Source: Methyloversatilis thermotolerans
GTDB taxonomy: Bacteria > Pseudomonadota > Gammaproteobacteria > Burkholderiales > Rhodocyclaceae
DNA: 64,000 bases
Direction of reading: 5' to 3'
NCBI RefSeq assembly: GCF_000372885.1
Contig: NZ_KB889967.1
Location: 620,001-684,000 of the forward strand
The position numbers were made by a program, and so were the translations under genes. This document shows positions 1 to 64,000 of this stretch, in pieces; positions within the stretch are counted from its first letter, which is position 1; the number at the start of each line of letters is the position of its first letter. Below the pieces are notes generated by a model. It saw only the letters and a list, made by a program, of their open reading frames with translations, was not told the origin of the DNA and searched no databases.

Positions 1-1134
1 GTCTATTGCTGGCTGATCGAAGCATCGCGCATCGGTCCCCCGGGGCTTGAGGACATGCGCCTGGTACACATGGAAGCGCGACGTGCCAAGGAAGTGCTCA
101 GTGCCCAGGACAGCGTGCATGTCGGCGTCAAGCTGTCGACCGGCGACGAGATCGACCTCACGCTCACGCGCGCCGATTTCGCTGCGATGACGCAGAAGCT
201 GGTCGACAAGACCCTGGCGCCCACGCGCAAGGCGCTGCGCGATGCCGGCCTTTCTCCGCAGGATGTGAAGGGCGTGGTGATGGTGGGCGGCGCCACCCGC
301 ATGCCGCATGTGCAGCGTGCGGTGGGCGAGTTCTTCGGTCAGGTGCCGCTGACCAATCTCGATCCGGACAAGGTGGTGGCCATCGGCGCCGCCATCCAGG
401 CGAATGTTCTGGCCGGCAACCGGAGCGCAGGCGAGGACTGGCTGCTGCTGGACGTGATTCCGCTGTCGCTCGGCCTGGAAACCATGGGCGGGCTGGTCGA
501 GAAGGTGATTCCGCGCAATTCGACGATTCCGACCGCGCGTGCGCAGGAGTTCACCACCTTCAAGGATGGCCAGACCGCGATGGCCATCCACGTGCTGCAG
601 GGTGAGCGCGAACGTGTCAGCGACTGCCGTTCGCTGGCGCGCTTCGAACTGCGCGGCATTCCGCCGATGGCGGCCGGGGCGGCACGCATCCGCGTCAGCT
701 TCCAGGTCGATGCCGACGGGCTGCTCAGCGTGTCTGCGCGCGAAATGACCACCGGTGTGGAGGCGCGCATCGAGGTCAAACCGAGTTATGGTCTGGCCGA
801 CGACGAAGTCGCCCGCATGTTGAAGGATGGTTTCGAGCACGCTCAGGAAGACATGAAGGCGCGCGCTCTGGCCGAGCAGCGCGTCGAAGCGCAGCGTCTG
901 CACGATGCAACGGTCGCGGCATTGCTGGCCGATGGCGATCTGCTCGACACGAGCGAGCGCGCGGTGGTCGATGCGTCGCTTGCCGCGCTGGCAACGGCGG
1001 TGAAGGGTGAGGATGTGGCGGCGCTCAAGCAGGCGATCAACGACGCCGGGCGGGCCACCGACGAGTTCGCCGCGCGCCGGATGAATCGCAGTATCCAGCG
1101 TGCGCTGGCCGGCCGCAGCGTCGAGTCGCTGTAA
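1..1134 (+). CDS. hscA: Fe-S assembly chaperone HscA (Hsp70 family), C-terminal part
   Basis: The 5' end lies outside the window; the frame is open from base 1, and the first residues ([17 protein letters not shown]) are internal Hsp70 sequence, so an ATG at 55 is not the true start. About 377 residues remain: the end of the ATPase domain ([14 protein letters not shown] phosphate-binding motif), the linker and substrate-binding beta domain ([22 protein letters not shown]), and the helical lid. HscA is the specialised Hsp70 that with HscB releases [2Fe-2S] clusters from IscU. The fdx and iscX genes directly downstream are the standard end of the isc operon, which favours HscA over DnaK. The protein ends without the DnaK acidic tail. 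Confidence 0.95.
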
Positions 1135-1183
1135 GCGCGGCACGCCGACCGCGCAATCGATCAACACGTACCACGGATTACGC

Positions 1184-1525
1184 ATGACCCAGATAGTCGT
1201 TCTGCCCCACGCCGAGTTGTGCCCGGAAGGCGCTGTCATCGAAGCCGAGCCGGGCACCTCGATCTGCGACGCGCTGCTTGCACACGATATCGAGATCGAA
1301 CACGCCTGCGAGAAGTCCTGTGCCTGTACCACCTGCCATGTCGTCGTGCGAGAAGGTTTCCAGAGCCTTGAGCCGGCGGAAGAACTGGAGGAGGACATGC
1401 TGGACAAGGCATGGGGTCTGGAGCCCCTGTCGCGGCTGTCCTGTCAGGCGGTGGTAGGCGGGACGCCACTGGTGGTCGAGATTCCGCGTTACACGATCAA
1501 TATGGTCAGCGAAGGCAAGAGGTAG
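1184..1525 (+). CDS. fdx: ISC-type [2Fe-2S] ferredoxin
   Basis: 113 residues, the usual length of the isc-operon adrenodoxin-like ferredoxin that supplies electrons for cluster assembly on IscU. The ligand pattern is visible as C-x5-C-x2-C in HACEKSCACTTCHVVV, with the fourth Cys in RLSCQAV. The start at 1184 (MTQIVVLPH) gives the family length; longer in-frame extension runs into the hscA end and has no homology-like character. It lies 49 bp after hscA and 6 bp before iscX, so co-transcription is likely. Confidence 0.96.
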   Translation: MTQIVVLPHAELCPEGAVIEAEPGTSICDALLAHDIEIEHACEKSCACTTCHVVVREGFQSLEPAEELEEDMLDKAWGLEPLSRLSCQAVVGGTPLVVEIPRYTINMVSEGKR

Positions 1526-1531
1526 AACACG

Positions 1532-1726
1532 ATGAAATGGACCGACACCCTGGATATCGCCATCGGGCTGACTGAAACCAAGTCCGATGTCGATCCTCGC
1601 TATGTGCGTTTTACCGATCTGATGAACTGGGTCATGGCGCTGCCGGGTTTTGACGATGATCCCAACCGGTGCAACGAAAAGGTGCTGGAAGCGATACAGA
1701 TGGCCTGGATCGACGAAGCGGATTGA
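1532..1726 (+). CDS. iscX: Fe-S assembly protein IscX
   Basis: 64 residues, a small acidic protein (MKWTDTLDIAIGL, then DVDPRYVRFTDL and WIDEAD) matching IscX/YfhJ, which binds IscS and iron and modulates cluster assembly. It is the last gene of the isc operon, 6 bp after fdx. The conserved DP..VRFTDL..WV segment and acidic C-terminus are visible. No intrinsic terminator stands out after it. Confidence 0.93.
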   Translation: MKWTDTLDIAIGLTETKSDVDPRYVRFTDLMNWVMALPGFDDDPNRCNEKVLEAIQMAWIDEAD

Positions 1727-1786
1727 TTTTTCAGGTTTTTCCCGGCGACTGGCGGTGCTTGCGGTTTGTCCGGAGGCGCGGGGCGG

Positions 1787-3521
<1,735 letters not shown>

Positions 3522-3531
3522 GGAGCCGGGC

Positions 3532-4374
3532 ATGAAACTGTGTGGATTCGAAGTCGGACTGGACCAGCCCTTCTTCCTGATTGCCGGCCCGTGCGTGATC
3601 GAATCGCGCGAAATGGCTTTTGACACCGCAGGCAAGCTGAAGGACATCACGAGTCGCCTGGGCATTCCTTTCATCTACAAGTCGTCTTTCGACAAGGCCA
3701 ATCGCAGTTCCGGCAAGAGCTTCCGCGGGCCGGGAATGGAAAAGGGGCTGGAAATCCTGGCCGATGTCAGGCGCGAACTCGAGCTGCCGGTGCTGACCGA
3801 TGTCCATACGGCGGAAGAGGCGCCCATCGTCGCGCAGTATGTGGATGTATTGCAGACGCCGGCTTTCCTGTGCCGCCAGACCGATTTCATCCACGCGGTG
3901 GCCGCCACCGGCAAGCCGGTGAACATCAAGAAGGGGCAGTTCCTCGCGCCGGGCGACATGAAGAACGTTGTTGACAAGGCCAGGGAGGCGAACGCCGGCG
4001 CCGATACCATCATGGTGTGCGAGCGCGGTGCGTCCTTCGGCTACAACAACCTCGTGTCCGACATGCGTTCGCTGGCCATCATGCGCAATACCGGTTGCCC
4101 GGTGGTATTCGATGCGACGCACTCGGTACAGTTGCCGGGTGGCCAGGGCAGCAGCTCGGGCGGTCAGCGGGAATTCGTGCCGGTGCTGGCGAGGGCCGCA
4201 GTGGCCGTGGGCATCGCCGGCCTGTTCATGGAAAGTCACCCGGATCCCGAAAAGGCGATGTCCGATGGCCCGAATGCCTGGCCGCTGCCCATGATGGAAG
4301 CATTGCTGGAACAATTGCGTGATCTCGACGCCGTCACCAAGAGGCACGGATTCCTCGAATCCGCCCTGGCCTGA
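3532..4374 (+). CDS. kdsA: 3-deoxy-8-phosphooctulonate synthase (KDO8P synthase)
   Basis: 280 residues. Condenses PEP with arabinose 5-phosphate to KDO 8-phosphate for lipopolysaccharide inner core. Visible features are the TIM-barrel motifs [46 protein letters not shown] and the loop [18 protein letters not shown]. The start MKLCGFEVG is the only plausible one and lies 10 bp after pyrG. The gene is probably in one operon with pyrG and eno. Confidence 0.97.
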
Positions 4375-4417
4375 TGCGTACGGCGTATTCACAATCAATG
4401 ATTTTCTGAGGACCTGA

Positions 4418-5710
<1,293 letters not shown>

Positions 5711-5715
5711 GCGGC

Positions 5716-6006
5716 GTGAACCGGCACTGGCCCACTCTGCTGCTGCTGGTGCTGACGGCGGCCATCCAGTACCCGCTGTGGCTGGGCAAGGGAGGGTGGC
5801 TGCAGGTGGGCGAGTCGGAACGCGCGCTGGAGGCCCAGCGCGCGCTCAACGACAGGCTGGAGGCGCGCAATATCGCGCTCGAAGCGGACGTGAAGGACCT
5901 GAAGACCGGATTCGATGCGATCGAGGAGCGCGCGCGCAGTGAACTGGGCCTGATCAAGCCGGGCGAAATCTTCGTCCAGGTGCCGCGCACCGAACGCAAG
6001 CTCTGA
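5716..6006 (+). CDS. ftsB: Cell division protein FtsB
   Basis: 96 residues with a GTG start 5 bp after eno. The N-terminus is a single membrane segment (WPTLLLLVLTAAIQYPLWL), followed by a coiled-coil (EALEAQRALNDRLEARN region) and the conserved periplasmic tail (EERARSELGLIKPGEIF). FtsB with FtsL and FtsQ forms the divisome trimer that activates septal wall synthesis. The eno-ftsB order is conserved in proteobacteria. Confidence 0.94.
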   Translation: MNRHWPTLLLLVLTAAIQYPLWLGKGGWLQVGESERALEAQRALNDRLEARNIALEADVKDLKTGFDAIEERARSELGLIKPGEIFVQVPRTERKL

Positions 6007-6063
6007 CGGAAAAGTCCGGCGCGCCTGACGGCCTGACGCACATCGTCCGCGCCGGATCGCGCT

Positions 6064-6609
6064 TCAGATATCCCTTCTCAATGTGCGCAGCCCGCTGATG
6101 CGAGACGCGAACCAGCCGCTGTCCAGCGGGTCTGTACGCACATATTTCCCGCGCGTGCTCGGCGCATGGATGAAACGTCCTTCACCGGCGTAAATCCCCA
6201 TGTGCGAATAGGTGGTGCCGCTGGTGTTGAAGAACACCAGATCGCCTGGCTGCAGTGCATCGCGGGCGATGGGGCGGCTCAGTTCGGCAATGCGCGCCGC
6301 ATTGTGCGGCAGCTTCAGACCGGCAACCTGTTCATAGATCCAGCTCACCATGCCGCTGCAGTCCAGGCCACTGTCCGGATTGCGCCCGCCGAAACGGTAG
6401 TGGTTGCCTATCAGTCCCAGAGCGTAGATCACCGCGTCCTGCGCGTGACCGTCATGTTCGAGCTGCAGGAAGCGGCCCGGTGCGGGCCGGGCGACAGACG
6501 CAGCGGGCGGCCCGGCACCTTCCTGTGACACTGGCGGCAAGCTGCCGCACGCCGCCACCACAAGCGCCAACAGGGGCGCGAAGCGATTCAGCTCAGGGCT
6601 TGCGTTCAA
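6064..6609 (-). CDS. NlpC/P60-family lipoprotein (cell wall endopeptidase)
   Basis: 181 residues. A lipobox (LVVAAC) follows a hydrophobic N-terminal segment, so it should be an outer-membrane-anchored lipoprotein. The NlpC/P60 catalytic Cys lies in GLDCSGMVSWIYE and the His in YSHMGIYAGEGRFIHAP. Such enzymes cut peptide stems of peptidoglycan. Its start overlaps the end of the upstream SIMPL-domain gene by 17 bp, so the two are likely co-transcribed. The precise substrate cannot be told. Confidence 0.9.
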   Translation of the reverse strand: MNASPELNRFAPLLALVVAACGSLPPVSQEGAGPPAASVARPAPGRFLQLEHDGHAQDAVIYALGLIGNHYRFGGRNPDSGLDCSGMVSWIYEQVAGLKLPHNAARIAELSRPIARDALQPGDLVFFNTSGTTYSHMGIYAGEGRFIHAPSTRGKYVRTDPLDSGWFASRISGLRTLRRDI

Positions 6610-7309
6610 TCTCTATCTGTCCGCTGACATTGACACTGACGCGCGATTCTCCGGCTTCCATCGGCATGTCGGCCACCGTCGCTTCGGCCATTGCGAGCTT
6701 GGATCGCATCATGGGACGCGGTGGTGGTGGCAGGGCGGTATTGTTCACATTCATGTGCACCACGCGCCAGTCGCCACCAAGCGAGGAGGCGACGATTTTC
6801 GCACGCGCGTTGAAGGCGGCGATGGCGTCGGTGATGGCGGCGTTTTCCGCTTCGCGTGCCGCTTCTTCACTCGGTTCCAGCGTGAGCTGACCGACGGCCA
6901 TCTGCGATTGCAGCTTGCCCAGCAGTTCGGACAGCGCCGCCTGGTCCTTGGATTCAAGCAGCAGTTCCGAGCGCATGCGCCAGCTTTCTATCGTGCGGCC
7001 GTTCTTGCCATAGACCGGGTAGGTCGAGGTGCCGCCACTGCGCACTTTCACTGTGCTGTAGGACTTGGCGGTCGCCAGTCCATTCTGGATCGCGACATTC
7101 ACCTTCCTGGCAAGCGCGGACGGCGTGGCGTCGCTCAGTTCCACGAAGGCGGTCGCCCGGGCAAGGTCGTTGGGCGCAAGCCGCGATGCTTCCGCGGCCA
7201 GTTCGACCACTATCACGTTGCGCCTGTCGGCGGCGTCATCCGCGGCGGAGGCGGTCATCCAGGGCGCGGCCAGCAGGGCAGCGCAGACCAGCCAGTGAGA
7301 TGCTTTCAT
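6593..7309 (-). CDS. SIMPL (DUF541) domain periplasmic protein
   Basis: 238 residues from the ATG at 7309 (MKASHWLVCAALLAAPWM), which yields a clean signal peptide ending near ASAADD. The body matches the SIMPL/YggE-like fold: repeated beta-alpha segments, ALARKVNVAIQNGLATAK, and the C-terminal VSVNVSGQIEIE strand. Members are secreted proteins of unclear function, some linked to oxidative stress. Longer in-frame starts upstream lack a signal and are less likely. Forms a two-gene unit with the NlpC/P60 lipoprotein. Confidence 0.85.
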   Translation of the reverse strand: MKASHWLVCAALLAAPWMTASAADDAADRRNVIVVELAAEASRLAPNDLARATAFVELSDATPSALARKVNVAIQNGLATAKSYSTVKVRSGGTSTYPVYGKNGRTIESWRMRSELLLESKDQAALSELLGKLQSQMAVGQLTLEPSEEAAREAENAAITDAIAAFNARAKIVASSLGGDWRVVHMNVNNTALPPPPRPMMRSKLAMAEATVADMPMEAGESRVSVNVSGQIEIERKP

Positions 7310-7367
7310 CGGGACTCCCGCAGTGAGGACATCGCGGGAGTATAGCGGCCGCATCGGCCGCCGGCTG

Positions 7368-7580
7368 TCAGCGACGATGCCGTATGTCCTGCTCGTCGTC
7401 CGACTTGATGCGCACCGGCTGGCGTTCCGGCATGTCGCCCATGGCAGACATCAGCGACATGCCCAGCAGTGCCAGATAGCTCAGCACGGCAGCCGCTGCC
7501 GCATCCGTGCCGCTGGACGCCAGCATGATGGCGGGCAGTACATGTGCGCCGACGAAGAAGAATTCAGTGCGCTGGCTCAT
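7368..7580 (-). CDS. Small hypothetical membrane protein
   Basis: 70 residues. One or two hydrophobic stretches (FFFVGAHVLPAIMLASS and AAAAAVLSYLALLGMSLMSAM) are followed by a charged cytoplasmic-type tail (RIKSDDEQDIRHRR). No family recognised. It lies alone between the SIMPL gene and the carbonic-anhydrase-like gene on the same strand. Coding is plausible from composition and an upstream purine-rich stretch, but unproven. Confidence 0.55.
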   Translation of the reverse strand: MSQRTEFFFVGAHVLPAIMLASSGTDAAAAAVLSYLALLGMSLMSAMGDMPERQPVRIKSDDEQDIRHRR

Positions 7581-7674
7581 GGCGATCTCCGGAAAAGGAA
7601 GCTGTCTTCCGGGTTTACGTCATGCCGTGCGTCGAGCTTGAGCCGCCTGACACAATGAAACGATGGACGGTGGA

Positions 7675-8196
7675 TCAGAGCGGGCGCAGCGTGTCGCGAT
7701 AGAGCGCGGCCTTGTCCACATAGCCGCTGGCGCTGCGCATCAGGCGCTCGACCTCGTCGTCGCCGAGTGTACGCACCACCTTGCCGGGCGAGCCGAGTAC
7801 CAGCGAGCGATCCGGAATGATCCGGCCTTCGGGTATCAAGGCGTTGGCACCGATCAGGCAGTGGCGACCGATCACCGCGCCATTGAGCACCACTGCGTGG
7901 ATGCCGATCAAGGACCCGTCGCCCACCGTGCAGCCGTGCAGCATCGCGTGATGGCCTATCGTGACATCATTGCCGATGTGCAGAGGACGGCCGGGATCGA
8001 TGTGGAGAACCGCGCAGTCCTGTATGTTCGAACGTTCGCCCACCGTGATGAGGTCGTTGTCGGCGCGGATGACGGCGCCGAACCAGACGCTGGAATCCGC
8101 ACCCATGCGCACGCGCCCGAGCACGGTGGCGCCGGGGGCGACCCATACGCGGGCATCGAGTTCGGGTTGCTGGCCATCCAGGCTATAGACGCTCAT
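7675..8196 (-). CDS. Gamma-class carbonic anhydrase-like hexapeptide protein
   Basis: 173 residues from [13 protein letters not shown] at 8196. A left-handed beta-helix is indicated by hexapeptide repeats ([47 protein letters not shown]). Potential zinc histidines occur in AVLHIDP and IGHHAMLHG. The family (YrdA/CaiE/gamma-CA) includes active carbonic anhydrases and inactive relatives; activity is not certain. Conversion of CO2 and bicarbonate could help the PEP carboxylase of the nearby serine cycle, but this is speculation. Confidence 0.88.
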
Positions 8197-8321
8197 GTCG
8201 GTGAAGTGCGGCGGGGACCAGGGTACAAGGCGGGACCGGGGCGCGATTGTACGCCGAGGCGCTGTGGCAGGCACGTTCGCCATTCGCGCGATGACAGGAT
8301 CCGGGACGGACCGGGAAAGGC

Positions 8322-8594
8322 ATGAAGATGAACGAAGTATTGTCGCGTACGCTGGCCGATTTCGAGGCCGGGCGCCTGGACATGGACGAATTGATCGCGC
8401 AGTGGCGCAAGTACGGCGTGGACGACGGGCGCATTCCCGCGAAGTGGCGCGAGGTGCTCGATGGCCTGCTGATGCGGCTCGAATCGGCACGGCTGTTTTC
8501 CGGCGAAAGCTGTTCCTTCAGCCGCAGCGAACTGCTCGCGACCATGCGTGAATGGCTGGATCGTGTGCAGGCGCAGATGCAGGCCCAGCAGTAG
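8322..8594 (+). CDS. Hypothetical protein
   Basis: 90 residues, mostly helical and charged ([26 protein letters not shown], then a Trp- and Arg-rich middle and a Gln-rich end). No family recognised. Start at 8322 or the ATG two codons later; a GGGAAAGG stretch precedes both. It is followed by a bidirectional terminator that separates it from fchA on the other strand. Confidence 0.6.
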
Positions 8595-8677
8595 CGCCAA
8601 GGCACGTCTGAGCCGACCGGAAGAACCGGCATTCAGGAAATGTATCGCTGACGGGTGGCCATTCGCGCGAGCACATG

Positions 8678-8706
8678 AAAAAAGGGCGCCCGCGGGCGCC
8701 CTTTTT
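8678..8706. terminator. Bidirectional intrinsic terminator
   Basis: A-run, GGGCGCCC, short loop, GGGCGCCC and T-run form a strong symmetrical hairpin between two convergent units: the hypothetical gene on the plus strand and the glyA-to-fchA unit on the minus strand. It can end transcription in both directions. Confidence 0.85.
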
Positions 8707-8724
8707 CCGAGTCGCGCGAGCGGC

Positions 8725-9354
8725 TCAGAGCTTGCTCTTGACCACCTCGACCACGCGGTCGGCTTCGGCCACCCACTTGGCCAGCAGGGCGTCGGTCTCG
8801 GCGCGCCGCGAGGCGGCGAAGTCGGCGTCCTTGATGCTGGGTACGTTGATGTCCACGTTCAGCGCGGCCGAACGCAGTGCGGCGACCGCCGCCAGTGCGG
8901 CAACGCCGGCATCGGACACCACGTTCGTGTTGCCTTTCTCGGCAGCGATCAGGGACAGCGCGATCACGTCGGCGCAGGCGCGGGCGCAGGCCAGCGGCGC
9001 GTCGGTGGCCTTCTTCAGACCTTCCTGGATGGCGGCCGAGCGTGCTGCCTTCTGCTCGTCGCTGTCCTTGGGCAGTCCGTACGCCGCCATCAGGCTGTCG
9101 AAGGCTTCGACATCGGCGCGGATGAAGTCGGTGAGCCGGGCGCGCAGGGTTTCCGCGCGATCCAGCAACTGCTTCATTTCACCTTCGACTTCGGCGTAGT
9201 TCTTCTTGCCGATGGTGAGGTTGCACACCATGCTCACCAGCGCGGCACCCATGCCGCCCATGATGGCGGCTGCACTGCCGCCGCCCGGGGTCGGCGCACT
9301 GCTGGCCAGTTCGTCGAGAAAGGTCGTGACCGGCTTGTCCTTGATCATGCTCAT
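8725..9354 (-). CDS. fchA: Methenyltetrahydrofolate cyclohydrolase (FchA, cyclodeaminase family)
   Basis: 209 residues. Interconverts methenyl-H4F and 10-formyl-H4F, linking MtdA with FtfL. The protein belongs to the formiminotransferase-cyclodeaminase fold: TPGGGSAAAIMGGMGAAL near the N-terminus, then MVCNLTIGKKNY and the long helical ACADVIALSLIAAEKGN segment. It is the last gene of the leftward serine-cycle unit, 3 bp after mtdA, as in known serine-cycle methylotrophs (mtdA-fch). Confidence 0.95.
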   Translation of the reverse strand: MSMIKDKPVTTFLDELASSAPTPGGGSAAAIMGGMGAALVSMVCNLTIGKKNYAEVEGEMKQLLDRAETLRARLTDFIRADVEAFDSLMAAYGLPKDSDEQKAARSAAIQEGLKKATDAPLACARACADVIALSLIAAEKGNTNVVSDAGVAALAAVAALRSAALNVDINVPSIKDADFAASRRAETDALLAKWVAEADRVVEVVKSKL

Positions 9355-9357
9355 CTG

Positions 9358-10218
9358 TCAGCCCACCATGGTTTTCGCCATCGCGTAGATTTCCGACGCG
9401 TCCAGCGAGATGTCGTTGCTTTCGAACAGACGGCCGACGCAGGCGCGCTGCAGCGCGATCTTCAGCGCGCCGAAGCCGATTGCGCCGAACACGATCTTGC
9501 CGTGCTTGACCGCACCCTTGTCCATCATGTCGATGCCTTCGATACCCAGCGGCGGTGTCGCGTTGGCGTCGGCCATCATTTCGATGTTCGGGTTGTCCTT
9601 CCAGTGGCGTTCTTCCAGCAACTGGATGCCGCCGGCACCCATCGCGATCACGATGTTGGCGTCTTCGACAGCGCGACCGCGCGCATCGTTGTCTGCGGCT
9701 TCGACTGTTGCAGCATCGATGTTGAAGTTGGCTTTCAACTGCTTGGCCGCCTCTTCCGCGGTGGCGAGCTTGCGCGAGGTGAGCGTCACGCTGGCGCCTT
9801 CGCTGGCCAGCATGACCGCCGCCCGCGAGCCGACCGGACCGGTACCGCCGAGGATGACCGCCTTCTTGCCCTTGAGCGAACCGCTGTGTGCCAGCCAGGC
9901 GACGCAGGCGGCGGCCGTGGTGTTCGAGCCGTTGGAATCGAGCATCACCGATACGCGGAAATTGGCGAAGAACTTCTTCTTCACCGCCTTGAACAGCGCC
10001 TCGCCCTCGGCCATATTGCTGCCGCCGATGAAGATGGCGGTGTTCTTCTTGTCCTTCGGCGCGCGCGTGAAGATGGCGCCGTCGACCATGGCACCGACGT
10101 TGTGCGGATGCACACCGCCGTAGCCGATCACGTGATCGGCGCCGCCGTCATGGCACACCACGCTGTCGAACACCGACGGATGTTCATCGGTATCGAATTG
10201 GTAGAGCAGTTTCTTCAT
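9358..10218 (-). CDS. mtdA: NADP-dependent methylene-H4F/methylene-H4MPT dehydrogenase
   Basis: 286 residues, the MtdA length. Oxidises methylene-H4F (and methylene-H4MPT in known MtdA enzymes) with NADP. N-terminal pterin-binding part (MKKLLYQFDTDEHPSVFDS) precedes the Rossmann motif GGTGPVGSRAAVMLASEG with TSRKLATAEEA as the probable NADP-phosphate site. Context between hprA and fchA supports the call. In serine-cycle organisms it feeds methylene-H4F to GlyA. Confidence 0.96.
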   Translation of the reverse strand: MKKLLYQFDTDEHPSVFDSVVCHDGGADHVIGYGGVHPHNVGAMVDGAIFTRAPKDKKNTAIFIGGSNMAEGEALFKAVKKKFFANFRVSVMLDSNGSNTTAAACVAWLAHSGSLKGKKAVILGGTGPVGSRAAVMLASEGASVTLTSRKLATAEEAAKQLKANFNIDAATVEAADNDARGRAVEDANIVIAMGAGGIQLLEERHWKDNPNIEMMADANATPPLGIEGIDMMDKGAVKHGKIVFGAIGFGALKIALQRACVGRLFESNDISLDASEIYAMAKTMVG

Positions 10219-10288
10219 TCTGGAATTCTCTGGAAGCGGAAAGTCGGAAAACGTTGACGCACTGCCCGTGCGAGCGGGCAGGCGGAAA

Positions 10289-11239
10289 TCAGGTGACGGT
10301 ATTGACCGGCGCGCCCTTCACGAAGGCTTCGCAATTGTCGACCAGTTGATCGGCCAGGAACTGCATTGCACCATCGGAAGCCCATGCCACATGCGGTGTC
10401 AGGATGAAGTTCGGCAGGCGCAGATCGAGCAGCGGATTGCCTTCCTTGGGCGGTTCCTTGGTGAGCACGTCGAAGCCGGCACCGGCGATGATGCCTTCCT
10501 TCAGCGCCACGACCAGGTCTTCCTCGTTCACCAGGCCGCCGCGTGCGGTGTTGATCAGGATGGCGGTGCGCTTCATCTTGCGGAACTGCTCCATGCTGAA
10601 CATGTTGCGGCTCTCGGCGGTCAGCGGGCAGTGCAGGGAAATGATGTCGGATTGCGCGAGCACCTCTTCCTGCGGCGTGAATTCGACGCCCGGCGCCTTC
10701 GGGCCCGGATGGTCGGCGAACAGCACCTTCATGCCGAAGCCGCGCGCGATCTTGGCCGTGCCCTGGCCGAGCACGCCTTCGCCGAAAATGCCGATGGTGC
10801 TGTCGTGCAGGTCGTAGATGGCATGATCGAAGAAGCAGAACTGGTCTACTTCCTGCCAGCGGCCGCGTTCGACGTCCTGGCGGTAGGCGATGATGCTGCG
10901 ACGCAGGGCCAGGATGAGCGCGAACGCATGTTCCGGCACCGTGTGCACGGCGTAGTTGCGGATGTTGGACACGACGATGCCGCGTTCGCGGCAGGCCGGA
11001 ACGTCGATCACGTCGTAGCCGGTGGCGGCCACGCCGATGTACTTCAGGTTCGGCAACTGGGCCAGCACGTCACCGCGCAGCGGCACCTTGTTGGTGAACG
11101 CCACGGTGGCGTTCTTCAGGCGCTCGACGATCTGCTCCGGGGCGGTGGTGTCGTACTCTTCCCAGGTGTGTTCGAAGGAGGGGCGGCGAACGTTGGCCTT
11201 CAGCGTGGAGCGGTCAAGAAACACAACGTGTTGCGACAT
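10289..11239 (-). CDS. hprA: Hydroxypyruvate reductase (D-glycerate dehydrogenase)
   Basis: 316 residues. Reduces hydroxypyruvate to D-glycerate in the serine cycle. D-2-hydroxyacid dehydrogenase motifs are seen: nucleotide-binding IGIFGEGVLGQGTAKIARG, catalytic Arg in NTARGGLVNEEDL, and His in LTPHVAWASDGAMQFL. It follows sgaA on the same strand after a 95-bp gap with an intrinsic-terminator-like hairpin, so its expression may be partly uncoupled from sgaA. Confidence 0.96.
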   Translation of the reverse strand: MSQHVVFLDRSTLKANVRRPSFEHTWEEYDTTAPEQIVERLKNATVAFTNKVPLRGDVLAQLPNLKYIGVAATGYDVIDVPACRERGIVVSNIRNYAVHTVPEHAFALILALRRSIIAYRQDVERGRWQEVDQFCFFDHAIYDLHDSTIGIFGEGVLGQGTAKIARGFGMKVLFADHPGPKAPGVEFTPQEEVLAQSDIISLHCPLTAESRNMFSMEQFRKMKRTAILINTARGGLVNEEDLVVALKEGIIAGAGFDVLTKEPPKEGNPLLDLRLPNFILTPHVAWASDGAMQFLADQLVDNCEAFVKGAPVNTVT

Positions 11240-11264
11240 GCTCTCTTCCTTTAGTCATTGGATG

Positions 11265-11289
11265 TAAAAAGCCGGGTAGGACACCCGGC
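11265..11289 (-). terminator. Intrinsic terminator between sgaA and hprA
   Basis: On the minus strand GCCGGGT, a 5-base loop, ACCCGGC and a run of five T form an intrinsic terminator downstream of sgaA and upstream of hprA. A second hairpin (GGCCTGC, CGGA loop, GCAGGCC, 11304-11321) lies just before it in transcription order. Partial read-through would set a ratio between the upstream and downstream genes. Confidence 0.65.
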
Positions 11290-11334
11290 CGTGCAGGGCA
11301 GCCGGCCTGCCGGAGCAGGCCGTGCATTGCAATA

Positions 11335-12525
11335 TTACTTGGCCTGCGGGGCGTGGGTACGCCAGTAGGTCGAGGCGGCCGCGACACCCGAACCCGGGGT
11401 GACGTTGATGCCGTTGTCCAGCATGGACATTTCTGCACCGGCGATGGCGCTCATCAGCGACAGCATGTTCAGGTCGCCCAGATGACCGATGCGGAACACC
11501 TTGCCGGCGACCTTGGACAGGCCGGCGCCCAGCGACAGGTTGTACTTCTGGTAGGCGTTGCTGATCACCTTGGCGGCGTCGAAGCCTTCCGGCACGACGA
11601 TGGCGCTGACCGTATTCGAGTACCACTCGGGCGCCTTGGCGCACAGGTTCAGCTTCCAGCCTTCCTGGACGGCTGCGCGCACACCGGCGGCGAGGTATTC
11701 GTGGCGGGCGAAGATTTCCTCCAGACCTTCCTCGAAAATGGTGTCCAGTGCTTCACGCATGCCGTACAGCATCGGGATGGACGGCGTGTACGGGAAGTAG
11801 CCGGTGGCGTTCGCGTTCACCATGTCCTTGATGTCGAAGTAGCAGCGGCGCGAGGTCGCGCCGTCCATGGCCTTGAGCGCCTTCGGGCTCATGCCCAGGA
11901 TGCCCATGCCGGCGGGCAGCATGAAGCCCTTCTGCGAACCGGACACGGCGCAGTCGACACCCCAGTCGTCCATGCGGAAATCGATGGACACCAGCGAAGA
12001 CACGGTGTCGACCATCAGCAGGGCCGGGTGATTGGCGTTGTCCATTGCGCGGCGAACGCGACCGATGTCGCTGGTCACGCCGGTGGCGGTCTCGTTCTGG
12101 CAGGCCAGCACCGCCTTGATCTTGTGCTCCTTGTCGGCGCGCAGCACTTCTTCGTACTGGTCGTAGGGCACGCCGGTACCCCATTCGACGTCGAGGATCT
12201 GCACTTCGAAGCCGAGGCGCTGCGCCATGTCGGCCCACAGGTGGCTGAACTGGCCGAAACGCGAGCACAGCACCTTGTCGCCCGGCGACAGGGTGTTGGT
12301 CAGGGCGGCTTCCCACATGCCGGTACCGGAGGCCGGGAAGGTCAGGATGGTGCCTTCGGTGGTCTTGAACACCTTCTTCAGGTCAGCCAGCACCGACTTG
12401 GTCAGTTCGGGGAACTTGGGCGAGCGGTGATCTTCCTGGGCGACCACCATGGCGCGCAGCACACGGTCGGGCACATTGGTCGGGCCAGGAACGAAAAGAT
12501 GATTGCGGCCGGCGATTCGGGACAT
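11335..12525 (-). CDS. sgaA: Serine-glyoxylate aminotransferase
   Basis: 396 residues. PLP enzyme (class V) that moves the amino group from serine to glyoxylate, giving hydroxypyruvate and glycine for GlyA. N-terminal substrate loop NHLFVPGPTNVPDRVLRAM and the PLP lysine in SGSQKGFMLPAGMGILG are clear; MVDTVSSLVSIDFRMDDW holds the PLP Asp. Placed between glyA and hprA, the classic serine-cycle order. Confidence 0.97.
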   Translation of the reverse strand: MSRIAGRNHLFVPGPTNVPDRVLRAMVVAQEDHRSPKFPELTKSVLADLKKVFKTTEGTILTFPASGTGMWEAALTNTLSPGDKVLCSRFGQFSHLWADMAQRLGFEVQILDVEWGTGVPYDQYEEVLRADKEHKIKAVLACQNETATGVTSDIGRVRRAMDNANHPALLMVDTVSSLVSIDFRMDDWGVDCAVSGSQKGFMLPAGMGILGMSPKALKAMDGATSRRCYFDIKDMVNANATGYFPYTPSIPMLYGMREALDTIFEEGLEEIFARHEYLAAGVRAAVQEGWKLNLCAKAPEWYSNTVSAIVVPEGFDAAKVISNAYQKYNLSLGAGLSKVAGKVFRIGHLGDLNMLSLMSAIAGAEMSMLDNGINVTPGSGVAAASTYWRTHAPQAK

Positions 12526-12576
12526 TGGATGACTCCTGATTAACTTTCGAAATTGGGTGAGCGTCTGATCGCGTAC

Positions 12577-13830
12577 TTACTTGCGGCCATACACCGGGAA
12601 GTCGGCGCACAGCGCGGTCACGTCGGACACGACGCGCGAAATCACGGCGTCGTCGTTCGGCGCATCCAGCACGTCGACGATCAGGTTCGCGACTTTCTTC
12701 GCCTCGGCTTCCTTAAAGCCGCGGGTCGTCATAGCGGGGCTGCCGATACGAATGCCACTGGTCACGAACGGCTTTTGCGGATCGTTCGGGATGGCGTTCT
12801 TGTTGACCGTGATGTGTGCACGGCCCAGCGCTGCTTCTGCGTCCTTGCCAGTGATGTTCTTGGCACGCAGATCGACGAGGAACAGGTGGGACTGGGTGCG
12901 GCCCGACACGATGCGCACGCCACGCTCGACGAGCGTTTCGGCCATGGCTTGGGCGTTCTTCAGCACCTGTTGCTGGTAAGTCTTGAATTCTGCCGAAGCG
13001 GCTTCCTTGAAGGCAACTGCCTTGGCAGCGATGACATGCATCAGCGGACCGCCCTGGATGCCCGGGAAGATCATCGAGTTGAGCGGCTTCTCGAATTCGG
13101 CCTTGGCCATGATGACGCCGCCACGCGGGCCACGCAGCGTCTTGTGCGTGGTCGATGTGACGAAATCGGCGATGCCGATCGGGCTCGGGTACAGGCCGGC
13201 GGCGATCAGGCCGGAGTAGTGGGCCATGTCGACCAGCAGGTAGGCGCCGACCGAATCCGCGATTTCGCGGAAGCGCTTGAAGTCGATGTGCAGGGCGTAG
13301 GCCGATGCACCGGCGACGATCATTTTCGGCTTGTGTTCCTTGGCCAGCGCTTCGACCTGCGCGTAGTCGATCGCTTCGGTTTCCGGATCGAGGCCGTAGG
13401 CCACGCCCTTGTAGATCTTGCCGGAGAAGTTCACCGAAGAACCGTGGGTGAGGTGACCACCGTGCGCCAGCGACATGCCCAGGATGGTGTCACCCGGCTG
13501 CAGCATGGCCATATAAACGCCGGCGTTCGCCTGCGAGCCGGAATGCGGCTGCACGTTGGCGTATTCGGCACCGAACAGCGCCTTCAGGCGGTCGATCGCA
13601 AGCTGTTCGGCCACATCGACGTGTTCACATCCGCCGTAGTAACGCTTGCCCGGGTAACCTTCCGCGTACTTGTTCGTCAGTACCGAGCCTTGCGCTTCCA
13701 TGACCGCCGGGCTGGCGTAGTTTTCCGACGCGATCAGCTCGATGTGGTGCTCCTGGCGTTCGTATTCCGCCTGGATGGCTGCCCACAGTTCGGGGTCAGA
13801 CTGGGCAATGGTCATTTTCGGGTCGAACAT
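12577..13830 (-). CDS. glyA: Serine hydroxymethyltransferase
   Basis: 417 residues from the ATG at 13830 ([16 protein letters not shown]). Condenses methylene-H4F with glycine to serine, the C1 entry step of the cycle. The PLP lysine lies in [14 protein letters not shown]; other signatures are [19 protein letters not shown] and [15 protein letters not shown] longer in-frame start adds 17 Arg/Ser-rich residues with no family match and is rejected. First gene of the leftward unit; a second, housekeeping glyA may exist elsewhere. Confidence 0.96.
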
Positions 13831-13911
13831 TCTGCTTACCTTTCTAGATTGAGCTGTGGACCGGCGCCTGGGCCAGGCCATGAGAAGTAATGCAAGGCCA
13901 TAAGACTATAT

Positions 13912-13923
13912 CTGATCGATCAG
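13912..13923. repeat. Perfect 12-bp palindrome in the glyA/mtkA divergent region
   Basis: CTGATCGATCAG is a perfect palindrome between the two divergent serine-cycle units. It could be an operator half of a regulatory region, or chance. Confidence 0.4.
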
Positions 13924-13942
13924 GGGCCTCGTATCGGACTTT

Positions 13943-13959
13943 CTTATCGCTGTAATAAG
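13943..13959. promoter_or_regulatory. Candidate LysR-type operator (T-N11-A) for the serine-cycle genes
   Basis: CTTAT, seven bases, ATAAG is a perfect dyad with T-N11-A geometry, the usual recognition pattern of LysR-type regulators. A second dyad (TAAG-N5-CTTA, 13962-13974) lies 3 bp further, as expected for a tandem recognition/activation site. The serine cycle of Methylorubrum is controlled by the LysR-type QscR; no qscR gene is in this window, so the regulator is inferred. Confidence 0.5.
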
Positions 13960-14015
13960 TATAAGTGAATCTTAATTGAACAACCCTCATCCATAATTCT
14001 TTTCATCGAATTCGG

Positions 14016-14058
14016 TGCCCGGCCTGTACACGGGCATCCAGGGCCCGGGTTTCCGGGC
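14016..14058 (+). promoter_or_regulatory. Tandem hairpins in the mtkA leader
   Basis: Two hairpins precede mtkA: TGCCCG/CGGGCA with a 9-base loop, then GCCCGG/CCGGGC with a 4-base loop. The second ends 34 bp before the start codon. No T-run follows, so they are not terminators; they may stabilise the mRNA or be protein binding sites. Confidence 0.35.
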
Positions 14059-14092
14059 TGCCTCCCAACTTCCTCACGACAGAAGGTGAAGC

Positions 14093-15268
14093 ATGGACAT
14101 TCACGAGTACCAAGCGAAAGAGCTCTTGGCGGGATTCGGGGTTCCGGTGCCGCGCGGCAGCGTGGCTTACAGCCCGGATCAGGCTGTGTATACCGCGACC
14201 GAACTGGGTGGCTGGCACTGGGCGGTGAAGGCCCAGGTGCATTCCGGTGCGCGTGGCAAGGCTGGTGGCATCAAGCTGTGCAAGACATATCACGAAGTTG
14301 ACGCCGCAGCCCGCGAACTGCTCGGCAAACGGCTTGTGACCGTTCAGACTGGACCGGAAGGTAAGCCGGTACAGCGGGTGTATGTCGAAGTGGCGGAGCC
14401 CTTCGAACGTGAACTGTACCTCGGCATCGTGCTGGACCGTAAGGCCGAACGTGTGCGCGTGATCGCGTCGGCCGAAGGCGGCATGGAAATCGAAGAATTG
14501 GCACACACTGCTCCGGAAAAGATCATGCAGGTCGTGGTCGAGCCGGCAGTCGGTCTGCAGGCCTTCCAGGCGCGCCAGATCGCCTTCGGTCTGGGCCTGA
14601 ACATCAAGCAGGTGTCGCGCGCGGTCACCGCCATCATGGGTGCCTACCGTGCCTTCCGCGATCTGGACGCCACCATGGTCGAAATCAACCCGCTGGTGGT
14701 GACCAAGGACGACCGCGTGCTGGCGCTCGACGCCAAGATGTCGTTCGACGACAACGCGATGTTCCGCCAGCGCGCGGTGGCCGACATGCGCGATCCGTCG
14801 CAGGAGGATCCGCGCGAAGTGCAGGCGGCCGAGCACAACCTGAACTATGTCGGCCTCGACGGCGACATCGGCTGCATCATCAACGGCGCAGGTCTGGCCA
14901 TGGCCACCATGGATACCATCAAGTACGCCGGCGGTGCCCCGGCCAACTTCCTCGACGTCGGTGGCGGCGCCTCGCCCGAGCGCGTGGCCAATTCCTTCCG
15001 CCTGGTGCTGTCCGACAAGAACGTGAAGGCCATCCTGGTGAACATTTTCGCCGGCATCAACCGCTGCGACTGGGTGGCGCAGGGCGTGGTGCAGGCCTGC
15101 AACGACATCGATATCACCGTTCCGCTCATCGTCCGCCTGGCCGGCACGAACGAGGAGGAAGGCCGTCGCATCATCCGCGACAGCGGCCTGCCCATCATCA
15201 GCGCCGATTCGCTGACCGAGGCCGCGCAGAAGGCGGTCGATGCCGCCCGCGCCCACGCCGCGAGCTGA
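14093..15268 (+). CDS. mtkA: Malate-CoA ligase (malate thiokinase) beta subunit
   Basis: 391 residues, ATP-grasp protein homologous to succinyl-CoA synthetase beta: [20 protein letters not shown] at the N-terminus, [16 protein letters not shown] for nucleotide binding, VEINPLVVT and the [15 protein letters not shown] region. With MtkB it makes malyl-CoA from malate, CoA and ATP. Its position next to mtkB-ppc-mclA and opposite glyA identifies it as the serine-cycle enzyme rather than SucC. First gene of the rightward unit. Confidence 0.95.
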
Positions 15269-15277
15269 GTGAAGAGA

Positions 15278-15314
15278 CCCCCACGCTCACTCCGTTCGCT
15301 GCCGCCCGAGGGGG
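15278..15314. repeat. Short GC-rich interspersed repeat-like element between mtkA and mtkB
   Basis: CCCCC, a core with CGCTCACT and CGTTCGCTGCCGCC, and GGGGG form an imperfect hairpin. From general knowledge this resembles a short element often seen between genes in Betaproteobacteria. It sits inside an operon, so it may mark a processing or attenuation site. Confidence 0.45.
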
Positions 15315-15384
15315 CAGCGCGGGCCCACAGGGCGGCCCGGCGGGTGGCGCGCGGCGGATAACCGATGCACTAGAGGATTTAGAC

Positions 15385-16272
15385 ATGAGCATTCTGATCA
15401 ACGAAAAGACCAAGATCATCGTCCAGGGCTTCACCGGCGACAAAGGCACCTTCCACGCCAAGGAGATGATCGAGTACGGCACCAATGTGGTCGGCGGCGT
15501 CACCCCGGGCAAGGGTGGCACCACGCACCTGGGCAAGCCGGTATTCAACACGGTGGCGGAAGCGGTGGAGGCGACCGGTGCCGAAGCCTCCATCACCTTC
15601 GTGGCGCCGGCCTTCTGCGCCGACGCCATCATGGAAGCCGCCGACGCGGGCATCCGGCTGGTGTGTTCCATCACCGACGGCATCCCGGCGCAGGACATGA
15701 TGCGCGTCAAGCGCTACTTCATGCGCTATCCGAAGGAGCGCCGCACGCTGATGGTGGGTCCCAACTGCGCGGGCATCATCAGCCCGGGCAAGGCCATGCT
15801 GGGCATCATGCCCGGTCACATCTACAAGCAGGGCAATGTGGGCATCGTGTCGCGTTCCGGCACGCTGGGCTATGAAGCCGCGTCGCAGATGAAGCAATTG
15901 GGCATCGGTGTGTCGACCTCGGTGGGCATCGGTGGCGACCCGATCAATGGCTCGTCCTTCCTCGATCACCTCAAGCTGTTCGAGGAAGATCCGGACACCC
16001 ACGCCGTCGTGATGATCGGCGAGATCGGCGGTCCGCAGGAAGCGGAAGCCTCGGCCTGGGTCAAGGAAAACATGAAGAAGCCGGTGATCGGCTATGTGGC
16101 CGGTCTGACCGCGCCCAAGGGTCGCCGCATGGGTCATGCCGGGGCCATCATTTCGGCGGCTGGCGATACCGCTGCCGAGAAGTCGGAAATCATGCGTTCC
16201 TTTGGTCTGACCGTTGCGCCGAGCGCCGGCGAACTGGGCAGCACCGTGGCCTCCGTCCTGGCCCGGATGTAA
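15385..16272 (+). CDS. mtkB: Malate-CoA ligase (malate thiokinase) alpha subunit
   Basis: 295 residues, homologous to succinyl-CoA synthetase alpha. Visible are the CoA-binding Rossmann segment ([20 protein letters not shown]), [33 protein letters not shown], and the phosphohistidine region [18 protein letters not shown], where H251 is the likely phosphorylated residue. Pairs with MtkA. A 116-bp gap with a repeat-like element separates the two subunit genes, which is unusual for a 1:1 complex. Confidence 0.95.
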
Positions 16273-16314
16273 GTCCTGAGCAGCACGGGGCGTGCGGAGC
16301 GCGCCCTGCTTTCC

Positions 16315-16336
16315 GTCCGCCCCCATGGGGGCGGAC
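16315..16336. repeat. 22-bp perfect inverted repeat between mtkB and ppc
   Basis: GTCCGCCCCC and its exact complement meet at the central AT to form a perfect 22-bp palindrome, giving a very stable hairpin. No T-run follows, so simple intrinsic termination is unlikely. It may act as an mRNA stabiliser or Rho-related site. Confidence 0.6.
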
Positions 16337-16384
16337 GTCCCGCCACCCCGCTTGCGAAGTCCAACAGTGCGAGACCCCATCGTG

Positions 16385-19129
16385 GTGAGTGATCCCATTT
16401 CCGCCCCTGCGTCGGCTGACGCGTCCGGGGCCCAGTTCTCGGAAAAGGCGATAGACCTGCAGTTTTCGCTGCTGCGCGAAGTGGTCGAACGTCATCATCC
16501 CGAACTTCTGCCGGTGCTGGCCGGCGAATCCGGCAATGCGCTGTCGCCGCAGATGCTGGGCCGTGCCATACAGGCCCAGGGCATCCTGTTCCAGTTGCTG
16601 TCCATTGCCGAACAGAACGGCGCCATGCGCAAGCGGCGCGAGATCGAACGCGAGCATGGCCGCGCCGCATTGCCTGGCACCTTCGCCAGCGTGCTCGCCG
16701 CCGCCCGTCAGGCCGGACTCGGCGCAGAACGCGTGCGCGAGGCCTTCGCCGGCGTGAAGGTGCGGCCGGTACTGACCGCCCACCCGACCGAAGCCAAGCG
16801 GGTGACCGTGCTGGAGCGTCATCGCCGCATCTACCGCATGCTGATCGATCTCGAGTCACCGCGCTGGACGCCGCGCGAGCGCGCCGAACTCGAGGACGGA
16901 CTGCGCAACGAGATCGAACTGCTCTGGCTCACCGGCGAACTGCGTCTGGAAAAGCCCAGCGTGTCGCAGGAAATCGCCTGGGGGCTGCATTTCTTCAATG
17001 AAACGCTGTTCGAGGTCGGCCCGGAAGTGCTGGCGCGCGCCGACGAGGCGATGGCCGCTCATTTCGGCAGTGCTGACGGCCTGCCGGGTTTCATCGAATT
17101 CGGATCGTGGATAGGCGGCGACCGCGACGGCAATCCTTTCGTCACCAATGCCATCACCCGGGGCGCGCTGACCGAATGCCGGCTGGCCAGCCTGCGCCGG
17201 CATCGCCAGGGGGTGCTCGATCTGGTGCGCAGCCTGTCGGTCACCGAGGCTTCGCTCGTGCTGTCCGGCGACTTCCGCGATGCGCTCACGCTGGCGCTGG
17301 AAGAAAGCGGCGAAGGCAGCGCGATCGCCGCACGCAATCCAGGCGAACCGTTCCGCCAGTTCCTCGCCTGCATCCTGAACAAGCTCGACGACACCATCGC
17401 CTGCACCGAAGCCGAGGAGGGCGCCGCCTGTCGTCGCGGTTACGAATCCGCCGAGCGGCTGATCGCCGACCTGCGCACGCTGGAAGCCGGCCTGCGCGAC
17501 GCGCGCCTGGCCCGTCTGGCCGACAGCGAGGTGGTGCCGCTGCGTCGTCAGGTGGACATGTTCCGCTTCAGTACGGTCAGGCTGGATGTGCGCGAGAATT
17601 CGACGCGCGTCACGCAGACCCTGGAGGCCTTGTGGCGCCTCAGTCGCGGCGAACCGGATGACGTGCCGGCGCCGGTGCAGGACAGCGCCGAATGGCGCGA
17701 CTGGCTGCTGGCTGAACTGGCGCAGCCGCGCACCGGCGTGCGCGACCTGTGCGGGCTGCCGGCGGTTGCCAGCGAAACGCTGGGCCTGTTCCGGCTGGTG
17801 GCCGACATGCGTCCGCGCGTCGGCCGCGAGGCTTTCGGCAGCTTCATCCTGAGCATGACGCGCAATGCTTCCGACGTGCTGGGCGTCTATCTGCTCGCGA
17901 AGGAAGCCGGGCTGTTCGCCGATCCGGCGGGCGTCGAGCGCTGCTCCCTGCCCATCATGCCGCTGTTCGAAACCATAGACGACCTGCGCCGCGCCCCGGC
18001 CATCATGCGCGAGCTGCTCGCGGTGCCGCTGGTCAAGCGCTCGGTGCGCGCGCTGGGCGGCGTGCAGGAAGTGATGATCGGCTATTCCGATTCGAACAAG
18101 GACGGCGGCTTCGTCGCCTCGAACTGGGAACTGTTCAAGGCGCAGGTGAAGCTCACCGCGGTGGGCAGCGAATCCGGCGTGAAGATCGCCTTCTTCCATG
18201 GACGCGGCGGCTCGGTCAGCCGCGGTGGCGTGCCGGCCGGTCGCGCCATCGCGGCCCAGCCGGCGGGTTCCATCCAGGGGCTGTTCCGGCTGACCGAGCA
18301 GGGCGAGGTCATATCCAGCAAGTACGCGAACAAGGGCACGGCGGCCTTCAATCTCGAATTGCTGGCGGCCAGCGTGTTCGACCATGTGCTCAAGTCCGGC
18401 GGCGCGGCGGGCGGCCACTCGACGCCGGAATTCGACGACGCGCTGGAAGCGCTGTCTGGCGCGGCGCATGCGGCCTATCAGAACCTCATATCGCACAGCG
18501 GTCTGGTGAGCTACTTCCAGGAAGCCAGCCCGCTCGAGGAAATATCGCTGCTGAACATCGGTTCGCGTCCGGCACGTCGTTTCGGCGCAAAGTCGTTGGC
18601 CGAGCTGCGCGCGATTCCCTGGGTGTTCGCCTGGTCGCAGAACCGTCACATCGTCACCGGCTGGTATGGCGTCGGTTCCAGCCTGGCCAATTTCATCGAG
18701 GTGCGCGGCGCGCGCGGTGAGGCACTGCTGGCACGCATGTTCAACGAGTCGCCGCTGTTCCGGCTCATCGTCGATGAAGTCGAGAAGACGCTGGCGGTGG
18801 TCGATCTCGACATTGCGCGCGAATACAGCCAGCTCGTGTCGGAGGCCGGCGTGCGCGAGGAGGTGTTCGGCATGATCGCGCGCGAATACGACATCACGCG
18901 CACGCAGATCCTGCGTCTGTCCGGTACCCGCCAGGTCGCCGAACGTTTCCCGGACTATCGCCAGAAGCTGGATCACCGGCTGCCGGTGATCAACCAGGTG
19001 AGCCGCCAGCAGATATCGTTGCTGCGGGCATTCCGGCTCACCGACGATGCGCAGCGCAAGGAGGAATTCCGCAAGGCGCTGCTGCTGTCCATCAATTGCG
19101 TGGCCGCCGGTTTCGGCGCCACCGGCTGA
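16385..19129 (+). CDS. ppc: Phosphoenolpyruvate carboxylase (serine-cycle type)
   Basis: 914 residues from a GTG at 16385; the start is uncertain because neighbouring GTG codons exist and no clear ribosome site is seen. Adds bicarbonate to PEP to give oxaloacetate, the carbon-fixing step of the serine cycle. Catalytic His lies in LTAHPTEAKRVTV; other motifs are GGDRDGNPFVT, GYSDSNKDGGFV and FHGRGGSVSRGG. Residues aligned by eye to the E. coli aspartate-inhibitor ligands K773, R832 and N881 are V805, about N870 and A912, whereas R587 is kept (R613). This suggests loss of aspartate/malate feedback inhibition. Confidence 0.95.
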   Translation: MSDPISAPASADASGAQFSEKAIDLQFSLLREVVERHHPELLPVLAGESGNALSPQMLGRAIQAQGILFQLLSIAEQNGAMRKRREIEREHGRAALPGTFASVLAAARQAGLGAERVREAFAGVKVRPVLTAHPTEAKRVTVLERHRRIYRMLIDLESPRWTPRERAELEDGLRNEIELLWLTGELRLEKPSVSQEIAWGLHFFNETLFEVGPEVLARADEAMAAHFGSADGLPGFIEFGSWIGGDRDGNPFVTNAITRGALTECRLASLRRHRQGVLDLVRSLSVTEASLVLSGDFRDALTLALEESGEGSAIAARNPGEPFRQFLACILNKLDDTIACTEAEEGAACRRGYESAERLIADLRTLEAGLRDARLARLADSEVVPLRRQVDMFRFSTVRLDVRENSTRVTQTLEALWRLSRGEPDDVPAPVQDSAEWRDWLLAELAQPRTGVRDLCGLPAVASETLGLFRLVADMRPRVGREAFGSFILSMTRNASDVLGVYLLAKEAGLFADPAGVERCSLPIMPLFETIDDLRRAPAIMRELLAVPLVKRSVRALGGVQEVMIGYSDSNKDGGFVASNWELFKAQVKLTAVGSESGVKIAFFHGRGGSVSRGGVPAGRAIAAQPAGSIQGLFRLTEQGEVISSKYANKGTAAFNLELLAASVFDHVLKSGGAAGGHSTPEFDDALEALSGAAHAAYQNLISHSGLVSYFQEASPLEEISLLNIGSRPARRFGAKSLAELRAIPWVFAWSQNRHIVTGWYGVGSSLANFIEVRGARGEALLARMFNESPLFRLIVDEVEKTLAVVDLDIAREYSQLVSEAGVREEVFGMIAREYDITRTQILRLSGTRQVAERFPDYRQKLDHRLPVINQVSRQQISLLRAFRLTDDAQRKEEFRKALLLSINCVAAGFGATG

Positions 19130-19195
19130 ACGAACTGCCACCCACCGATCACCCGAAACGCGCAACGCAACATTTCAACGGAGGAGTTTCCTGCC

Positions 19196-20173
19196 ATGAG
19201 CTTCACGATCATCGAACAAGCGACCCCGCGTCTGCACCGCTCCGAACTGGCCGTTCCCGGCTCCAACCCCGGCATGTTCGAGAAGGCGGCGAAGTCCGCC
19301 GCCGACATCGTCTTCCTCGACTGCGAGGACGCGGTCGCGCCGGACGACAAGGAACAGGCGCGCAAGAACATCATCCAGGGCCTGAACGAAATCGACTGGG
19401 GCAACAAGACCATGATGGTGCGCATCAACGGTCTGGACACCCACTACATGTATCGCGACGTGGTGGACATCGTCGAGGCCTGCCCGCGCCTGGACATGAT
19501 CCTGATTCCCAAGGCCGGCACGGCTGCGGACGTCTATGCGGTCGACATGATGGTGACCCAGATCGAGGTCGCCAAGAAGCGCACCAAGCGCATCGGTTTC
19601 GAGGTGCTGATCGAAACCGCGCTCGGCATGGCCAATGTCGAGGCCATCGCCCAGTCATCGAAGCGTCTGGAGGCGATGAGTTTCGGCGTGGCCGACTATG
19701 CGGCATCGACGCGCGCCCGCACCACCGTGATCGGTGGCGTGAACAAGGACAGCGTGGTGCTGAGCGACAAGGACGAGAATGGCGAGCGTCAGACCTTCTG
19801 GACCGATCCCTGGCACGCCGCGCAGACCCGCATGATGGTGGCCTGCCGCGCCTACGGCCTGCGCCCGATCGACGGCCCGTTTGGTGACTTCGGCGATCCG
19901 GACGGCTATATTGCGGCCGCCAACCGTGCCGCGGTGCTCGGATACGAAGGCAAGTGGGCCATCCACCCGTCGCAGATCGAACTGGCGAACAAGGTCTATA
20001 CGCCGTCCGACGCGGAAGTGACCAAGGCCCGCCGTATCCTCGACGCCATGGCACAGGCCGCCAAGGAGGGCCGTGGCGCCGTGTCGCTGGATGGACGACT
20101 GATAGACATCGCCAGCATCCGCATGGCGGAAGCGCTGATCAAGAAGGCGGACGCCATTTCGGCGGCCCGCTGA
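19196..20173 (+). CDS. mclA: L-malyl-CoA lyase (CitE/HpcH family)
   Basis: 325 residues. Cleaves malyl-CoA to acetyl-CoA and glyoxylate, closing the serine cycle. CitE-like motifs: LHRSELAVPGSNPGMFEKA, VFLDCEDAVAPDDKEQAR, MMVRINGLDTHY, DMILIPKAGTAADV and GKWAIHPSQIELAN. A good purine-rich ribosome site (CGGAGG) precedes the ATG. Lies 66 bp after ppc and 81 bp before ftfL. Confidence 0.97.
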   Translation: MSFTIIEQATPRLHRSELAVPGSNPGMFEKAAKSAADIVFLDCEDAVAPDDKEQARKNIIQGLNEIDWGNKTMMVRINGLDTHYMYRDVVDIVEACPRLDMILIPKAGTAADVYAVDMMVTQIEVAKKRTKRIGFEVLIETALGMANVEAIAQSSKRLEAMSFGVADYAASTRARTTVIGGVNKDSVVLSDKDENGERQTFWTDPWHAAQTRMMVACRAYGLRPIDGPFGDFGDPDGYIAAANRAAVLGYEGKWAIHPSQIELANKVYTPSDAEVTKARRILDAMAQAAKEGRGAVSLDGRLIDIASIRMAEALIKKADAISAAR

Positions 20174-20254
20174 GCGCGCGGACCACGGCAAGGGTGGGGC
20201 AGGGCACTGGTCCTGTCCCGTACACGCTATTTGAACTGAACGGAAAAAACCAAT

Positions 20255-21928
20255 ATGGCATCCGATATCGAAATCGCGCAGCAGGCCAAGATGCAGCGCA
20301 TCAGCGAGGTGGTCGCGAAGCTGGGCATCCCGGAAGACGCGATCGAGCCCTACGGTCACTACAAGGCCAAGGTGTCGCTCGAGTACCTGAACAGCCTCAA
20401 GGACCGTCCGGATGGCAAGCTCATCCTGGTGACCGCGATCAGCCCGACGCCGGCGGGCGAGGGCAAGACCACCACCACCGTCGGTCTGGGTGACGCGCTG
20501 AACCGTATCGGCAAGAAGACCATGATCTGCCTGCGCGAACCGTCGCTCGGCCCGGTATTCGGCGTCAAGGGCGGTGCCGCGGGCGGCGGCTACGCGCAGA
20601 TCGTGCCGATGGAAGACATCAATCTGCATTTCACCGGCGACTTCCACGCCATCGGTGCCGCGCACAACCTGCTGTCCGCGCTGATCGACAACCACATCAA
20701 CCACGGCAACGAGCTGCGCATCGACCCGCGCCTCATCCAGTGGAAGCGTGTGGTCGACATGAACGACCGCGCACTGCGCAAGATCACCATCGGCCTGGGC
20801 GGCACCGCCAACGGTTTCGTGCGCGAAGACGGCTACGACATCGTGGTCGCGTCCGAAGTCATGGCCATCCTGTGCCTGGCCAATTCGCTGACCGACCTCA
20901 AGGAGCGCCTGGGCCGCATCATCATTGGCTACACGATGGGCGACAAGAAGCCGGTGTACGCCAGCGACCTGAAGGCGCAGGGCGCCATGGCCACGCTGCT
21001 CAAGGACGCGATCAAGCCGAACATCGTGCAGACGCTGGAGAACAACCCGGCCATCATCCACGGCGGTCCGTTCGCCAACATCGCGCACGGCTGCAACTCG
21101 GTGTCGGCCACCAAGGCCGGCCTGAAGATGGCCGACTACGTGGTGACCGAAGCCGGCTTCGGCGCCGACCTGGGCGCCGAGAAGTTCATCGACATCAAGT
21201 GCCGCATGGCCGGGCTCAACCCCGCCGCCGTCGTGCTGGTCGCCACCATCCGCGCGCTCAAGTTCCACGGCGGCGTGAAGAAGGAAGACCTGAACCAGGA
21301 AAACCTGGCCGCGCTGGAAAAGGGCATCGTCAACATCGAGCGCCACCTGAAGAACATCACCGAGCACTACGGCCTGCCCTGCGTCGTGTCGGTGAACCAC
21401 TTCACCTTCGACACCGACGCCGAAATCGCGCTGCTCAAGAGCCGCATCGAAGCGCTCGGCGGCAAGTTCGTGATCGCCCGTCACTGGGCGCACGGCGGCG
21501 CCGGCGCCGAGGAACTGGCGCGCATGGTGGCCGACATCTGCGACAAGGCACCGGGCAAGCACCAGTTCGTCTATGACGAGAACGCCACGCTGCAGGACAA
21601 GATCACCACCATCGCCACCAAGATCTACGGCGCAGGGCAGGTGACCTTTGCCGACGCGGCGCGCAAGCAGCTCGAGGCCTGGAACGTCGACTACGGCAAG
21701 TTCCCGGTGTGCATGGCCAAGACCCAGATGTCCTTCTCGGCCGACCCGAACGCGAAGGGCGCACCGAGCGGCCACACGCTCAATGTGCGCGAAGTGCGCC
21801 TGGCCAACGGCGCCGGTTTCGTGGTCGCCATCTGCGGCGACATGATGACCATGCCGGGCCTGCCCAAGGCGCCGGCCTCGGAAAAGATCGACATCGACGA
21901 GCATGGCAAGGTGTCGGGTCTGTTCTGA
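20255..21928 (+). CDS. ftfL: Formate-tetrahydrofolate ligase
   Basis: 557 residues. Makes 10-formyl-H4F from formate, H4F and ATP, bringing formate carbon into the serine cycle via FchA and MtdA. The P-loop is in [40 protein letters not shown] and [16 protein letters not shown] follow. Last gene of the rightward unit, followed by a strong terminator. Formate released by the dimethylformamidase encoded downstream could enter metabolism here. Confidence 0.98.
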
Positions 21929-21961
21929 ACGCTCGCTTCTGATCGCCGTTTCGCAGCAATG

Positions 21962-21987
21962 AAAAGGCCGCTCTTGAGCGGCCTTTT
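21962..21987 (+). terminator. Intrinsic terminator after ftfL
   Basis: AAAAGGCCGCT, a CTTG loop and AGCGGCCTTTT form a GC-rich hairpin with T-run 33 bp after the ftfL stop, ending the mtkA-ftfL unit. Between it and the amiR-like gene (21988-22218) no gene is seen. Confidence 0.88.
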
Positions 21988-22218
21988 CTCTTGGGGACTG
22001 CATTTTTGCGATGGCCGACGCCATCTGTAGTCGAAATTCTTCGCGTGGTGAGAGCTGATCGAGGGCTCGCTGTCAGAACTCCTTGGAATCCTCTCGGCCT
22101 GCCGCGCCTGCTCACGCGCCGTATCCCCAATTCCAGTTCCGCTCGAAACACTAACCGAGTGAATTCCAGAGACAAATAATGCGCGCTGAACCAGTGGCGT
22201 ACTGGACGCCACTTTCAA

Positions 22219-22848
22219 CTAACCGGAGAGTATTGAGTTGGCATGAATGATCGCCCGCGCGATCTCTTCGGTCGGCACGCGCTTGCTCATCGCCTGTTCG
22301 CGGATGATCTTGTAGGCCTCGGCGTCGCTGACGCCGCGGGTGCGCATCAGGATGGCCTTCGCGTCATTGATCTGGTTCACGCTGAGCAGCTTCTGCTCCA
22401 GCCGCTGCACGCGCTTGCGGTAGCCGCGCATTTCCTGCGTCAGGCCCATGGTGAGCACCAGCGACGCGAGCACGCCGGTGGAGCGCACCGGTGAGCTGAG
22501 CACCCCGGTCGCGCCCAGGCGCAGCATCACTTCGAAGATGGTCGGGTTCTCGTAGCCGACCACGGCGATGACTGCGGGCGGCTGTTCGAAATTGCTGAAG
22601 TTCAGCGGCGCATGCATTTCGTTGGACTGGATCGCGTAATAGACCACGTCGACCTTGTCCGGAATGTCCTCGACCGGCGGCCAGAAGGTCTGCACCTGAC
22701 AGCCTATGCGCTTCAGTTGCTGGATGAGCACCTCGCCGTCGGCATCGCGTGGATGCAGCACGACGATGCGCAGATTGCGCAACTGCGACAGGAATTCGGG
22801 CGTGATCCGCTTGCCGGCACGTCCGCTGTTGCGGGGTGGTGTGCTCAC
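22219..22848 (-). CDS. AmiR/NasT-like ANTAR RNA-binding antiterminator
   Basis: 209 residues. The N-terminal half resembles a response-regulator fold (NLRIVVLHPRDADGEVLIQQ start, then VDVVYYAIQSNEM and PAVIAVVGYENPTIFEVM) but without clear phospho-Asp pocket residues, as in AmiR. A coiled-coil (YRKRVQRLEQKLLSVNQ) leads into a C-terminal ANTAR domain (NDAKAILMRTRGVSDAEAYK, IIREQAMSKRVPTEEIARAI). ANTAR proteins bind paired hairpins in leader RNA and stop terminator formation. The start overlaps the amiC-like stop by 4 bp, so a 1:1 AmiC-AmiR type complex is expected. Likely targets are the dmf and urt-ure leaders. Confidence 0.9.
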   Translation of the reverse strand: MSTPPRNSGRAGKRITPEFLSQLRNLRIVVLHPRDADGEVLIQQLKRIGCQVQTFWPPVEDIPDKVDVVYYAIQSNEMHAPLNFSNFEQPPAVIAVVGYENPTIFEVMLRLGATGVLSSPVRSTGVLASLVLTMGLTQEMRGYRKRVQRLEQKLLSVNQINDAKAILMRTRGVSDAEAYKIIREQAMSKRVPTEEIARAIIHANSILSG

Positions 22849-24014
22849 GATGAGGCTTCTTCGCTCGAATTCATGCGCAGCCGGGTGCTCCAGTCGTCGA
22901 AGGAGTGGCTGACCAGATAGGGATCCGCATCCACGCCGCCCGGCGTCTCCGCCAGGATCGTGAACTGGCCGCTGCCATTCACGCGACCGATGCGCGGGTA
23001 GAGCCGGGCGTGGTGATTCTGCGGCAGGATGCGGATGCGGCCCTGCGGTGCTTCGAACTCGCGACCGAGCACATGCGGCAGCAGGATGTCATGTTCGTCG
23101 CTGCCGGCTTCGCGGAAGGCGTCGGCGAACACATGCACCTGGTAGTAGGACGACTCCCAGCTCATGTTCGGCTGCACCTGGGTGCCGAACAGCTTGCGGA
23201 ACAGCGCGACGCAGTCGCGGTTGCGTTGCGTGTCTATCGACTGGAAGTAGGTACCGGCCGTGTAGTGCCCCTCGGCCAGCCGTATGCCCATTTCCGACAC
23301 TTCCTCCTCGCTGGTGCACAGGCTGGCGATCGGCATGGTCTGCGGATCGAAGCCGGCATCGGCATAGGCCTGGTAGAGCATGCGGGTGGTCTTGCCCACC
23401 ATGGTCGAGAAGATGAAATCGGGCCGCTTCGCCTTGATGTCCTTCATGATGGGCGTGAAGGCACTTTCCTGCGCATCCAGATGCACATACCTTTCACCGA
23501 CCTTGGCACCGCCCTGCCGATGGTGCACGAAGTCGCTCATGATGCGGTTCGATTCGTACGGGAAGATGTAGTCGCTGCCTATCAGGTACACCCGCGCACC
23601 GAAATGGCTGGACATGTAGTCGGCGAGCAGCGCGCTGTTCTGGTTCGGCGCGCCGCCGGTGTAGATGATGTTGTTCGAGAACTCGAAGCCCTCGTACATG
23701 GTGGGGCAGAACAGCAGACGGTTCCAGCGCTCGACCACCGGCAGCACCGCCTTGCGCGTGCTCGACATGTAGCAGCCGAATATGACGTTGACCTTGTCCT
23801 CCTGAACCAGGCGGGTGGCCAGGGTGCGGAACATCTGGGGGCTGGATTTCGGGTCGTAATAGACCGGCACGAGTTCGCGGCCGAGTATTCCGCCGGCATC
23901 GTTGATCTCGCGGATGGCGAACAGCGTGCCTGCGAGCATCGTGTTTTCGATGCGCGCGGTGACGCCTTCGCGGGAGAACAGGACGCCGACCTTGATCGGA
24001 TCGGTTGTGGTCAC
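22845..24014 (-). CDS. AmiC-like cytoplasmic amide sensor (UrtA/AmiC family)
   Basis: 389 residues, close to the 385 of Pseudomonas AmiC. It has the type I periplasmic-binding-protein fold of amide/urea receptors (VGVLFSREGVTARIENTM, GGILGRELVPVYYDPKSS, VIFGCYMSSTRKAVLPV, VYLIGSDYIFPYESNR) but no signal peptide: the mature-type sequence begins at residue 7. It should therefore stay in the cytoplasm and hold the AmiR-like partner inactive until a small amide binds. Encoded directly upstream of the ANTAR gene and divergent from dmfA1, the ligand is probably DMF, formamide or a related amide; urea is possible because the ure operon shares the leader. Confidence 0.9.
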   Translation of the reverse strand: MTTTDPIKVGVLFSREGVTARIENTMLAGTLFAIREINDAGGILGRELVPVYYDPKSSPQMFRTLATRLVQEDKVNVIFGCYMSSTRKAVLPVVERWNRLLFCPTMYEGFEFSNNIIYTGGAPNQNSALLADYMSSHFGARVYLIGSDYIFPYESNRIMSDFVHHRQGGAKVGERYVHLDAQESAFTPIMKDIKAKRPDFIFSTMVGKTTRMLYQAYADAGFDPQTMPIASLCTSEEEVSEMGIRLAEGHYTAGTYFQSIDTQRNRDCVALFRKLFGTQVQPNMSWESSYYQVHVFADAFREAGSDEHDILLPHVLGREFEAPQGRIRILPQNHHARLYPRIGRVNGSGQFTILAETPGGVDADPYLVSHSFDDWSTRLRMNSSEEASS

Positions 24015-24048
24015 GGAAGTGCTGCCGGAAAAGGAATGGGTGCAATCG

Positions 24049-24054
24049 ATACTA
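24049..24054 (-). promoter_or_regulatory. Candidate -10 of the amiC-amiR promoter
   Basis: On the minus strand TAGTAT lies 35 bp before the amiC-like start; no good -35 is seen 17 bp away. It would lie just upstream of the -35 of the dmf promoter, so the divergent promoters are back to back. Confidence 0.25.
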
Positions 24055-24061
24055 GCAGAGC

Positions 24062-24090
24062 TTGACCTGGCGAAAGACCTTGTCTAGCAT
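24062..24090 (+). promoter_or_regulatory. Sigma70 promoter of the dmf operon
   Basis: TTGACC (24062-24067), exactly 17 bp, TAGCAT (24085-24090). The predicted start near 24097 places the first leader hairpin at the very 5' end of the transcript. The urt-ure leader has the same arrangement (TTGACG, 17 bp, TAGTAT). Confidence 0.8.
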
Positions 24091-24100
24091 CAACTCATCG

Positions 24101-24147
24101 CATCCCGCCGCCAGCACTGCCGGCCGGATGACGGGCAAAAAGGCCTG
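24101..24147 (+). ncRNA. ANTAR-type two-hairpin leader RNA of dmfA1A2
   Basis: Hairpin P1 (24101-24130) pairs CATCCCGCCGCC with GCCGGCCGGATG around the hexaloop AGCACT, with two C-C mismatches. One base later P2 (24132-24147) pairs CGGGC with GCCTG around the hexaloop AAAAAG. The 3' arm of P2 is part of the 5' arm of the following terminator, so P2 and the terminator exclude each other. Paired hexaloop hairpins before a terminator are the known ANTAR target form; the loops start with A as expected, but the G at loop position 4 of the usual consensus is absent. Confidence 0.75.
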
Positions 24148-24177
24148 CACGGATCTCCGGATCCGGCAGGCCTTTTT
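24137..24177 (+). terminator. Leader attenuator terminator upstream of dmfA1
   Basis: AAAAAGGCCTGC pairs with GCAGGCCTTTTT; inside, GGATC/GATCC closes a TCCG tetraloop, and more T follow. It lies 105 bp before dmfA1 and overlaps hairpin P2. It should stop transcription unless the AmiR-like protein holds P1-P2. Confidence 0.88.
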
Positions 24178-24281
24178 GTTTTTCCGACCCGTTTCCTCTT
24201 CCGCAATCAGGTATTCCGCCCCGGTCAGCGTCGGCCGGTCGCGACAGGCTTCCGACCATTCAACTCTTCAGGAGAAACGCT

Positions 24282-24722
24282 GTGATTTCCATACCCAGGA
24301 AAGGCACGCCCGAGCGCGACCGGCTCATCCAGGAACACCTCGATTGCGTGAAATCGATGGCAGGCGTGGCCGGGTTTTCGGTGCTCAAGTGCGCCACGCC
24401 GGGCGATACCACCGAAATCAGCGGTGGCGTGCACGAGGATCCGCTGCTCAAGCGCGTGCTGCTGCGCATGCGGGGCACATCGCCCAAGGGCAAGCTGATC
24501 GTGATCTGCACCCAGGTGGACGCCGAGTGGCGCATCGGCCGGCTGTCCGGCATACGCGGCGTGCCGCCCACCTTCGTCGACGACACGATCTATACCAGCG
24601 AACAGGACATCCAGCACGCCGTCTTCCTGATGCGCCTGGACGAGATGGAGGAAAGCGACGGCATGCCCGAGCACTATCACGAAGGCTACAAGCGGCGCGA
24701 CGACAACTGGCCGGCCACCTGA
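24282..24722 (+). CDS. dmfA1: N,N-dimethylformamidase small (light) subunit
   Basis: 146 residues with GTG start, preceded by CAGGAGAAAC. It resembles the small DMFase subunit (about 130 residues in Paracoccus): GTPERDRLIQEHLDCVKSM, LVICTQVDAEWRIGRLSGI and VFLMRLDEMEESDGMP. DMFase hydrolyses N,N-dimethylformamide to dimethylamine and formate. The call rests strongly on the large subunit gene 122 bp downstream. The product amine and formate can both feed the methylotrophic pathways in this genome. Confidence 0.88.
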   Translation: MISIPRKGTPERDRLIQEHLDCVKSMAGVAGFSVLKCATPGDTTEISGGVHEDPLLKRVLLRMRGTSPKGKLIVICTQVDAEWRIGRLSGIRGVPPTFVDDTIYTSEQDIQHAVFLMRLDEMEESDGMPEHYHEGYKRRDDNWPAT

Positions 24723-24844
24723 TCGCCGCCACGCGCCGACGCGCGCGGCGACGGGTCTGAACGGCCGCCGCGAACGTCTTCCACCCATTCACTGCTTATG
24801 CATCCGAGCCCGCGGAGGGCGGCGCTCGGCCAGGAGAAACGAAT

Positions 24845-27241
24845 ATGTGTGCAATGCGACTGACCGGATATGCCGACAAGTTCAGCGTTCATCCGGGCGA
24901 CACCATCAAGTTCCATGTCAATTGCGACGGGCCGGCGAAGTACCACGCATCCATCGTGCAGATGATCAACGGCGACACCAATCCGCGCGGCCCCGGCTTC
25001 ATCGAGAAGCCGGTGCAGGCCGATTGCGAGGCCGACTACGATGGCATCAAGCAGGTGGTGTACGGCGGCTCGTACGGTTTCGTGCCGGATGCGCCGCAAC
25101 TGAACCCGGACAGCTTCACGCTGCAGTGCTGGATCTGGCCCACCACGCCTCGGACCGACAAGCGTTACTGGAAGCATGGCCCCCAGGGGCTGCTGACCAA
25201 GTGGTCCGGCGGCAAGGGTTACGGCCTGTTCATCAACACCGACGGCTGTGCCGAACTGCGCATCAATGGCGAAACCTACACCACCGGTGCGCCGCTGCGG
25301 GACCACGCCTGGCACTTCATCGCCGCCAGCTTCGACGCGAACACCGGCGAGGTGGTGCTGTATCACGAACCTCAGGTGGTGTATGCGCTCGACCCGGACA
25401 TCCCGCCGGTCAGGGCGACGTTCAAGGGCAAGGTCGAGCACACCGATCTGCCGCTGGTGATCGCCGGTCATGTCGACCATGTCGATACGGGTCCGCTGGG
25501 CCTGTCGTCGCTGCCGCAGGGCGTCATCGTTGGCGGCCACTACAACGGCAAGATCGACAGCCCGCGCCTGTGCAACCGCGCGCTGTCGCGCTTCGAGATC
25601 GAAATGATGAAGGGCGGCGTGCAGCCGGGCCTGACCGAGCGCCGCAATGCCGGACCGACCGGCGCCCTGTCGGAAGCCATCGTCGCCGCCTGGGATTTTT
25701 CGGATGGCATCGACACCCTGGTGGGCAAGGATGCCGGTCCGTACAAGTTCCACGCCACACTGGTGAATTGTCCGACCCGCGCGCTGACCGGCTACAACTG
25801 GGCCGGCCAGACCTTCGACTGGAAGGTGGCGCCGAAGGAGTACGGTGCCATCCATTTCCACGACGACGACCTGGACAACGCACGCTGGCAGGTGAGTTTC
25901 GAATGGACCGTGCCCACCGGCATCAAGAGCCGGTTCTACGCCGCCAGGCTCACCACGCCCGAGGGTGACGAAGACTACATCCCGTTCTGGGTGGTGCCCA
26001 GGATAGGACAGGAACAGTCGAAGATCGCGGTCATGGTGCCCACCATCAGTTACATGGCCTACGCCAACGAGCATGTGGCGTGCAATGCCGGCGGCGCCGA
26101 ACTGTTCGTCTATCGCGTGCCCATCATGCAGCAGCAGAACATGTTCCTCGCCGAACACCGCGAGTACGGCGGCTCCATCTACGACACCCACACCGACGGC
26201 AGCGGCATCTGCCTGTCGTCGCGGCTGCGTCCCATCCTCAGCATCCGCCCGAAGTACGACCACTTCCTGGCTCAGGCACCGTGGCAGTACCCGGCCGATC
26301 TGCATCTCATCTGCTGGCTGGAAACCCTGGGTTACGAGTACGACGTGTTTACCGACGAGGACGTGACCTACGACGGTCTGGCCAGGCTGGAGAACTACAA
26401 CGTCATCATCACCGGTTCGCACCCCGAGCACAATTCGGGCAGCCAGCTCGACGCCCTGCACAACTATACGCAGCGCGGCGGCCGCCTGATGTACATGGGC
26501 GCCGACGCGTGGTACTGGGTGCATTCCTTCCATCCCGCCTATGAGCATCTGGGGCGCGGCGTTATGACCGAAATGCGGCGCTGTGAATCCGGCATCCGCA
26601 CCTGGCGCGCCGATCCGGGCGAGTACTACCACCAGGGCACCGGCGAGCTGGGCGGCATGTGGCGCTACCGTGGCCGCTATCTGCATTCCGTGGCGGGTGT
26701 GGGCATGTCGTCGGAAGGCTTCGACATTTCGTCCTACTTCTCGCGTACGCCGGAAAGCATGGATGCACGGGTGAGCTGGGCCTTCGAAGGCATCAGCTAC
26801 GACGAGAAACTGGGCAATTTCGGTCTGGTCGGCGGCGGTGCCGCCGGTCTGGAACTGGACATCGTCGACACCATGCTCGGTTCGCCGCCGCACATCCTGA
26901 CCGTGGCCACCTCGGCCGGCCGTCACACGGAAGCCTATCTGCTGGTGATGGAGGACTTCGGTTTCAACCAGCAGGGCCTGGACGGCACCGTGCATCCGCG
27001 CGTGCGCGCCGACATCACCTTCCATGAGACGCCGAATGGCGGCGGCTGCTTCGCGTTCAGCTCCATCGCCTATTGCGGTTCGCTGCCGTGGAACAACTGC
27101 GACAACAACATTTCGCGTCTGACCCGCAACGTGCTCGACCGCTTCATGCAGGACGGCCCGCTGCCGGCTGCACCGCAGGAGGCCTGGAAGCACCGCGGCC
27201 GTGCCGATTACGAGTCGCCGGCGCTGGCCTCTTCGCGCTGA
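24845..27241 (+). CDS. dmfA2: N,N-dimethylformamidase large (heavy) subunit
   Basis: 798 residues, slightly longer than the about 760 of Paracoccus DMFase. N-terminal beta/LamG-like part (roughly residues 60-260: LNPDSFTLQCWIWPTT, GLFINTDGCAELRINGE) and a C-terminal glutamine-amidotransferase-like fold. The known enzyme has a mononuclear iron held by two Tyr and one Glu; by position the counterparts here are Y403 (ISYMAYANEH), Y446 and E528 with catalytic H526 (ITGSHPEHNS). AGGAG lies 8 bp before the ATG. Cytoplasmic, no signal peptide. Activity toward formamide or related amides cannot be excluded. Confidence 0.93.
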   Translation: MCAMRLTGYADKFSVHPGDTIKFHVNCDGPAKYHASIVQMINGDTNPRGPGFIEKPVQADCEADYDGIKQVVYGGSYGFVPDAPQLNPDSFTLQCWIWPTTPRTDKRYWKHGPQGLLTKWSGGKGYGLFINTDGCAELRINGETYTTGAPLRDHAWHFIAASFDANTGEVVLYHEPQVVYALDPDIPPVRATFKGKVEHTDLPLVIAGHVDHVDTGPLGLSSLPQGVIVGGHYNGKIDSPRLCNRALSRFEIEMMKGGVQPGLTERRNAGPTGALSEAIVAAWDFSDGIDTLVGKDAGPYKFHATLVNCPTRALTGYNWAGQTFDWKVAPKEYGAIHFHDDDLDNARWQVSFEWTVPTGIKSRFYAARLTTPEGDEDYIPFWVVPRIGQEQSKIAVMVPTISYMAYANEHVACNAGGAELFVYRVPIMQQQNMFLAEHREYGGSIYDTHTDGSGICLSSRLRPILSIRPKYDHFLAQAPWQYPADLHLICWLETLGYEYDVFTDEDVTYDGLARLENYNVIITGSHPEHNSGSQLDALHNYTQRGGRLMYMGADAWYWVHSFHPAYEHLGRGVMTEMRRCESGIRTWRADPGEYYHQGTGELGGMWRYRGRYLHSVAGVGMSSEGFDISSYFSRTPESMDARVSWAFEGISYDEKLGNFGLVGGGAAGLELDIVDTMLGSPPHILTVATSAGRHTEAYLLVMEDFGFNQQGLDGTVHPRVRADITFHETPNGGGCFAFSSIAYCGSLPWNNCDNNISRLTRNVLDRFMQDGPLPAAPQEAWKHRGRADYESPALASSR

Positions 27242-27256
27242 CCGGACGCATGTCCG

Positions 27257-27283
27257 CCCGCCCGTCCGCTGCGGACGGGCGGG
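27257..27283. repeat. 13-bp perfect inverted repeat between dmfA2 and the Rieske-like gene
   Basis: CCCGCCCGTCCGC, one central base, then its exact complement. The hairpin has no T-run and lies 9 bp before the AGGAG of the next gene. It could protect the dmfA1A2 mRNA 3' end, lowering expression of the accessory genes relative to the enzyme. Confidence 0.6.
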
Positions 27284-27304
27284 TGGCTGCACAGGAGAAT
27301 GGAC

Positions 27305-28318
27305 ATGACATGCACCATGGATGAGGTGGCGCAGCTTGCAGTCGTGGGTGGGCGCGGGCTCAACGAAGGCGGCGCGTCGCGCGCACTCGACTTCGCGCGC
27401 GCCGAGGATGAGGCGATCTGGACGCGCGAATGGGTGTGCGTGGGACTGTCGTCGGAAATCCCCGAGGCGGGCGATCTGCTGCCCTACACGGTGGGCGATC
27501 ACGCGGTCCATATCCAGCGGATGGGGGATGGCCGGCTGGTCGGACGTTTCAACAAGGCACAGCACGGCGGCTGTCGCGTCGTGCCGCTGCAATGCCGGCA
27601 AGGGGCGAAGACGCCCTGTTCGTTTACGTCCTGCGGGCACAGTCTGGATCGACCTGTGATACGCGCCGGCGAACTCGACGATGGTACGCCGCACATGTTC
27701 CAGTATCTCGGGCTGCGGCCGGAACGACTTCTGCCCGTGCGCACGGCTGCTTTCGGGCCGCTGCTGTTCGTCCATCTCGAGCCTCAGGGTCCGGGCTTCG
27801 CCCGCAGTGAGGCGGCGCTGGCGCACTGCGTGCCGGCGCTCGCCGCGGGTGACGCCTCGGTCATGGCGGACACGATGGAATGGGTGGATTGCGAGGCGAA
27901 CTGGAAGCAGGTGGCGGCCCAACTGCTTGACTCGGACAGGAAGGCTACGCAGCCGGACGGGCCGGTGTTCTCCGCTGACCGGGCGGAGGGCGAGGTCGCC
28001 GTACTGCATTTTCCGAATCTGGTCCTGATGCGCAGTGCCGACAGTCTGTGCGCCGTGGTGCTGCAGCCCGTCGCCCTGGCGCGCACGCGCTGCCGCTTCG
28101 CGCTGCTGTCGGGCGGAGATGGCGTGGCATGGCGCGAGCGGCTGGCTGCGCGTCTGGCCGCCGCACAGCGTACGCAACGCCAGCTCGAGCGGTGCGGCAG
28201 CGCAGACAGCTCCGCGGCGGATGACAGGCCCGATGCGCGCGGGCGCTGGCTGCTGCAGGTCGTGCTTGAGCGAGTGAGGGCACGCACGACGATAGACGAA
28301 GGAGCGATCCATGGATGA
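27305..28318 (+). CDS. Aberrant Rieske-type oxygenase alpha-subunit homologue
   Basis: 337 residues from the ATG at 27305, chosen because AGGAG ends 7 bp before it. The N-terminal half is clearly Rieske-oxygenase-like (IWTREWVCVGLSSEIPEAGD, FNKAQHGGCRVV, FGPLLFVHLEP) and ANWKQVAAQL marks the start of the catalytic domain. However the canonical C-x-H and C-x2-H boxes are absent: the sequence has H87-x2-C90 and C110-x-H112 instead, plus C97 and C105. No His pair for the mononuclear iron follows NWK, and the catalytic domain is short. It is therefore unlikely to be a normal oxygenase. Position directly after dmfA2 suggests an accessory role, perhaps iron handling for DMFase (inference). Overlaps the next gene by 8 bp. 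Confidence 0.75.
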   Translation: MTCTMDEVAQLAVVGGRGLNEGGASRALDFARAEDEAIWTREWVCVGLSSEIPEAGDLLPYTVGDHAVHIQRMGDGRLVGRFNKAQHGGCRVVPLQCRQGAKTPCSFTSCGHSLDRPVIRAGELDDGTPHMFQYLGLRPERLLPVRTAAFGPLLFVHLEPQGPGFARSEAALAHCVPALAAGDASVMADTMEWVDCEANWKQVAAQLLDSDRKATQPDGPVFSADRAEGEVAVLHFPNLVLMRSADSLCAVVLQPVALARTRCRFALLSGGDGVAWRERLAARLAAAQRTQRQLERCGSADSSAADDRPDARGRWLLQVVLERVRARTTIDEGAIHG

Positions 28319-29000
28319 GGTGATCGAGACGTGCGTGTCGCTCGCCGATGCGGTGACGGCCTATCGCAACGGCGACGCAGCGGCGTTCGCGCTGTTCCGC
28401 GATTGCGCCGAGCGCGGCGACGCCGAGGCGCAGGCGTGGATGGGCGCGTTGTACGCCAATGGCGAAGGAGTGCCTGCCGATCTGGTCCAGGCGCTGGACT
28501 GGTACCTGCTCGCCGCAGCGGGCGGGCATGTGCCGGCGCAGACCAATGCCGGCGCCATGCTCATGATGGGGCAGGGCTGCTCGCCCGATGTCGCGCAGGG
28601 ACTGCACTGGCTCAGGAAGGCCGCCGAAGCCGGCGATGCGATGGCGCAGAGCAATCTGGCTACCGTGTACTTCAAGGGACTGGGCGGGGAGCGTGATGAG
28701 TCGCTGGCCCTGCACTGGTACCGGCGTGCCGCCGAGCAGGGGCACTTTCCGTCGCAGGCCAGGCTGGGCTTCATGTATGGCAACGGGCTGGGCGTGGAAA
28801 AGAACAGGGCCGAAGCCTTCGCGTGGCTTTCGCTCGCCGCGCAGCACGGCGTGGGCAGTGCGCTGACCGCGCTCGAAGGCATGCTGGGGCAGATGTCGGC
28901 GGAAGAGAAGCAGAAAGGGGCGGCGTTGTTCGACCGCTGGCGCACACGTACCGCCGCCGTCAGCTCGCCCGCCCGGCTGATACCGGTACCGGAGCCCTGA
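28311..29000 (+). CDS. Sel1-repeat (TPR-like) protein
   Basis: 229 residues made of about four Sel1-like repeats of 36 residues: AQAWMGALYANGEGVPADL, AQTNAGAMLMMGQGC, AQSNLATVYFKGLGG, SQARLGFMYGNGLGVEK, with AEAFAWLSLAAQHGVG at the end. Such helical solenoids bind proteins. No signal peptide, so it is likely cytoplasmic. Translation is probably coupled to the Rieske-like gene (8-bp overlap). Its role in amide metabolism is unknown; a scaffold for enzyme assembly is possible. Confidence 0.85.
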   Translation: MDEVIETCVSLADAVTAYRNGDAAAFALFRDCAERGDAEAQAWMGALYANGEGVPADLVQALDWYLLAAAGGHVPAQTNAGAMLMMGQGCSPDVAQGLHWLRKAAEAGDAMAQSNLATVYFKGLGGERDESLALHWYRRAAEQGHFPSQARLGFMYGNGLGVEKNRAEAFAWLSLAAQHGVGSALTALEGMLGQMSAEEKQKGAALFDRWRTRTAAVSSPARLIPVPEP

Positions 29001-29001
29001 C

Positions 29002-29295
29002 ATGAGCTACAGCGTGCAGCAGATCAAGTTCGAGTGCTTCAGTTACATCAAGGAATTCGGCGCGCGCATGGAAGACTGGTCGATCGGCGTGGCGGACGAT
29101 CCGGAACACGCCTTGTTCGGCTTGTGCGGCGTTCATCCCGAACGCGACATCTGGTTGTGGAAGCCGGCGCTGTCGCCGCATGCGGCGCGTGCCGTGTATG
29201 AGTTCATGATCTCGCGCTATCGCCTGCATCCGGCGCCGGCTTCAAGCGCATCCAGTGCAGGACGTTGCGTCTTCATGTACCGGCGCATGGGGTAG
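29002..29295 (+). CDS. Small hypothetical protein, faintly GIY-YIG-like
   Basis: 97 residues, start 1 bp after the Sel1 stop. The pattern DWSIGVADDPEHALFGLCGV, ALSPHAARAVYEFMISRY and CVFMYRRM recalls a family of about 80-residue proteins with WYIGITNDPERRLF and VARAVEKYY motifs related to GIY-YIG folds. If so the first Tyr of the signature is replaced here and nuclease activity is doubtful. Last gene of the dmf transcription unit; function not known. Confidence 0.5.
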   Translation: MSYSVQQIKFECFSYIKEFGARMEDWSIGVADDPEHALFGLCGVHPERDIWLWKPALSPHAARAVYEFMISRYRLHPAPASSASSAGRCVFMYRRMG

Positions 29296-29470
29296 GGCGG
29301 GTTCGCCTGGTCGCCGCGGCGGGCGGGCACTTGCCGTCGCATGCTGGAACGCGGTGCACGAGAGCGCGGTGCAGGAGAGCGTTTTTTCATGCGCCATGAC
29401 ATGGGTATTGTCCGGCGTTGCGGGCGGCGCCTGGCCGGAAAATTTTTTTCCGGATTTCGCGTGTCGACGC
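29296..29470. other. Intergenic region before the urt-ure promoter
   Basis: Part of a 403-bp gap between the small hypothetical protein and the UrtA-like gene. In this first part no gene, repeat or clear terminator is seen; the remainder holds the promoter, two-hairpin leader and attenuator listed separately. Confidence 0.5.
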
Positions 29471-29499
29471 TTGACGGCACGGATGGGCCTTCCTAGTAT
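29471..29499 (+). promoter_or_regulatory. Sigma70 promoter of the urtA-like/urease operon
   Basis: TTGACG (29471-29476), exactly 17 bp, TAGTAT (29494-29499). The predicted start near 29506 lies just before hairpin P1, as at the dmf promoter. The short CTTGAC start is shared with the dmf promoter but the spacer differs. Confidence 0.8.
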
Positions 29500-29509
29500 T
29501 GACTCAACT

Positions 29510-29556
29510 TTCCGCGTTGCCAGCATTGCCGGCGCGGAACAAAGGCAAAAGGGCCT
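29510..29556 (+). ncRNA. ANTAR-type two-hairpin leader RNA of the urt-ure operon
   Basis: Hairpin P1 (29510-29539) pairs TTCCGCGTTGCC with GCCGGCGCGGAA around hexaloop AGCATT, with one C-C mismatch and two G-T pairs. P2 (29543-29556) pairs AGGC with GCCT around hexaloop AAAAGG and overlaps the terminator 5' arm. Compared with the dmf leader, the lower P1 stem has a different sequence but keeps pairing, and the C-C mismatch next to the loop-closing pair is conserved. This is strong evidence for a selected RNA structure. Confidence 0.75.
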
Positions 29557-29593
29557 GCCCTGGATCTCCGGATCCGGGCAGGCCCTTTTTTTT
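29547..29593 (+). terminator. Leader attenuator terminator upstream of the urtA-like gene
   Basis: AAAAGGGCCTGCCC, one bulged T, GGATC, TCCG loop, GATCC, GGGCAGGCCC and a run of eight T. The apical GGATC-TCCG-GATCC part is identical to that of the dmf attenuator. It lies 105 bp before the start codon, the same distance as at dmfA1. Confidence 0.9.
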
Positions 29594-29698
29594 CGCCTTT
29601 GCGCTGTTCGATCCCGTAGCACCGCACCGGCAATGACGACGGTGCATTCGCAAGCTCCCCATTCGATTTTTCCTTTCAACATTGCATCGAGGTAGGAC

Positions 29699-30874
29699 AT
29701 GAAGAATCAACTCAGGCGGGACATCGTCAAGGGCCTCGCGCTCGCTTCGGTCGCCGGACCGTGGATGGTGCGCAATGCGCTGGCGGACGATACGGTGAAG
29801 GTGGGCATCCTGCATTCGCTGACCGGCACCATCGCACTGGCGGAGGCGTCGGTCGTGGACGCGGAGAAACTCGCCATCGACGAGATCAATGCGTCGGGCG
29901 GCGTGCTCGGCAAGAAGATCGTGCCGGTGGTCGAGGATGGCGCGAGCGACTGGCCGACCTTTGCCGAGAAGGCGCGCAAGCTGCTCGACCGCGACAAGGT
30001 GGCCGCGGTGTTCGGCTGCTACACCTCCGCTTCGCGCAAGGCCGTGCTGCCGGTGTTCGAACAGATGAAAGGGCTGCTGTACTACCCGACCTATTACGAG
30101 GGCCAGGAACAATCGCCCAACATTCTCTATACCGCACATGAAGCCACGCAGCAGTGCATACAGGCATGCAACTGGCTGCTCGCCAACCGCGGCAAGACCT
30201 TCTATCTGATCGGCTCGGACTACATCTGGCCGCGTGTCACCAACAAGATCGCTCGCCCCACCATCGTGAAAGGGGGCGGCAAGGTGCTGGGTGAGGAATA
30301 CCTGCCGCTGGGCAGCACCAACTTCGGCTCCACCATCAACAAGATCAAGGCGACCAAGCCGGACATCATTCTCAGCACCGTGGTGGGCGGATCCAACGTC
30401 GCCTTCTACAAGCAACTGAAGGCGGCCGGCGTGAACTTCAACAAGACCGCGGTGATGGCGCTGGCCGTGTCGGAAGAGGAGGTGTCGGGCATCGGCAAGG
30501 AGAATGTGCAGGACGTGCTCACCTGCATGAGCTATCTGCAGAGCCTGGACAATCCGGCCAACAAGAAATTCGTCGCAGCCTTCAAGGCGAAGTATGGCGA
30601 CAAGCGCGTCACCGGCGACACCCTGGCCAGCGCCTATACCGCGGTGTACCTGTGGAAGATGGCGGTGGAGAAGGCGAAGAGCTTCGATGTCGACAAGGTG
30701 GTGGCGGCTTCGGCCGGCCTCGAATTCGAAGGGCCGGAAGGCAAGGTGAAGTTCCACGACAGCAATCACCATCTGTGGAAGCAGGCGCGCATCGGTTCGT
30801 TCAATGCCGATGGCCAGGTGAAGCTGTTGTACGAGTCGCCGCTGATCGAACCCAATCCGTATCCGACGCTGTGA
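29699..30874 (+). CDS. urtA: UrtA-like urea/amide ABC transporter binding protein
   Basis: 391 residues. Starts with a twin-arginine-like signal (LRRDIVKGLALASVAGPW, cleavage near ALADD), so it is periplasmic. The rest matches UrtA/FmdD: VKVGILHSLTGTIALAEASV, LDRDKVAAVFGCYTSASRK, GLLYYPTYYEGQEQSPN, YLIGSDYIWPRVTNK and EGKVKFHDSNHHLWKQARIG. It binds urea or short amides. The permease and ATPase genes (urtBCDE) do not follow; urease genes do. It is also a paralogue of the AmiC-like sensor, whose signal peptide is missing. Confidence 0.92.
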   Translation: MKNQLRRDIVKGLALASVAGPWMVRNALADDTVKVGILHSLTGTIALAEASVVDAEKLAIDEINASGGVLGKKIVPVVEDGASDWPTFAEKARKLLDRDKVAAVFGCYTSASRKAVLPVFEQMKGLLYYPTYYEGQEQSPNILYTAHEATQQCIQACNWLLANRGKTFYLIGSDYIWPRVTNKIARPTIVKGGGKVLGEEYLPLGSTNFGSTINKIKATKPDIILSTVVGGSNVAFYKQLKAAGVNFNKTAVMALAVSEEEVSGIGKENVQDVLTCMSYLQSLDNPANKKFVAAFKAKYGDKRVTGDTLASAYTAVYLWKMAVEKAKSFDVDKVVAASAGLEFEGPEGKVKFHDSNHHLWKQARIGSFNADGQVKLLYESPLIEPNPYPTL

Positions 30875-30970
30875 CCAGGGGCGCCCGCCGCCTGGGTGCG
30901 CGGGCGCGCACGCCGGGCGGATGCCGCATCGCGCGGCGTCCGCCATCGGCCAACGATCCGGGATCCCACC

Positions 30971-31468
30971 ATGCTCAGACTGACAGACATCGTCGGCCAT
31001 GCGACCGACGCCGATATCGCCGAGCGCCTGCACCAGATGGAACATGACGGCGTGGTCGAACGCATCCACCTGTCGCGCCGTGACCTGTCGCGTCGGCGCC
31101 AGCGGGTCACCACCGATCGCGGCACCGAAGTTGCGCTCATGCTGGACCGCAGTTCGGGGCTGGACAATGGCGCGGTGCTGCTGCTCGAACCGGCGCGCGC
31201 GGTGCTGGTCGTGCTGGACGAGCCGCAGTGGCTGGTGCTCGGTGCGACGAGTGCGGCGGGCGCGCTGGAAGCCGGCTACTTTGCCGGCAATATGCACTGG
31301 AAGGTGCGCTTCGATGGCGAGCGCCTGTGGGTGCTGCTGGAAGGTCCACGCGACGACTATCTGAAACGTCTTTCTCACCTGCTCGCGCGCGGTCACGCGC
31401 AGGTGATCGATGCGCCGCCGGCACCGGCTGCCGGCGTGCGCTATCTGGCGGTGCCCCATGCGCACTGA
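30971..31468 (+). CDS. ureE: Urease accessory protein UreE (nickel chaperone)
   Basis: 165 residues. Delivers nickel to the urease apoprotein. Seen are the N-terminal peptide-binding domain (LSRRDLSRRRQRVTTDRGTE), the LLEPARAVLVVLDEPQWL strand and the metal-binding region AGYFAGNMHWKVRFDGERLW, where the usual GN.H pattern is kept as GNMHW. The C-terminal His-rich tail is reduced to HAH. It ends inside the ureF start (11-bp overlap). Starting a urease operon with ureE is less common than with ureD or ureA. Confidence 0.92.
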   Translation: MLRLTDIVGHATDADIAERLHQMEHDGVVERIHLSRRDLSRRRQRVTTDRGTEVALMLDRSSGLDNGAVLLLEPARAVLVVLDEPQWLVLGATSAAGALEAGYFAGNMHWKVRFDGERLWVLLEGPRDDYLKRLSHLLARGHAQVIDAPPAPAAGVRYLAVPHAH

Positions 31469-32204
31469 CGCGCCGGTTTCCGACGCCGTTGGCGGCTGGC
31501 CGGCTGACTCCGGCGATGCGCTGTCCATGCTGGGCATGCTGCAGTTCGCCGACAGCTTCTTTCCGAGCGGGGCGACCTCGTTCTCGTGGGGGCTGGAGTC
31601 GCTCAAGCTGGACGGCCGGGTGGGCAACGCAGAACAGGTGTTCGAGGTGCTGTGCGCGCATATCGAACAGCGCTGGGCGGGATTTGACCGACCGCTCATG
31701 CATGCGGCGCGCGAGGCCTGGGTGCAGCGCGGCGCGGCGGCGCTGAACGAAGCGCTGGAACTGGACCGCGTGTGCGAGGCGATGAACCTGTCGCGCGGCT
31801 GGCGCGACGCAAGCCGCCGCCTCGGCTTCACGCAGTTGCGCGTGCACGCCGACCTCGGCCTGGGCATCGCCCAGGTCTATCTGGATCAGGTCCGCGCAGC
31901 CGGAATGCCCGGTCATCTGCCCGTTGTGCAGGGCTTGATCTGGGGAGCCTACGGTCTGGGCGCCGAGGGTTGCGATGCGATGGCGGCGAGCGGTCTGTGT
32001 ACCACGGTCGTCGGTGCCGCGCTGCGCCTGGGCCTGATCGGACATACCGAGGGGCAAAGGCTGCTCGCGCGCACGCGGCCACTGGTCGCGCGCGTCATGG
32101 CCATGCCTCCATGCGGGGTCGATGCGCTGTGGAGCGGGGCGCCGCTGCTCGATGTCGCGGCGATGCGCCACGAAGCCCGTGCGGGCCGGCTGTTCGCGAA
32201 CTGA
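31458..32204 (+). CDS. ureF: Urease accessory protein UreF
   Basis: 248 residues. All-helical member of the UreDFG activation complex, which gates GTP hydrolysis by UreG. Typical motif [21 protein letters not shown] near residue 30, then [15 protein letters not shown] and [12 protein letters not shown]. The ATG at 31458 overlaps the ureE stop. It is followed after 17 bp by the fused ureAB gene. Confidence 0.93.
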
Positions 32205-32221
32205 TATCTGGAGAGGGCTGC

Positions 32222-32926
32222 ATGCTGCTGACACCGACCGAACTGGAAAGACTGACGATATTCAACGCGGCCGAACTGGCGCGCCGACGGCGCGCGCGCG
32301 GCCTGAAGCTGAACTGTCCCGAGGCGATTGCGCTCATCGTGGACGACATCCTGGAGGGCGCGCGCGACGGACGCAGCGTCGCCGAACTGATCTCATACGG
32401 TTCGCAGATACTGAACAGCGACGATGTGCTGCCCGGCGTCGCTGCGCTCATGCCGATGATCCAGGTCGAAGCGAGCTTCCCGGATGGCACCAAGCTGGTG
32501 ACCGTGCACGATCCGATACGGCCTGGACCCGACACCGTGATGCAGGCGACGCCCGATCGCGTACCGGGTGAAATCATTCCGGCCGACGGTCGCATCGAGC
32601 TGAACCCCGGTCGCCGACGCATGACGCTGCGCGCGCTGAATACCGGCGACCGGCCGATACAGGTGGGCAGTCATTTCCATTTCTTCGAGGTGAACCGTGC
32701 GCTTGAATTCGACCGCGCGCAGGCCTGGGGCATGCATCTGGATATCGCCGCCGGCACAGCGGTGCGCTTCGAACCGGGCGAGGACAAGGAGGTGACGCTG
32801 GTCGCCTTCGGCGGCAGCGGCGAGGTATTCGGACTGAACCGCCTGGCCGACGGCCCGACCGCCGACAGCGCCGGCCTGAACGACGCGCTGGCCCGCGCGC
32901 GCGCCGCAGGATTTCGCGGCGCATGA
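32222..32926 (+). CDS. ureAB: Urease gamma-beta fused subunit (UreA-UreB)
   Basis: 234 residues. Residues 1-100 are the gamma subunit ([59 protein letters not shown]) and residues about 115-234 the beta subunit ([52 protein letters not shown]). In most proteobacteria these are two genes; the fusion resembles Helicobacter UreA and some actinobacterial forms. Structural, non-catalytic subunits of cytoplasmic urease. Confidence 0.95.
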
Positions 32927-32957
32927 ACCGATCACCACTGTACAGGGAGGATTCCGG

Positions 32958-34670
32958 ATGGCATGGCTGACCCGACGCGACTACGCGGCGATGTACGGGC
33001 CGACCCGCGGCGACATGATCCGCCTGGGCGACACCTCGCTGCTGGCAGAGATCGAGCACGACTACTCGACGCCGGGTGATGAGTGCCTGCATGGCGGCGG
33101 CAAGACGCTGCGCGACGGCCTGGGCATGATGGCCGGGCTCACCTCGGAGCAGGGCGCGCTCGACATGCTGATCAGCAACGTTGTCGTGATCGATGCCGTC
33201 GCGGGCATCGTGAAGGGCGACATCGGCATCAAGGACGGCCGCATCGTCGCCATCGGCAAGGCCGGCAATCCGCATGTGATGGATGGCGTGCATCCGCAGC
33301 TCGTGGTCGGCAACGCGACCACGGTGCGCGACGGCGAGGGCCTGATCGCGACAGCGGGTGGGCTGGACGTGCACGTGCATTTCGATTCGGCGCAACTGGT
33401 CGAGCACGCGCTGGCGTCCGGCATCACCACGATGTTCGGCGGGTCGCTTGGCCCGATCACGGTCGGCATAGACTGCGGCGGTGCCTGGAATGTCGGCCGC
33501 ATGCTGCAGGCCTCGGAACAGTGGCCGATGAACTTCGGTTTCCTCGGCCGCGGCAACTCGTCGCGCCCGGAGTCGCTGGTGGAACAGATGAAGGCCGGCT
33601 GCATCGGCCTGAAGATCCACGAGGACTGGGGCGCCACGCCAGCCACCATAGACACCTGCCTGTCGGTGGCCGACGAGATGGATTTCCAGGTGCAGTTGCA
33701 CACCGACACGCTGAACGAATCCGGCTTCCTGGAGGACACGCTGGCAGCTACCCGCGGGCGCACCATACACATGTACCACACGGAAGGAGCAGGCGGCGGT
33801 CACGCGCCGGACGTGATCTGCGTGGCCGGCATGCCGCACTGTCTGCCATCGTCGACGAATCCGACCAATCCGTACACCGTGAATACCTTCGACGAGCACC
33901 TGGACATGATCATGGTGTGTCACCACCTGAACCCGGCAGTGCCCGAGGACGTGGCGTTCGCGGAAAGCCGCATCCGCGCGCAGACCATCGCCGCCGAGGA
34001 CGTGCTGCACGACATGGGCGCGATATCCATGCTCGGCTCGGACAGCCAGGGCATGGGCCGCATCAATGAGGTGATCTGTCGCACCTGGCAGCTCGCCAGC
34101 AAGATGAAGGACCAGTTCGGCCGCCTGCCGGAGGAGACCACGCGCAGCGCGGACAACGAACGCATCCTGCGCTACATCGCGAAATACACCATCAATGCCG
34201 CACGCTCGTTCGGCGTCGATCAGCACGTCGGCTCGCTGGAGCCGGGCAAGATCGCCGACATCGTGCTGTGGCGTCCCGCCTTCTTCGGCATCAAGCCGGA
34301 AATCGTGGTCAAGGGCGGTTTCATCGCCTGGGGCGCGATGGGTGATTCGGCGGCGTCGCTGATGACCTGCGAGCCACTCATCATGCGGCCGCAGTGGGGC
34401 GCATTCGGGCGCGCGCCGCAGGGCCTGTCGGCGAACTTCGTCTGCGCCGCGTCGCTGGACAGCGACCTGCACGGCCGCCTCGACCTCCGCAAGGCGCTGC
34501 TGGCCTGCAAGGGTACGCGCACCCTGCAGAAGGCGGACATGGTGCGCAACGCCGCCTGCCCGAACATTTCGGTCAATCCGCAGACCTTTGAAGTCAGCGT
34601 CGACGGGCGCGTGATCGGCTGCCCGCCGGCCGACCGCGTGCCGCTCAACCGTCTTTACATGCTGAGGTGA
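32958..34670 (+). CDS. ureC: Urease alpha (catalytic) subunit
   Basis: 570 residues. Hydrolyses urea to ammonia and carbamate at a dinuclear nickel site. Ligands can be placed: H139 and H141 (GGLDVHVHF), carbamylated K219 (GLKIHEDWG), H248 ([12 protein letters not shown]), H274 ([14 protein letters not shown]) and D362 (GSDSQGMGR); catalytic H322 in the flap VCHHL and R338. Some usually invariant surroundings differ (GGLDVHVHF for [20 protein letters not shown] for SDSQAMGRVGE), so it is a divergent but complete enzyme. Ribosome site AGGGAGGA precedes the ATG. Confidence 0.97.
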
Positions 34671-34674
34671 TGCC

Positions 34675-35316
34675 ATGTCCGCACAACTGAATCCGCACGC
34701 ACGGCCGCGTGGCGCGGCACGGGTCGGCATCGGCGGCCCGGTCGGCTCCGGCAAGACCGCGCTGCTCGAACAGCTCATTCCGCGCTTCATGGCGCGCGGT
34801 ACCGATATCGCGGTCATCACCAACGATCTGGTGACCGCCGAGGACGCGGAACGCGTGCGCCGCAGCGGCCTGATCGCCCCGGAGCGCGTGCTGGCGGTGG
34901 AAACCGGCGCCTGCCCGCATACCGCGATACGCGAGGATCCGACGCTCAATCTCGCTGCGGCCGACGAACTGGATCGCGCCTATCCCGGGCTGGAGCTGAT
35001 CCTGATCGAAAGCGGCGGTGACAATCTCGCTTCGTCGTTCTCGCTCGATCTGGTGGACTACTGGCTGTTCGTGATCGATGTCGCCGGTGGCGACGACATT
35101 CCGCGCAAGCGCGGGCTGGGCGTATTGCAGTGCGACCTGCTGGTGATCAACAAGGTCGATCTGGCCCCGCATGTGCGGGTGAACCTCGATCGCATGGTGA
35201 GCGAGGCGCACGAGGTACGCCTCGGGCGTCCGACACTGCTGACCAATTGCGCGCACGGCGATGGCGTGGACGCGGTGGTCGAACGCATCGCGCAGGAGGT
35301 GCTGTTTGATCGCTGA
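34675..35316 (+). CDS. ureG: Urease accessory GTPase UreG
   Basis: 213 residues. SIMIBI-class GTPase that powers nickel insertion. P-loop [17 protein letters not shown], then [19 protein letters not shown], the nickel-linked Cys-Pro-His ([13 protein letters not shown]), [12 protein letters not shown] and the base motif [10 protein letters not shown]. Four bp after ureC; its end overlaps the ureD start. Confidence 0.96.
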
Positions 35317-36193
35317 GCCGGCACTGGCGGATGCAGTCCTGCGCACGGCACCGGATGCCGCGCTGCGCGCGGATGCGCGACGCTGCGTCGATCTGGCGTT
35401 TGCGCGAGAGGCGTCGGGCCGCGGCTATCTCGCCCGTCAGTTCGTCGCCTATCCGGTGCATGTCGGTCGCGCGCTTCATGTGGATGCGGCAGCGCGCGAT
35501 CTGTGCGTGGTGTATCTGCAGTCGGTATCGGGTGGCCTGTTCGAGCATGAGCGCCTGGCCGGAAGCATAGAGCTGGCTGCCGGCGCGCGCGCGCATGTCG
35601 CGACCCCCGCGTCGACCATCGTGCATGCGATGCAGGGCGGCTGTGCGCTGCAGTCCATGCGCTTGCAGGTGGCGCCGGATGCGTTGCTCGAATACATGCC
35701 GGCGCCGCTCATCCTGTTTCCGGGCAGCCATATGGTGAGCGACATCGAGGTCGAGCTGGCCGATGACGCGCGGGTCATCGTCGCCGACAGCTTTCTGGCG
35801 CACGACCACGAAGGCGGCGACGGCAGTTTCCGGCGCATCGAATCCGCGATGACGGTGCGCGCGACGGACGGCAGACTTCTGGCACGCGAGCGCATGTGTC
35901 TGGATGGCGCACTGTGGCGCACGAATTCGGCCGGCGGTCATGGCGGTCTGCGCATGCACGGCACCCTCTGGATGCTCGGCCGCGGCGCGGATGCGGGTCT
36001 GCTGGCCGAACTGCGCGCCCTGCCGCAAGGTGCGGGCTGCCTCGCCGGTGCCAGCCTGCTGCCGCATTCGGCGGGCATCGTGTTCCGCGTACTGGCCAGT
36101 GACGCGGTGGGGCTCGAGCACCTGCTGCATGCCGCCTGGAGGGCAGCGCGCATTCATTTCACCGGCGCGGCGCCGGGGCTGCGACGACGCTAG
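35306..36193 (+). CDS. ureD: Urease accessory protein UreD
   Basis: 295 residues from a TTG at 35306, chosen because a near-perfect AGGAGGT ends 6 bp before it; the start overlaps the ureG stop by 11 bp. UreD is the scaffold that joins UreF-UreG to urease. Family features: [75 protein letters not shown]. Last gene of the operon; the 200-bp gap after it has no visible terminator. Confidence 0.9.
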
Positions 36194-36392
36194 CGTCGCG
36201 GCAGACAGGTCCCGTTGGCGGGGTGCGGCGGATGGCGGAAGGGGCAAGCCGTCGCACCTCGTCTGCGGGGCCCCGTGCGAACCGGCGGCTGAGGTATTCG
36301 GCCACCATTTCCGTGAGCAAGGACGCGGAAGCGCGAGGGCCGCACCGGTATAATCCGGCAGTTCCATTTTGCGCCCCCCAGGCGAGCCCGCC

Positions 36393-37340
36393 ATGTCGCC
36401 GTCCATTCTCGAAGCGCCGGTGCCCACCGCCGAAACGCTGTCCAACAACTTCCTGAAGTTCCGCAAGCGGCTGGAGCGTGCCGCGGGGCAGGCCATCGCC
36501 GATTACTCGATGATCGAGGACGGCGACGTGATCATGGTGTGCATGTCCGGCGGCAAGGATTCGTACACGATGCTGGAACTGCTGCGCGGCCTGCAGGCGC
36601 GCGCGCCGGTGAAGTTCCGCCTGATCGCGTTCAATCTCGACCAGAAGCAGCCCGGCTTTCCGGACCACGTGCTGCCGGCGCACTTCGAGTCGCTGGGCAT
36701 CGAGTACCGCATCGAGACCGAGGACACCTACTCCATCGTCAAGGACAAGATACCCGAGGGCAAAACCACCTGTGGCCTGTGTTCGCGGCTGCGTCGCGGC
36801 ATCATCTACCGGGTGGCGTCGGAACTGGGTGCGACCAAGATCGCGCTGGGCCACCATCGCGACGATCTGCTGGAAACGCTGTTCCTGAACATGTTCTTCG
36901 GCGGCAAGATCAAATCCATGCCGCCCAAGCTGGTGAGCGACGACGGCCGCCACATCGTGATCCGCCCGCTGGCCTATTGCACCGAGCGCGATATCGAGCG
37001 CTTCGCGCGCGTCATGCAGTTCCCCATCATCCCGTGCAATCTGTGCGGTTCTCAGGAGAATGCGCAGCGCAAGCAGGTGAAGGCGATGCTGCAGGAGTGG
37101 GCCCGTCTTTATCCGGGGCGCATCGAATCGATGGCAACTGCGATGCGCAATGTGGTGCCGTCTCACCTCGCAGACGCCCGGTTGTTCGATTTCGCAGGCC
37201 TGGCTCCGGGCAGTGCCGTGGAAGAGGGAGATACCGCATTCGACCCGCTTGAGTTGCCGGTCCGCAACTGGAGCGAGGAGGAGGGGCTGGCTGCCATCGC
37301 GGTACGCACCGATGCGAAGGTCGGGGACGACTGTGCTTGA
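36393..37340 (+). CDS. ttcA: tRNA 2-thiocytidine(32) synthetase TtcA
   Basis: 315 residues from the ATG at 36393. Fe-S enzyme of the PP-loop family that thiolates cytidine 32 of some tRNAs. PP-loop [17 protein letters not shown], Fe-S cysteines in [13 protein letters not shown] and [14 protein letters not shown], and [20 protein letters not shown] eight codons earlier is in frame but less likely. The next gene follows closely. Confidence 0.95.
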
Positions 37341-37365
37341 ACGCCTGTTGCGCAGGGGCCGCAGG

Positions 37366-37863
37366 ATGGATCAGGATGCTGAAGTGAAGATTCTTCTCTG
37401 CTGCATGGGCAACATCTGCCGTTCCCCGACAGCGGAAGGCGTGATGCGCGCGCGGCTCGAATCGGCCGGCCTGGCGCAGCGCATCTGGGTGGAGTCCGCG
37501 GGGACGCATGCCTATCACGTGGGCAGCCGCCCTGATCCGCGCGCGCTCGACGCGGCAGCCGCGCGCGGCATAGACCTTGCCTCCATCCGCGCACGCAAGG
37601 TGACGACTGACGATTTCGAGCGCTTCGACCGCATCTATGCGATGGACCGAGACAACCTGCGCAATCTCGAAAAAGTCTGCCCGCCTGCGATGCGGCACAA
37701 GATTGCGCTCTTCCTGTCACATGGTCGCCGCTTCGGAGAACAGGAAGTGCCCGATCCGTACTATGGCGGACCGGCGGGATTCGAACGCGTGCTGGACCTG
37801 ATCGAGGATGCCGCGGACGGCCTGCTGCAGGAACTGAGGCAGGTGCTGACGCAACTGCGTTGA
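37366..37863 (+). CDS. Low-molecular-weight protein-tyrosine phosphatase
   Basis: 165 residues. P-loop C-x5-R-S (CCMGNICRSPTAEGVM) near the N-terminus and the general acid Asp in VPDPYYGGP near the C-terminus define the family. Substrate not known. A GTG at 37333 overlapping ttcA is an alternative start; the ATG at 37366 gives the usual length. Confidence 0.92.
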   Translation: MDQDAEVKILLCCMGNICRSPTAEGVMRARLESAGLAQRIWVESAGTHAYHVGSRPDPRALDAAAARGIDLASIRARKVTTDDFERFDRIYAMDRDNLRNLEKVCPPAMRHKIALFLSHGRRFGEQEVPDPYYGGPAGFERVLDLIEDAADGLLQELRQVLTQLR

Positions 37864-37898
37864 CGCGGAGCGACCCGTCCGCGGCCGCTCCTTGAACG

Positions 37899-37927
37899 CT
37901 GCAGCCGGTCTGCATGACCGGCCTGCA
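37899..37927. repeat. Imperfect hairpin between convergent genes
   Basis: CTGCAGCCGGTC, a 5-base loop, GACCGGCCTGCAG with one bulge. It separates the phosphatase gene and the convergent MxaD-like gene. It may be a weak bidirectional terminator, but no T-run is present. Confidence 0.4.
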
Positions 37928-37930
37928 GAA

Positions 37931-38446
37931 TCACTTGTCCAGCAGTGCCTTCAGATTGTTCAGGCCGTCGGTATAGACCTTCTTGATGGTGCCGGTGGCC
38001 GCCTCGTCGTCCTTGCCGGCGGCCGGGTGCTCGCTCGGGTCGGCGCGGAAGAACACGCCTTTCCATTCCACCGTCGAACCGCCGCCCTCCGCCGGCTTCA
38101 CCGTGATGGTCGACTTGTACTTGCTCACCGGCAGCGCGCCGCCATCCTGTGCCGTATAGGTCAGGCTGCGGTCGGCATCGGACATCGCTTCCAGCTTCTC
38201 GACCACCTCGCCGCCGCCCTTGATCTTCAGCGTGCGTACCGATCCGATGTCGCTGCCGGCGGTGGCGCTGCTGCTTTCGACCGCCGGATGCCAGGACTGC
38301 AGCTGGGTGAAGTCCTTCACCTTGGCCCACACCGCATCCGGGCTGGCCTTGAGCGTGACGGTTTCATTGGCCTTGAGACGTGACGGACCGTGGGCGAATA
38401 CGGTGGTGCTGGCGACGACGGCGAGCAGTGCTGCAAACAGACGCAT
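37931..38446 (-). CDS. MxaD-like SRPBCC periplasmic protein
   Basis: 171 residues with a signal peptide (MRLFAALLAVVASTTVFAHG) and a START/SRPBCC fold: VTLKASPDAVWAKVKDFTQL, SWHPAVESSSATAGSDIGS and VYTDGLNNLKALLDK. MxaD proteins stimulate electron transfer between methanol dehydrogenase and cytochrome cL in some methylotrophs. Here the gene stands alone, away from any mxa or xox cluster in the window, so the role is inferred only from similarity. Confidence 0.8.
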   Translation of the reverse strand: MRLFAALLAVVASTTVFAHGPSRLKANETVTLKASPDAVWAKVKDFTQLQSWHPAVESSSATAGSDIGSVRTLKIKGGGEVVEKLEAMSDADRSLTYTAQDGGALPVSKYKSTITVKPAEGGGSTVEWKGVFFRADPSEHPAAGKDDEAATGTIKKVYTDGLNNLKALLDK

Positions 38447-38544
38447 GGAGAATCTCCTCGTTTTGTTGTGATGAAAAGGCGTGGCAGTGTCGGTGAAAAA
38501 GCGTCTTTCGGCTAAGGGAAATACCCCCGAGCACGGGTGTGAAC

Positions 38545-38575
38545 GTAAAAAAAGCCCGGACCTCAGTCCGGGCTT
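38545..38575 (-). terminator. Intrinsic terminator of rne
   Basis: AAGCCCGGAC, CTCA loop, GTCCGGGCTT; read on the minus strand it is followed by a run of seven T. It lies 19 bp after the rne stop. Confidence 0.9.
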
Positions 38576-38593
38576 CGATTCATGCGGCGAAGG

Positions 38594-41530
38594 TCAGGGA
38601 TTGCGCGTCTCGACCTGCTGCATGGGTTCATTGTTGATGACCGGCGTGGCACGGCGCGGACGTCCCAACCGGGGCGTTTCGACCTCTACCGTCTCGCTTT
38701 GCGCAGCACGTTCGGCCGATGTTTCCACCATGACCAGACCGCTGGCGGCCAGTGTGTCCTGCAGGGCGGGGGCGGGCTCCACCGGGGCCTGTCCGGGCGC
38801 TGCGGTCGGCAACGACGGTGTCGGCGCGGCGGCGACCAGGCTTTCCATCGCACGCACCAGCGTCGACTCATCGCTGCCATTCAACGGCGTCGCTGCGACC
38901 GGGCTGGCCACCGGCTCAGCCGACGCGGCGGTGATCGCCGGTTCAGGGGTGTCCGCCACTTCCGGCGCGACGTCCACCGCTGGCCCATCATTGTGGCTCA
39001 CGACCTGCGATGCGTCGTTAGCGACCGTTGCATCCACCGTGCCCGGCTCCGGCAAGGCTGCCGTATCCGGTGCGTGCAGCGGAAGTGCAGCCTGGATTTC
39101 ACGTTCCGGTTCGGCCGGCACCACCGCCTCGACCACAAGGGCCGCCGGCGCGTTGGCCGCGGTTTCGTTGGCGGCGGGACTTACGTTCAGGTCCGCTGCC
39201 ACGGCGTTGTCGGCAACGGCAGCTTCGCCGGCAGTTGCTTCCGCAACCTGGCCTTCGACTGCATCGGGACGGCGTTCGCCGCGTTCGCGACGCCCGCCGC
39301 GACGACGACGGGTACGCGAGCTGCGTTCCTCCCCGCCCTCAGCCGGTGCGGTGCTCTCGGCCAGCGGCGCGCCATTCAGCGGAAGATCGGCTTGTGCCGG
39401 TTCGCGCGCCGTATCGTTGGCTGCACGTTCCCGTGGCTGACGCGGCTCGCGCGCCTCTTTGGGTTCGCGCGGCTCGCGCGGCTGACGCGGTTCGCGCGGC
39501 TCGCGGGCTACGGTTTCGCTCTGTTCCGGACGCGCCTCACGGTTGTCGCGACCTTCCCGCGGCTCGCGGGGTTCGCGCGGCTTGCGTTGGCCATCGCGTC
39601 CTTCACCCTTGTTCTGCGCGTCGCGCGGCTCGCGTCCTTCGCGGGGTTCGCGCGTCTCACGCCCTTCACGGCTGTCGCGTCCATCCTTGCGATTGCGGCT
39701 GCGTCCGCCGCGCTCCTGGCCTTCGCCGCGCGGCGTGCGCTCGCGCGTGGGCGCAGGCTTGGCGGCCGGTGCCGGCGCCGGTTCAGCCGCCTGAGTCGCG
39801 GGGCTGCCGAGGAACCACGCGGCGATGCGCTGGAACAGTCCGCCCTTGGATGCCGGCACCGGCGCGGTTACCGCGACCGGCACGCTGGGCGCCGGCTCGG
39901 CGACCACCGGAGCAGGCTGATCCGGCGTGATGTGCTTGATCGCGGCTTCCTGGCGCTTCGGCCGCTCATCGGCCGGTATGGCCGACGGCGGCTGATAGCT
40001 TTCCGTCGCGGGGTGGCTGGCCATCTGGTAGGAGGGCGGTGTCGTGCCTTCCTGATTCAGCTGGTCGTGGCGCAGACGGATGATTTCGTGCGCCGGCGTT
40101 TCCAGGTGCTTGTTCGGGATCAGTACGATGTTCACCTTGTGGCGCAACTCGATCGCATTGATGTCGGCGCGCTTCTCGTTCAGCAGGAAGGTGGCGACAT
40201 CGACCGGCACCTGGGTGTGTACGGCGCCGGTGTTCTCCTTCATCGCCTCCTCTTCGAGGATGCGCAGGATGTGCAGCGCCGCCGATTCGGTCGAGCGGAT
40301 GTGGCCGGTGCCATTGCAGCGCGGGCACGGGATGTAGCTGGTTTCGGCCAGAGCCGGGCGCAGCCGCTGGCGCGACAGCTCGAGCAGGCCGAAGCGGCTG
40401 ATCTTGCCCATCTGGACGCGCGCGCGGTCGTGATGCAGCGCGTCGCGCAGCCGGGTTTCCACCTCGCGCTGGGCGCGCGGGTTTTCCATGTCGATGAAAT
40501 CGATGACGATGAGGCCGCCAAGGTCGCGCAGGCGAAGCTGGCGCGCGATCTCGTCGGCCGCCTCACAGTTGGTGCGCAGCGCGGTTTCCTCGATGTCGCT
40601 GCCCTTGGTCGAACGACCCGAGTTCACATCGACCGCCACCAGTGCCTCGGTATGGTCGATCACGATGGCACCGCCCGACGGCAGGTTTACCTGCCTCGAG
40701 TAGGCGGATTCGATCTGGTGCTCGATCTGGAAACGGGAGAACAGCGGGACATCGTCGCGGTAGCGCTTTACGCGGGCCACATTGCCCGGCATCACGTGTT
40801 CCATGAAGGTGTAGGCCTGGTCGTACACCTCGTCGGTATCGATCAGGATTTCGCCGATGTCGGGCTGGAAGTAGTCGCGGATGGCGCGGATCACCAGACT
40901 GCCTTCCTGGTAGATCAGGAAGGCGCCGGTCTGCGACTGGGCTGCACCTTCGATGGCGGTCCACAGTTGCAGCAGGTAGTTCAGGTCCCACTGCAGTTCT
41001 TCCGCGTTGCGACCGATGCCGGCAGTGCGGGCGATCAGGCTCATGCCGGAGGGCACTTCGAGCTGATCCATGGTTTCGCGCAGCTCGGCGCGATCGTCAC
41101 CCTCGACGCGGCGCGAAACACCGCCGCCACGCGGGTTGTTCGGCATCAGCACCAGGTAACGCCCGGCCAGCGAAATGAAAGTGGTGAGGGCGGCGCCCTT
41201 GTTGCCGCGTTCGTCCTTGTCGATCTGGACGATCAGTTCCTGGCCGACCGACAGCGCGTCCTGGATGCGCGCGCGGCCGGGTTCGAGGTCGGGCTTGAAA
41301 TAGGACCGGGATACTTCCTTGAACGGCAGGAAGCCGTGGCGGTCTGCGCCATAGTCGACAAAACACGCTTCGAGGCTGGGCTCGATGCGGGTGATGACGG
41401 CCTTGTAGATGTTGCTCTTGCGCTGTTCCTTGCTGGATGACTCAATGTCGAGGTCAACCAGCTTTTGACCGTCGACAATCGCAACGCGCAGCTCTTCGGC
41501 CTGCGTTGCGTTGAAGAGCATTCGTTTCAT
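38594..41530 (-). CDS. rne: Ribonuclease E
   Basis: 978 residues from the ATG at 41530 ([19 protein letters not shown]), the canonical beginning; an upstream in-frame ATG adds eight residues. Essential endonuclease for mRNA decay and rRNA/tRNA processing. N-terminal S1 domain, 5' sensor and DNase I-like catalytic part ([30 protein letters not shown]) lead to the Zn-link [12 protein letters not shown]. The C-terminal about 450 residues are disordered, with Arg/Glu/Pro repeats and then an Ala/Val/Glu/Pro-rich end, the usual degradosome scaffold. Confidence 0.96.
39415..39720 (-). repeat. Arg-Glu-Pro low-complexity repeat inside rne
   Basis: About 100 codons dominated by variations of R-E-P-R-E and R-Q-P-R-E with G/D interruptions. 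In RNase E such Arg-rich segments bind RNA. The DNA repeats are imperfect, so copy-number variation between strains is likely. Confidence 0.8.
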
Positions 41531-41908
41531 CAACTTCTCCCGCGCGCACCGCACACGGGCAGGACAAACCGCTCGTCAGTGAATAACGTCTATCTAGTCG
41601 GCTGCAATCGGTACTTTTCGATGGGAACGGACGGGGGACGTGGAGGGGTCTGCCAACTCTCAATGCATCCGCGCTTTCGCGGCTGCCTGGGGGATTCTGC
41701 CTGTACGGTACTCGCGCTACTCAGTACACTCGCTACTTTGGGTGAGCGGGATTAACCCGTGATCCGGTTTCCGTCATTTCCTGAAGGACTGCATGAAGAA
41801 GCACTGCACCGTCTCAATGTCACCCGGCGTCCGCCACTTCGGGCTGGATGTGCTTCGTTCTGCGTCGGCTCCGAAATCCGACCGAAAACCCGCCGCAGTA
41901 TATTTGAA
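41531..41908. other. Divergent rne/rluC intergenic region
   Basis: 378 bp without a convincing gene. It must hold the rne promoter and leader, and that of rluC. A perfect 5-bp hairpin (CCGCG, 4-base loop, CGCGG, 41669-41682) lies about 140 bp upstream of rne and could be a leader element; RNase E is autoregulated through its leader in E. coli. No clear sigma70 promoter was identified on either strand. Confidence 0.5.
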
Positions 41909-42901
41909 ATGAAGGAGTTGGGTAAAGCTCCGAAAGTTGCACGGCATGTGGTGGATGCGGAGGAGGCGGGGCAGCGCATCGACAACTTCCTGCTGCGCGT
42001 GTGCAAGGGTGTGCCCAAGAGCCATGTGTACCGCATCCTGCGCTCCGGCGAGGTGCGCGTGAACAGCCGGAGGGTGGACCAGACCTATCGCCTGGTCGAG
42101 CGGGACGAAGTGCGCATTCCTCCGATCAGGCTGGCCGAACCCGGCGCACAGCCGCCCGCGCCGGCGCTGGAATTCGATATTCTTTACGAGGACGAGGCCT
42201 TTCTGGCCCTCAACAAGCCGGCCGGCATTGCGGTGCACGGTGGCTCGGGCGTGAGTTTCGGCGTGATCGAAAGTCTGCGCCGCGCCCGGCCGCAGGCGAA
42301 ACTGCTTGAACTGGCGCATCGGCTTGACCGGGAAACCTCGGGCATCCTGCTGGTGGCCAAGAAGCGTTCCGCCCTGAATGCGTTGCATGACGCCTTCCGC
42401 GAAGGTGGCACCGACACGCGTTCGATGGACAAGCGCTATCTCGCTCTGGTGAAGGGGCGCTGGCTCAACCCGGTGCAGCACATCCGGCTGGCGCTCACCA
42501 AATATCTCACCGAATCGGGCGAGCGCCGGGTGTCGGTCGATCCCGAAGGCAAAGCGGCGCATTCCATCGTGGAGCTCGAGGCGCGCTGGCCTGGCTACAG
42601 CCTGCTCGGCGTGCGCATCCGCACCGGCCGCACGCACCAGATCCGCGTGCACCTCGCGGCAAGCGGCTTTCCCATCGCCGGCGACGAGAAATATGGCGAC
42701 TTTGCGCTGAACAAAGCGTTGCGCAAGGAGGCGTTGCCCCGCATGTTCCTGCATGCGCACCGGCTTGCCTTGAAGCATCCGCTGACCGGCGAGCCGCTTC
42801 GCATCGAGGCGCCGCTGCCCGCGGATCTCGCAGGCTTCATCCGCCACCTGGATGCGCAATCCGTGCGCGAATTCGACCAGACCCCAGGTGACCCTCACTG
42901 A
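41909..42901 (+). CDS. rluC: 23S rRNA pseudouridine(955/2504/2580) synthase RluC
   Basis: 330 residues from the ATG at 41909. N-terminal S4 RNA-binding domain (GQRIDNFLLRVCKGVPKSH, RILRSGEVRVNSRRV) and RluA-type catalytic domain with the nucleophile Asp in HRLDRETSGILLVAKKR; RTGRTHQIRVHLA is also typical. Encoded divergently from rne, as in many proteobacteria. Upstream in-frame starts would extend it by 50 unrelated residues. Confidence 0.94.
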   Translation: MKELGKAPKVARHVVDAEEAGQRIDNFLLRVCKGVPKSHVYRILRSGEVRVNSRRVDQTYRLVERDEVRIPPIRLAEPGAQPPAPALEFDILYEDEAFLALNKPAGIAVHGGSGVSFGVIESLRRARPQAKLLELAHRLDRETSGILLVAKKRSALNALHDAFREGGTDTRSMDKRYLALVKGRWLNPVQHIRLALTKYLTESGERRVSVDPEGKAAHSIVELEARWPGYSLLGVRIRTGRTHQIRVHLAASGFPIAGDEKYGDFALNKALRKEALPRMFLHAHRLALKHPLTGEPLRIEAPLPADLAGFIRHLDAQSVREFDQTPGDPH

Positions 42902-42907
42902 CAGATC

Positions 42908-43564
42908 ATGCCCGCACAGTTCGACCTCATCGTTTTTGACTGGGATGGCACACTGCTCGATTCGGCAGCCGCCATCGTCCGGTCCATACAGAATGCCTGC
43001 ATCGACATCGGAGTGACTCCACCCGATGACGCCACGGCCCGCTCGGTCATCGGTCTCGGTCTGCTCGACGCGCTGGCGCGCGCCGTTCCTGAACTGCCGG
43101 TGGCGCGGCACCAGGAACTGGCCTGCCGCTATCGCTATCACTATCTGGCACGTGACCACGAACTGACACTGTTCGAGGGCGTCGCAGCGTTGCTGGACGA
43201 ACTGTCCGGTCGCGGCCACATGCTGGCCGTTGCCACCGGCAAGAGCAGGGCTGGTCTTGATCGTGCGCTCGGACATACCGGACTGGCGCCGAGGTTCGCT
43301 GCGACCCGCTGTGCAGACGAATCGGTGTCCAAGCCGGCACCCGACATGGTGCTCGAACTCATGGAACAGCTGGGCCACGAGCCGACACGCACGCTGGTGA
43401 TCGGGGACACGACGCACGATCTGCTGATGGCGCGCAATGCCGGCTGTCAGGCCGTCGCGGTGAGTTATGGCGCTCATCCGGTGCACGAACTGCTTGCGGC
43501 GTCGCCGCGGGCGCACGCGGCAAGCGTGGCTGAACTGTCGGCGTGGCTCAAATGCAACGCCTGA
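42908..43564 (+). CDS. HAD-family phosphatase (phosphoglycolate phosphatase-like)
   Basis: 218 residues. HAD motifs: DWDGTLLDSAAAIVR (nucleophile and acid Asp), VATGKSRAGLDRAL, KPAPDMVLELME and VIGDTTHDLLMARNAG. Gph-like subgroup often encoded after rluC. Specific substrate cannot be fixed. Overlaps the Rieske ferredoxin start. Confidence 0.88.
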   Translation: MPAQFDLIVFDWDGTLLDSAAAIVRSIQNACIDIGVTPPDDATARSVIGLGLLDALARAVPELPVARHQELACRYRYHYLARDHELTLFEGVAALLDELSGRGHMLAVATGKSRAGLDRALGHTGLAPRFAATRCADESVSKPAPDMVLELMEQLGHEPTRTLVIGDTTHDLLMARNAGCQAVAVSYGAHPVHELLAASPRAHAASVAELSAWLKCNA

Positions 43565-43902
43565 GCCTCTGCCCATCGGATGCCCTGCAGAATGGCGGCG
43601 CAGGCGTGCGTTTCCAGGTCGAGCGCAAGGGGGCCCTCGTCGAGGCGTTCGCAGTCCGCTTCCAGGGCAGGGTCTACGCCTACCTCAACAGCTGCCGCCA
43701 TGTACCCATAGAACTCGACTGGAACCACGGCGAGTTCTTCGATCTGTCGAAGCTATACTTGATCTGCTCGACGCATGGTGCGCTCTACGAGCCGGAAACC
43801 GGTGTCTGTGTGGGGGGGCCATGTCGTGGCGCCCGCCTGCAGCCGGTGCCGGTCGAGGAATCCGGCGGGCAGGTCTGGCTGTCCGAATCATGCAATGAGT
43901 GA
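43552..43902 (+). CDS. Rieske [2Fe-2S] ferredoxin-like protein
   Basis: 116 residues. Canonical Rieske boxes C-x-H (NSCRHVPIELDW) and C-x2-H (LICSTHGALYEP) are complete, in contrast to the aberrant Rieske homologue of the dmf operon. Small soluble Rieske protein found between gph and sppA in Betaproteobacteria; its electron partner is unknown. The ATG at 43552 is preferred over a GTG three codons upstream. Confidence 0.88.
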   Translation: MQRLSLCPSDALQNGGAGVRFQVERKGALVEAFAVRFQGRVYAYLNSCRHVPIELDWNHGEFFDLSKLYLICSTHGALYEPETGVCVGGPCRGARLQPVPVEESGGQVWLSESCNE

Positions 43903-44875
43903 AGAAGCGATGTCCGAATCCGACAAGCAGTCCGAGCAACGGGGCGATATGGGCTGGGAACGCAAGCTGATCGAGCGCATCGCGCTGGAATCGGTGACCG
44001 AACAACGGCGGCGCCGGCGCTGGGGCATCTTTTTCCGCCTGGTCGGCTTTGCCTATCTGGGCGTACTGGCCTTTGCTCTGGTCGACTGGGGCGCGCTGTT
44101 CAGTCAGGCCGAGCACAAGAAACATACCGCGCTGGTGGAACTGACCGGGGTCATTGCGCCCAACGGCGAGGCGAGTGCGGATCGCGTGATTTCGTCGCTG
44201 CAGTCGGCATTCGACGACAAGAACACGCAGGGCGTCATCCTCAAGATCAACAGCCCGGGCGGCAGCCCGGTGCAAAGTGGCATCATCAATGACGAGATCC
44301 GTCGCTTGCGTGGTCTTTACCCGGATACCCCGATCTACGCCGTGGTGGAGGATATCTGCGCCTCCGGCGGGTATTACGTCGCTGTCGCGACCGATCGCAT
44401 CTATGTCGACAAGGCGAGCATCGTCGGCTCCATCGGCGTGCTGATGGATGGTTTCGGCTTCACCGGTCTGATGGACAAGCTGGGTGTCGAGAGGCGCCTG
44501 CTTACGGCCGGAGAGAACAAGGGTTTTCTCGATCCTTTCTCCCCCCAGGACGAACGACAGAAGCTGCATGCGAAACAGCTTCTGGGAGATGTCCATCAGC
44601 AGTTCATAGACGTCGTGCGGCAGGGGCGCGGCGAGCGGCTGAAGGAATCTCCGGACATGTTCTCCGGGCTCATGTGGACGGGCTCGCGCAGCATTGAAAT
44701 GGGGCTGGCCGACGATCTGGGCAGTGTGGAGTATGTCGCCCGCGAGGTGGTGAAGGCGGCGGACATCGTCGATTTCACGCAGCGTCAGAACATCGCCGAG
44801 CGTTTCGCCAAACAGTTCGGCGCCAATTTCGGAGAAAGCGTTGCCGGCGCGCTGTCCCGCGTGGGCATGCGATAG
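43895..44875 (+). CDS. sppA: Signal peptide peptidase SppA (S49 family)
   Basis: 326 residues. One N-terminal membrane segment (WGIFFRLVGFAYLGVLAFAL) anchors the protease domain in the periplasm. Catalytic Ser lies in DICASGGYYVAVATDRIY and Lys in VDKASIVGSIGVLMDG; INSPGGSPVQSG is also typical. Degrades leftover signal peptides. Start at 43895 overlaps the preceding gene; an ATG five codons later is an alternative. Confidence 0.92.
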   Translation: MSEEAMSESDKQSEQRGDMGWERKLIERIALESVTEQRRRRRWGIFFRLVGFAYLGVLAFALVDWGALFSQAEHKKHTALVELTGVIAPNGEASADRVISSLQSAFDDKNTQGVILKINSPGGSPVQSGIINDEIRRLRGLYPDTPIYAVVEDICASGGYYVAVATDRIYVDKASIVGSIGVLMDGFGFTGLMDKLGVERRLLTAGENKGFLDPFSPQDERQKLHAKQLLGDVHQQFIDVVRQGRGERLKESPDMFSGLMWTGSRSIEMGLADDLGSVEYVAREVVKAADIVDFTQRQNIAERFAKQFGANFGESVAGALSRVGMR

Positions 44876-44891
44876 ACGCCGACGCCTGCTT

Positions 44892-45605
44892 TCAGGCGAG
44901 CAGCAGGAACAGGGTCGGACGGCGGTCGATGCGTTCGACCTGTTCTGGCGTCCAGGCCGCAATCGCCTGGGTACGGATGAACTGGTCCGGTGCGGTGAGC
45001 GCTGATGCGATGCACAGCAGGGACGTGCCGCGACAGTGCTTGCGTATCGCCTCGAACATGCGCAGGTTGCGATAGGGTGTTTCGATGAAAATCTGCGTCT
45101 GGCGCAATCTTGCCGATTGCTTTTCCAGCTCGACGAGGGTCTTGCCGCGCGCGTCGTCCTCGACCGGCAGATAGCCGTGGAAAATGAAGCACTGGCCGTT
45201 CAGACCGGAGGCCATCAGGCCCAGCAGTATCGATGAAGGGCCGACCAGCGGCATCACCGGGATACCCATTCCGTGGGCAGTGCGGGCGGCAAGGGCGCCC
45301 GGATCGGCGACGCCGGGACATCCCGCGTCCGAGATGACCGCGGCGTCGCGGCCGGAGGCGACCGGTGCGAGCAGTTCGCGCAGCAGCCCTCCTTCGTGCT
45401 CCGGCGGGAGCTCGACAATGTCCAGTTCGCGGAGAGGGCGGGGATGCTCCAGGCGCTTCAGCGTCGCGCGCGCCGATCTGGCGTTCTCGACCAGGAAGTA
45501 ATCCAGCCGGTGTGCGCATTCGCGCACCGCGCTCGGGGTGTCCGCACCGGGCGCGCAGGCGGCATCGAGCGGGCTCGGCAGCATGTAAAGAGTGCCTGCG
45601 CTCAT
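44892..45605 (-). CDS. RsmI-related SAM-dependent methyltransferase
   Basis: 237 residues, tetrapyrrole-methylase fold: GTLYMLPSPLDAACAPG, FLVENARSARATLKRL, AVISDAGCPGVADPGALAA, VGPSSILLGLMASGLNG. Related to RsmI (16S rRNA C1402 ribose methylase) but shorter and differing in the N-terminal motif, as in a subgroup encoded beside maf. Target not certain. Its start overlaps the maf stop by 4 bp. Confidence 0.85.
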   Translation of the reverse strand: MSAGTLYMLPSPLDAACAPGADTPSAVRECAHRLDYFLVENARSARATLKRLEHPRPLRELDIVELPPEHEGGLLRELLAPVASGRDAAVISDAGCPGVADPGALAARTAHGMGIPVMPLVGPSSILLGLMASGLNGQCFIFHGYLPVEDDARGKTLVELEKQSARLRQTQIFIETPYRNLRMFEAIRKHCRGTSLLCIASALTAPDQFIRTQAIAAWTPEQVERIDRRPTLFLLLA

Positions 45606-46192
45606 GGCAGGGAGAATCCCAGGTCGCGCAGGATGGCCGCAAGGCGTATCAGCGGCAGTCCGACCAGCGCGGTCGGGTCGTCTCCGCTCATGCGTTCGAG
45701 CAGGCTGATGCCCAGGGACTCGGATTTCGCCGCGCCGGCGCAGTCCAGCGGTGTGTCGAGGTCGATATAGCGCTCGATTTCTTGAGCCTGCAAACGGCGG
45801 AACGCCACCTCGGTGGGCACCAGGGCTTCATGCAGGCTGCCGTCGCGGCCATCGATGACACACAGTGCGGTATCGAAAACAATGACGCGTCCGCTCAGCG
45901 CCGTGAGCTGGGCGATCGCCGCTTCGCGCGTGCCTGGTTTGCCATAGCGGTCGCCGCCGCTCCAGGCGACCTGGTCGGAGCCGATCACGCAGGCGCCAGC
46001 GTGGCGTGCGGCGACTGCGGCGGCTTTCGTGCGCGCGAGGCGTATCGCCTGAGCACGTGGCGATTCTCCTGCAAGCGCTTGCTCGTCGATATCCGGCGCA
46101 TCGCAGATGAAATCCAGGCGCAGGCGCGACATGAGTTCGCGCCGATAGCGGGACGAGGACCCGAGGACGATGGGGGGCAGGGGGCGGGACAT
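45602..46192 (-). CDS. Maf-like nucleotide pyrophosphatase (YceF type)
   Basis: 196 residues. Begins MSRPLPPIVLGSSSRYRREL, the Maf substrate loop, followed by CDAPDIDEQALAGESP, VIGSDQVAWSGGDRYGKP and IDLDTPLDCAGAAKSESLG. YceF-type Maf proteins hydrolyse 7-methyl-GTP and related nucleotides. Divergent from yceD, a conserved neighbourhood (maf-yceD-rpmF-plsX). Confidence 0.92.
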   Translation of the reverse strand: MSRPLPPIVLGSSSRYRRELMSRLRLDFICDAPDIDEQALAGESPRAQAIRLARTKAAAVAARHAGACVIGSDQVAWSGGDRYGKPGTREAAIAQLTALSGRVIVFDTALCVIDGRDGSLHEALVPTEVAFRRLQAQEIERYIDLDTPLDCAGAAKSESLGISLLERMSGDDPTALVGLPLIRLAAILRDLGFSLP

Positions 46193-46329
46193 GGCGTATG
46201 AGGAGGACGATACGTTCGGGTGCGCGATGCATCGCCCCGATTCGTTTGCGGGCAGGCTTTGACAGCTACTTCAGGGGGATAGTATCATTTCGTGTTTGTT
46301 TCTTCGCGCATCGTCGAAGATGGTTTCCG

Positions 46330-46962
46330 GTGGCAGGCATCGCCGGTTACGGTTCTCGCGATGCAGCAGTACAGGTGGCGAGTGTGCGCTCGGGTGAATC
46401 ATTGGTTGGGTCGGTGGACGGGTCGTTGAGTCAGGCTTCCAGCGAGGCAGCCGGTGGCGACAACGTGCAGGTCCGCCTCGATGCCCGCCAGTTTGCGCAT
46501 GCGGCCCAGGCGTTGAGCGGTCGCAGTCAGGTCGAGGTTTTTCCGCGTTTTGTGGCCGAGTGCCGTGAAGCGGGGCGCGTTGTGCAGTGGTCAGTGCAGG
46601 GGTCGGTCGATACGGACGGTGCCTGTTGGCTGGAGCTGGATGTTTCCGCTTCGGTGGTTGTTCAGTGCCAGCGCTGTCTGGGTGATCTCCCGCTGCCGAT
46701 CGCGAGCCGGACGCGTTTTCGCCTGGTGTTCGATGGAGAGGCTTGGGATGACGCCGATCTGGAGGACGACAGTTTCGAAGCGCTCGAGCTCGACGGTCCG
46801 CTCGAACTTGCCACTCTGGTGGAGGACGAGTTGCTGCTCGCGCTGCCGCCCGTGCCGATGCACGAAGAAGCGTGCGGTCTGCCGGCCGGATCGCTGGACA
46901 AGCTTGCCGGTAACGGTCGTCCCTCGCCCTTCGCAGTCCTCGGTGCGTTGAAGAAGAGCTGA
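46330..46962 (+). CDS. yceD: YceD family protein (DUF177)
   Basis: About 210 residues if the GTG at 46330 is used; GTG 46375 would give 195 residues, nearer to the family length, so the start is uncertain. The conserved part runs from [17 protein letters not shown] to the C-terminus, with the C-x2-C motif in [16 protein letters not shown] and acidic [17 protein letters not shown]. YceD is needed for 23S rRNA accumulation in some bacteria. Always upstream of rpmF. Confidence 0.88.
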
Positions 46963-47035
46963 TTTTCGCCCGTGGCGGCTCTGCCGCCCGGCTTTTGCGG
47001 TTTATTTGTCCGGTTATTCCGGGGGAGTTGTTGTC

Positions 47036-47215
47036 ATGGCTGTTCAGCAAAACAAGAAGTCGCCGTCGAAGCGCGGCATGCATCGTGCGCACGATTTCCT
47101 GACCGCGCCGGCCACCGCCGTCGAGTCGACCACCGGTGAGGCGCATCTGCGTCATCACATCTCTCCGAGTGGTTTCTATCGCGGCAAGAAGGTGTTGAAG
47201 ACCAAGGGCGAGTGA
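47036..47215 (+). CDS. rpmF: 50S ribosomal protein bL32
   Basis: 59 residues: [20 protein letters not shown] start and [15 protein letters not shown] end. It has no cysteines, so it is the zinc-free form. A GGGGGAG ribosome site precedes the ATG at 47036. Between yceD and plsX as usual. Confidence 0.97.
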
Positions 47216-47288
47216 TCATCGTGGTTTCCTGTCCGGCGCATTCCTGCGGGTGCGCGCCGGAAACCACCTTTTCATGCGGATGCCCGAC

Positions 47289-48302
47289 ATGAGTTACACC
47301 CTGGCCATAGACTGCATGGGCGGGGATCACGGGCCATCCGTCACCTTGCCGGCCGCTCTGGCCTATCTGCGCAGGGATCCGGATTGCCACCTGCTTCTGG
47401 TCGGGCTCGAGGATGTGCTTCAGGACGAGTTGAAGCGTCTTGGCGCCGAGGGCGAGTCGCGCCTGTCGGTTGTCCATGCGTCGGAAGTCGTGGGCATGGA
47501 TGAGCCGCCCGCACAGGCGCTTCGCGCAAAGAAGGATTCCTCGATGCGTGTCGCGATCGACATGGTCAAGGAGGGGCGCGCCCAGGCGGCGGTGTCCGCC
47601 GGCAACACCGGCGCGCTGATGGCCATTTCCAAATTCGTGCTCAAGACCCTTCCCGGCATCGATCGTCCTGCCATCGCTTCCATACTGCCCACGGTCAAGG
47701 GGCACACCTATGTGCTCGATCTGGGGGCCAACGTGGACTGCACGTCCGAACACCTGTTCCAGTTCGGCCTCATGGGTGCGATGCTGGTTTCCGCGCTGGA
47801 ATCGCGGGAGCGTCCTTCCGTGGGTTTGCTCAACATCGGCGAAGAGGCGATCAAGGGCAACGAAGCGGTGAAGGGCGCAGCCGAACTTCTGCGCGCCAGC
47901 GATCTGAATTTCTATGGAAATGTCGAGGGTAACGACATCTACAAGGGCACGACCGATGTCGTGGTCTGCGATGGGTTCGTCGGCAACGTGGCGCTGAAGA
48001 CTTCGGAAGGTCTGGCTCAGATGATCGCCACCTTCCTGCGCGAGGAATTCAGTCGCGGACCGCTGCGCAAGCTGATGTACCTGGTTGCCCGTCCAGTGAT
48101 ATCCGCGTTCCGCCGCCGGGTCGATCACCGCCGCTACAATGGCGCCAGCCTGCTGGGCTTGCGTGGCGTTGTGGTCAAGAGTCACGGGTCGAGCGACGCC
48201 TACGGTTTCGAACAGGCGGTGGCGCGCGCTGCGGACGCGGTGCGCAATGACCTCATCGCCCGCATCACCCAATGCATGACTCGTACCGAGGTAGCTGCAT
48301 GA
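47289..48302 (+). CDS. plsX: Phosphate acyltransferase PlsX
   Basis: 337 residues from [15 protein letters not shown]; two upstream in-frame ATGs (47274, 47280) are less likely. Converts acyl-ACP to acyl phosphate for phospholipid synthesis. Motifs: [36 protein letters not shown] and [20 protein letters not shown]. Overlaps fabH by 4 bp. Confidence 0.96.
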
Positions 48303-49261
48303 TTTTCAGCCGCATTACCGGCACGGGTGGTCATCTGCCCGGCGCGGCCGTGTCCAATGACGACCTGGTTGCGCGGGGTATCGATACCTCCGACGAATGG
48401 ATCGCCGATCGCACCGGCATACGGTTCAGGCATTTCGCATCGGTGCAGGAGAATTCGAGCGACCTGGCCCTGCACGCCGCACGCCAGGCGCTCGCGGCAG
48501 CCGGTCGGGATGCGGCGGAGGTCGATCTGGTGATCGTTGCGACGTCTACGCCCGATCAGGTGTTCCCCAGCACCGCCTGCCTGTTGCAGCACAAGCTCGG
48601 CAACCGCACGGCCGCCGCTTTTGATGTGCAGGCGGTCTGTTCCGGTTTCGTCTACGCACTGACGATCGCCGACAAATTTGTCCGCTCGGGCTCGCACAGG
48701 TGTGCGCTGGTGGTTGGCGCGGAGGTGTTCTCGCGCATTCTCGACTGGAATGACCGCGGCACCTGCGTGCTGTTCGGCGATGGGGCGGGCGCGGTTGTGC
48801 TCGAGGCGTCCGCTGCGCCCGGCATCCTGTCCAGTGCCCTGCATGCGGACGGCCACTACCACGACATCCTGTCGGTGCCGGGCCAGGTATGCGGCGGCGG
48901 CGTTTCGGGCAAGCCCTTCCTGCAGATGGACGGTCAGGCTGTTTTCAAATTCGCCGTGCGCGTTCTGGGCGATACGGCGGTGGAGCTGATGGCGGCGGCC
49001 GGGCTTCCGCTGAGTGCGCTTGACTGGCTGGTTCCGCATCAGGCCAACATCCGCATCCTGCAATCGACCGCGAAGCGCCTGGAACTGCCGATGGAACGGG
49101 TGGTGACCACGGTGGCCGAGCACGGCAACACGTCCGCCGCCTCCGTGCCCCTCGCGCTTGACGTGGCGGTGCGGGATGGACGGATCAAGCCAGGGAATCA
49201 CGTGATGCTTGAGGGCGTTGGCGGCGGTTTCACCTGGGGTGGCGTGCTGTTGCGTTTCTGA
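48299..49261 (+). CDS. fabH: 3-oxoacyl-ACP synthase III
   Basis: 320 residues. Starts fatty acid synthesis from acetyl-CoA and malonyl-ACP. Catalytic triad: Cys in [17 protein letters not shown], His in [12 protein letters not shown] and Asn in [15 protein letters not shown]. The N-terminus [16 protein letters not shown] is typical. ATGA overlap with plsX implies coupled translation. Confidence 0.96.
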
Positions 49262-49294
49262 TCGCGGCGGTGGGTTCAGGCAGATATTCCTCAT

Positions 49295-50233
49295 ATGCAT
49301 AAATTCGCTTTTGTGTTTCCCGGCCAGGGATCCCAGTCGGTCGGCATGATGTCGGCCTATGGCGACGACGCGGAGATCCGCGCGACCTTCGACGAGGCTT
49401 CGGCAGCGCTTGACGAGGACCTGTGGGCCATGGTGGCCGACGGGCCGGCGGAGCGGCTCGCGCTGACCACGAATACCCAGCCGCTGATGCTGACGGCCGG
49501 CGTTGCGGTGTTCCGCAGCTGGATGAGGCGCACCGGGCGCATGCCGGATGTGGTCGCCGGCCACAGTCTGGGCGAGTACGCGGCACTGGTCGCGGCCGGT
49601 GTGTTGCGGCTCAGGGATGCCGTGCCGCTGGTACGCCTGCGTGCGCAGGCCATGCAGGAGGCGGTGCCCGCCGGCACCGGTGCAATGGCGGCCATCCTCG
49701 GCCTCGATGCCGAGGTGGTCGGTATCGCCTGTGCCGAGGCGGCACACGGCGAAGTGGTTGCCGCAGTCAATTTCAATTCGCCTGAACAGACGGTGATCGC
49801 GGGGCATGCCACGGCGGTGCGGCGCGCGATGGCGCTGCTCACGGAGCGCGGGGCGAAACGCGCGGTGGCTTTGCCGGTGAGCGCGCCATTTCATTGCAGC
49901 CTGATGCAGCCCGCGGCGGATCGTCTGGCGACGGCCCTCCGGAGTGTCGAGCTCGCCCGGCCGGTCATCACGCTGGTCAATAATGTGGATGTGGCCAGTC
50001 CGGAAGATGCCGACGCGATCCGCGACGCGCTGGTGCGCCAGGCGGCGGCCCCGGTGCGTTGGGTCGAGGTGATCCGGCGCATGGCGTCGCTGGGTGTGGC
50101 GACCGTGGCAGAGTGCGGTCCTGGCAAGGTGCTTGCCGGCCTGACCAAGCGTATCGACAAGGAACTGAATGGAGTGGCGCTGGCGGATGCGGCGTCTCTC
50201 GATCAACTCGCACAGCAGATGGGAGCAGAGTGA
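49295..50233 (+). CDS. fabD: Malonyl-CoA:ACP transacylase
   Basis: 312 residues. Loads malonyl groups on ACP. FVFPGQGSQSVGM at the N-terminus, nucleophile in VAGHSLGEYAALVAAG, His in LPVSAPFHCSLMQPA. Lies 33 bp after fabH; its stop shares a base with the fabG start. Confidence 0.97.
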   Translation: MHKFAFVFPGQGSQSVGMMSAYGDDAEIRATFDEASAALDEDLWAMVADGPAERLALTTNTQPLMLTAGVAVFRSWMRRTGRMPDVVAGHSLGEYAALVAAGVLRLRDAVPLVRLRAQAMQEAVPAGTGAMAAILGLDAEVVGIACAEAAHGEVVAAVNFNSPEQTVIAGHATAVRRAMALLTERGAKRAVALPVSAPFHCSLMQPAADRLATALRSVELARPVITLVNNVDVASPEDADAIRDALVRQAAAPVRWVEVIRRMASLGVATVAECGPGKVLAGLTKRIDKELNGVALADAASLDQLAQQMGAE

Positions 50234-50979
50234 TGGCTATTCTGGACGGTCAGATCGCGCTGGTGACCGGCGCAAGCCGCGGGATAGGTCGCGCGATCGC
50301 GCTGGCGCTGGGGCAGGCTGGCGCCACGGTGATCGGGACGGCAACGACCGAAGCGGGTGCGGCTGGTATCGGGCAGGTGCTGGAATCCTCAGGCATCAAG
50401 GGGCGTGGCGTGGTGCTCGATGTGACCGACGGGAGCGCGATTCCTGCGCTGATCGGCGCGATAGAGAAGGAATTCGGCGCCGTTTCGGTGTTGGTGAACA
50501 ATGCCGGCATCACGCGCGACAATCTTTCGATGCGCATGAAGGACGAGGAATGGCAAGCGGTCATCGACACCAATCTGAAGGCGGTGTTCGTGATGTCGCG
50601 TGCCGTCATGAAGGGAATGATGAAGGCGCGCAGTGGTCGCATCATCAACATCACTTCGGTGGTCGGTGAAACCGGCAATCCGGGGCAGGCCAATTACGCA
50701 GCAGCCAAGGCCGGCGTCGCGGGGATGAGCATGGCGCTCGCGCGGGAGCTCGGATCGCGCAATATCACGGTCAACTGCGTCGCGCCCGGTTTCATCGCGA
50801 CCGACATGACCGATGCGCTGGGCGATGCCGCCCGTGAAGCGCTGCTCGGACAGATCCCGCTCGGCAGGCTGGGTGCGGCGGAAGAGGTCGCCGCCGCAGT
50901 CGTGTTCCTGGCGTCCCCGGGCGCTGCCTACGTCACCGGCAGCACGCTGCACGTGAATGGTGGCATGTTCATGCATTGA
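50233..50979 (+). CDS. fabG: 3-oxoacyl-ACP reductase
   Basis: 248 residues. SDR enzyme of the elongation cycle: [19 protein letters not shown] (NADPH binding), [16 protein letters not shown], and the Tyr-Lys catalytic pair in [12 protein letters not shown]. The 138-bp gap before acpP may hold an acpP promoter. Confidence 0.97.
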
Positions 50980-51116
50980 TGGCCGTGCCCCGGCCGGCTC
51001 CTGCCGCCGGGCATCGGCTGCAGGCAATGTGGAGCGTGCTTTCTGATACACTCGCGCCACTTTTTTTTCGCGCTCTTACGCTTCAGTTTGGGCCTACACA
51101 GGGAAGGAGTACCGCA

Positions 51117-51362
51117 ATGGAAAACATCGAACAACGTGTCAAGAAGATCGTCGCCGAACAACTGGGTGTCAACGAGGCCGAAATCAAGAACGAATCGTCC
51201 TTCGTTGACGATCTGGGCGCTGACTCGCTGGACACCGTCGAACTGGTGATGGCTCTCGAAGAAGAGTTCGAGTGCGAAATTCCCGATGAGGAAGCCGAAA
51301 AGATCACCTCGGTCCAGCAGGCCATCGACTACGTCAACAACCACCTCGCCAACAAGGGCTGA
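51117..51362 (+). CDS. acpP: Acyl carrier protein
   Basis: 81 residues. The phosphopantetheine serine is in [19 protein letters not shown]. Acidic helical protein of usual size. A GGAAGGAG ribosome site precedes the ATG, fitting its high expression. Followed by fabF after 24 bp. Confidence 0.98.
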
Positions 51363-51386
51363 GCGTTTCATCCAGCGGAGCACGTT

Positions 51387-52628
51387 TTGGCACGTAAGAG
51401 AGTAGTCGTCACCGGCCTGGGCATCATTTCTCCGGTCGGAAACACGGTCGGTCAAGCCTGGGAAAACGTCCTGGCGGCGAAGTCCGGCATCCGGCGCATC
51501 ACGCGCTTCGATGCTTCGGCCATGCCTGTCCAGATCGCAGGCGAAGTGCGCGATTTCGACGTCGCCAACTACCTGTCTCCGAAGGAGGCGCGACGCTTCG
51601 ATACCTTCATCCACTACGGCATCGCGGCCTCCGCGGATGCAATACGTGATGCCGGTCTGGAAGCGCACCCGGTTAACGCCGAGCGCATCGGTGTCTGTGT
51701 CGGTTCGGGCATCGGCGGTCTGCCGATGATCGAGGAGACGCACAGTGCGCTGCTGTCGGGTGGCGTGCGCAAGGTGTCGCCGTTCTTCATTCCCGGCTGC
51801 ATCATCAACATGATTTCCGGCATCGTCGCGATCAACTTCGGCTTCAAGGGGCCGAATTTCGCCACGGTGAGTGCCTGCGCGACCGCCAATCACTCGATCG
51901 GCGAGGCGATGCGCCTGATCGAGTATGGCGACGCCGACATCATGATCGCCGGCGGCGCCGAGTCCACCATCTGCGGCCTGGCGATCGGCGGTTTTGCTGC
52001 CGCGAAGGCCCTGTCGACGCGCAACGATGATCCGGAAACCGCAAGCCGTCCCTGGGACAGCGGACGCGACGGTTTTGTGCTTGGAGAAGGCGCCGGTGTG
52101 TTGGTGCTCGAGGAGTACGAACACGCGAAGGCGCGCGGCGCGCGCATCTACTGCGAGCTTGCCGGCTATGGCATGAGCGCCGACGCGCATCACATCACCG
52201 CGCCCTGCGAGGATGGCGAAGGTGCTTCGCGCAGCATGAACAATTCGTTGCGCAATGGCGGTGTCGCAACGGACGAGGTCGATTACATCAACGCTCACGG
52301 CACATCCACGCCGCTGGGCGATATTGCCGAAACGGTGGCGGTCAAGCGCTGTTTCGGCGCGCACGCAACCCGGCTGTGCGTCAGTTCGACCAAGTCCATG
52401 ACCGGACATGCGCTCGGGGCGGCCGCGGGCATCGAAGCGGTGATCAGCGTGCTGGCCGTGCATCACCAGATCGCACCTCCCACCGCGAACCTGCATGATC
52501 AGGATCCGGCATGCGATCTCGATTACGTGCCGCTCGTGCCGCGAGAAATGCCGATCCGCGCAGCGATGTCGAATGCCTTCGGTTTCGGCGGTACCAACGC
52601 GACGCTTGTTTTCCGCAAGCTCGCGTAG
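51387..52628 (+). CDS. fabF: 3-oxoacyl-ACP synthase II
   Basis: 413 residues with a TTG start (MARKRVVVTGLGIISPVG). Elongating condensing enzyme. Catalytic Cys in TVSACATANHSIGEAMRL, His in INAHGTSTPLGD and in MTGHALGAAAGIEA. Standard partner of acpP. Confidence 0.97.
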   Translation: MARKRVVVTGLGIISPVGNTVGQAWENVLAAKSGIRRITRFDASAMPVQIAGEVRDFDVANYLSPKEARRFDTFIHYGIAASADAIRDAGLEAHPVNAERIGVCVGSGIGGLPMIEETHSALLSGGVRKVSPFFIPGCIINMISGIVAINFGFKGPNFATVSACATANHSIGEAMRLIEYGDADIMIAGGAESTICGLAIGGFAAAKALSTRNDDPETASRPWDSGRDGFVLGEGAGVLVLEEYEHAKARGARIYCELAGYGMSADAHHITAPCEDGEGASRSMNNSLRNGGVATDEVDYINAHGTSTPLGDIAETVAVKRCFGAHATRLCVSSTKSMTGHALGAAAGIEAVISVLAVHHQIAPPTANLHDQDPACDLDYVPLVPREMPIRAAMSNAFGFGGTNATLVFRKLA

Positions 52629-52637
52629 GGAAGTGGA

Positions 52638-53087
52638 ATGAGTGGCGGCGAGCGCAGCCTGCCCGCGATTTCGCTCAAAGGGTCACGTCTTCAGGACGTG
52701 GCCCTTTTTGTTTGCCTTGCCAGTGCCACTGCGAGTGTTTTCGAGGTCGGTGCGATGGCTCTGTGCGTGCTGCTGCCCGCCGCGTCGATTGCACTGTATC
52801 TGCGCCGTTCCTCGGGCAGCCTGCAAAGCCTTGCGTCGTCGCCTGACGGAAGGCTGAGCGTGCGCGACTGCTCCGGCCGGGTGTCGGAAATGGCCGTCCT
52901 GCGCGCCCGCTGCAGCCGCTCATGGATCTCGCTGCTGCGCAACGGCGATGCCGCGCGGGGCAGACGGCAGCTCATGCTGTGGGTCGATCAGTTCGAGGAC
53001 CCGGATCACTTCCGCGTCCTCAGTGCGTACCTGCGCTCAGCTCGTCGCCCAGGCGGGAGCGGCGCGGACGAAGCAGGGTCGCTGTAG
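52638..53087 (+). CDS. YgfX-like small membrane protein
   Basis: 149 residues. Two hydrophobic segments near the N-terminus ([20 protein letters not shown] and [15 protein letters not shown]) precede a soluble domain ([37 protein letters not shown]). Position between fabF and nadB/rpoE and this layout match the betaproteobacterial YgfX/CptA-like family. Its 3' end overlaps the convergent nadB end by 68 bp. Confidence 0.7.
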
Positions 53088-54636
53088 CGACCGGGCTGCT
53101 TCCGGGATAGTCGCGACTGAAGTGCAGGCCCCGGCTTTCGTGCCGCTGCATTGCGCTGCGGACGATGAGATGCGCAGTCAGCACGAGATTGCGCAATTCG
53201 ATCAGATCGTTGCTGACCCGGAAGTTCGCGTAGTACTCGTCGATTTCCCGCTCCAGCAGCCGGATGCGATGGAGGGCGCGCTCCAGGCGTTTATTGGTGC
53301 GCACGATACCCACGTAGTCCCACATGAAACGGCGCAGCTCGTCCCAGTTGTGGGCGATCACCACTTCCTCGTCGGCGTCGGTCACGCGGCTTTCGTCCCA
53401 GTCGGGCAGATCCGGCAACGTCGCTTTCGGTCGGCTGAGGATGTCGTGGGCGGCGGCCTCGGCATAGACCAGGCACTCAAGCAATGAATTGCTGGCCAGG
53501 CGGTTGGCGCCATGCAAGCCGGTGTAGGTGGTTTCGCCTATCGCATACAAGGCGTCGACATCGGTGCGCGCCCGCCGGTCCACCTTGACCCCGCCGCAGG
53601 TGTAGTGAGCCGCCGGCACGACCGGTATCGGCTCGCGTGTGATGTCCACCCCCAGTTCGAGGCAGCGCGCGTGGATATTGGGAAAATGGGCAATCAGGAA
53701 ATCCGCGGGCTTGTGCGACACGTCAAGATAGACGCAATCGAGGCCGCGCTTCTTCATTTCGTAGTCGATCGCCCTGGCCACCACATCGCGTGGTGCGAGT
53801 TCGGCGCGTTCGTCATGAGCCGGCATGAAGCGTTCGCCGTCCGGTAGTCGCAACAGCCCGCCTTCGCCGCGCATCGCTTCCGTGATCAGGAAGGACTTCG
53901 CGTGCGGGTGGTAGAGGCAGGTCGGGTGGAACTGGATGAATTCCATGTTTCCGACCCGGCATCCTGCCCGCCAGGCCATGGCGATGCCGTCGCCGGTCGC
54001 AGTGTCGGGGTTGGTCGTATACAGATAGACCTTGCCCGCGCCGCCGGTGGCCAGCACCACGACCGGGGATGCGAAGGTATGCACGCGATCCGCTTCGATA
54101 TCCAGCACGTAGGCGCCGACGCACCCGGTTTCAGGCAGGCCCAGCTTCCAGCCGACAATGAGGTCGACCGCAATGTGCCGTTCGAAGATGTGGATGTTGG
54201 GATGAGTCTTGACCTGGCCGGTCAGCGTGGTCTGTATGGCCGAGCCGGTCGCGTCGGCCACATGAACGATGCGCCGGTGACTGTGTCCGCCTTCACGTGT
54301 GAGGTGATAGCCGAGCGCGCTCTGTTCGTCGCGGGTGAAGGGTACGCCGCGCCCGATCAGCCATTCGATCGCCCGCCGGCCGTTCTCGACCACGAAACGG
54401 GTGGCATCCGGGTCACACAGGCCGGCGCCGGCGATCAGGGTGTCGCGCAGATGAGCCTCGACCGAATCCTCGCTGTCAAGTACTGCCGCCACACCGCCTT
54501 GCGCCCAGCTTGACGCGGAATCCTCGAGTTTCTGCTTGGTGACCAGTGCAACCTGCCGTCCTGCCTCAGCGAGGCGAAGTGCGAGCGCCTGTCCGGCGAG
54601 TCCGCTTCCCAGTACCAGCGCGTCGTATGTCTGCAC
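53020..54636 (-). CDS. nadB: L-aspartate oxidase
   Basis: 538 residues. First step of NAD synthesis: aspartate to iminoaspartate. FAD site [20 protein letters not shown], then [37 protein letters not shown] and [20 protein letters not shown]. Divergent from rpoE, as in many Proteobacteria. Confidence 0.97.
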
Positions 54637-54690
54637 GGCTATCCGCAGTTCCAGTCGAGGGCTGCACTATAGCTCAGCGCGCGCAGTGAT

Positions 54691-54717
54691 GAACTTTGTT
54701 CATTGGGGGGTGTCAGT
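54691..54717 (+). promoter_or_regulatory. Probable sigma-E autoregulatory promoter of rpoE
   Basis: TGAACTTTG includes the -35 GAACTT (54691-54696), and GTCAG (54712-54716) lies 15 bp further, fitting the sigma-E pattern GAACTT - 15-17 bp - GTC.. . This implies an rpoE leader of about 115 bases. Promoter-like only by pattern. Confidence 0.65.
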
Positions 54718-54840
54718 CGCAGCATGGACGCGACACTACACCCCCTTCAAGTGGTACCCAGGCCTGTGCGCTCGGATATACTGCGCGCCAGTTCAAAATC
54801 CGCGCCGGTGAAAGACCCGGGTGGCACTACATCGGCCCAG

Positions 54841-55440
54841 ATGAGCGAGCGAGAGGTAGACCAGCTTCTGGTCGAACGCGCGCAGCGTGGCGACAAACAG
54901 GCATTCGGCCTGCTGGTGAGCAAGTACCAGCGCAAGCTAGGACGTCTTTTGTCGCGGCTGATCCGCGATCCTGCGGAAGTCGAGGATGTCGCGCAGGAGG
55001 CCTTCATCAAGGCCTATCGCGCCTTGCCGTCCTTCCGCGGGGAAAGTGCGTTCTACACGTGGCTGTATCGCATCGGCGTGAATACGGCCAAGAATTATCT
55101 GGTTTCTCAGGGGCGACGTGCGCCAACGAGCACGGAATTCGATTCCGAAGAGGCGGAGAATTTCGACGACAGCGACAATCTTCGGGATATCAATACCCCC
55201 GAGCGCCTGTTGCTGACCAAACAGATCGGCGAGACGGTGACTTCAGCGATGGAAGCCCTTCCCGACGAACTGCGCACTGCCATCATGCTGCGCGAACTCG
55301 AGGGCATGGCCTATGAGGAAATCGCGGCGGTGATGGAGTGTCCGATCGGCACCGTGCGTTCGCGGATATTCCGCGCGCGTGAGGCCATTGCAGAGAAGTT
55401 GCGGCCGCTGCTCGACACGGCGCCGGACAAGAGGTGGTAA
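54841..55440 (+). CDS. rpoE: RNA polymerase sigma-E factor
   Basis: 199 residues from MSEREVDQLLVERAQRGDK at 54841; an earlier in-frame start would add 46 atypical residues. ECF sigma factor of the envelope stress response. Region 2: RLIRDPAEVEDVAQEAFIKA and FYTWLYRIGVNTAKNYL; region 4: MLRELEGMAYEEIAAVMECP with GTVRSRIFRAREAI. First gene of rpoE-rseA-rseB-rseC-mucD. Confidence 0.97.
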   Translation: MSEREVDQLLVERAQRGDKQAFGLLVSKYQRKLGRLLSRLIRDPAEVEDVAQEAFIKAYRALPSFRGESAFYTWLYRIGVNTAKNYLVSQGRRAPTSTEFDSEEAENFDDSDNLRDINTPERLLLTKQIGETVTSAMEALPDELRTAIMLRELEGMAYEEIAAVMECPIGTVRSRIFRAREAIAEKLRPLLDTAPDKRW

Positions 55441-55444
55441 GGGC

Positions 55445-55969
55445 ATGAAAGAGAACTTGAGCGCGTTCATCGATGACGAACTCGATGGGCGCCTTGCTCA
55501 GCAGGTGCTGGACAGGCTTCACGCGGATTCCGACCTGCGCGACGAATTCGCATTGCACATGCTGATCGGCGATGCGATCCGGGGCGAGCATATCGGGCCG
55601 GGCTCGGATTTCACCTCGGTGATCATGAGTCGAATCGAGGACGAGCCGACGGTACTGTCGCCGGTTTCCATACGCCCTCGTCCGGAGGCGAAGCGGTTGT
55701 GGATGCCTGCCGCAGCCGCGGTTGCGGGCGTTGCATTGGTGTCGTGGCTTGGCCTGGACATGATGTCGGGTCCTTCTTCATTGAATCAGGTCGTGGCGAC
55801 TGTGCAGCCCAGTCAGCCCGCATCAGTGGTCCGGATGGCTCAGAACGATGCACCGTTGCGTGCCTATCTGGTGGCCCATCACGGATATTCTCCCGCGGGG
55901 AGCATGCAGGGCGTCGCACTGTACGCTCGTGGCGTTTCGGATCCGAATACCGACGACGACCGTCGATGA
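55445..55969 (+). CDS. rseA: Anti-sigma-E factor RseA
   Basis: 174 residues. N-terminal cytoplasmic sigma-binding part (MKENLSAFIDDELDGRLAQQ, LHMLIGDAIRGEH), one membrane helix (AAAAVAGVALVSWLGLDMM) and a periplasmic tail that would bind RseB. The start lies 4 bp after rpoE; the stop overlaps rseB. Confidence 0.92.
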   Translation: MKENLSAFIDDELDGRLAQQVLDRLHADSDLRDEFALHMLIGDAIRGEHIGPGSDFTSVIMSRIEDEPTVLSPVSIRPRPEAKRLWMPAAAAVAGVALVSWLGLDMMSGPSSLNQVVATVQPSQPASVVRMAQNDAPLRAYLVAHHGYSPAGSMQGVALYARGVSDPNTDDDRR

Positions 55970-56934
55970 TCTGTCGAGCTGTCTGTCTCGTCTGTCTCGC
56001 GCTGCTTGCTCCCTGGGTTTCCGCCCAGGGGCAGTCTGAAGCGTTCTCCATGCTCGCAAGGGCGGTCAGCGCGTCGCAACGTATTTCCTACCTGGGCACT
56101 TTCGTCTACCAGAGCGGCACCAATGTCGAGACGTCGCGCATTGCCCATTACGTCGATCCCGATGGAAATTCGATAGAGCGGCTGGAAGTGCTCGATGGCA
56201 GCCCGCGTGAAGTGATACGCGTGAACGACGACGTCCGTTGTTATCTGCCCAAGGAAAAGATGATCATCGAGGACCGACGCGGCGCGCGCAAAGCGTTTCC
56301 GTCGCTGCTGCCGGAATCGGTGAATGCGCTGGGTGAGGTCTACAGTATCCGCAAGGGTCCGCCGGGGCGCGTAGCCGGTTTCGACACGCAACTTGTGCTG
56401 CTCGAACCCAAGGATGGCTTCCGCTATGGCCACATGTTCTGGATCGAGTCCCAGACCGGCCTGTTGGTGAAGGCACGCATGGTCAACGAGAAGGGCGAGC
56501 CGATCGAACAGTTCGCCTTCGCCCAGTTGCAGATCGGTCCCGCCCTGCACCGTGAGGATGTGCAGTCGCGAATGGCGTCCAGCGCAACCGGCTGGACCGT
56601 GCACGCGGCCAATTCGACGCAGGTTCAGAACGCCGACCTGGGATGGTCCGTGAGCGCGGATGTGCCGGGTTTCCGGCAGATTGCCGGCATGAAGCGCGCG
56701 CTCGGTCCGGATCGACCGGATATGGTGCACATGGTGTTTTCCGACGGTCTTGCGGCCATTTCGCTGTTCATAGAGCCTTACCGCAAGGAAGATGGCGGCA
56801 TGATGGGGCCGATGAAGCATGGTGCGGTCAACGTCTATAAACGCCGCATCGCAGGTTATGTCGTGACCGCGCTGGGCGAAGTGCCGCCACACAGCCTGCA
56901 GCGCATGGCCGACGCGGTGGTGCAGAAGCGCTGA
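55966..56934 (+). CDS. rseB: Sigma-E regulator RseB (MucB)
   Basis: 322 residues with a signal peptide (VCLVCLALLAPWVSAQG). LolA-like N-terminal domain (QRISYLGTFVYQSGTNVETS, DGNSIERLEVLDGSPREVIR) and MucB/RseB C-terminal domain. Binds the periplasmic part of RseA and blocks its cleavage. Starts within the rseA stop (ATGA). Confidence 0.94.
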   Translation: MICRAVCLVCLALLAPWVSAQGQSEAFSMLARAVSASQRISYLGTFVYQSGTNVETSRIAHYVDPDGNSIERLEVLDGSPREVIRVNDDVRCYLPKEKMIIEDRRGARKAFPSLLPESVNALGEVYSIRKGPPGRVAGFDTQLVLLEPKDGFRYGHMFWIESQTGLLVKARMVNEKGEPIEQFAFAQLQIGPALHREDVQSRMASSATGWTVHAANSTQVQNADLGWSVSADVPGFRQIAGMKRALGPDRPDMVHMVFSDGLAAISLFIEPYRKEDGGMMGPMKHGAVNVYKRRIAGYVVTALGEVPPHSLQRMADAVVQKR

Positions 56935-57359
56935 TGGACGTCCGCCCGGGTACGGTCGTCAAGGTATCCGACGGCTTCGCATGGGTCGAGGTCGAACGGA
57001 GCGCCGGCTGCGGCCGCTGCACGGAGCGCGGAGGTTGCGGCCAGTCGTGCGAACGCAACGTCTCCACGTACATGATTCCGCTCGATTCCGCGGTGCTGCC
57101 GGGCGAGAGGGTGGAACTCGAGGTTTCCTCCGGTACCGCCTTGCTGGCTGCATTGCTGACCTACGGCGTCGCCCTGTTTGCGCTGATCGTCGGTGTCGCG
57201 CTCGGAGTGTGGTTTGGCGACGCTTCCGATTCCGCGGTGGCCGTGGGTCTGATCGCCGGCCTTGCGTTGGCGGGCATCTGGCTGCGTGCAAGTGCGGCGA
57301 TGTCCCTGCTTCCCGCGATCCGGATTGTTTCCGGACGTCCTCACTCCCGGTTTTCATGA
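56934..57359 (+). CDS. rseC: RseC-family membrane protein
   Basis: 141 residues. N-terminal cysteine cluster (SAGCGRCTERGGCGQSC) and two membrane helices (ALLAALLTYGVALFALIVGV and AVGLIAGLALAGIWL). RseC/RsxC-linked proteins take part in reducing SoxR and possibly in sigma-E control. TGATG overlap with rseB. Confidence 0.9.
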   Translation: MDVRPGTVVKVSDGFAWVEVERSAGCGRCTERGGCGQSCERNVSTYMIPLDSAVLPGERVELEVSSGTALLAALLTYGVALFALIVGVALGVWFGDASDSAVAVGLIAGLALAGIWLRASAAMSLLPAIRIVSGRPHSRFS

Positions 57360-58807
57360 ACATGATGGCTTCCCTCCGGGCTGCACTGTTGGGTGCCGCC
57401 ATCGCGCTTGGCGCAATCTTTCCTGTTCACGCGCAGCGCGCCTTGCCGGACTTCTCCGATCTGGTGGAGCAGCAAGGGCGGGCGGTGGTGAATATCAGCA
57501 CCACCCAGAAGGTGAGCACGCGCGCGATGCCGCAGTTGCCGCCGGGTCTGGACGAAGATGACCCCATGTTCGACTTCTTCCGGCGCTTCGTGCCGCAACA
57601 GCCCGGTGGGCCGGGGGCTGAAGATGCGCGCTCCCTCGGTTCCGGCTTCATTGTTTCGGCGGATGGCTATCTCCTCACCAACGCCCATGTCGTCGACGAG
57701 GCGGATGAAATCACCGTGCGACTGTCCGACAAGCGCGAGTTCAGGGCGCGCGTGATCGGCGCAGACCGGCGCACCGATATTGCCCTGCTGAAGATCGATG
57801 CAACCGGCCTGCCGACCGTCCGCTTCGGCGATGCCGGCAAGCTTCGGGTGGGTGAGTGGGTGGTGGCGATCGGCTCGCCCTTCGGCTTTGAAAGTTCGGT
57901 CACCGCCGGCATCGTGTCAGCCAAGGGCCGATCGCTGCCGCAGGAGAATTTCGTGCCTTTCATCCAGACCGACGTGGCGATCAACCCCGGCAACTCGGGC
58001 GGTCCGCTGTTCAATCTGCGCGGCGAGGTGGTCGGCATCAATTCGCAGATCTACAGCCGCAATGGCGGTTTCATGGGGCTGTCGTTCGCGATCCCCATCG
58101 ATGTGGCCATGGACGTGCAGTCGCAGTTGCGTGCCACCGGCCGGGTGCAGCGCGGTCGCATCGGTGTGGTGATCCAGGAGGTGACGCGCGAACTGGCTGA
58201 TTCCTTCGGTCTGCAGAGGGCGGAAGGCGCGCTGGTCAGTTCGATCGAGCCGCGCGGGCCGGCGGACAAGGCCGGCATCGAAGCGGGTGATGTCATCCTG
58301 CGCTTCGATGGCAAGCCGGTGGAGAAATCGGGTGATCTGCCCAGGCTGGTCGGCGGCACCCGGCCCGGGAGCGTGGCCAGTGTCCAGGTGTGGCGCAACG
58401 GCGTTGCAAAAGAGCTCCGGCTCACGGTGGCCGAACTGAATGATGACCGGGTCGACCCGCGCAAGCTCAGGCGAGGCGGTCAGCCGGAAACGGAACGCGT
58501 GCCGAACAGACTGGGGCTGGTCCTGTCAGAGCTGACGCCGCAACAGCGGCGCGATCTGAAGGTCGAGGGCGGTTTGCGCGTGGAAGAGGTGGCCGGCAAT
58601 CAACGTTCCGACCTGAAGGCCGGCGACATCATTCTCGCGGTGATCGCGCGCGGCAGACAGACGCCGGTCAGTTCGCTGGAGCAGTTCAACCGCATTCTGT
58701 CGGGCATAGAGCCCAAGGTCGGTCTGACCGTGCTCGTCCGTCGTGGCGACGGGCAGACTTTCCTGACGCTGCGTCCGCCCAATTCCCAGGGCGGTGATGG
58801 AAAGTGA
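57356..58807 (+). CDS. mucD: Periplasmic serine protease MucD (DegP/HtrA family)
   Basis: 483 residues with a signal peptide (ALLGAAIALGAIFPVHAQ). Trypsin-like triad: His in LLTNAHVVDEADE, Asp in DRRTDIALLKID, Ser in NPGNSGGPLFN. Two PDZ domains follow (GVVIQEVTRELADSFGL and GLVLSELTPQQRR). Removes misfolded periplasmic proteins. Start overlaps the rseC stop by 4 bp. Confidence 0.96.
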   Translation: MNMMASLRAALLGAAIALGAIFPVHAQRALPDFSDLVEQQGRAVVNISTTQKVSTRAMPQLPPGLDEDDPMFDFFRRFVPQQPGGPGAEDARSLGSGFIVSADGYLLTNAHVVDEADEITVRLSDKREFRARVIGADRRTDIALLKIDATGLPTVRFGDAGKLRVGEWVVAIGSPFGFESSVTAGIVSAKGRSLPQENFVPFIQTDVAINPGNSGGPLFNLRGEVVGINSQIYSRNGGFMGLSFAIPIDVAMDVQSQLRATGRVQRGRIGVVIQEVTRELADSFGLQRAEGALVSSIEPRGPADKAGIEAGDVILRFDGKPVEKSGDLPRLVGGTRPGSVASVQVWRNGVAKELRLTVAELNDDRVDPRKLRRGGQPETERVPNRLGLVLSELTPQQRRDLKVEGGLRVEEVAGNQRSDLKAGDIILAVIARGRQTPVSSLEQFNRILSGIEPKVGLTVLVRRGDGQTFLTLRPPNSQGGDGK

Positions 58808-59061
58808 GCGGTGCTTCGCCCGAACTGACGCTCTATCTTCGCCGCTGGTGTCACCTGTGCGACGAGCTGCTGGATGCGCTGCAGCCCTTGATCGACGGCC
58901 GGAACGTGACGGTACGGGAAATCGATATCGACGAACATCCGGAATTCGAGCCGTTCTACGGCGAGCACATCCCGGTGCTGTGCGCCGGTGGGCGCGAACT
59001 TTGCCGACATCGCCTGGACTCGGAGGCGGTCGCGGCCTATCTGCTAGAATCGCGCGCTTGA
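58804..59061 (+). CDS. Glutaredoxin-like thioredoxin-fold protein
   Basis: 85 residues with GTG start overlapping mucD. LYLRRWCHLCDELLDAL has a C-x2-C redox motif, and VREIDIDEHPEFEPFYGEHI with cis-Pro HIPVL is the thioredoxin-like core (DUF836 group). Physiological substrate unknown. Followed by an intrinsic terminator. Confidence 0.88.
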   Translation: MSGASPELTLYLRRWCHLCDELLDALQPLIDGRNVTVREIDIDEHPEFEPFYGEHIPVLCAGGRELCRHRLDSEAVAAYLLESRA

Positions 59062-59086
59062 CTGCAGGCCCGGTCTGGCCGGCCGC

Positions 59087-59112
59087 AAGGGTGCCGCCCA
59101 GGCGCCCTTTTT
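59087..59112 (+). terminator. Intrinsic terminator of the rpoE-mucD operon
   Basis: AAGGGTGCC, GCCCA loop, GGCGCCCTT and T-run form a 9-bp stem with one G-T pair between the glutaredoxin-like gene and lepA. Confidence 0.85.
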
Positions 59113-59139
59113 CGTTTTTGATCCGATCTCATCCGACTG

Positions 59140-60933
<1,794 letters not shown>

Positions 60934-60954
60934 AACAGAGACGGGACTTCCATC

Positions 60955-61767
60955 TTGAACTTCGCATTGATTCTTTTCGTGCTGTGCGTGATCACCGGCA
61001 TCCTCTGGATCGCCGACAAGGCGGTGTTCGCGAAGAAGAGGCCGGCGGGCAGTCCGCATCCCTGGTGGGTCGAATATGGCGCCAGCTTCTTTCCGGTCAT
61101 CTTCATCGTGTTCGGCCTGCGCAGTTTCGTCGTCGAGCCCTTCCGCATTCCGTCCGGATCCATGATTCCCACGCTGCTGGTCGGCGACTTCATCCTGGTG
61201 AACAAATTCACCTATGGCATACGCCTGCCGGTGCTGAACAACAAGGTCGTGCCGATGAACGATCCGCAGCGCGGTGATGTGATGGTGTTCCGTTATCCGG
61301 CCGATCCGTCGGTCGATTACATCAAGCGTGTGGTCGGCCTTCCCGGCGACAAGGTGAGCTACCAGAACAAGCGGCTCACCATCAATGGCGTGGAGGTACC
61401 GGTCAAGCCCATGGATGACTACCTGCACAAGGATCGCGCGCTGTACTCGCAGCGTTTCGTCGAAACGCTGGGTCCGGTCGAGCACCAAGCCCTGAACGAC
61501 GTCCATGTCCGTCCGGACGTGCCGACCGTGCTCGATTTTCCGGGGCGCGAGAACTGTGTCTACAATCGCGAGGGGGTTCAGTGCGAGGTGCCGCCGGGGC
61601 ATTACTTCGTGCTCGGCGACAACCGCGACCAGAGCGCAGACAGCCGGGTGTGGGGCTTCGTTCCGGAAGGCAACATCGTGGGCAAGGCCTTCTTCATCTG
61701 GTTCCACGCGGACAGCATCCTGCCGCCCAAGGGCATCGATTTCGGCCGCATCGGCAGCTTCCGGTGA
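60955..61767 (+). CDS. lepB: Signal peptidase I
   Basis: 270 residues with TTG start (MNFALILFVLCVITGILWIA). Two N-terminal membrane segments. Catalytic Ser in FRIPSGSMIPTLLVGDF, Lys in GDVMVFRYPADPSVDYIKRV; GDNRDQSADSRVWGFVP is also typical. Removes signal peptides from exported proteins. Confidence 0.97.
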   Translation: MNFALILFVLCVITGILWIADKAVFAKKRPAGSPHPWWVEYGASFFPVIFIVFGLRSFVVEPFRIPSGSMIPTLLVGDFILVNKFTYGIRLPVLNNKVVPMNDPQRGDVMVFRYPADPSVDYIKRVVGLPGDKVSYQNKRLTINGVEVPVKPMDDYLHKDRALYSQRFVETLGPVEHQALNDVHVRPDVPTVLDFPGRENCVYNREGVQCEVPPGHYFVLGDNRDQSADSRVWGFVPEGNIVGKAFFIWFHADSILPPKGIDFGRIGSFR

Positions 61768-61802
61768 GGTTTCCGGTCATGGTTCATGCAGAGGAGACAG
61801 CG

Positions 61803-62168
61803 ATGCAGCGCAAGCAGTCCGGACTGAGCATGGTGGGTTTCCTGTTCGTCGCCTTCGTGCTTGCGGTGGTCGTGATCCTGGGCATGAAGACGGTGCCGGC
61901 CGTCATCGAGTACTACACCATACTGAAGAACGTGAAGGCGGTCGCCAGCAGTGGCGAAGTGCGCGGCGGCAGCGTGGCGGACTACCGTAACGCCTATGCC
62001 AAGCGCTCCATCATGGACGAAATGTCCAGCGTGCAGCCAGCCGATCTGGACATCGTCAAGGACAGTCAGGGCGTCGAGATTTCCTTCGCATACAGCCGCA
62101 AGGTGCCGCTGTTCGGTCCGGTGAGTCTGGTGTTCGATTTCGAAGGGTCGGCCTCGGGGTCGAACTGA
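61803..62168 (+). CDS. DUF4845 membrane protein
   Basis: 121 residues from the ATG at 61803 (GAGGAGA ribosome site). Type IV pilin-like N-terminus (MQRKQSGLSMVGFLFVAFVL) with one membrane helix, then a small periplasmic domain. Conserved between lepB and rnc in Betaproteobacteria; function unknown. Confidence 0.88.
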   Translation: MQRKQSGLSMVGFLFVAFVLAVVVILGMKTVPAVIEYYTILKNVKAVASSGEVRGGSVADYRNAYAKRSIMDEMSSVQPADLDIVKDSQGVEISFAYSRKVPLFGPVSLVFDFEGSASGSN

Positions 62169-62172
62169 AGCG

Positions 62173-62850
62173 TTGAATCCCGATGAACGTATCGAGCGTG
62201 CGCTCGGCCATGAGTTTGCATCGCGCGCGCTGCTTGCGCAGGCGCTGACCCACAGCAGTCATTCATCCACTCATAACGAAAGACTCGAGCTGCTGGGCGA
62301 CGCGGTGCTCGACTGCGTGGCCACCGATCTGCTGTTCCGGAGGTTTCCGGACACACCGGAAGGTCTGCTGTCGCGGTTGCGTGCCTCGCTGGTCAAGGAA
62401 GACACGCTGGCGGACATCGCCGCCGGCATCGCGCTCGGCGATGCGCTGCGGCTGAGCGCAGGCGAACAGAAAACCGGCGGCCGCAAGCGGCCGGCACTGC
62501 TCGCGAATGCGCTGGAAGCGCTGATCGGCGCGGTCTTTCTCGAAGCCGGTTACGACGCCGCCCGCGCGGTGGTGGCGCGCTTGCTGGAATCGCGACTGAT
62601 GGCGTTGAATCCCGAACGGGACGCGCGCGACCCGAAGACCGCGCTGCAGGAATGGCTGCATGCGCGGGCCAACCGGCCCCCGCGTTATGAGATCGTGTCG
62701 ACCAGCGGCCCGGCCCACGCCCCGGTGTTCCGCGCAGCCTGCGTGATCGATGCGCTGGGCGTGCGCACCGAAGGTGAGGGGCGCAGCCGTCGTCATGCCG
62801 AGCAGGCTGCCGCCGCAGACGCGCTCGAACAACTTCAGGGGGCGGCATGA
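62173..62850 (+). CDS. rnc: Ribonuclease III
   Basis: 225 residues with TTG start 4 bp after the previous stop. Signature ERLELLGDAVLDCVATDLLF and the second acidic site in ANALEALIGAVFLEAG; C-terminal double-strand RNA-binding domain (DPKTALQEWLHARANRPP, GRSRRHAEQAAAADALEQL). Processes rRNA precursors. Overlaps era by 4 bp. Confidence 0.97.
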   Translation: MNPDERIERALGHEFASRALLAQALTHSSHSSTHNERLELLGDAVLDCVATDLLFRRFPDTPEGLLSRLRASLVKEDTLADIAAGIALGDALRLSAGEQKTGGRKRPALLANALEALIGAVFLEAGYDAARAVVARLLESRLMALNPERDARDPKTALQEWLHARANRPPRYEIVSTSGPAHAPVFRAACVIDALGVRTEGEGRSRRHAEQAAAADALEQLQGAA

Positions 62851-63782
62851 CCGACATTACGCAACATGACTTGCCGGCGGATGATGCGGCCGGCCCGCCG
62901 GTGACCCACTGCGGTTTCATTGCCATCGTCGGCCGCCCCAATGTGGGCAAGTCCACGCTGGTGAACCGTCTGATCGGACAGAAGGTGAGTATCACGTCGG
63001 CCAAGGCGCAGACCACGCGCCATCGCATTCACGGCGTCCTGACCCGGAATGCCCGCCAGTTCGTGTTCGTCGATACACCCGGCTTCCAGACCCGGCATCG
63101 CAACGCGCTGAACCGCGCCATGAACCGCACCGTGACACAGGCGCTGGCCGATGTCGACGTCGTGGTGTTCGTGATCGAAGCCGGCCGCCTGACCGACGCC
63201 GACGAGGAGGTGCTTGCGCTCTTGCCGCAGGACCGGCCGGTGCTGCTGCTGCTGAACAAGACCGACAAGACCGGCGACCGTGCGAAGCTGCTGCCCTTCG
63301 TCGAGCGCATTTCGAAGCTGCGCGACTTCCACGCCATCATTCCGGTGAGTGCGCAGCGCGGCGATGGTCTGGATGCCCTGCTCAAGGTGGCGGGTGATCT
63401 GTTGCCGGAAGGTCCGGCCATGTTCGACGCCGACGACTTTACCGATCGCAGCGAACGCTTTCTGGCGGCCGAGTACATCCGCGAAAAGCTGTTCCGGCAA
63501 CTGGGCGACGAGCTGCCCTACGGTCTTGCAGTCGAGATCGAGCGCTTCGACGTCGATGGGGCGCTGCGGCGTATCGCGGCAGCGGTCATCGTCAGTCGCG
63601 AGGCGCACAAGGGCATCGTGATCGGTCGCGGCGGCGAAGTGCTGAAGACGGTCGGCGCGGCGGCTCGGACCGATATGGAGCGGGTGTTCGGTTCGAAGGT
63701 ATTCCTTGAACTGCATGTGAAGGTGCGCAGCGGCTGGGCCGATGACGAACGCGCGCTGAAGAGCCTGGGTTTCGAGCCATGA
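62847..63782 (+). CDS. era: GTPase Era
   Basis: 311 residues. GTPase domain [68 protein letters not shown]-terminal KH domain ([20 protein letters not shown]). Binds 16S rRNA during 30S assembly. Confidence 0.98.
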
Positions 63783-63810
63783 CCGCTCGTGGAGGGCGGA
63801 GGCGCGCGCG

Positions 63811-64000
63811 GTGAGCGGCGGCAAGCAGCGGGTGGATGGTCAGCCGGCCTTCCTGCTGCAGGCCCACGCCTATCGTGAAACAAGCCTCATCGTCGACGTA
63901 TTCAGCCGCGACTACGGTCGCGTCGGGCTGGTGGCGCGCGGCGCCAAGCGGCCGCGCTCGCAGTTGCGTGGCGTGCTGGTCGAGTTCCAGCCGCTCGAGC
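63811..64000 (+). CDS. recO: DNA repair protein RecO, N-terminal part
   Basis: Runs off the window end; 63 codons are visible from a GTG at 63811. [20 protein letters not shown] and [20 protein letters not shown] match the RecO OB-fold start. RecO helps RecA load in the RecFOR pathway. Expected after era. Confidence 0.93.

Follow-up and report, generated by a model that had tools for sequence, protein, structure and literature searches.

The guanine at position 4 of the hexanucleotide loop has been held to be critical for binding by ANTAR domains because it is flipped out and stacked on the protein. In the available text of Ramesh et al. 2012 (PMC3369931), published ANTAR targets carry A1 and G4 in both hexaloops. 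SELEX with NasR agrees, with a preference for G at position 4 in addition to A1 and a terminal C:G pair, in the accessible part of that report (PMC7496416). According to the available portion of the EutV crystal study (PMC8934654), G4 stacks on Tyr164 and receives hydrogen bonds from Arg142, Lys149, and Glu160. For actinobacterial RNAs, the accessible text gives A1 and G4 conservation as more than 50% (PMC8164766), and position 4 is therefore known to vary there. Urea transporter genes under ANTAR control already form a known class: section 10 of Ramesh et al., in the text available, places putative ANTAR RNAs before such genes (PMC3369931).

Here we describe two related leaders in a window, by which we mean the whole 64,000-nucleotide stretch of DNA that was analyzed, from a genome assigned to Methyloversatilis by its named relatives. 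A sequence-only reading of the window had proposed that one leader plan stands before both a dimethylformamidase (dmf) operon and a urtA-urease operon. The urtA-urease (urt) leader is probably an AmiC/AmiR-type transcription-attenuation switch in which position 4 of the first loop, an A rather than the published G, would be read by the AmiR equivalent of EutV residue 160.

Results

Two leaders with A at loop position 4

The urt leader begins with a plus-strand promoter at 29471 to 29499 (-35 TTGACG at 29471 to 29476, a 17-nt spacer, and -10 TAGTAT at 29494 to 29499), of which TTGAC, the 17-nt spacing, and TA...T are kept in 11 of 11 AmiR-bearing Methyloversatilis genomes. On the same strand follows the P1 hairpin (29510 to 29539), supported by folding, covariation, and the strict scan described below. 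Its hexaloop AGCATT occupies 29522 to 29527 and has A at position 4 (29525); beneath the closing C-G pair lie a C-C mismatch (29520/29529) and then 10 unbroken pairs. The P2 hairpin, AGGC-AAAAGG-GCCU (29543 to 29556, plus strand), appears when P1 and P2 are folded and is conserved in relatives. It overlaps the 5' arm of an intrinsic terminator (29551 to 29593, plus strand) identified by sequence, folding, and covariation, which has the tip GGATC-TCCG-GATCC and a run of eight T ending at 29593, 105 bp before the urtA ATG at 29699. The promoter spacing, both hexaloops, the terminator tip, and the 105-bp gap are all present as the sequence-only reading described them. The region from 29509 to 29600 has a folding energy of -59.2 kcal/mol (z = -7.5), a value as low being reached in 0 of 200 shuffles. 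When P1 and P2 were folded alone, two hexaloop hairpins formed in the urt and dmf copies alike, with the folding program additionally pairing the first and last loop bases inside P1.

The sister leader, also on the plus strand, has a promoter with TTGACC, 17 nt, and TAGCAT (24062 to 24090; sequence and genus comparison), a P1 hairpin at 24101 to 24130 with hexaloop AGCACT at 24113 to 24118 (sequence, strict scan, and folding), a P2 hairpin at 24132 to 24147 with hexaloop AAAAAG (scan and folding of P1 plus P2), and an intrinsic terminator at 24143 to 24177 (genus comparison, strict scan, and folding). Exact 17-bp spacing, put forward as part of a shared plan, holds for both copies in the window, but the dmf spacing is 18 in five genomes (L023 to L027). 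The lower P1 stems differ between copies and keep most of their pairing, as covariation bears out, yet the dmf stem contains a second C-C mismatch. The tip GGATC-TCCG-GATCC occurs exactly at 24151 and 29562 and nowhere else in the window at two or fewer mismatches; the 14-mer by itself is within chance at that threshold, since 19 of 100 shuffles had at least two sites. Because the tip motif GGATCTCCGGATCC is variable even inside Methyloversatilis and missing from the other leaders of A3, it is not diagnostic.

Set against the features that define an ANTAR target, the urt leader has two hairpins with hexanucleotide loops and at least three pairs, A1 in both loops (AGCATT and AAAAGG), and a P2 that overlaps an intrinsic terminator. 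G4 in both loops is the feature it lacks, having A in both, and we therefore file it as a variant that would function as an ANTAR target does, rather than as a canonical member. The sequence-only reading had not raised this departure from the published G, which extends to both loops of both leaders in all 22 leaders from 11 genomes of the genus. A4 in both loops as a peculiarity of Methyloversatilis was ruled out for P2, where A4 is common across the family. Agreement at A1 among relatives is no test, because the scans themselves required A1.

Regulator and putatively controlled genes

By domain content and adjacency, the neighboring regulator is an AmiC/AmiR pair. On the minus strand, an AmiR-like antiterminator with AmiR_N and ANTAR domains (22219 to 22848; PF21332, 1.1e-35; PF03861, 1.2e-13) has as its best solved relative AmiR itself (PDB 1qo0_D, E 8.8e-27). 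The same strand encodes an AmiC-like amide sensor (22845 to 24014; PDB AmiC 1pea, E 5.1e-84; Peripla_BP_5). Their frames meet at 22845 to 22848, and the two genes adjoin the dmf leader. Alignment without gaps places Asp, at codon 22324 to 22326, where EutV has Glu160.

On the plus strand, a putative dimethylformamidase small subunit (24282 to 24722) is named by its position; its product matched no family in a Pfam search, and similar frames occur in two related loci (L018 and L023). The large subunit (24845 to 27241) matches PF20254 DMFA2_C at E 1.5e-90. After dimethylformamidase, at 27299 to 28318 of the window, come a gene weakly matching part of Rieske oxygenases (NCBIfam) and then a Sel1-repeat gene, both sitting between the dmf and urt leaders. 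The urea ABC substrate-binding protein gene urtA (29699 to 30874, plus strand; TIGR03407, 521.9 bits against a cutoff of 492.75) is followed on that strand by ureE, ureF, fused ureA-ureB, ureC, a ureG-like gene, and ureD (30896 to 36193; Pfam, with NCBIfam for ureC).

Three ANTAR genes were found in this genome, one of them beside both leaders. A genome search for further regulon members, proposed by the sequence-only reading and run with a covariance model, returned the urt and dmf leaders and one minus-strand shadow; minus-strand matches at leader sites are shadows of the terminator hairpin. From a single AmiC/AmiR pair beside the only two leaders found by the model, we infer with good support that one regulator controls both operons, as had been suggested. 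The NasT-like leader, the only other readable leader of an ANTAR gene, has different loops, which further supports a single regulator for the two operons.

Selection on the RNA structure

This AmiR is present in 11 of 13 Methyloversatilis genomes, our own included, and both leaders are present in all 11. The resulting 22 leaders, 17 of them distinct, were collected by the sequence of their loops, with no requirement for pairing. Within them, 96.8% of cells pair, and eight pairs vary on both sides, a number as high in 1 of 500 shuffles. The covariation score was 0.301, compared to 0.152 in shuffles, and 0 of 500 shuffles reached it, which supplies the covariation statistics over orthologous leaders that the sequence-only reading had called for. 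The count of further pair types among the 22 leaders was not above that of shuffles (221 of 500). P1 contains seven of the eight pairs changing on both sides, the terminator being nearly constant within the genus. Across 29 leaders from the wider family, most of which were selected by a scan that demands pairing, 14 of 19 pairs vary on both sides, nine of these belonging to the terminator and five to P1. P2 itself hardly varies and showed no covariation of its own. The proposal of a structured RNA under selection is upheld by P1, which covaries within the genus, and by P1 together with the terminator, which covary across the family.

Beneath the closing pair, both P1 hairpins show the C-C mismatch described for them, and 29 of 29 wider-family leaders have C opposite C (26 leaders) or T (3 leaders) there. 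The strict scan required a mismatch at this place, but most AmiR leaders also show this pattern in a looser scan that did not. The mismatch is absent in some second tandem leaders. Loops specific to each copy also persist, with position 5 being C in dmf and T in urt, and the dmf loop reading AACACT in four genomes. Retention of such loops in two copies across 11 genomes speaks against the urt leader being a recent duplication without function.

Leaders in relatives

Species genomes were scanned with an AmiR alignment, giving 80 named loci (Achromobacter, Variovorax, Cupriavidus, Paraburkholderia, Polaromonas, Yersinia, and others). A strict scan that ignored loop position 4 covered 92 sources (the window, L019 to L027, L029, L030, and L040 to L119, leaving out L018 and L028). 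In these 1.6 Mb, mostly around amiR genes, it found 50 sites, compared to 1 in reversed sequence; the sites represent 39 distinct sequences, some genomes having been included twice. Leaders were sought and not found in L043, L051, L068, and L099. A covariance model run over 399 genomes at the order level matched 7, our own included, and an AmiR match was present in five of five tested among the six others, one as a fragment only. At the class level (369 genomes) there were five new, weaker matches, of which only G622 (33%) and G716 (22%) had an AmiR-matching protein. Rfam families reaching the gathering score with the leader numbered zero. Weaker matches, among them mir-9191, Thr_leader, and ftsZ-DE, were rejected because they reflect its strong hairpin.

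Several matches were set aside before counting. These were weak model matches (L049 at 18284 and 18399, L051, L141, L145 to L149, L197, L201, L204, and L205), a second L139 match with an unreadable loop, repeat genomes (L040 to L047 except L043, L052, L090, L182, and L183 with L184), and L181, in which the AmiR match is a fragment lacking the ANTAR part. L203 was rejected as an AmiR case, as it has G4 in both loops and the NasT-like gene 14 kb away encodes Glu160. L202 (G622), with an AmiR only 33% identical, agrees with the pattern described below but went uncounted as too distant; in this genome (L202:1480-1600 and L206), AmiR has Arg at place 160, and the leader just downstream of amiR has the A4 loop AACAGC.

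In relatives with listed genes (L029, L030, L168, L169, L171, L172, and L192), the leader precedes a urtA-like gene that belongs to a transporter-amidase operon, which ends in amiC-amiR in L029 and L030. Genes for an AAA+ ATPase and a VWA-like protein, readable as CbbQ/CbbO-like, lie between amidase and amiC in four loci (L029:9441-12334, L030:2429-4985, L028:3870-6800, and L170:10-2867). Several relatives (L029:3171-3360, L168:5077-5262, L169:3685-3866, L172:4176-4732, L175:283-861, and L176:418-999) carry two or three leaders with terminators one after another, as if tightening control.

Loop position 4 and ANTAR residue 160

A first table of loops against residue 160 combined strict-scan leaders with further covariance-model leaders and left the P. 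oxyphila leaders outside. In it, Glu160 accompanied G4 in 44 of 44 cases, Asp160 accompanied A4 in 37 of 38 (the 11 genus genomes contributing 22), Lys160 combined with Gln149 accompanied A4 in 7 of 7, and Gly160 did so in 1 of 1. A simple Glu-to-Asp switch was too narrow an account once the Lys160 and Gly160 cases appeared. When 81 AmiR-leader pairs were compiled from first leaders, 45 of 46 pairs with Glu had G and 34 of 35 pairs with any other residue had A, an agreement of 79 of 81. Loops of model-found leaders were read by eye, and all 81 were then placed by a pattern script. Three repeats (L185, L186, and L187) were kept among the 81 rows; without them, agreement was 76 of 78 (43 of 44 for Glu with G and 33 of 34 for other residues with A).

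Residue 160 was the best predictor among 195 columns of the AmiR alignment, with 2 leave-one-out errors in 73, compared to 8 for the next best. In a set of 34 representatives no more than 85% alike, it made 2 errors versus 5 for the next column. On the RNA side, the test took in all six loop positions of P1, all six of P2, the mismatch, and the neighboring pairs; P1 position 4 alone matched residue 160 closely (2 errors in 81 versus 21 for the next best). P2 position 4, in 77 parsed leaders, is A in 71 and G in 2 and does not follow residue 160. Because it does not covary and is not G in 75 of 77 leaders whichever residue is present, P2 may not be read as it is in EutV.

Predictions were also written beforehand for 11 AmiRs without a known leader, and ten genomes were searched, that of L043 having given no convincing leader in an earlier search. 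Readable leaders were found in eight, and the predictions were correct for 7 of these 8 and for 8 of the 9 leaders, the loops being read by eye with the prediction known and two of the nine having seven bases. The miss was a Rhizobacter metagenome-assembled genome (G578), with Glu160 and the loop AGCATT (A4); its leader precedes a urtA-like gene on a different contig from amiR, the single ANTAR gene found there. Another exception, L102, combines Asp160 and G4 with Thr149 and Phe164, Lys149 and Tyr164 having been lost, and this AmiR may be decaying or using another contact. It comes from Burkholderia sp. L27(2015) (L102:10001-10585).

In a further AmiR group (L103, L104, L094, L096, L084, L089, L092, L056, L072, and L099), Gln149 and Lys160 replace Lys149 and Glu160, and the first leaders found have A4. 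P. oxyphila, entered once (L056), has two AmiR genes, both with Lys160, and leaders on other contigs; its first leaders, AACACT and AACACC, fit A4, and its second tandem leaders, AACGTT (G4) and AACTAT (T4), break the loop rule. Second tandem leaders lie outside the 81 rows. Additional tandem leaders have G4 in L029 and A4 in L103, L104, L105, and the readable ones of L108, L109, and L114. Seven-base P1 loops, such as AAGATTT and AATGATT, occur in L140, L139, L195, L199, and L111; their position 4 is still A or G according to residue 160.

An AmiR antitermination target in which shared ancestry, not contact, ties loop position 4 to residue 160 is an unlikely reading that draws on the small number of changes. 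On a tree of the 81 rows, residue 160 changes at least five times and the loop at least six times. Independent pairs number one on well supported branches and five in all, none of them opposite (two and four, respectively, with 73 rows), and a sign test cannot reach significance because these pairs are too few. Pagel's test, in our own script, gave a likelihood ratio of 22.9 (p 0.00013) and is lenient when few events are involved. Against ancestry as the whole explanation, all AmiR columns sit on the same tree, yet residue 160 clearly outperformed the rest, and P1 position 4 is the only loop position closely matched to it. The clade with Lys160 changed by another route, and its first leaders are also A4. 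Residue 160 is also among the four G4 contacts named for EutV in the available portion of the crystal study (PMC8934654). Comparison of sequences thus points to a tie between P1 position 4 and ANTAR residue 160 that is strong if unproven, with few independent changes behind it.

Discussion

Transcription attenuation governed by AmiC and AmiR would account for the arrangement of these leaders in the following way. In the absence of inducer, AmiC would hold AmiR, and RNA polymerase would stop at the terminator, some 85 to 90 nt into the message. Binding of an amide or urea-like compound by AmiC would release AmiR as a dimer whose ANTAR domains would hold the P1 and P2 hexaloops, so that P2 retains the 5' arm of the terminator. 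With the terminator lost, polymerase would read through into urtA-ureEF-ureAB-ureCGD, just as it would enter the dmf genes from the sister leader. In this family, P1 position 4 is predicted to be the main sequence-specific contact, with Glu favoring G and Asp, Lys, or Gly favoring A. The controlled genes suggest amides, dimethylformamide, and urea as candidate inducers.

It is very unlikely that the urt leader is a passive copy that attenuates constitutively, leaving AmiR to act on the dmf leader only, as its P1 pairing, hexaloop, mismatch, P2, and promoter have been kept in 11 genomes, and gene-listed relatives have such a leader before a urtA-like gene. Least credible of all is a riboswitch or leader-peptide attenuator that senses urea or amide directly and independently of AmiR: its terminator would work alone, and an undescribed RNA is possible because no Rfam family reached the gathering score and the weak matches include no known amide or urea sensor, but the conserved part consists of two small ANTAR-like hexaloop hairpins without a larger conserved core, the leader occurs together with amiR, and the base in its loop changes in step with an ANTAR residue.

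The putative AmiC/AmiR switch appears to share its genome with a second ANTAR circuit. A NasT-like protein, named by its neighbors, carries Glu at place 160, and just downstream of its gene is a canonical A1/G4 leader (L223:8209-8266) with loops AACGAC and AAGGGT, both G4 as read by eye, the AAGGGT hairpin overlapping a terminator. A motif scan for leaders of the two other ANTAR genes found none; the NasT-like leader surfaced by eye only, and the leader of the third gene (L002) was sought and not found. From the G4 leader of NasT and the A4 leaders of AmiR, one cell appears to hold both a G4 circuit and an A4 circuit. We somewhat favor a natural single-position ANTAR code, in which Glu160 would read G4 of P1, Asp or Lys with Gln149 would turn the preference to A4, and P2 position 4 would go unread in the AmiR family, against the published pattern of two equivalent A1/G4 loops; such a code would insulate the circuits of Methyloversatilis from each other.

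The A4 variant and the association of its loop base with a single contact residue appear new within the literature searched, where we found neither A4 loops nor a residue-160 code described, and nothing on dimethylformamide control in Methyloversatilis; that search covered main texts, mostly outside subscription journals. Natural A4 targets accompanied by a change in a G4-contacting residue offer a directly testable two-letter swap. They also suggest why leaders of this kind could escape models whose loops are fixed as A1/G4. In this methylotroph, dimethylformamide breakdown and urea use would be linked under one amide sensor.

Among known systems, the urea-transporter RNAs of Ramesh et al. 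were found from an A1/G4 seed, and the available text describes no Methyloversatilis case or A4 form (PMC3369931). The nasF leader of Klebsiella oxytoca resembles those described here as a dual hairpin antiterminator whose NasR SELEX includes the terminal C:G and A1, but that selection has G at position 4 and the NasR sensor domain is NIT rather than AmiC, according to the accessible part of the report (PMC7496416). The Enterococcus faecalis eutP leader shares the dual hexaloop, A1, and a P2 overlapping the terminator, as given in the available portion of the EutV study (PMC8934654). Five EutV contacts (K149, Y164, R168, M172, and R175) are kept in the Methyloversatilis AmiR and R142 is replaced by Val; EutV is, however, a two-component regulator that combines Glu160 with G4, where the Methyloversatilis AmiR combines Asp160 with A4. 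The Pseudomonas aeruginosa amiE system has the same AmiC/AmiR pair by sequence and hairpins upstream of an intrinsic terminator. Its hexaloops have A1 and G4 in both, by the published description in the text available (PMC3369931), compared to A at position 4 in Methyloversatilis, and by alignment its AmiR carries Glu where EutV has Glu160, in keeping with the reported G4. The target of AmiR is amiE in P. aeruginosa; in Methyloversatilis, the targets would be the dmf and urtA-urease operons.
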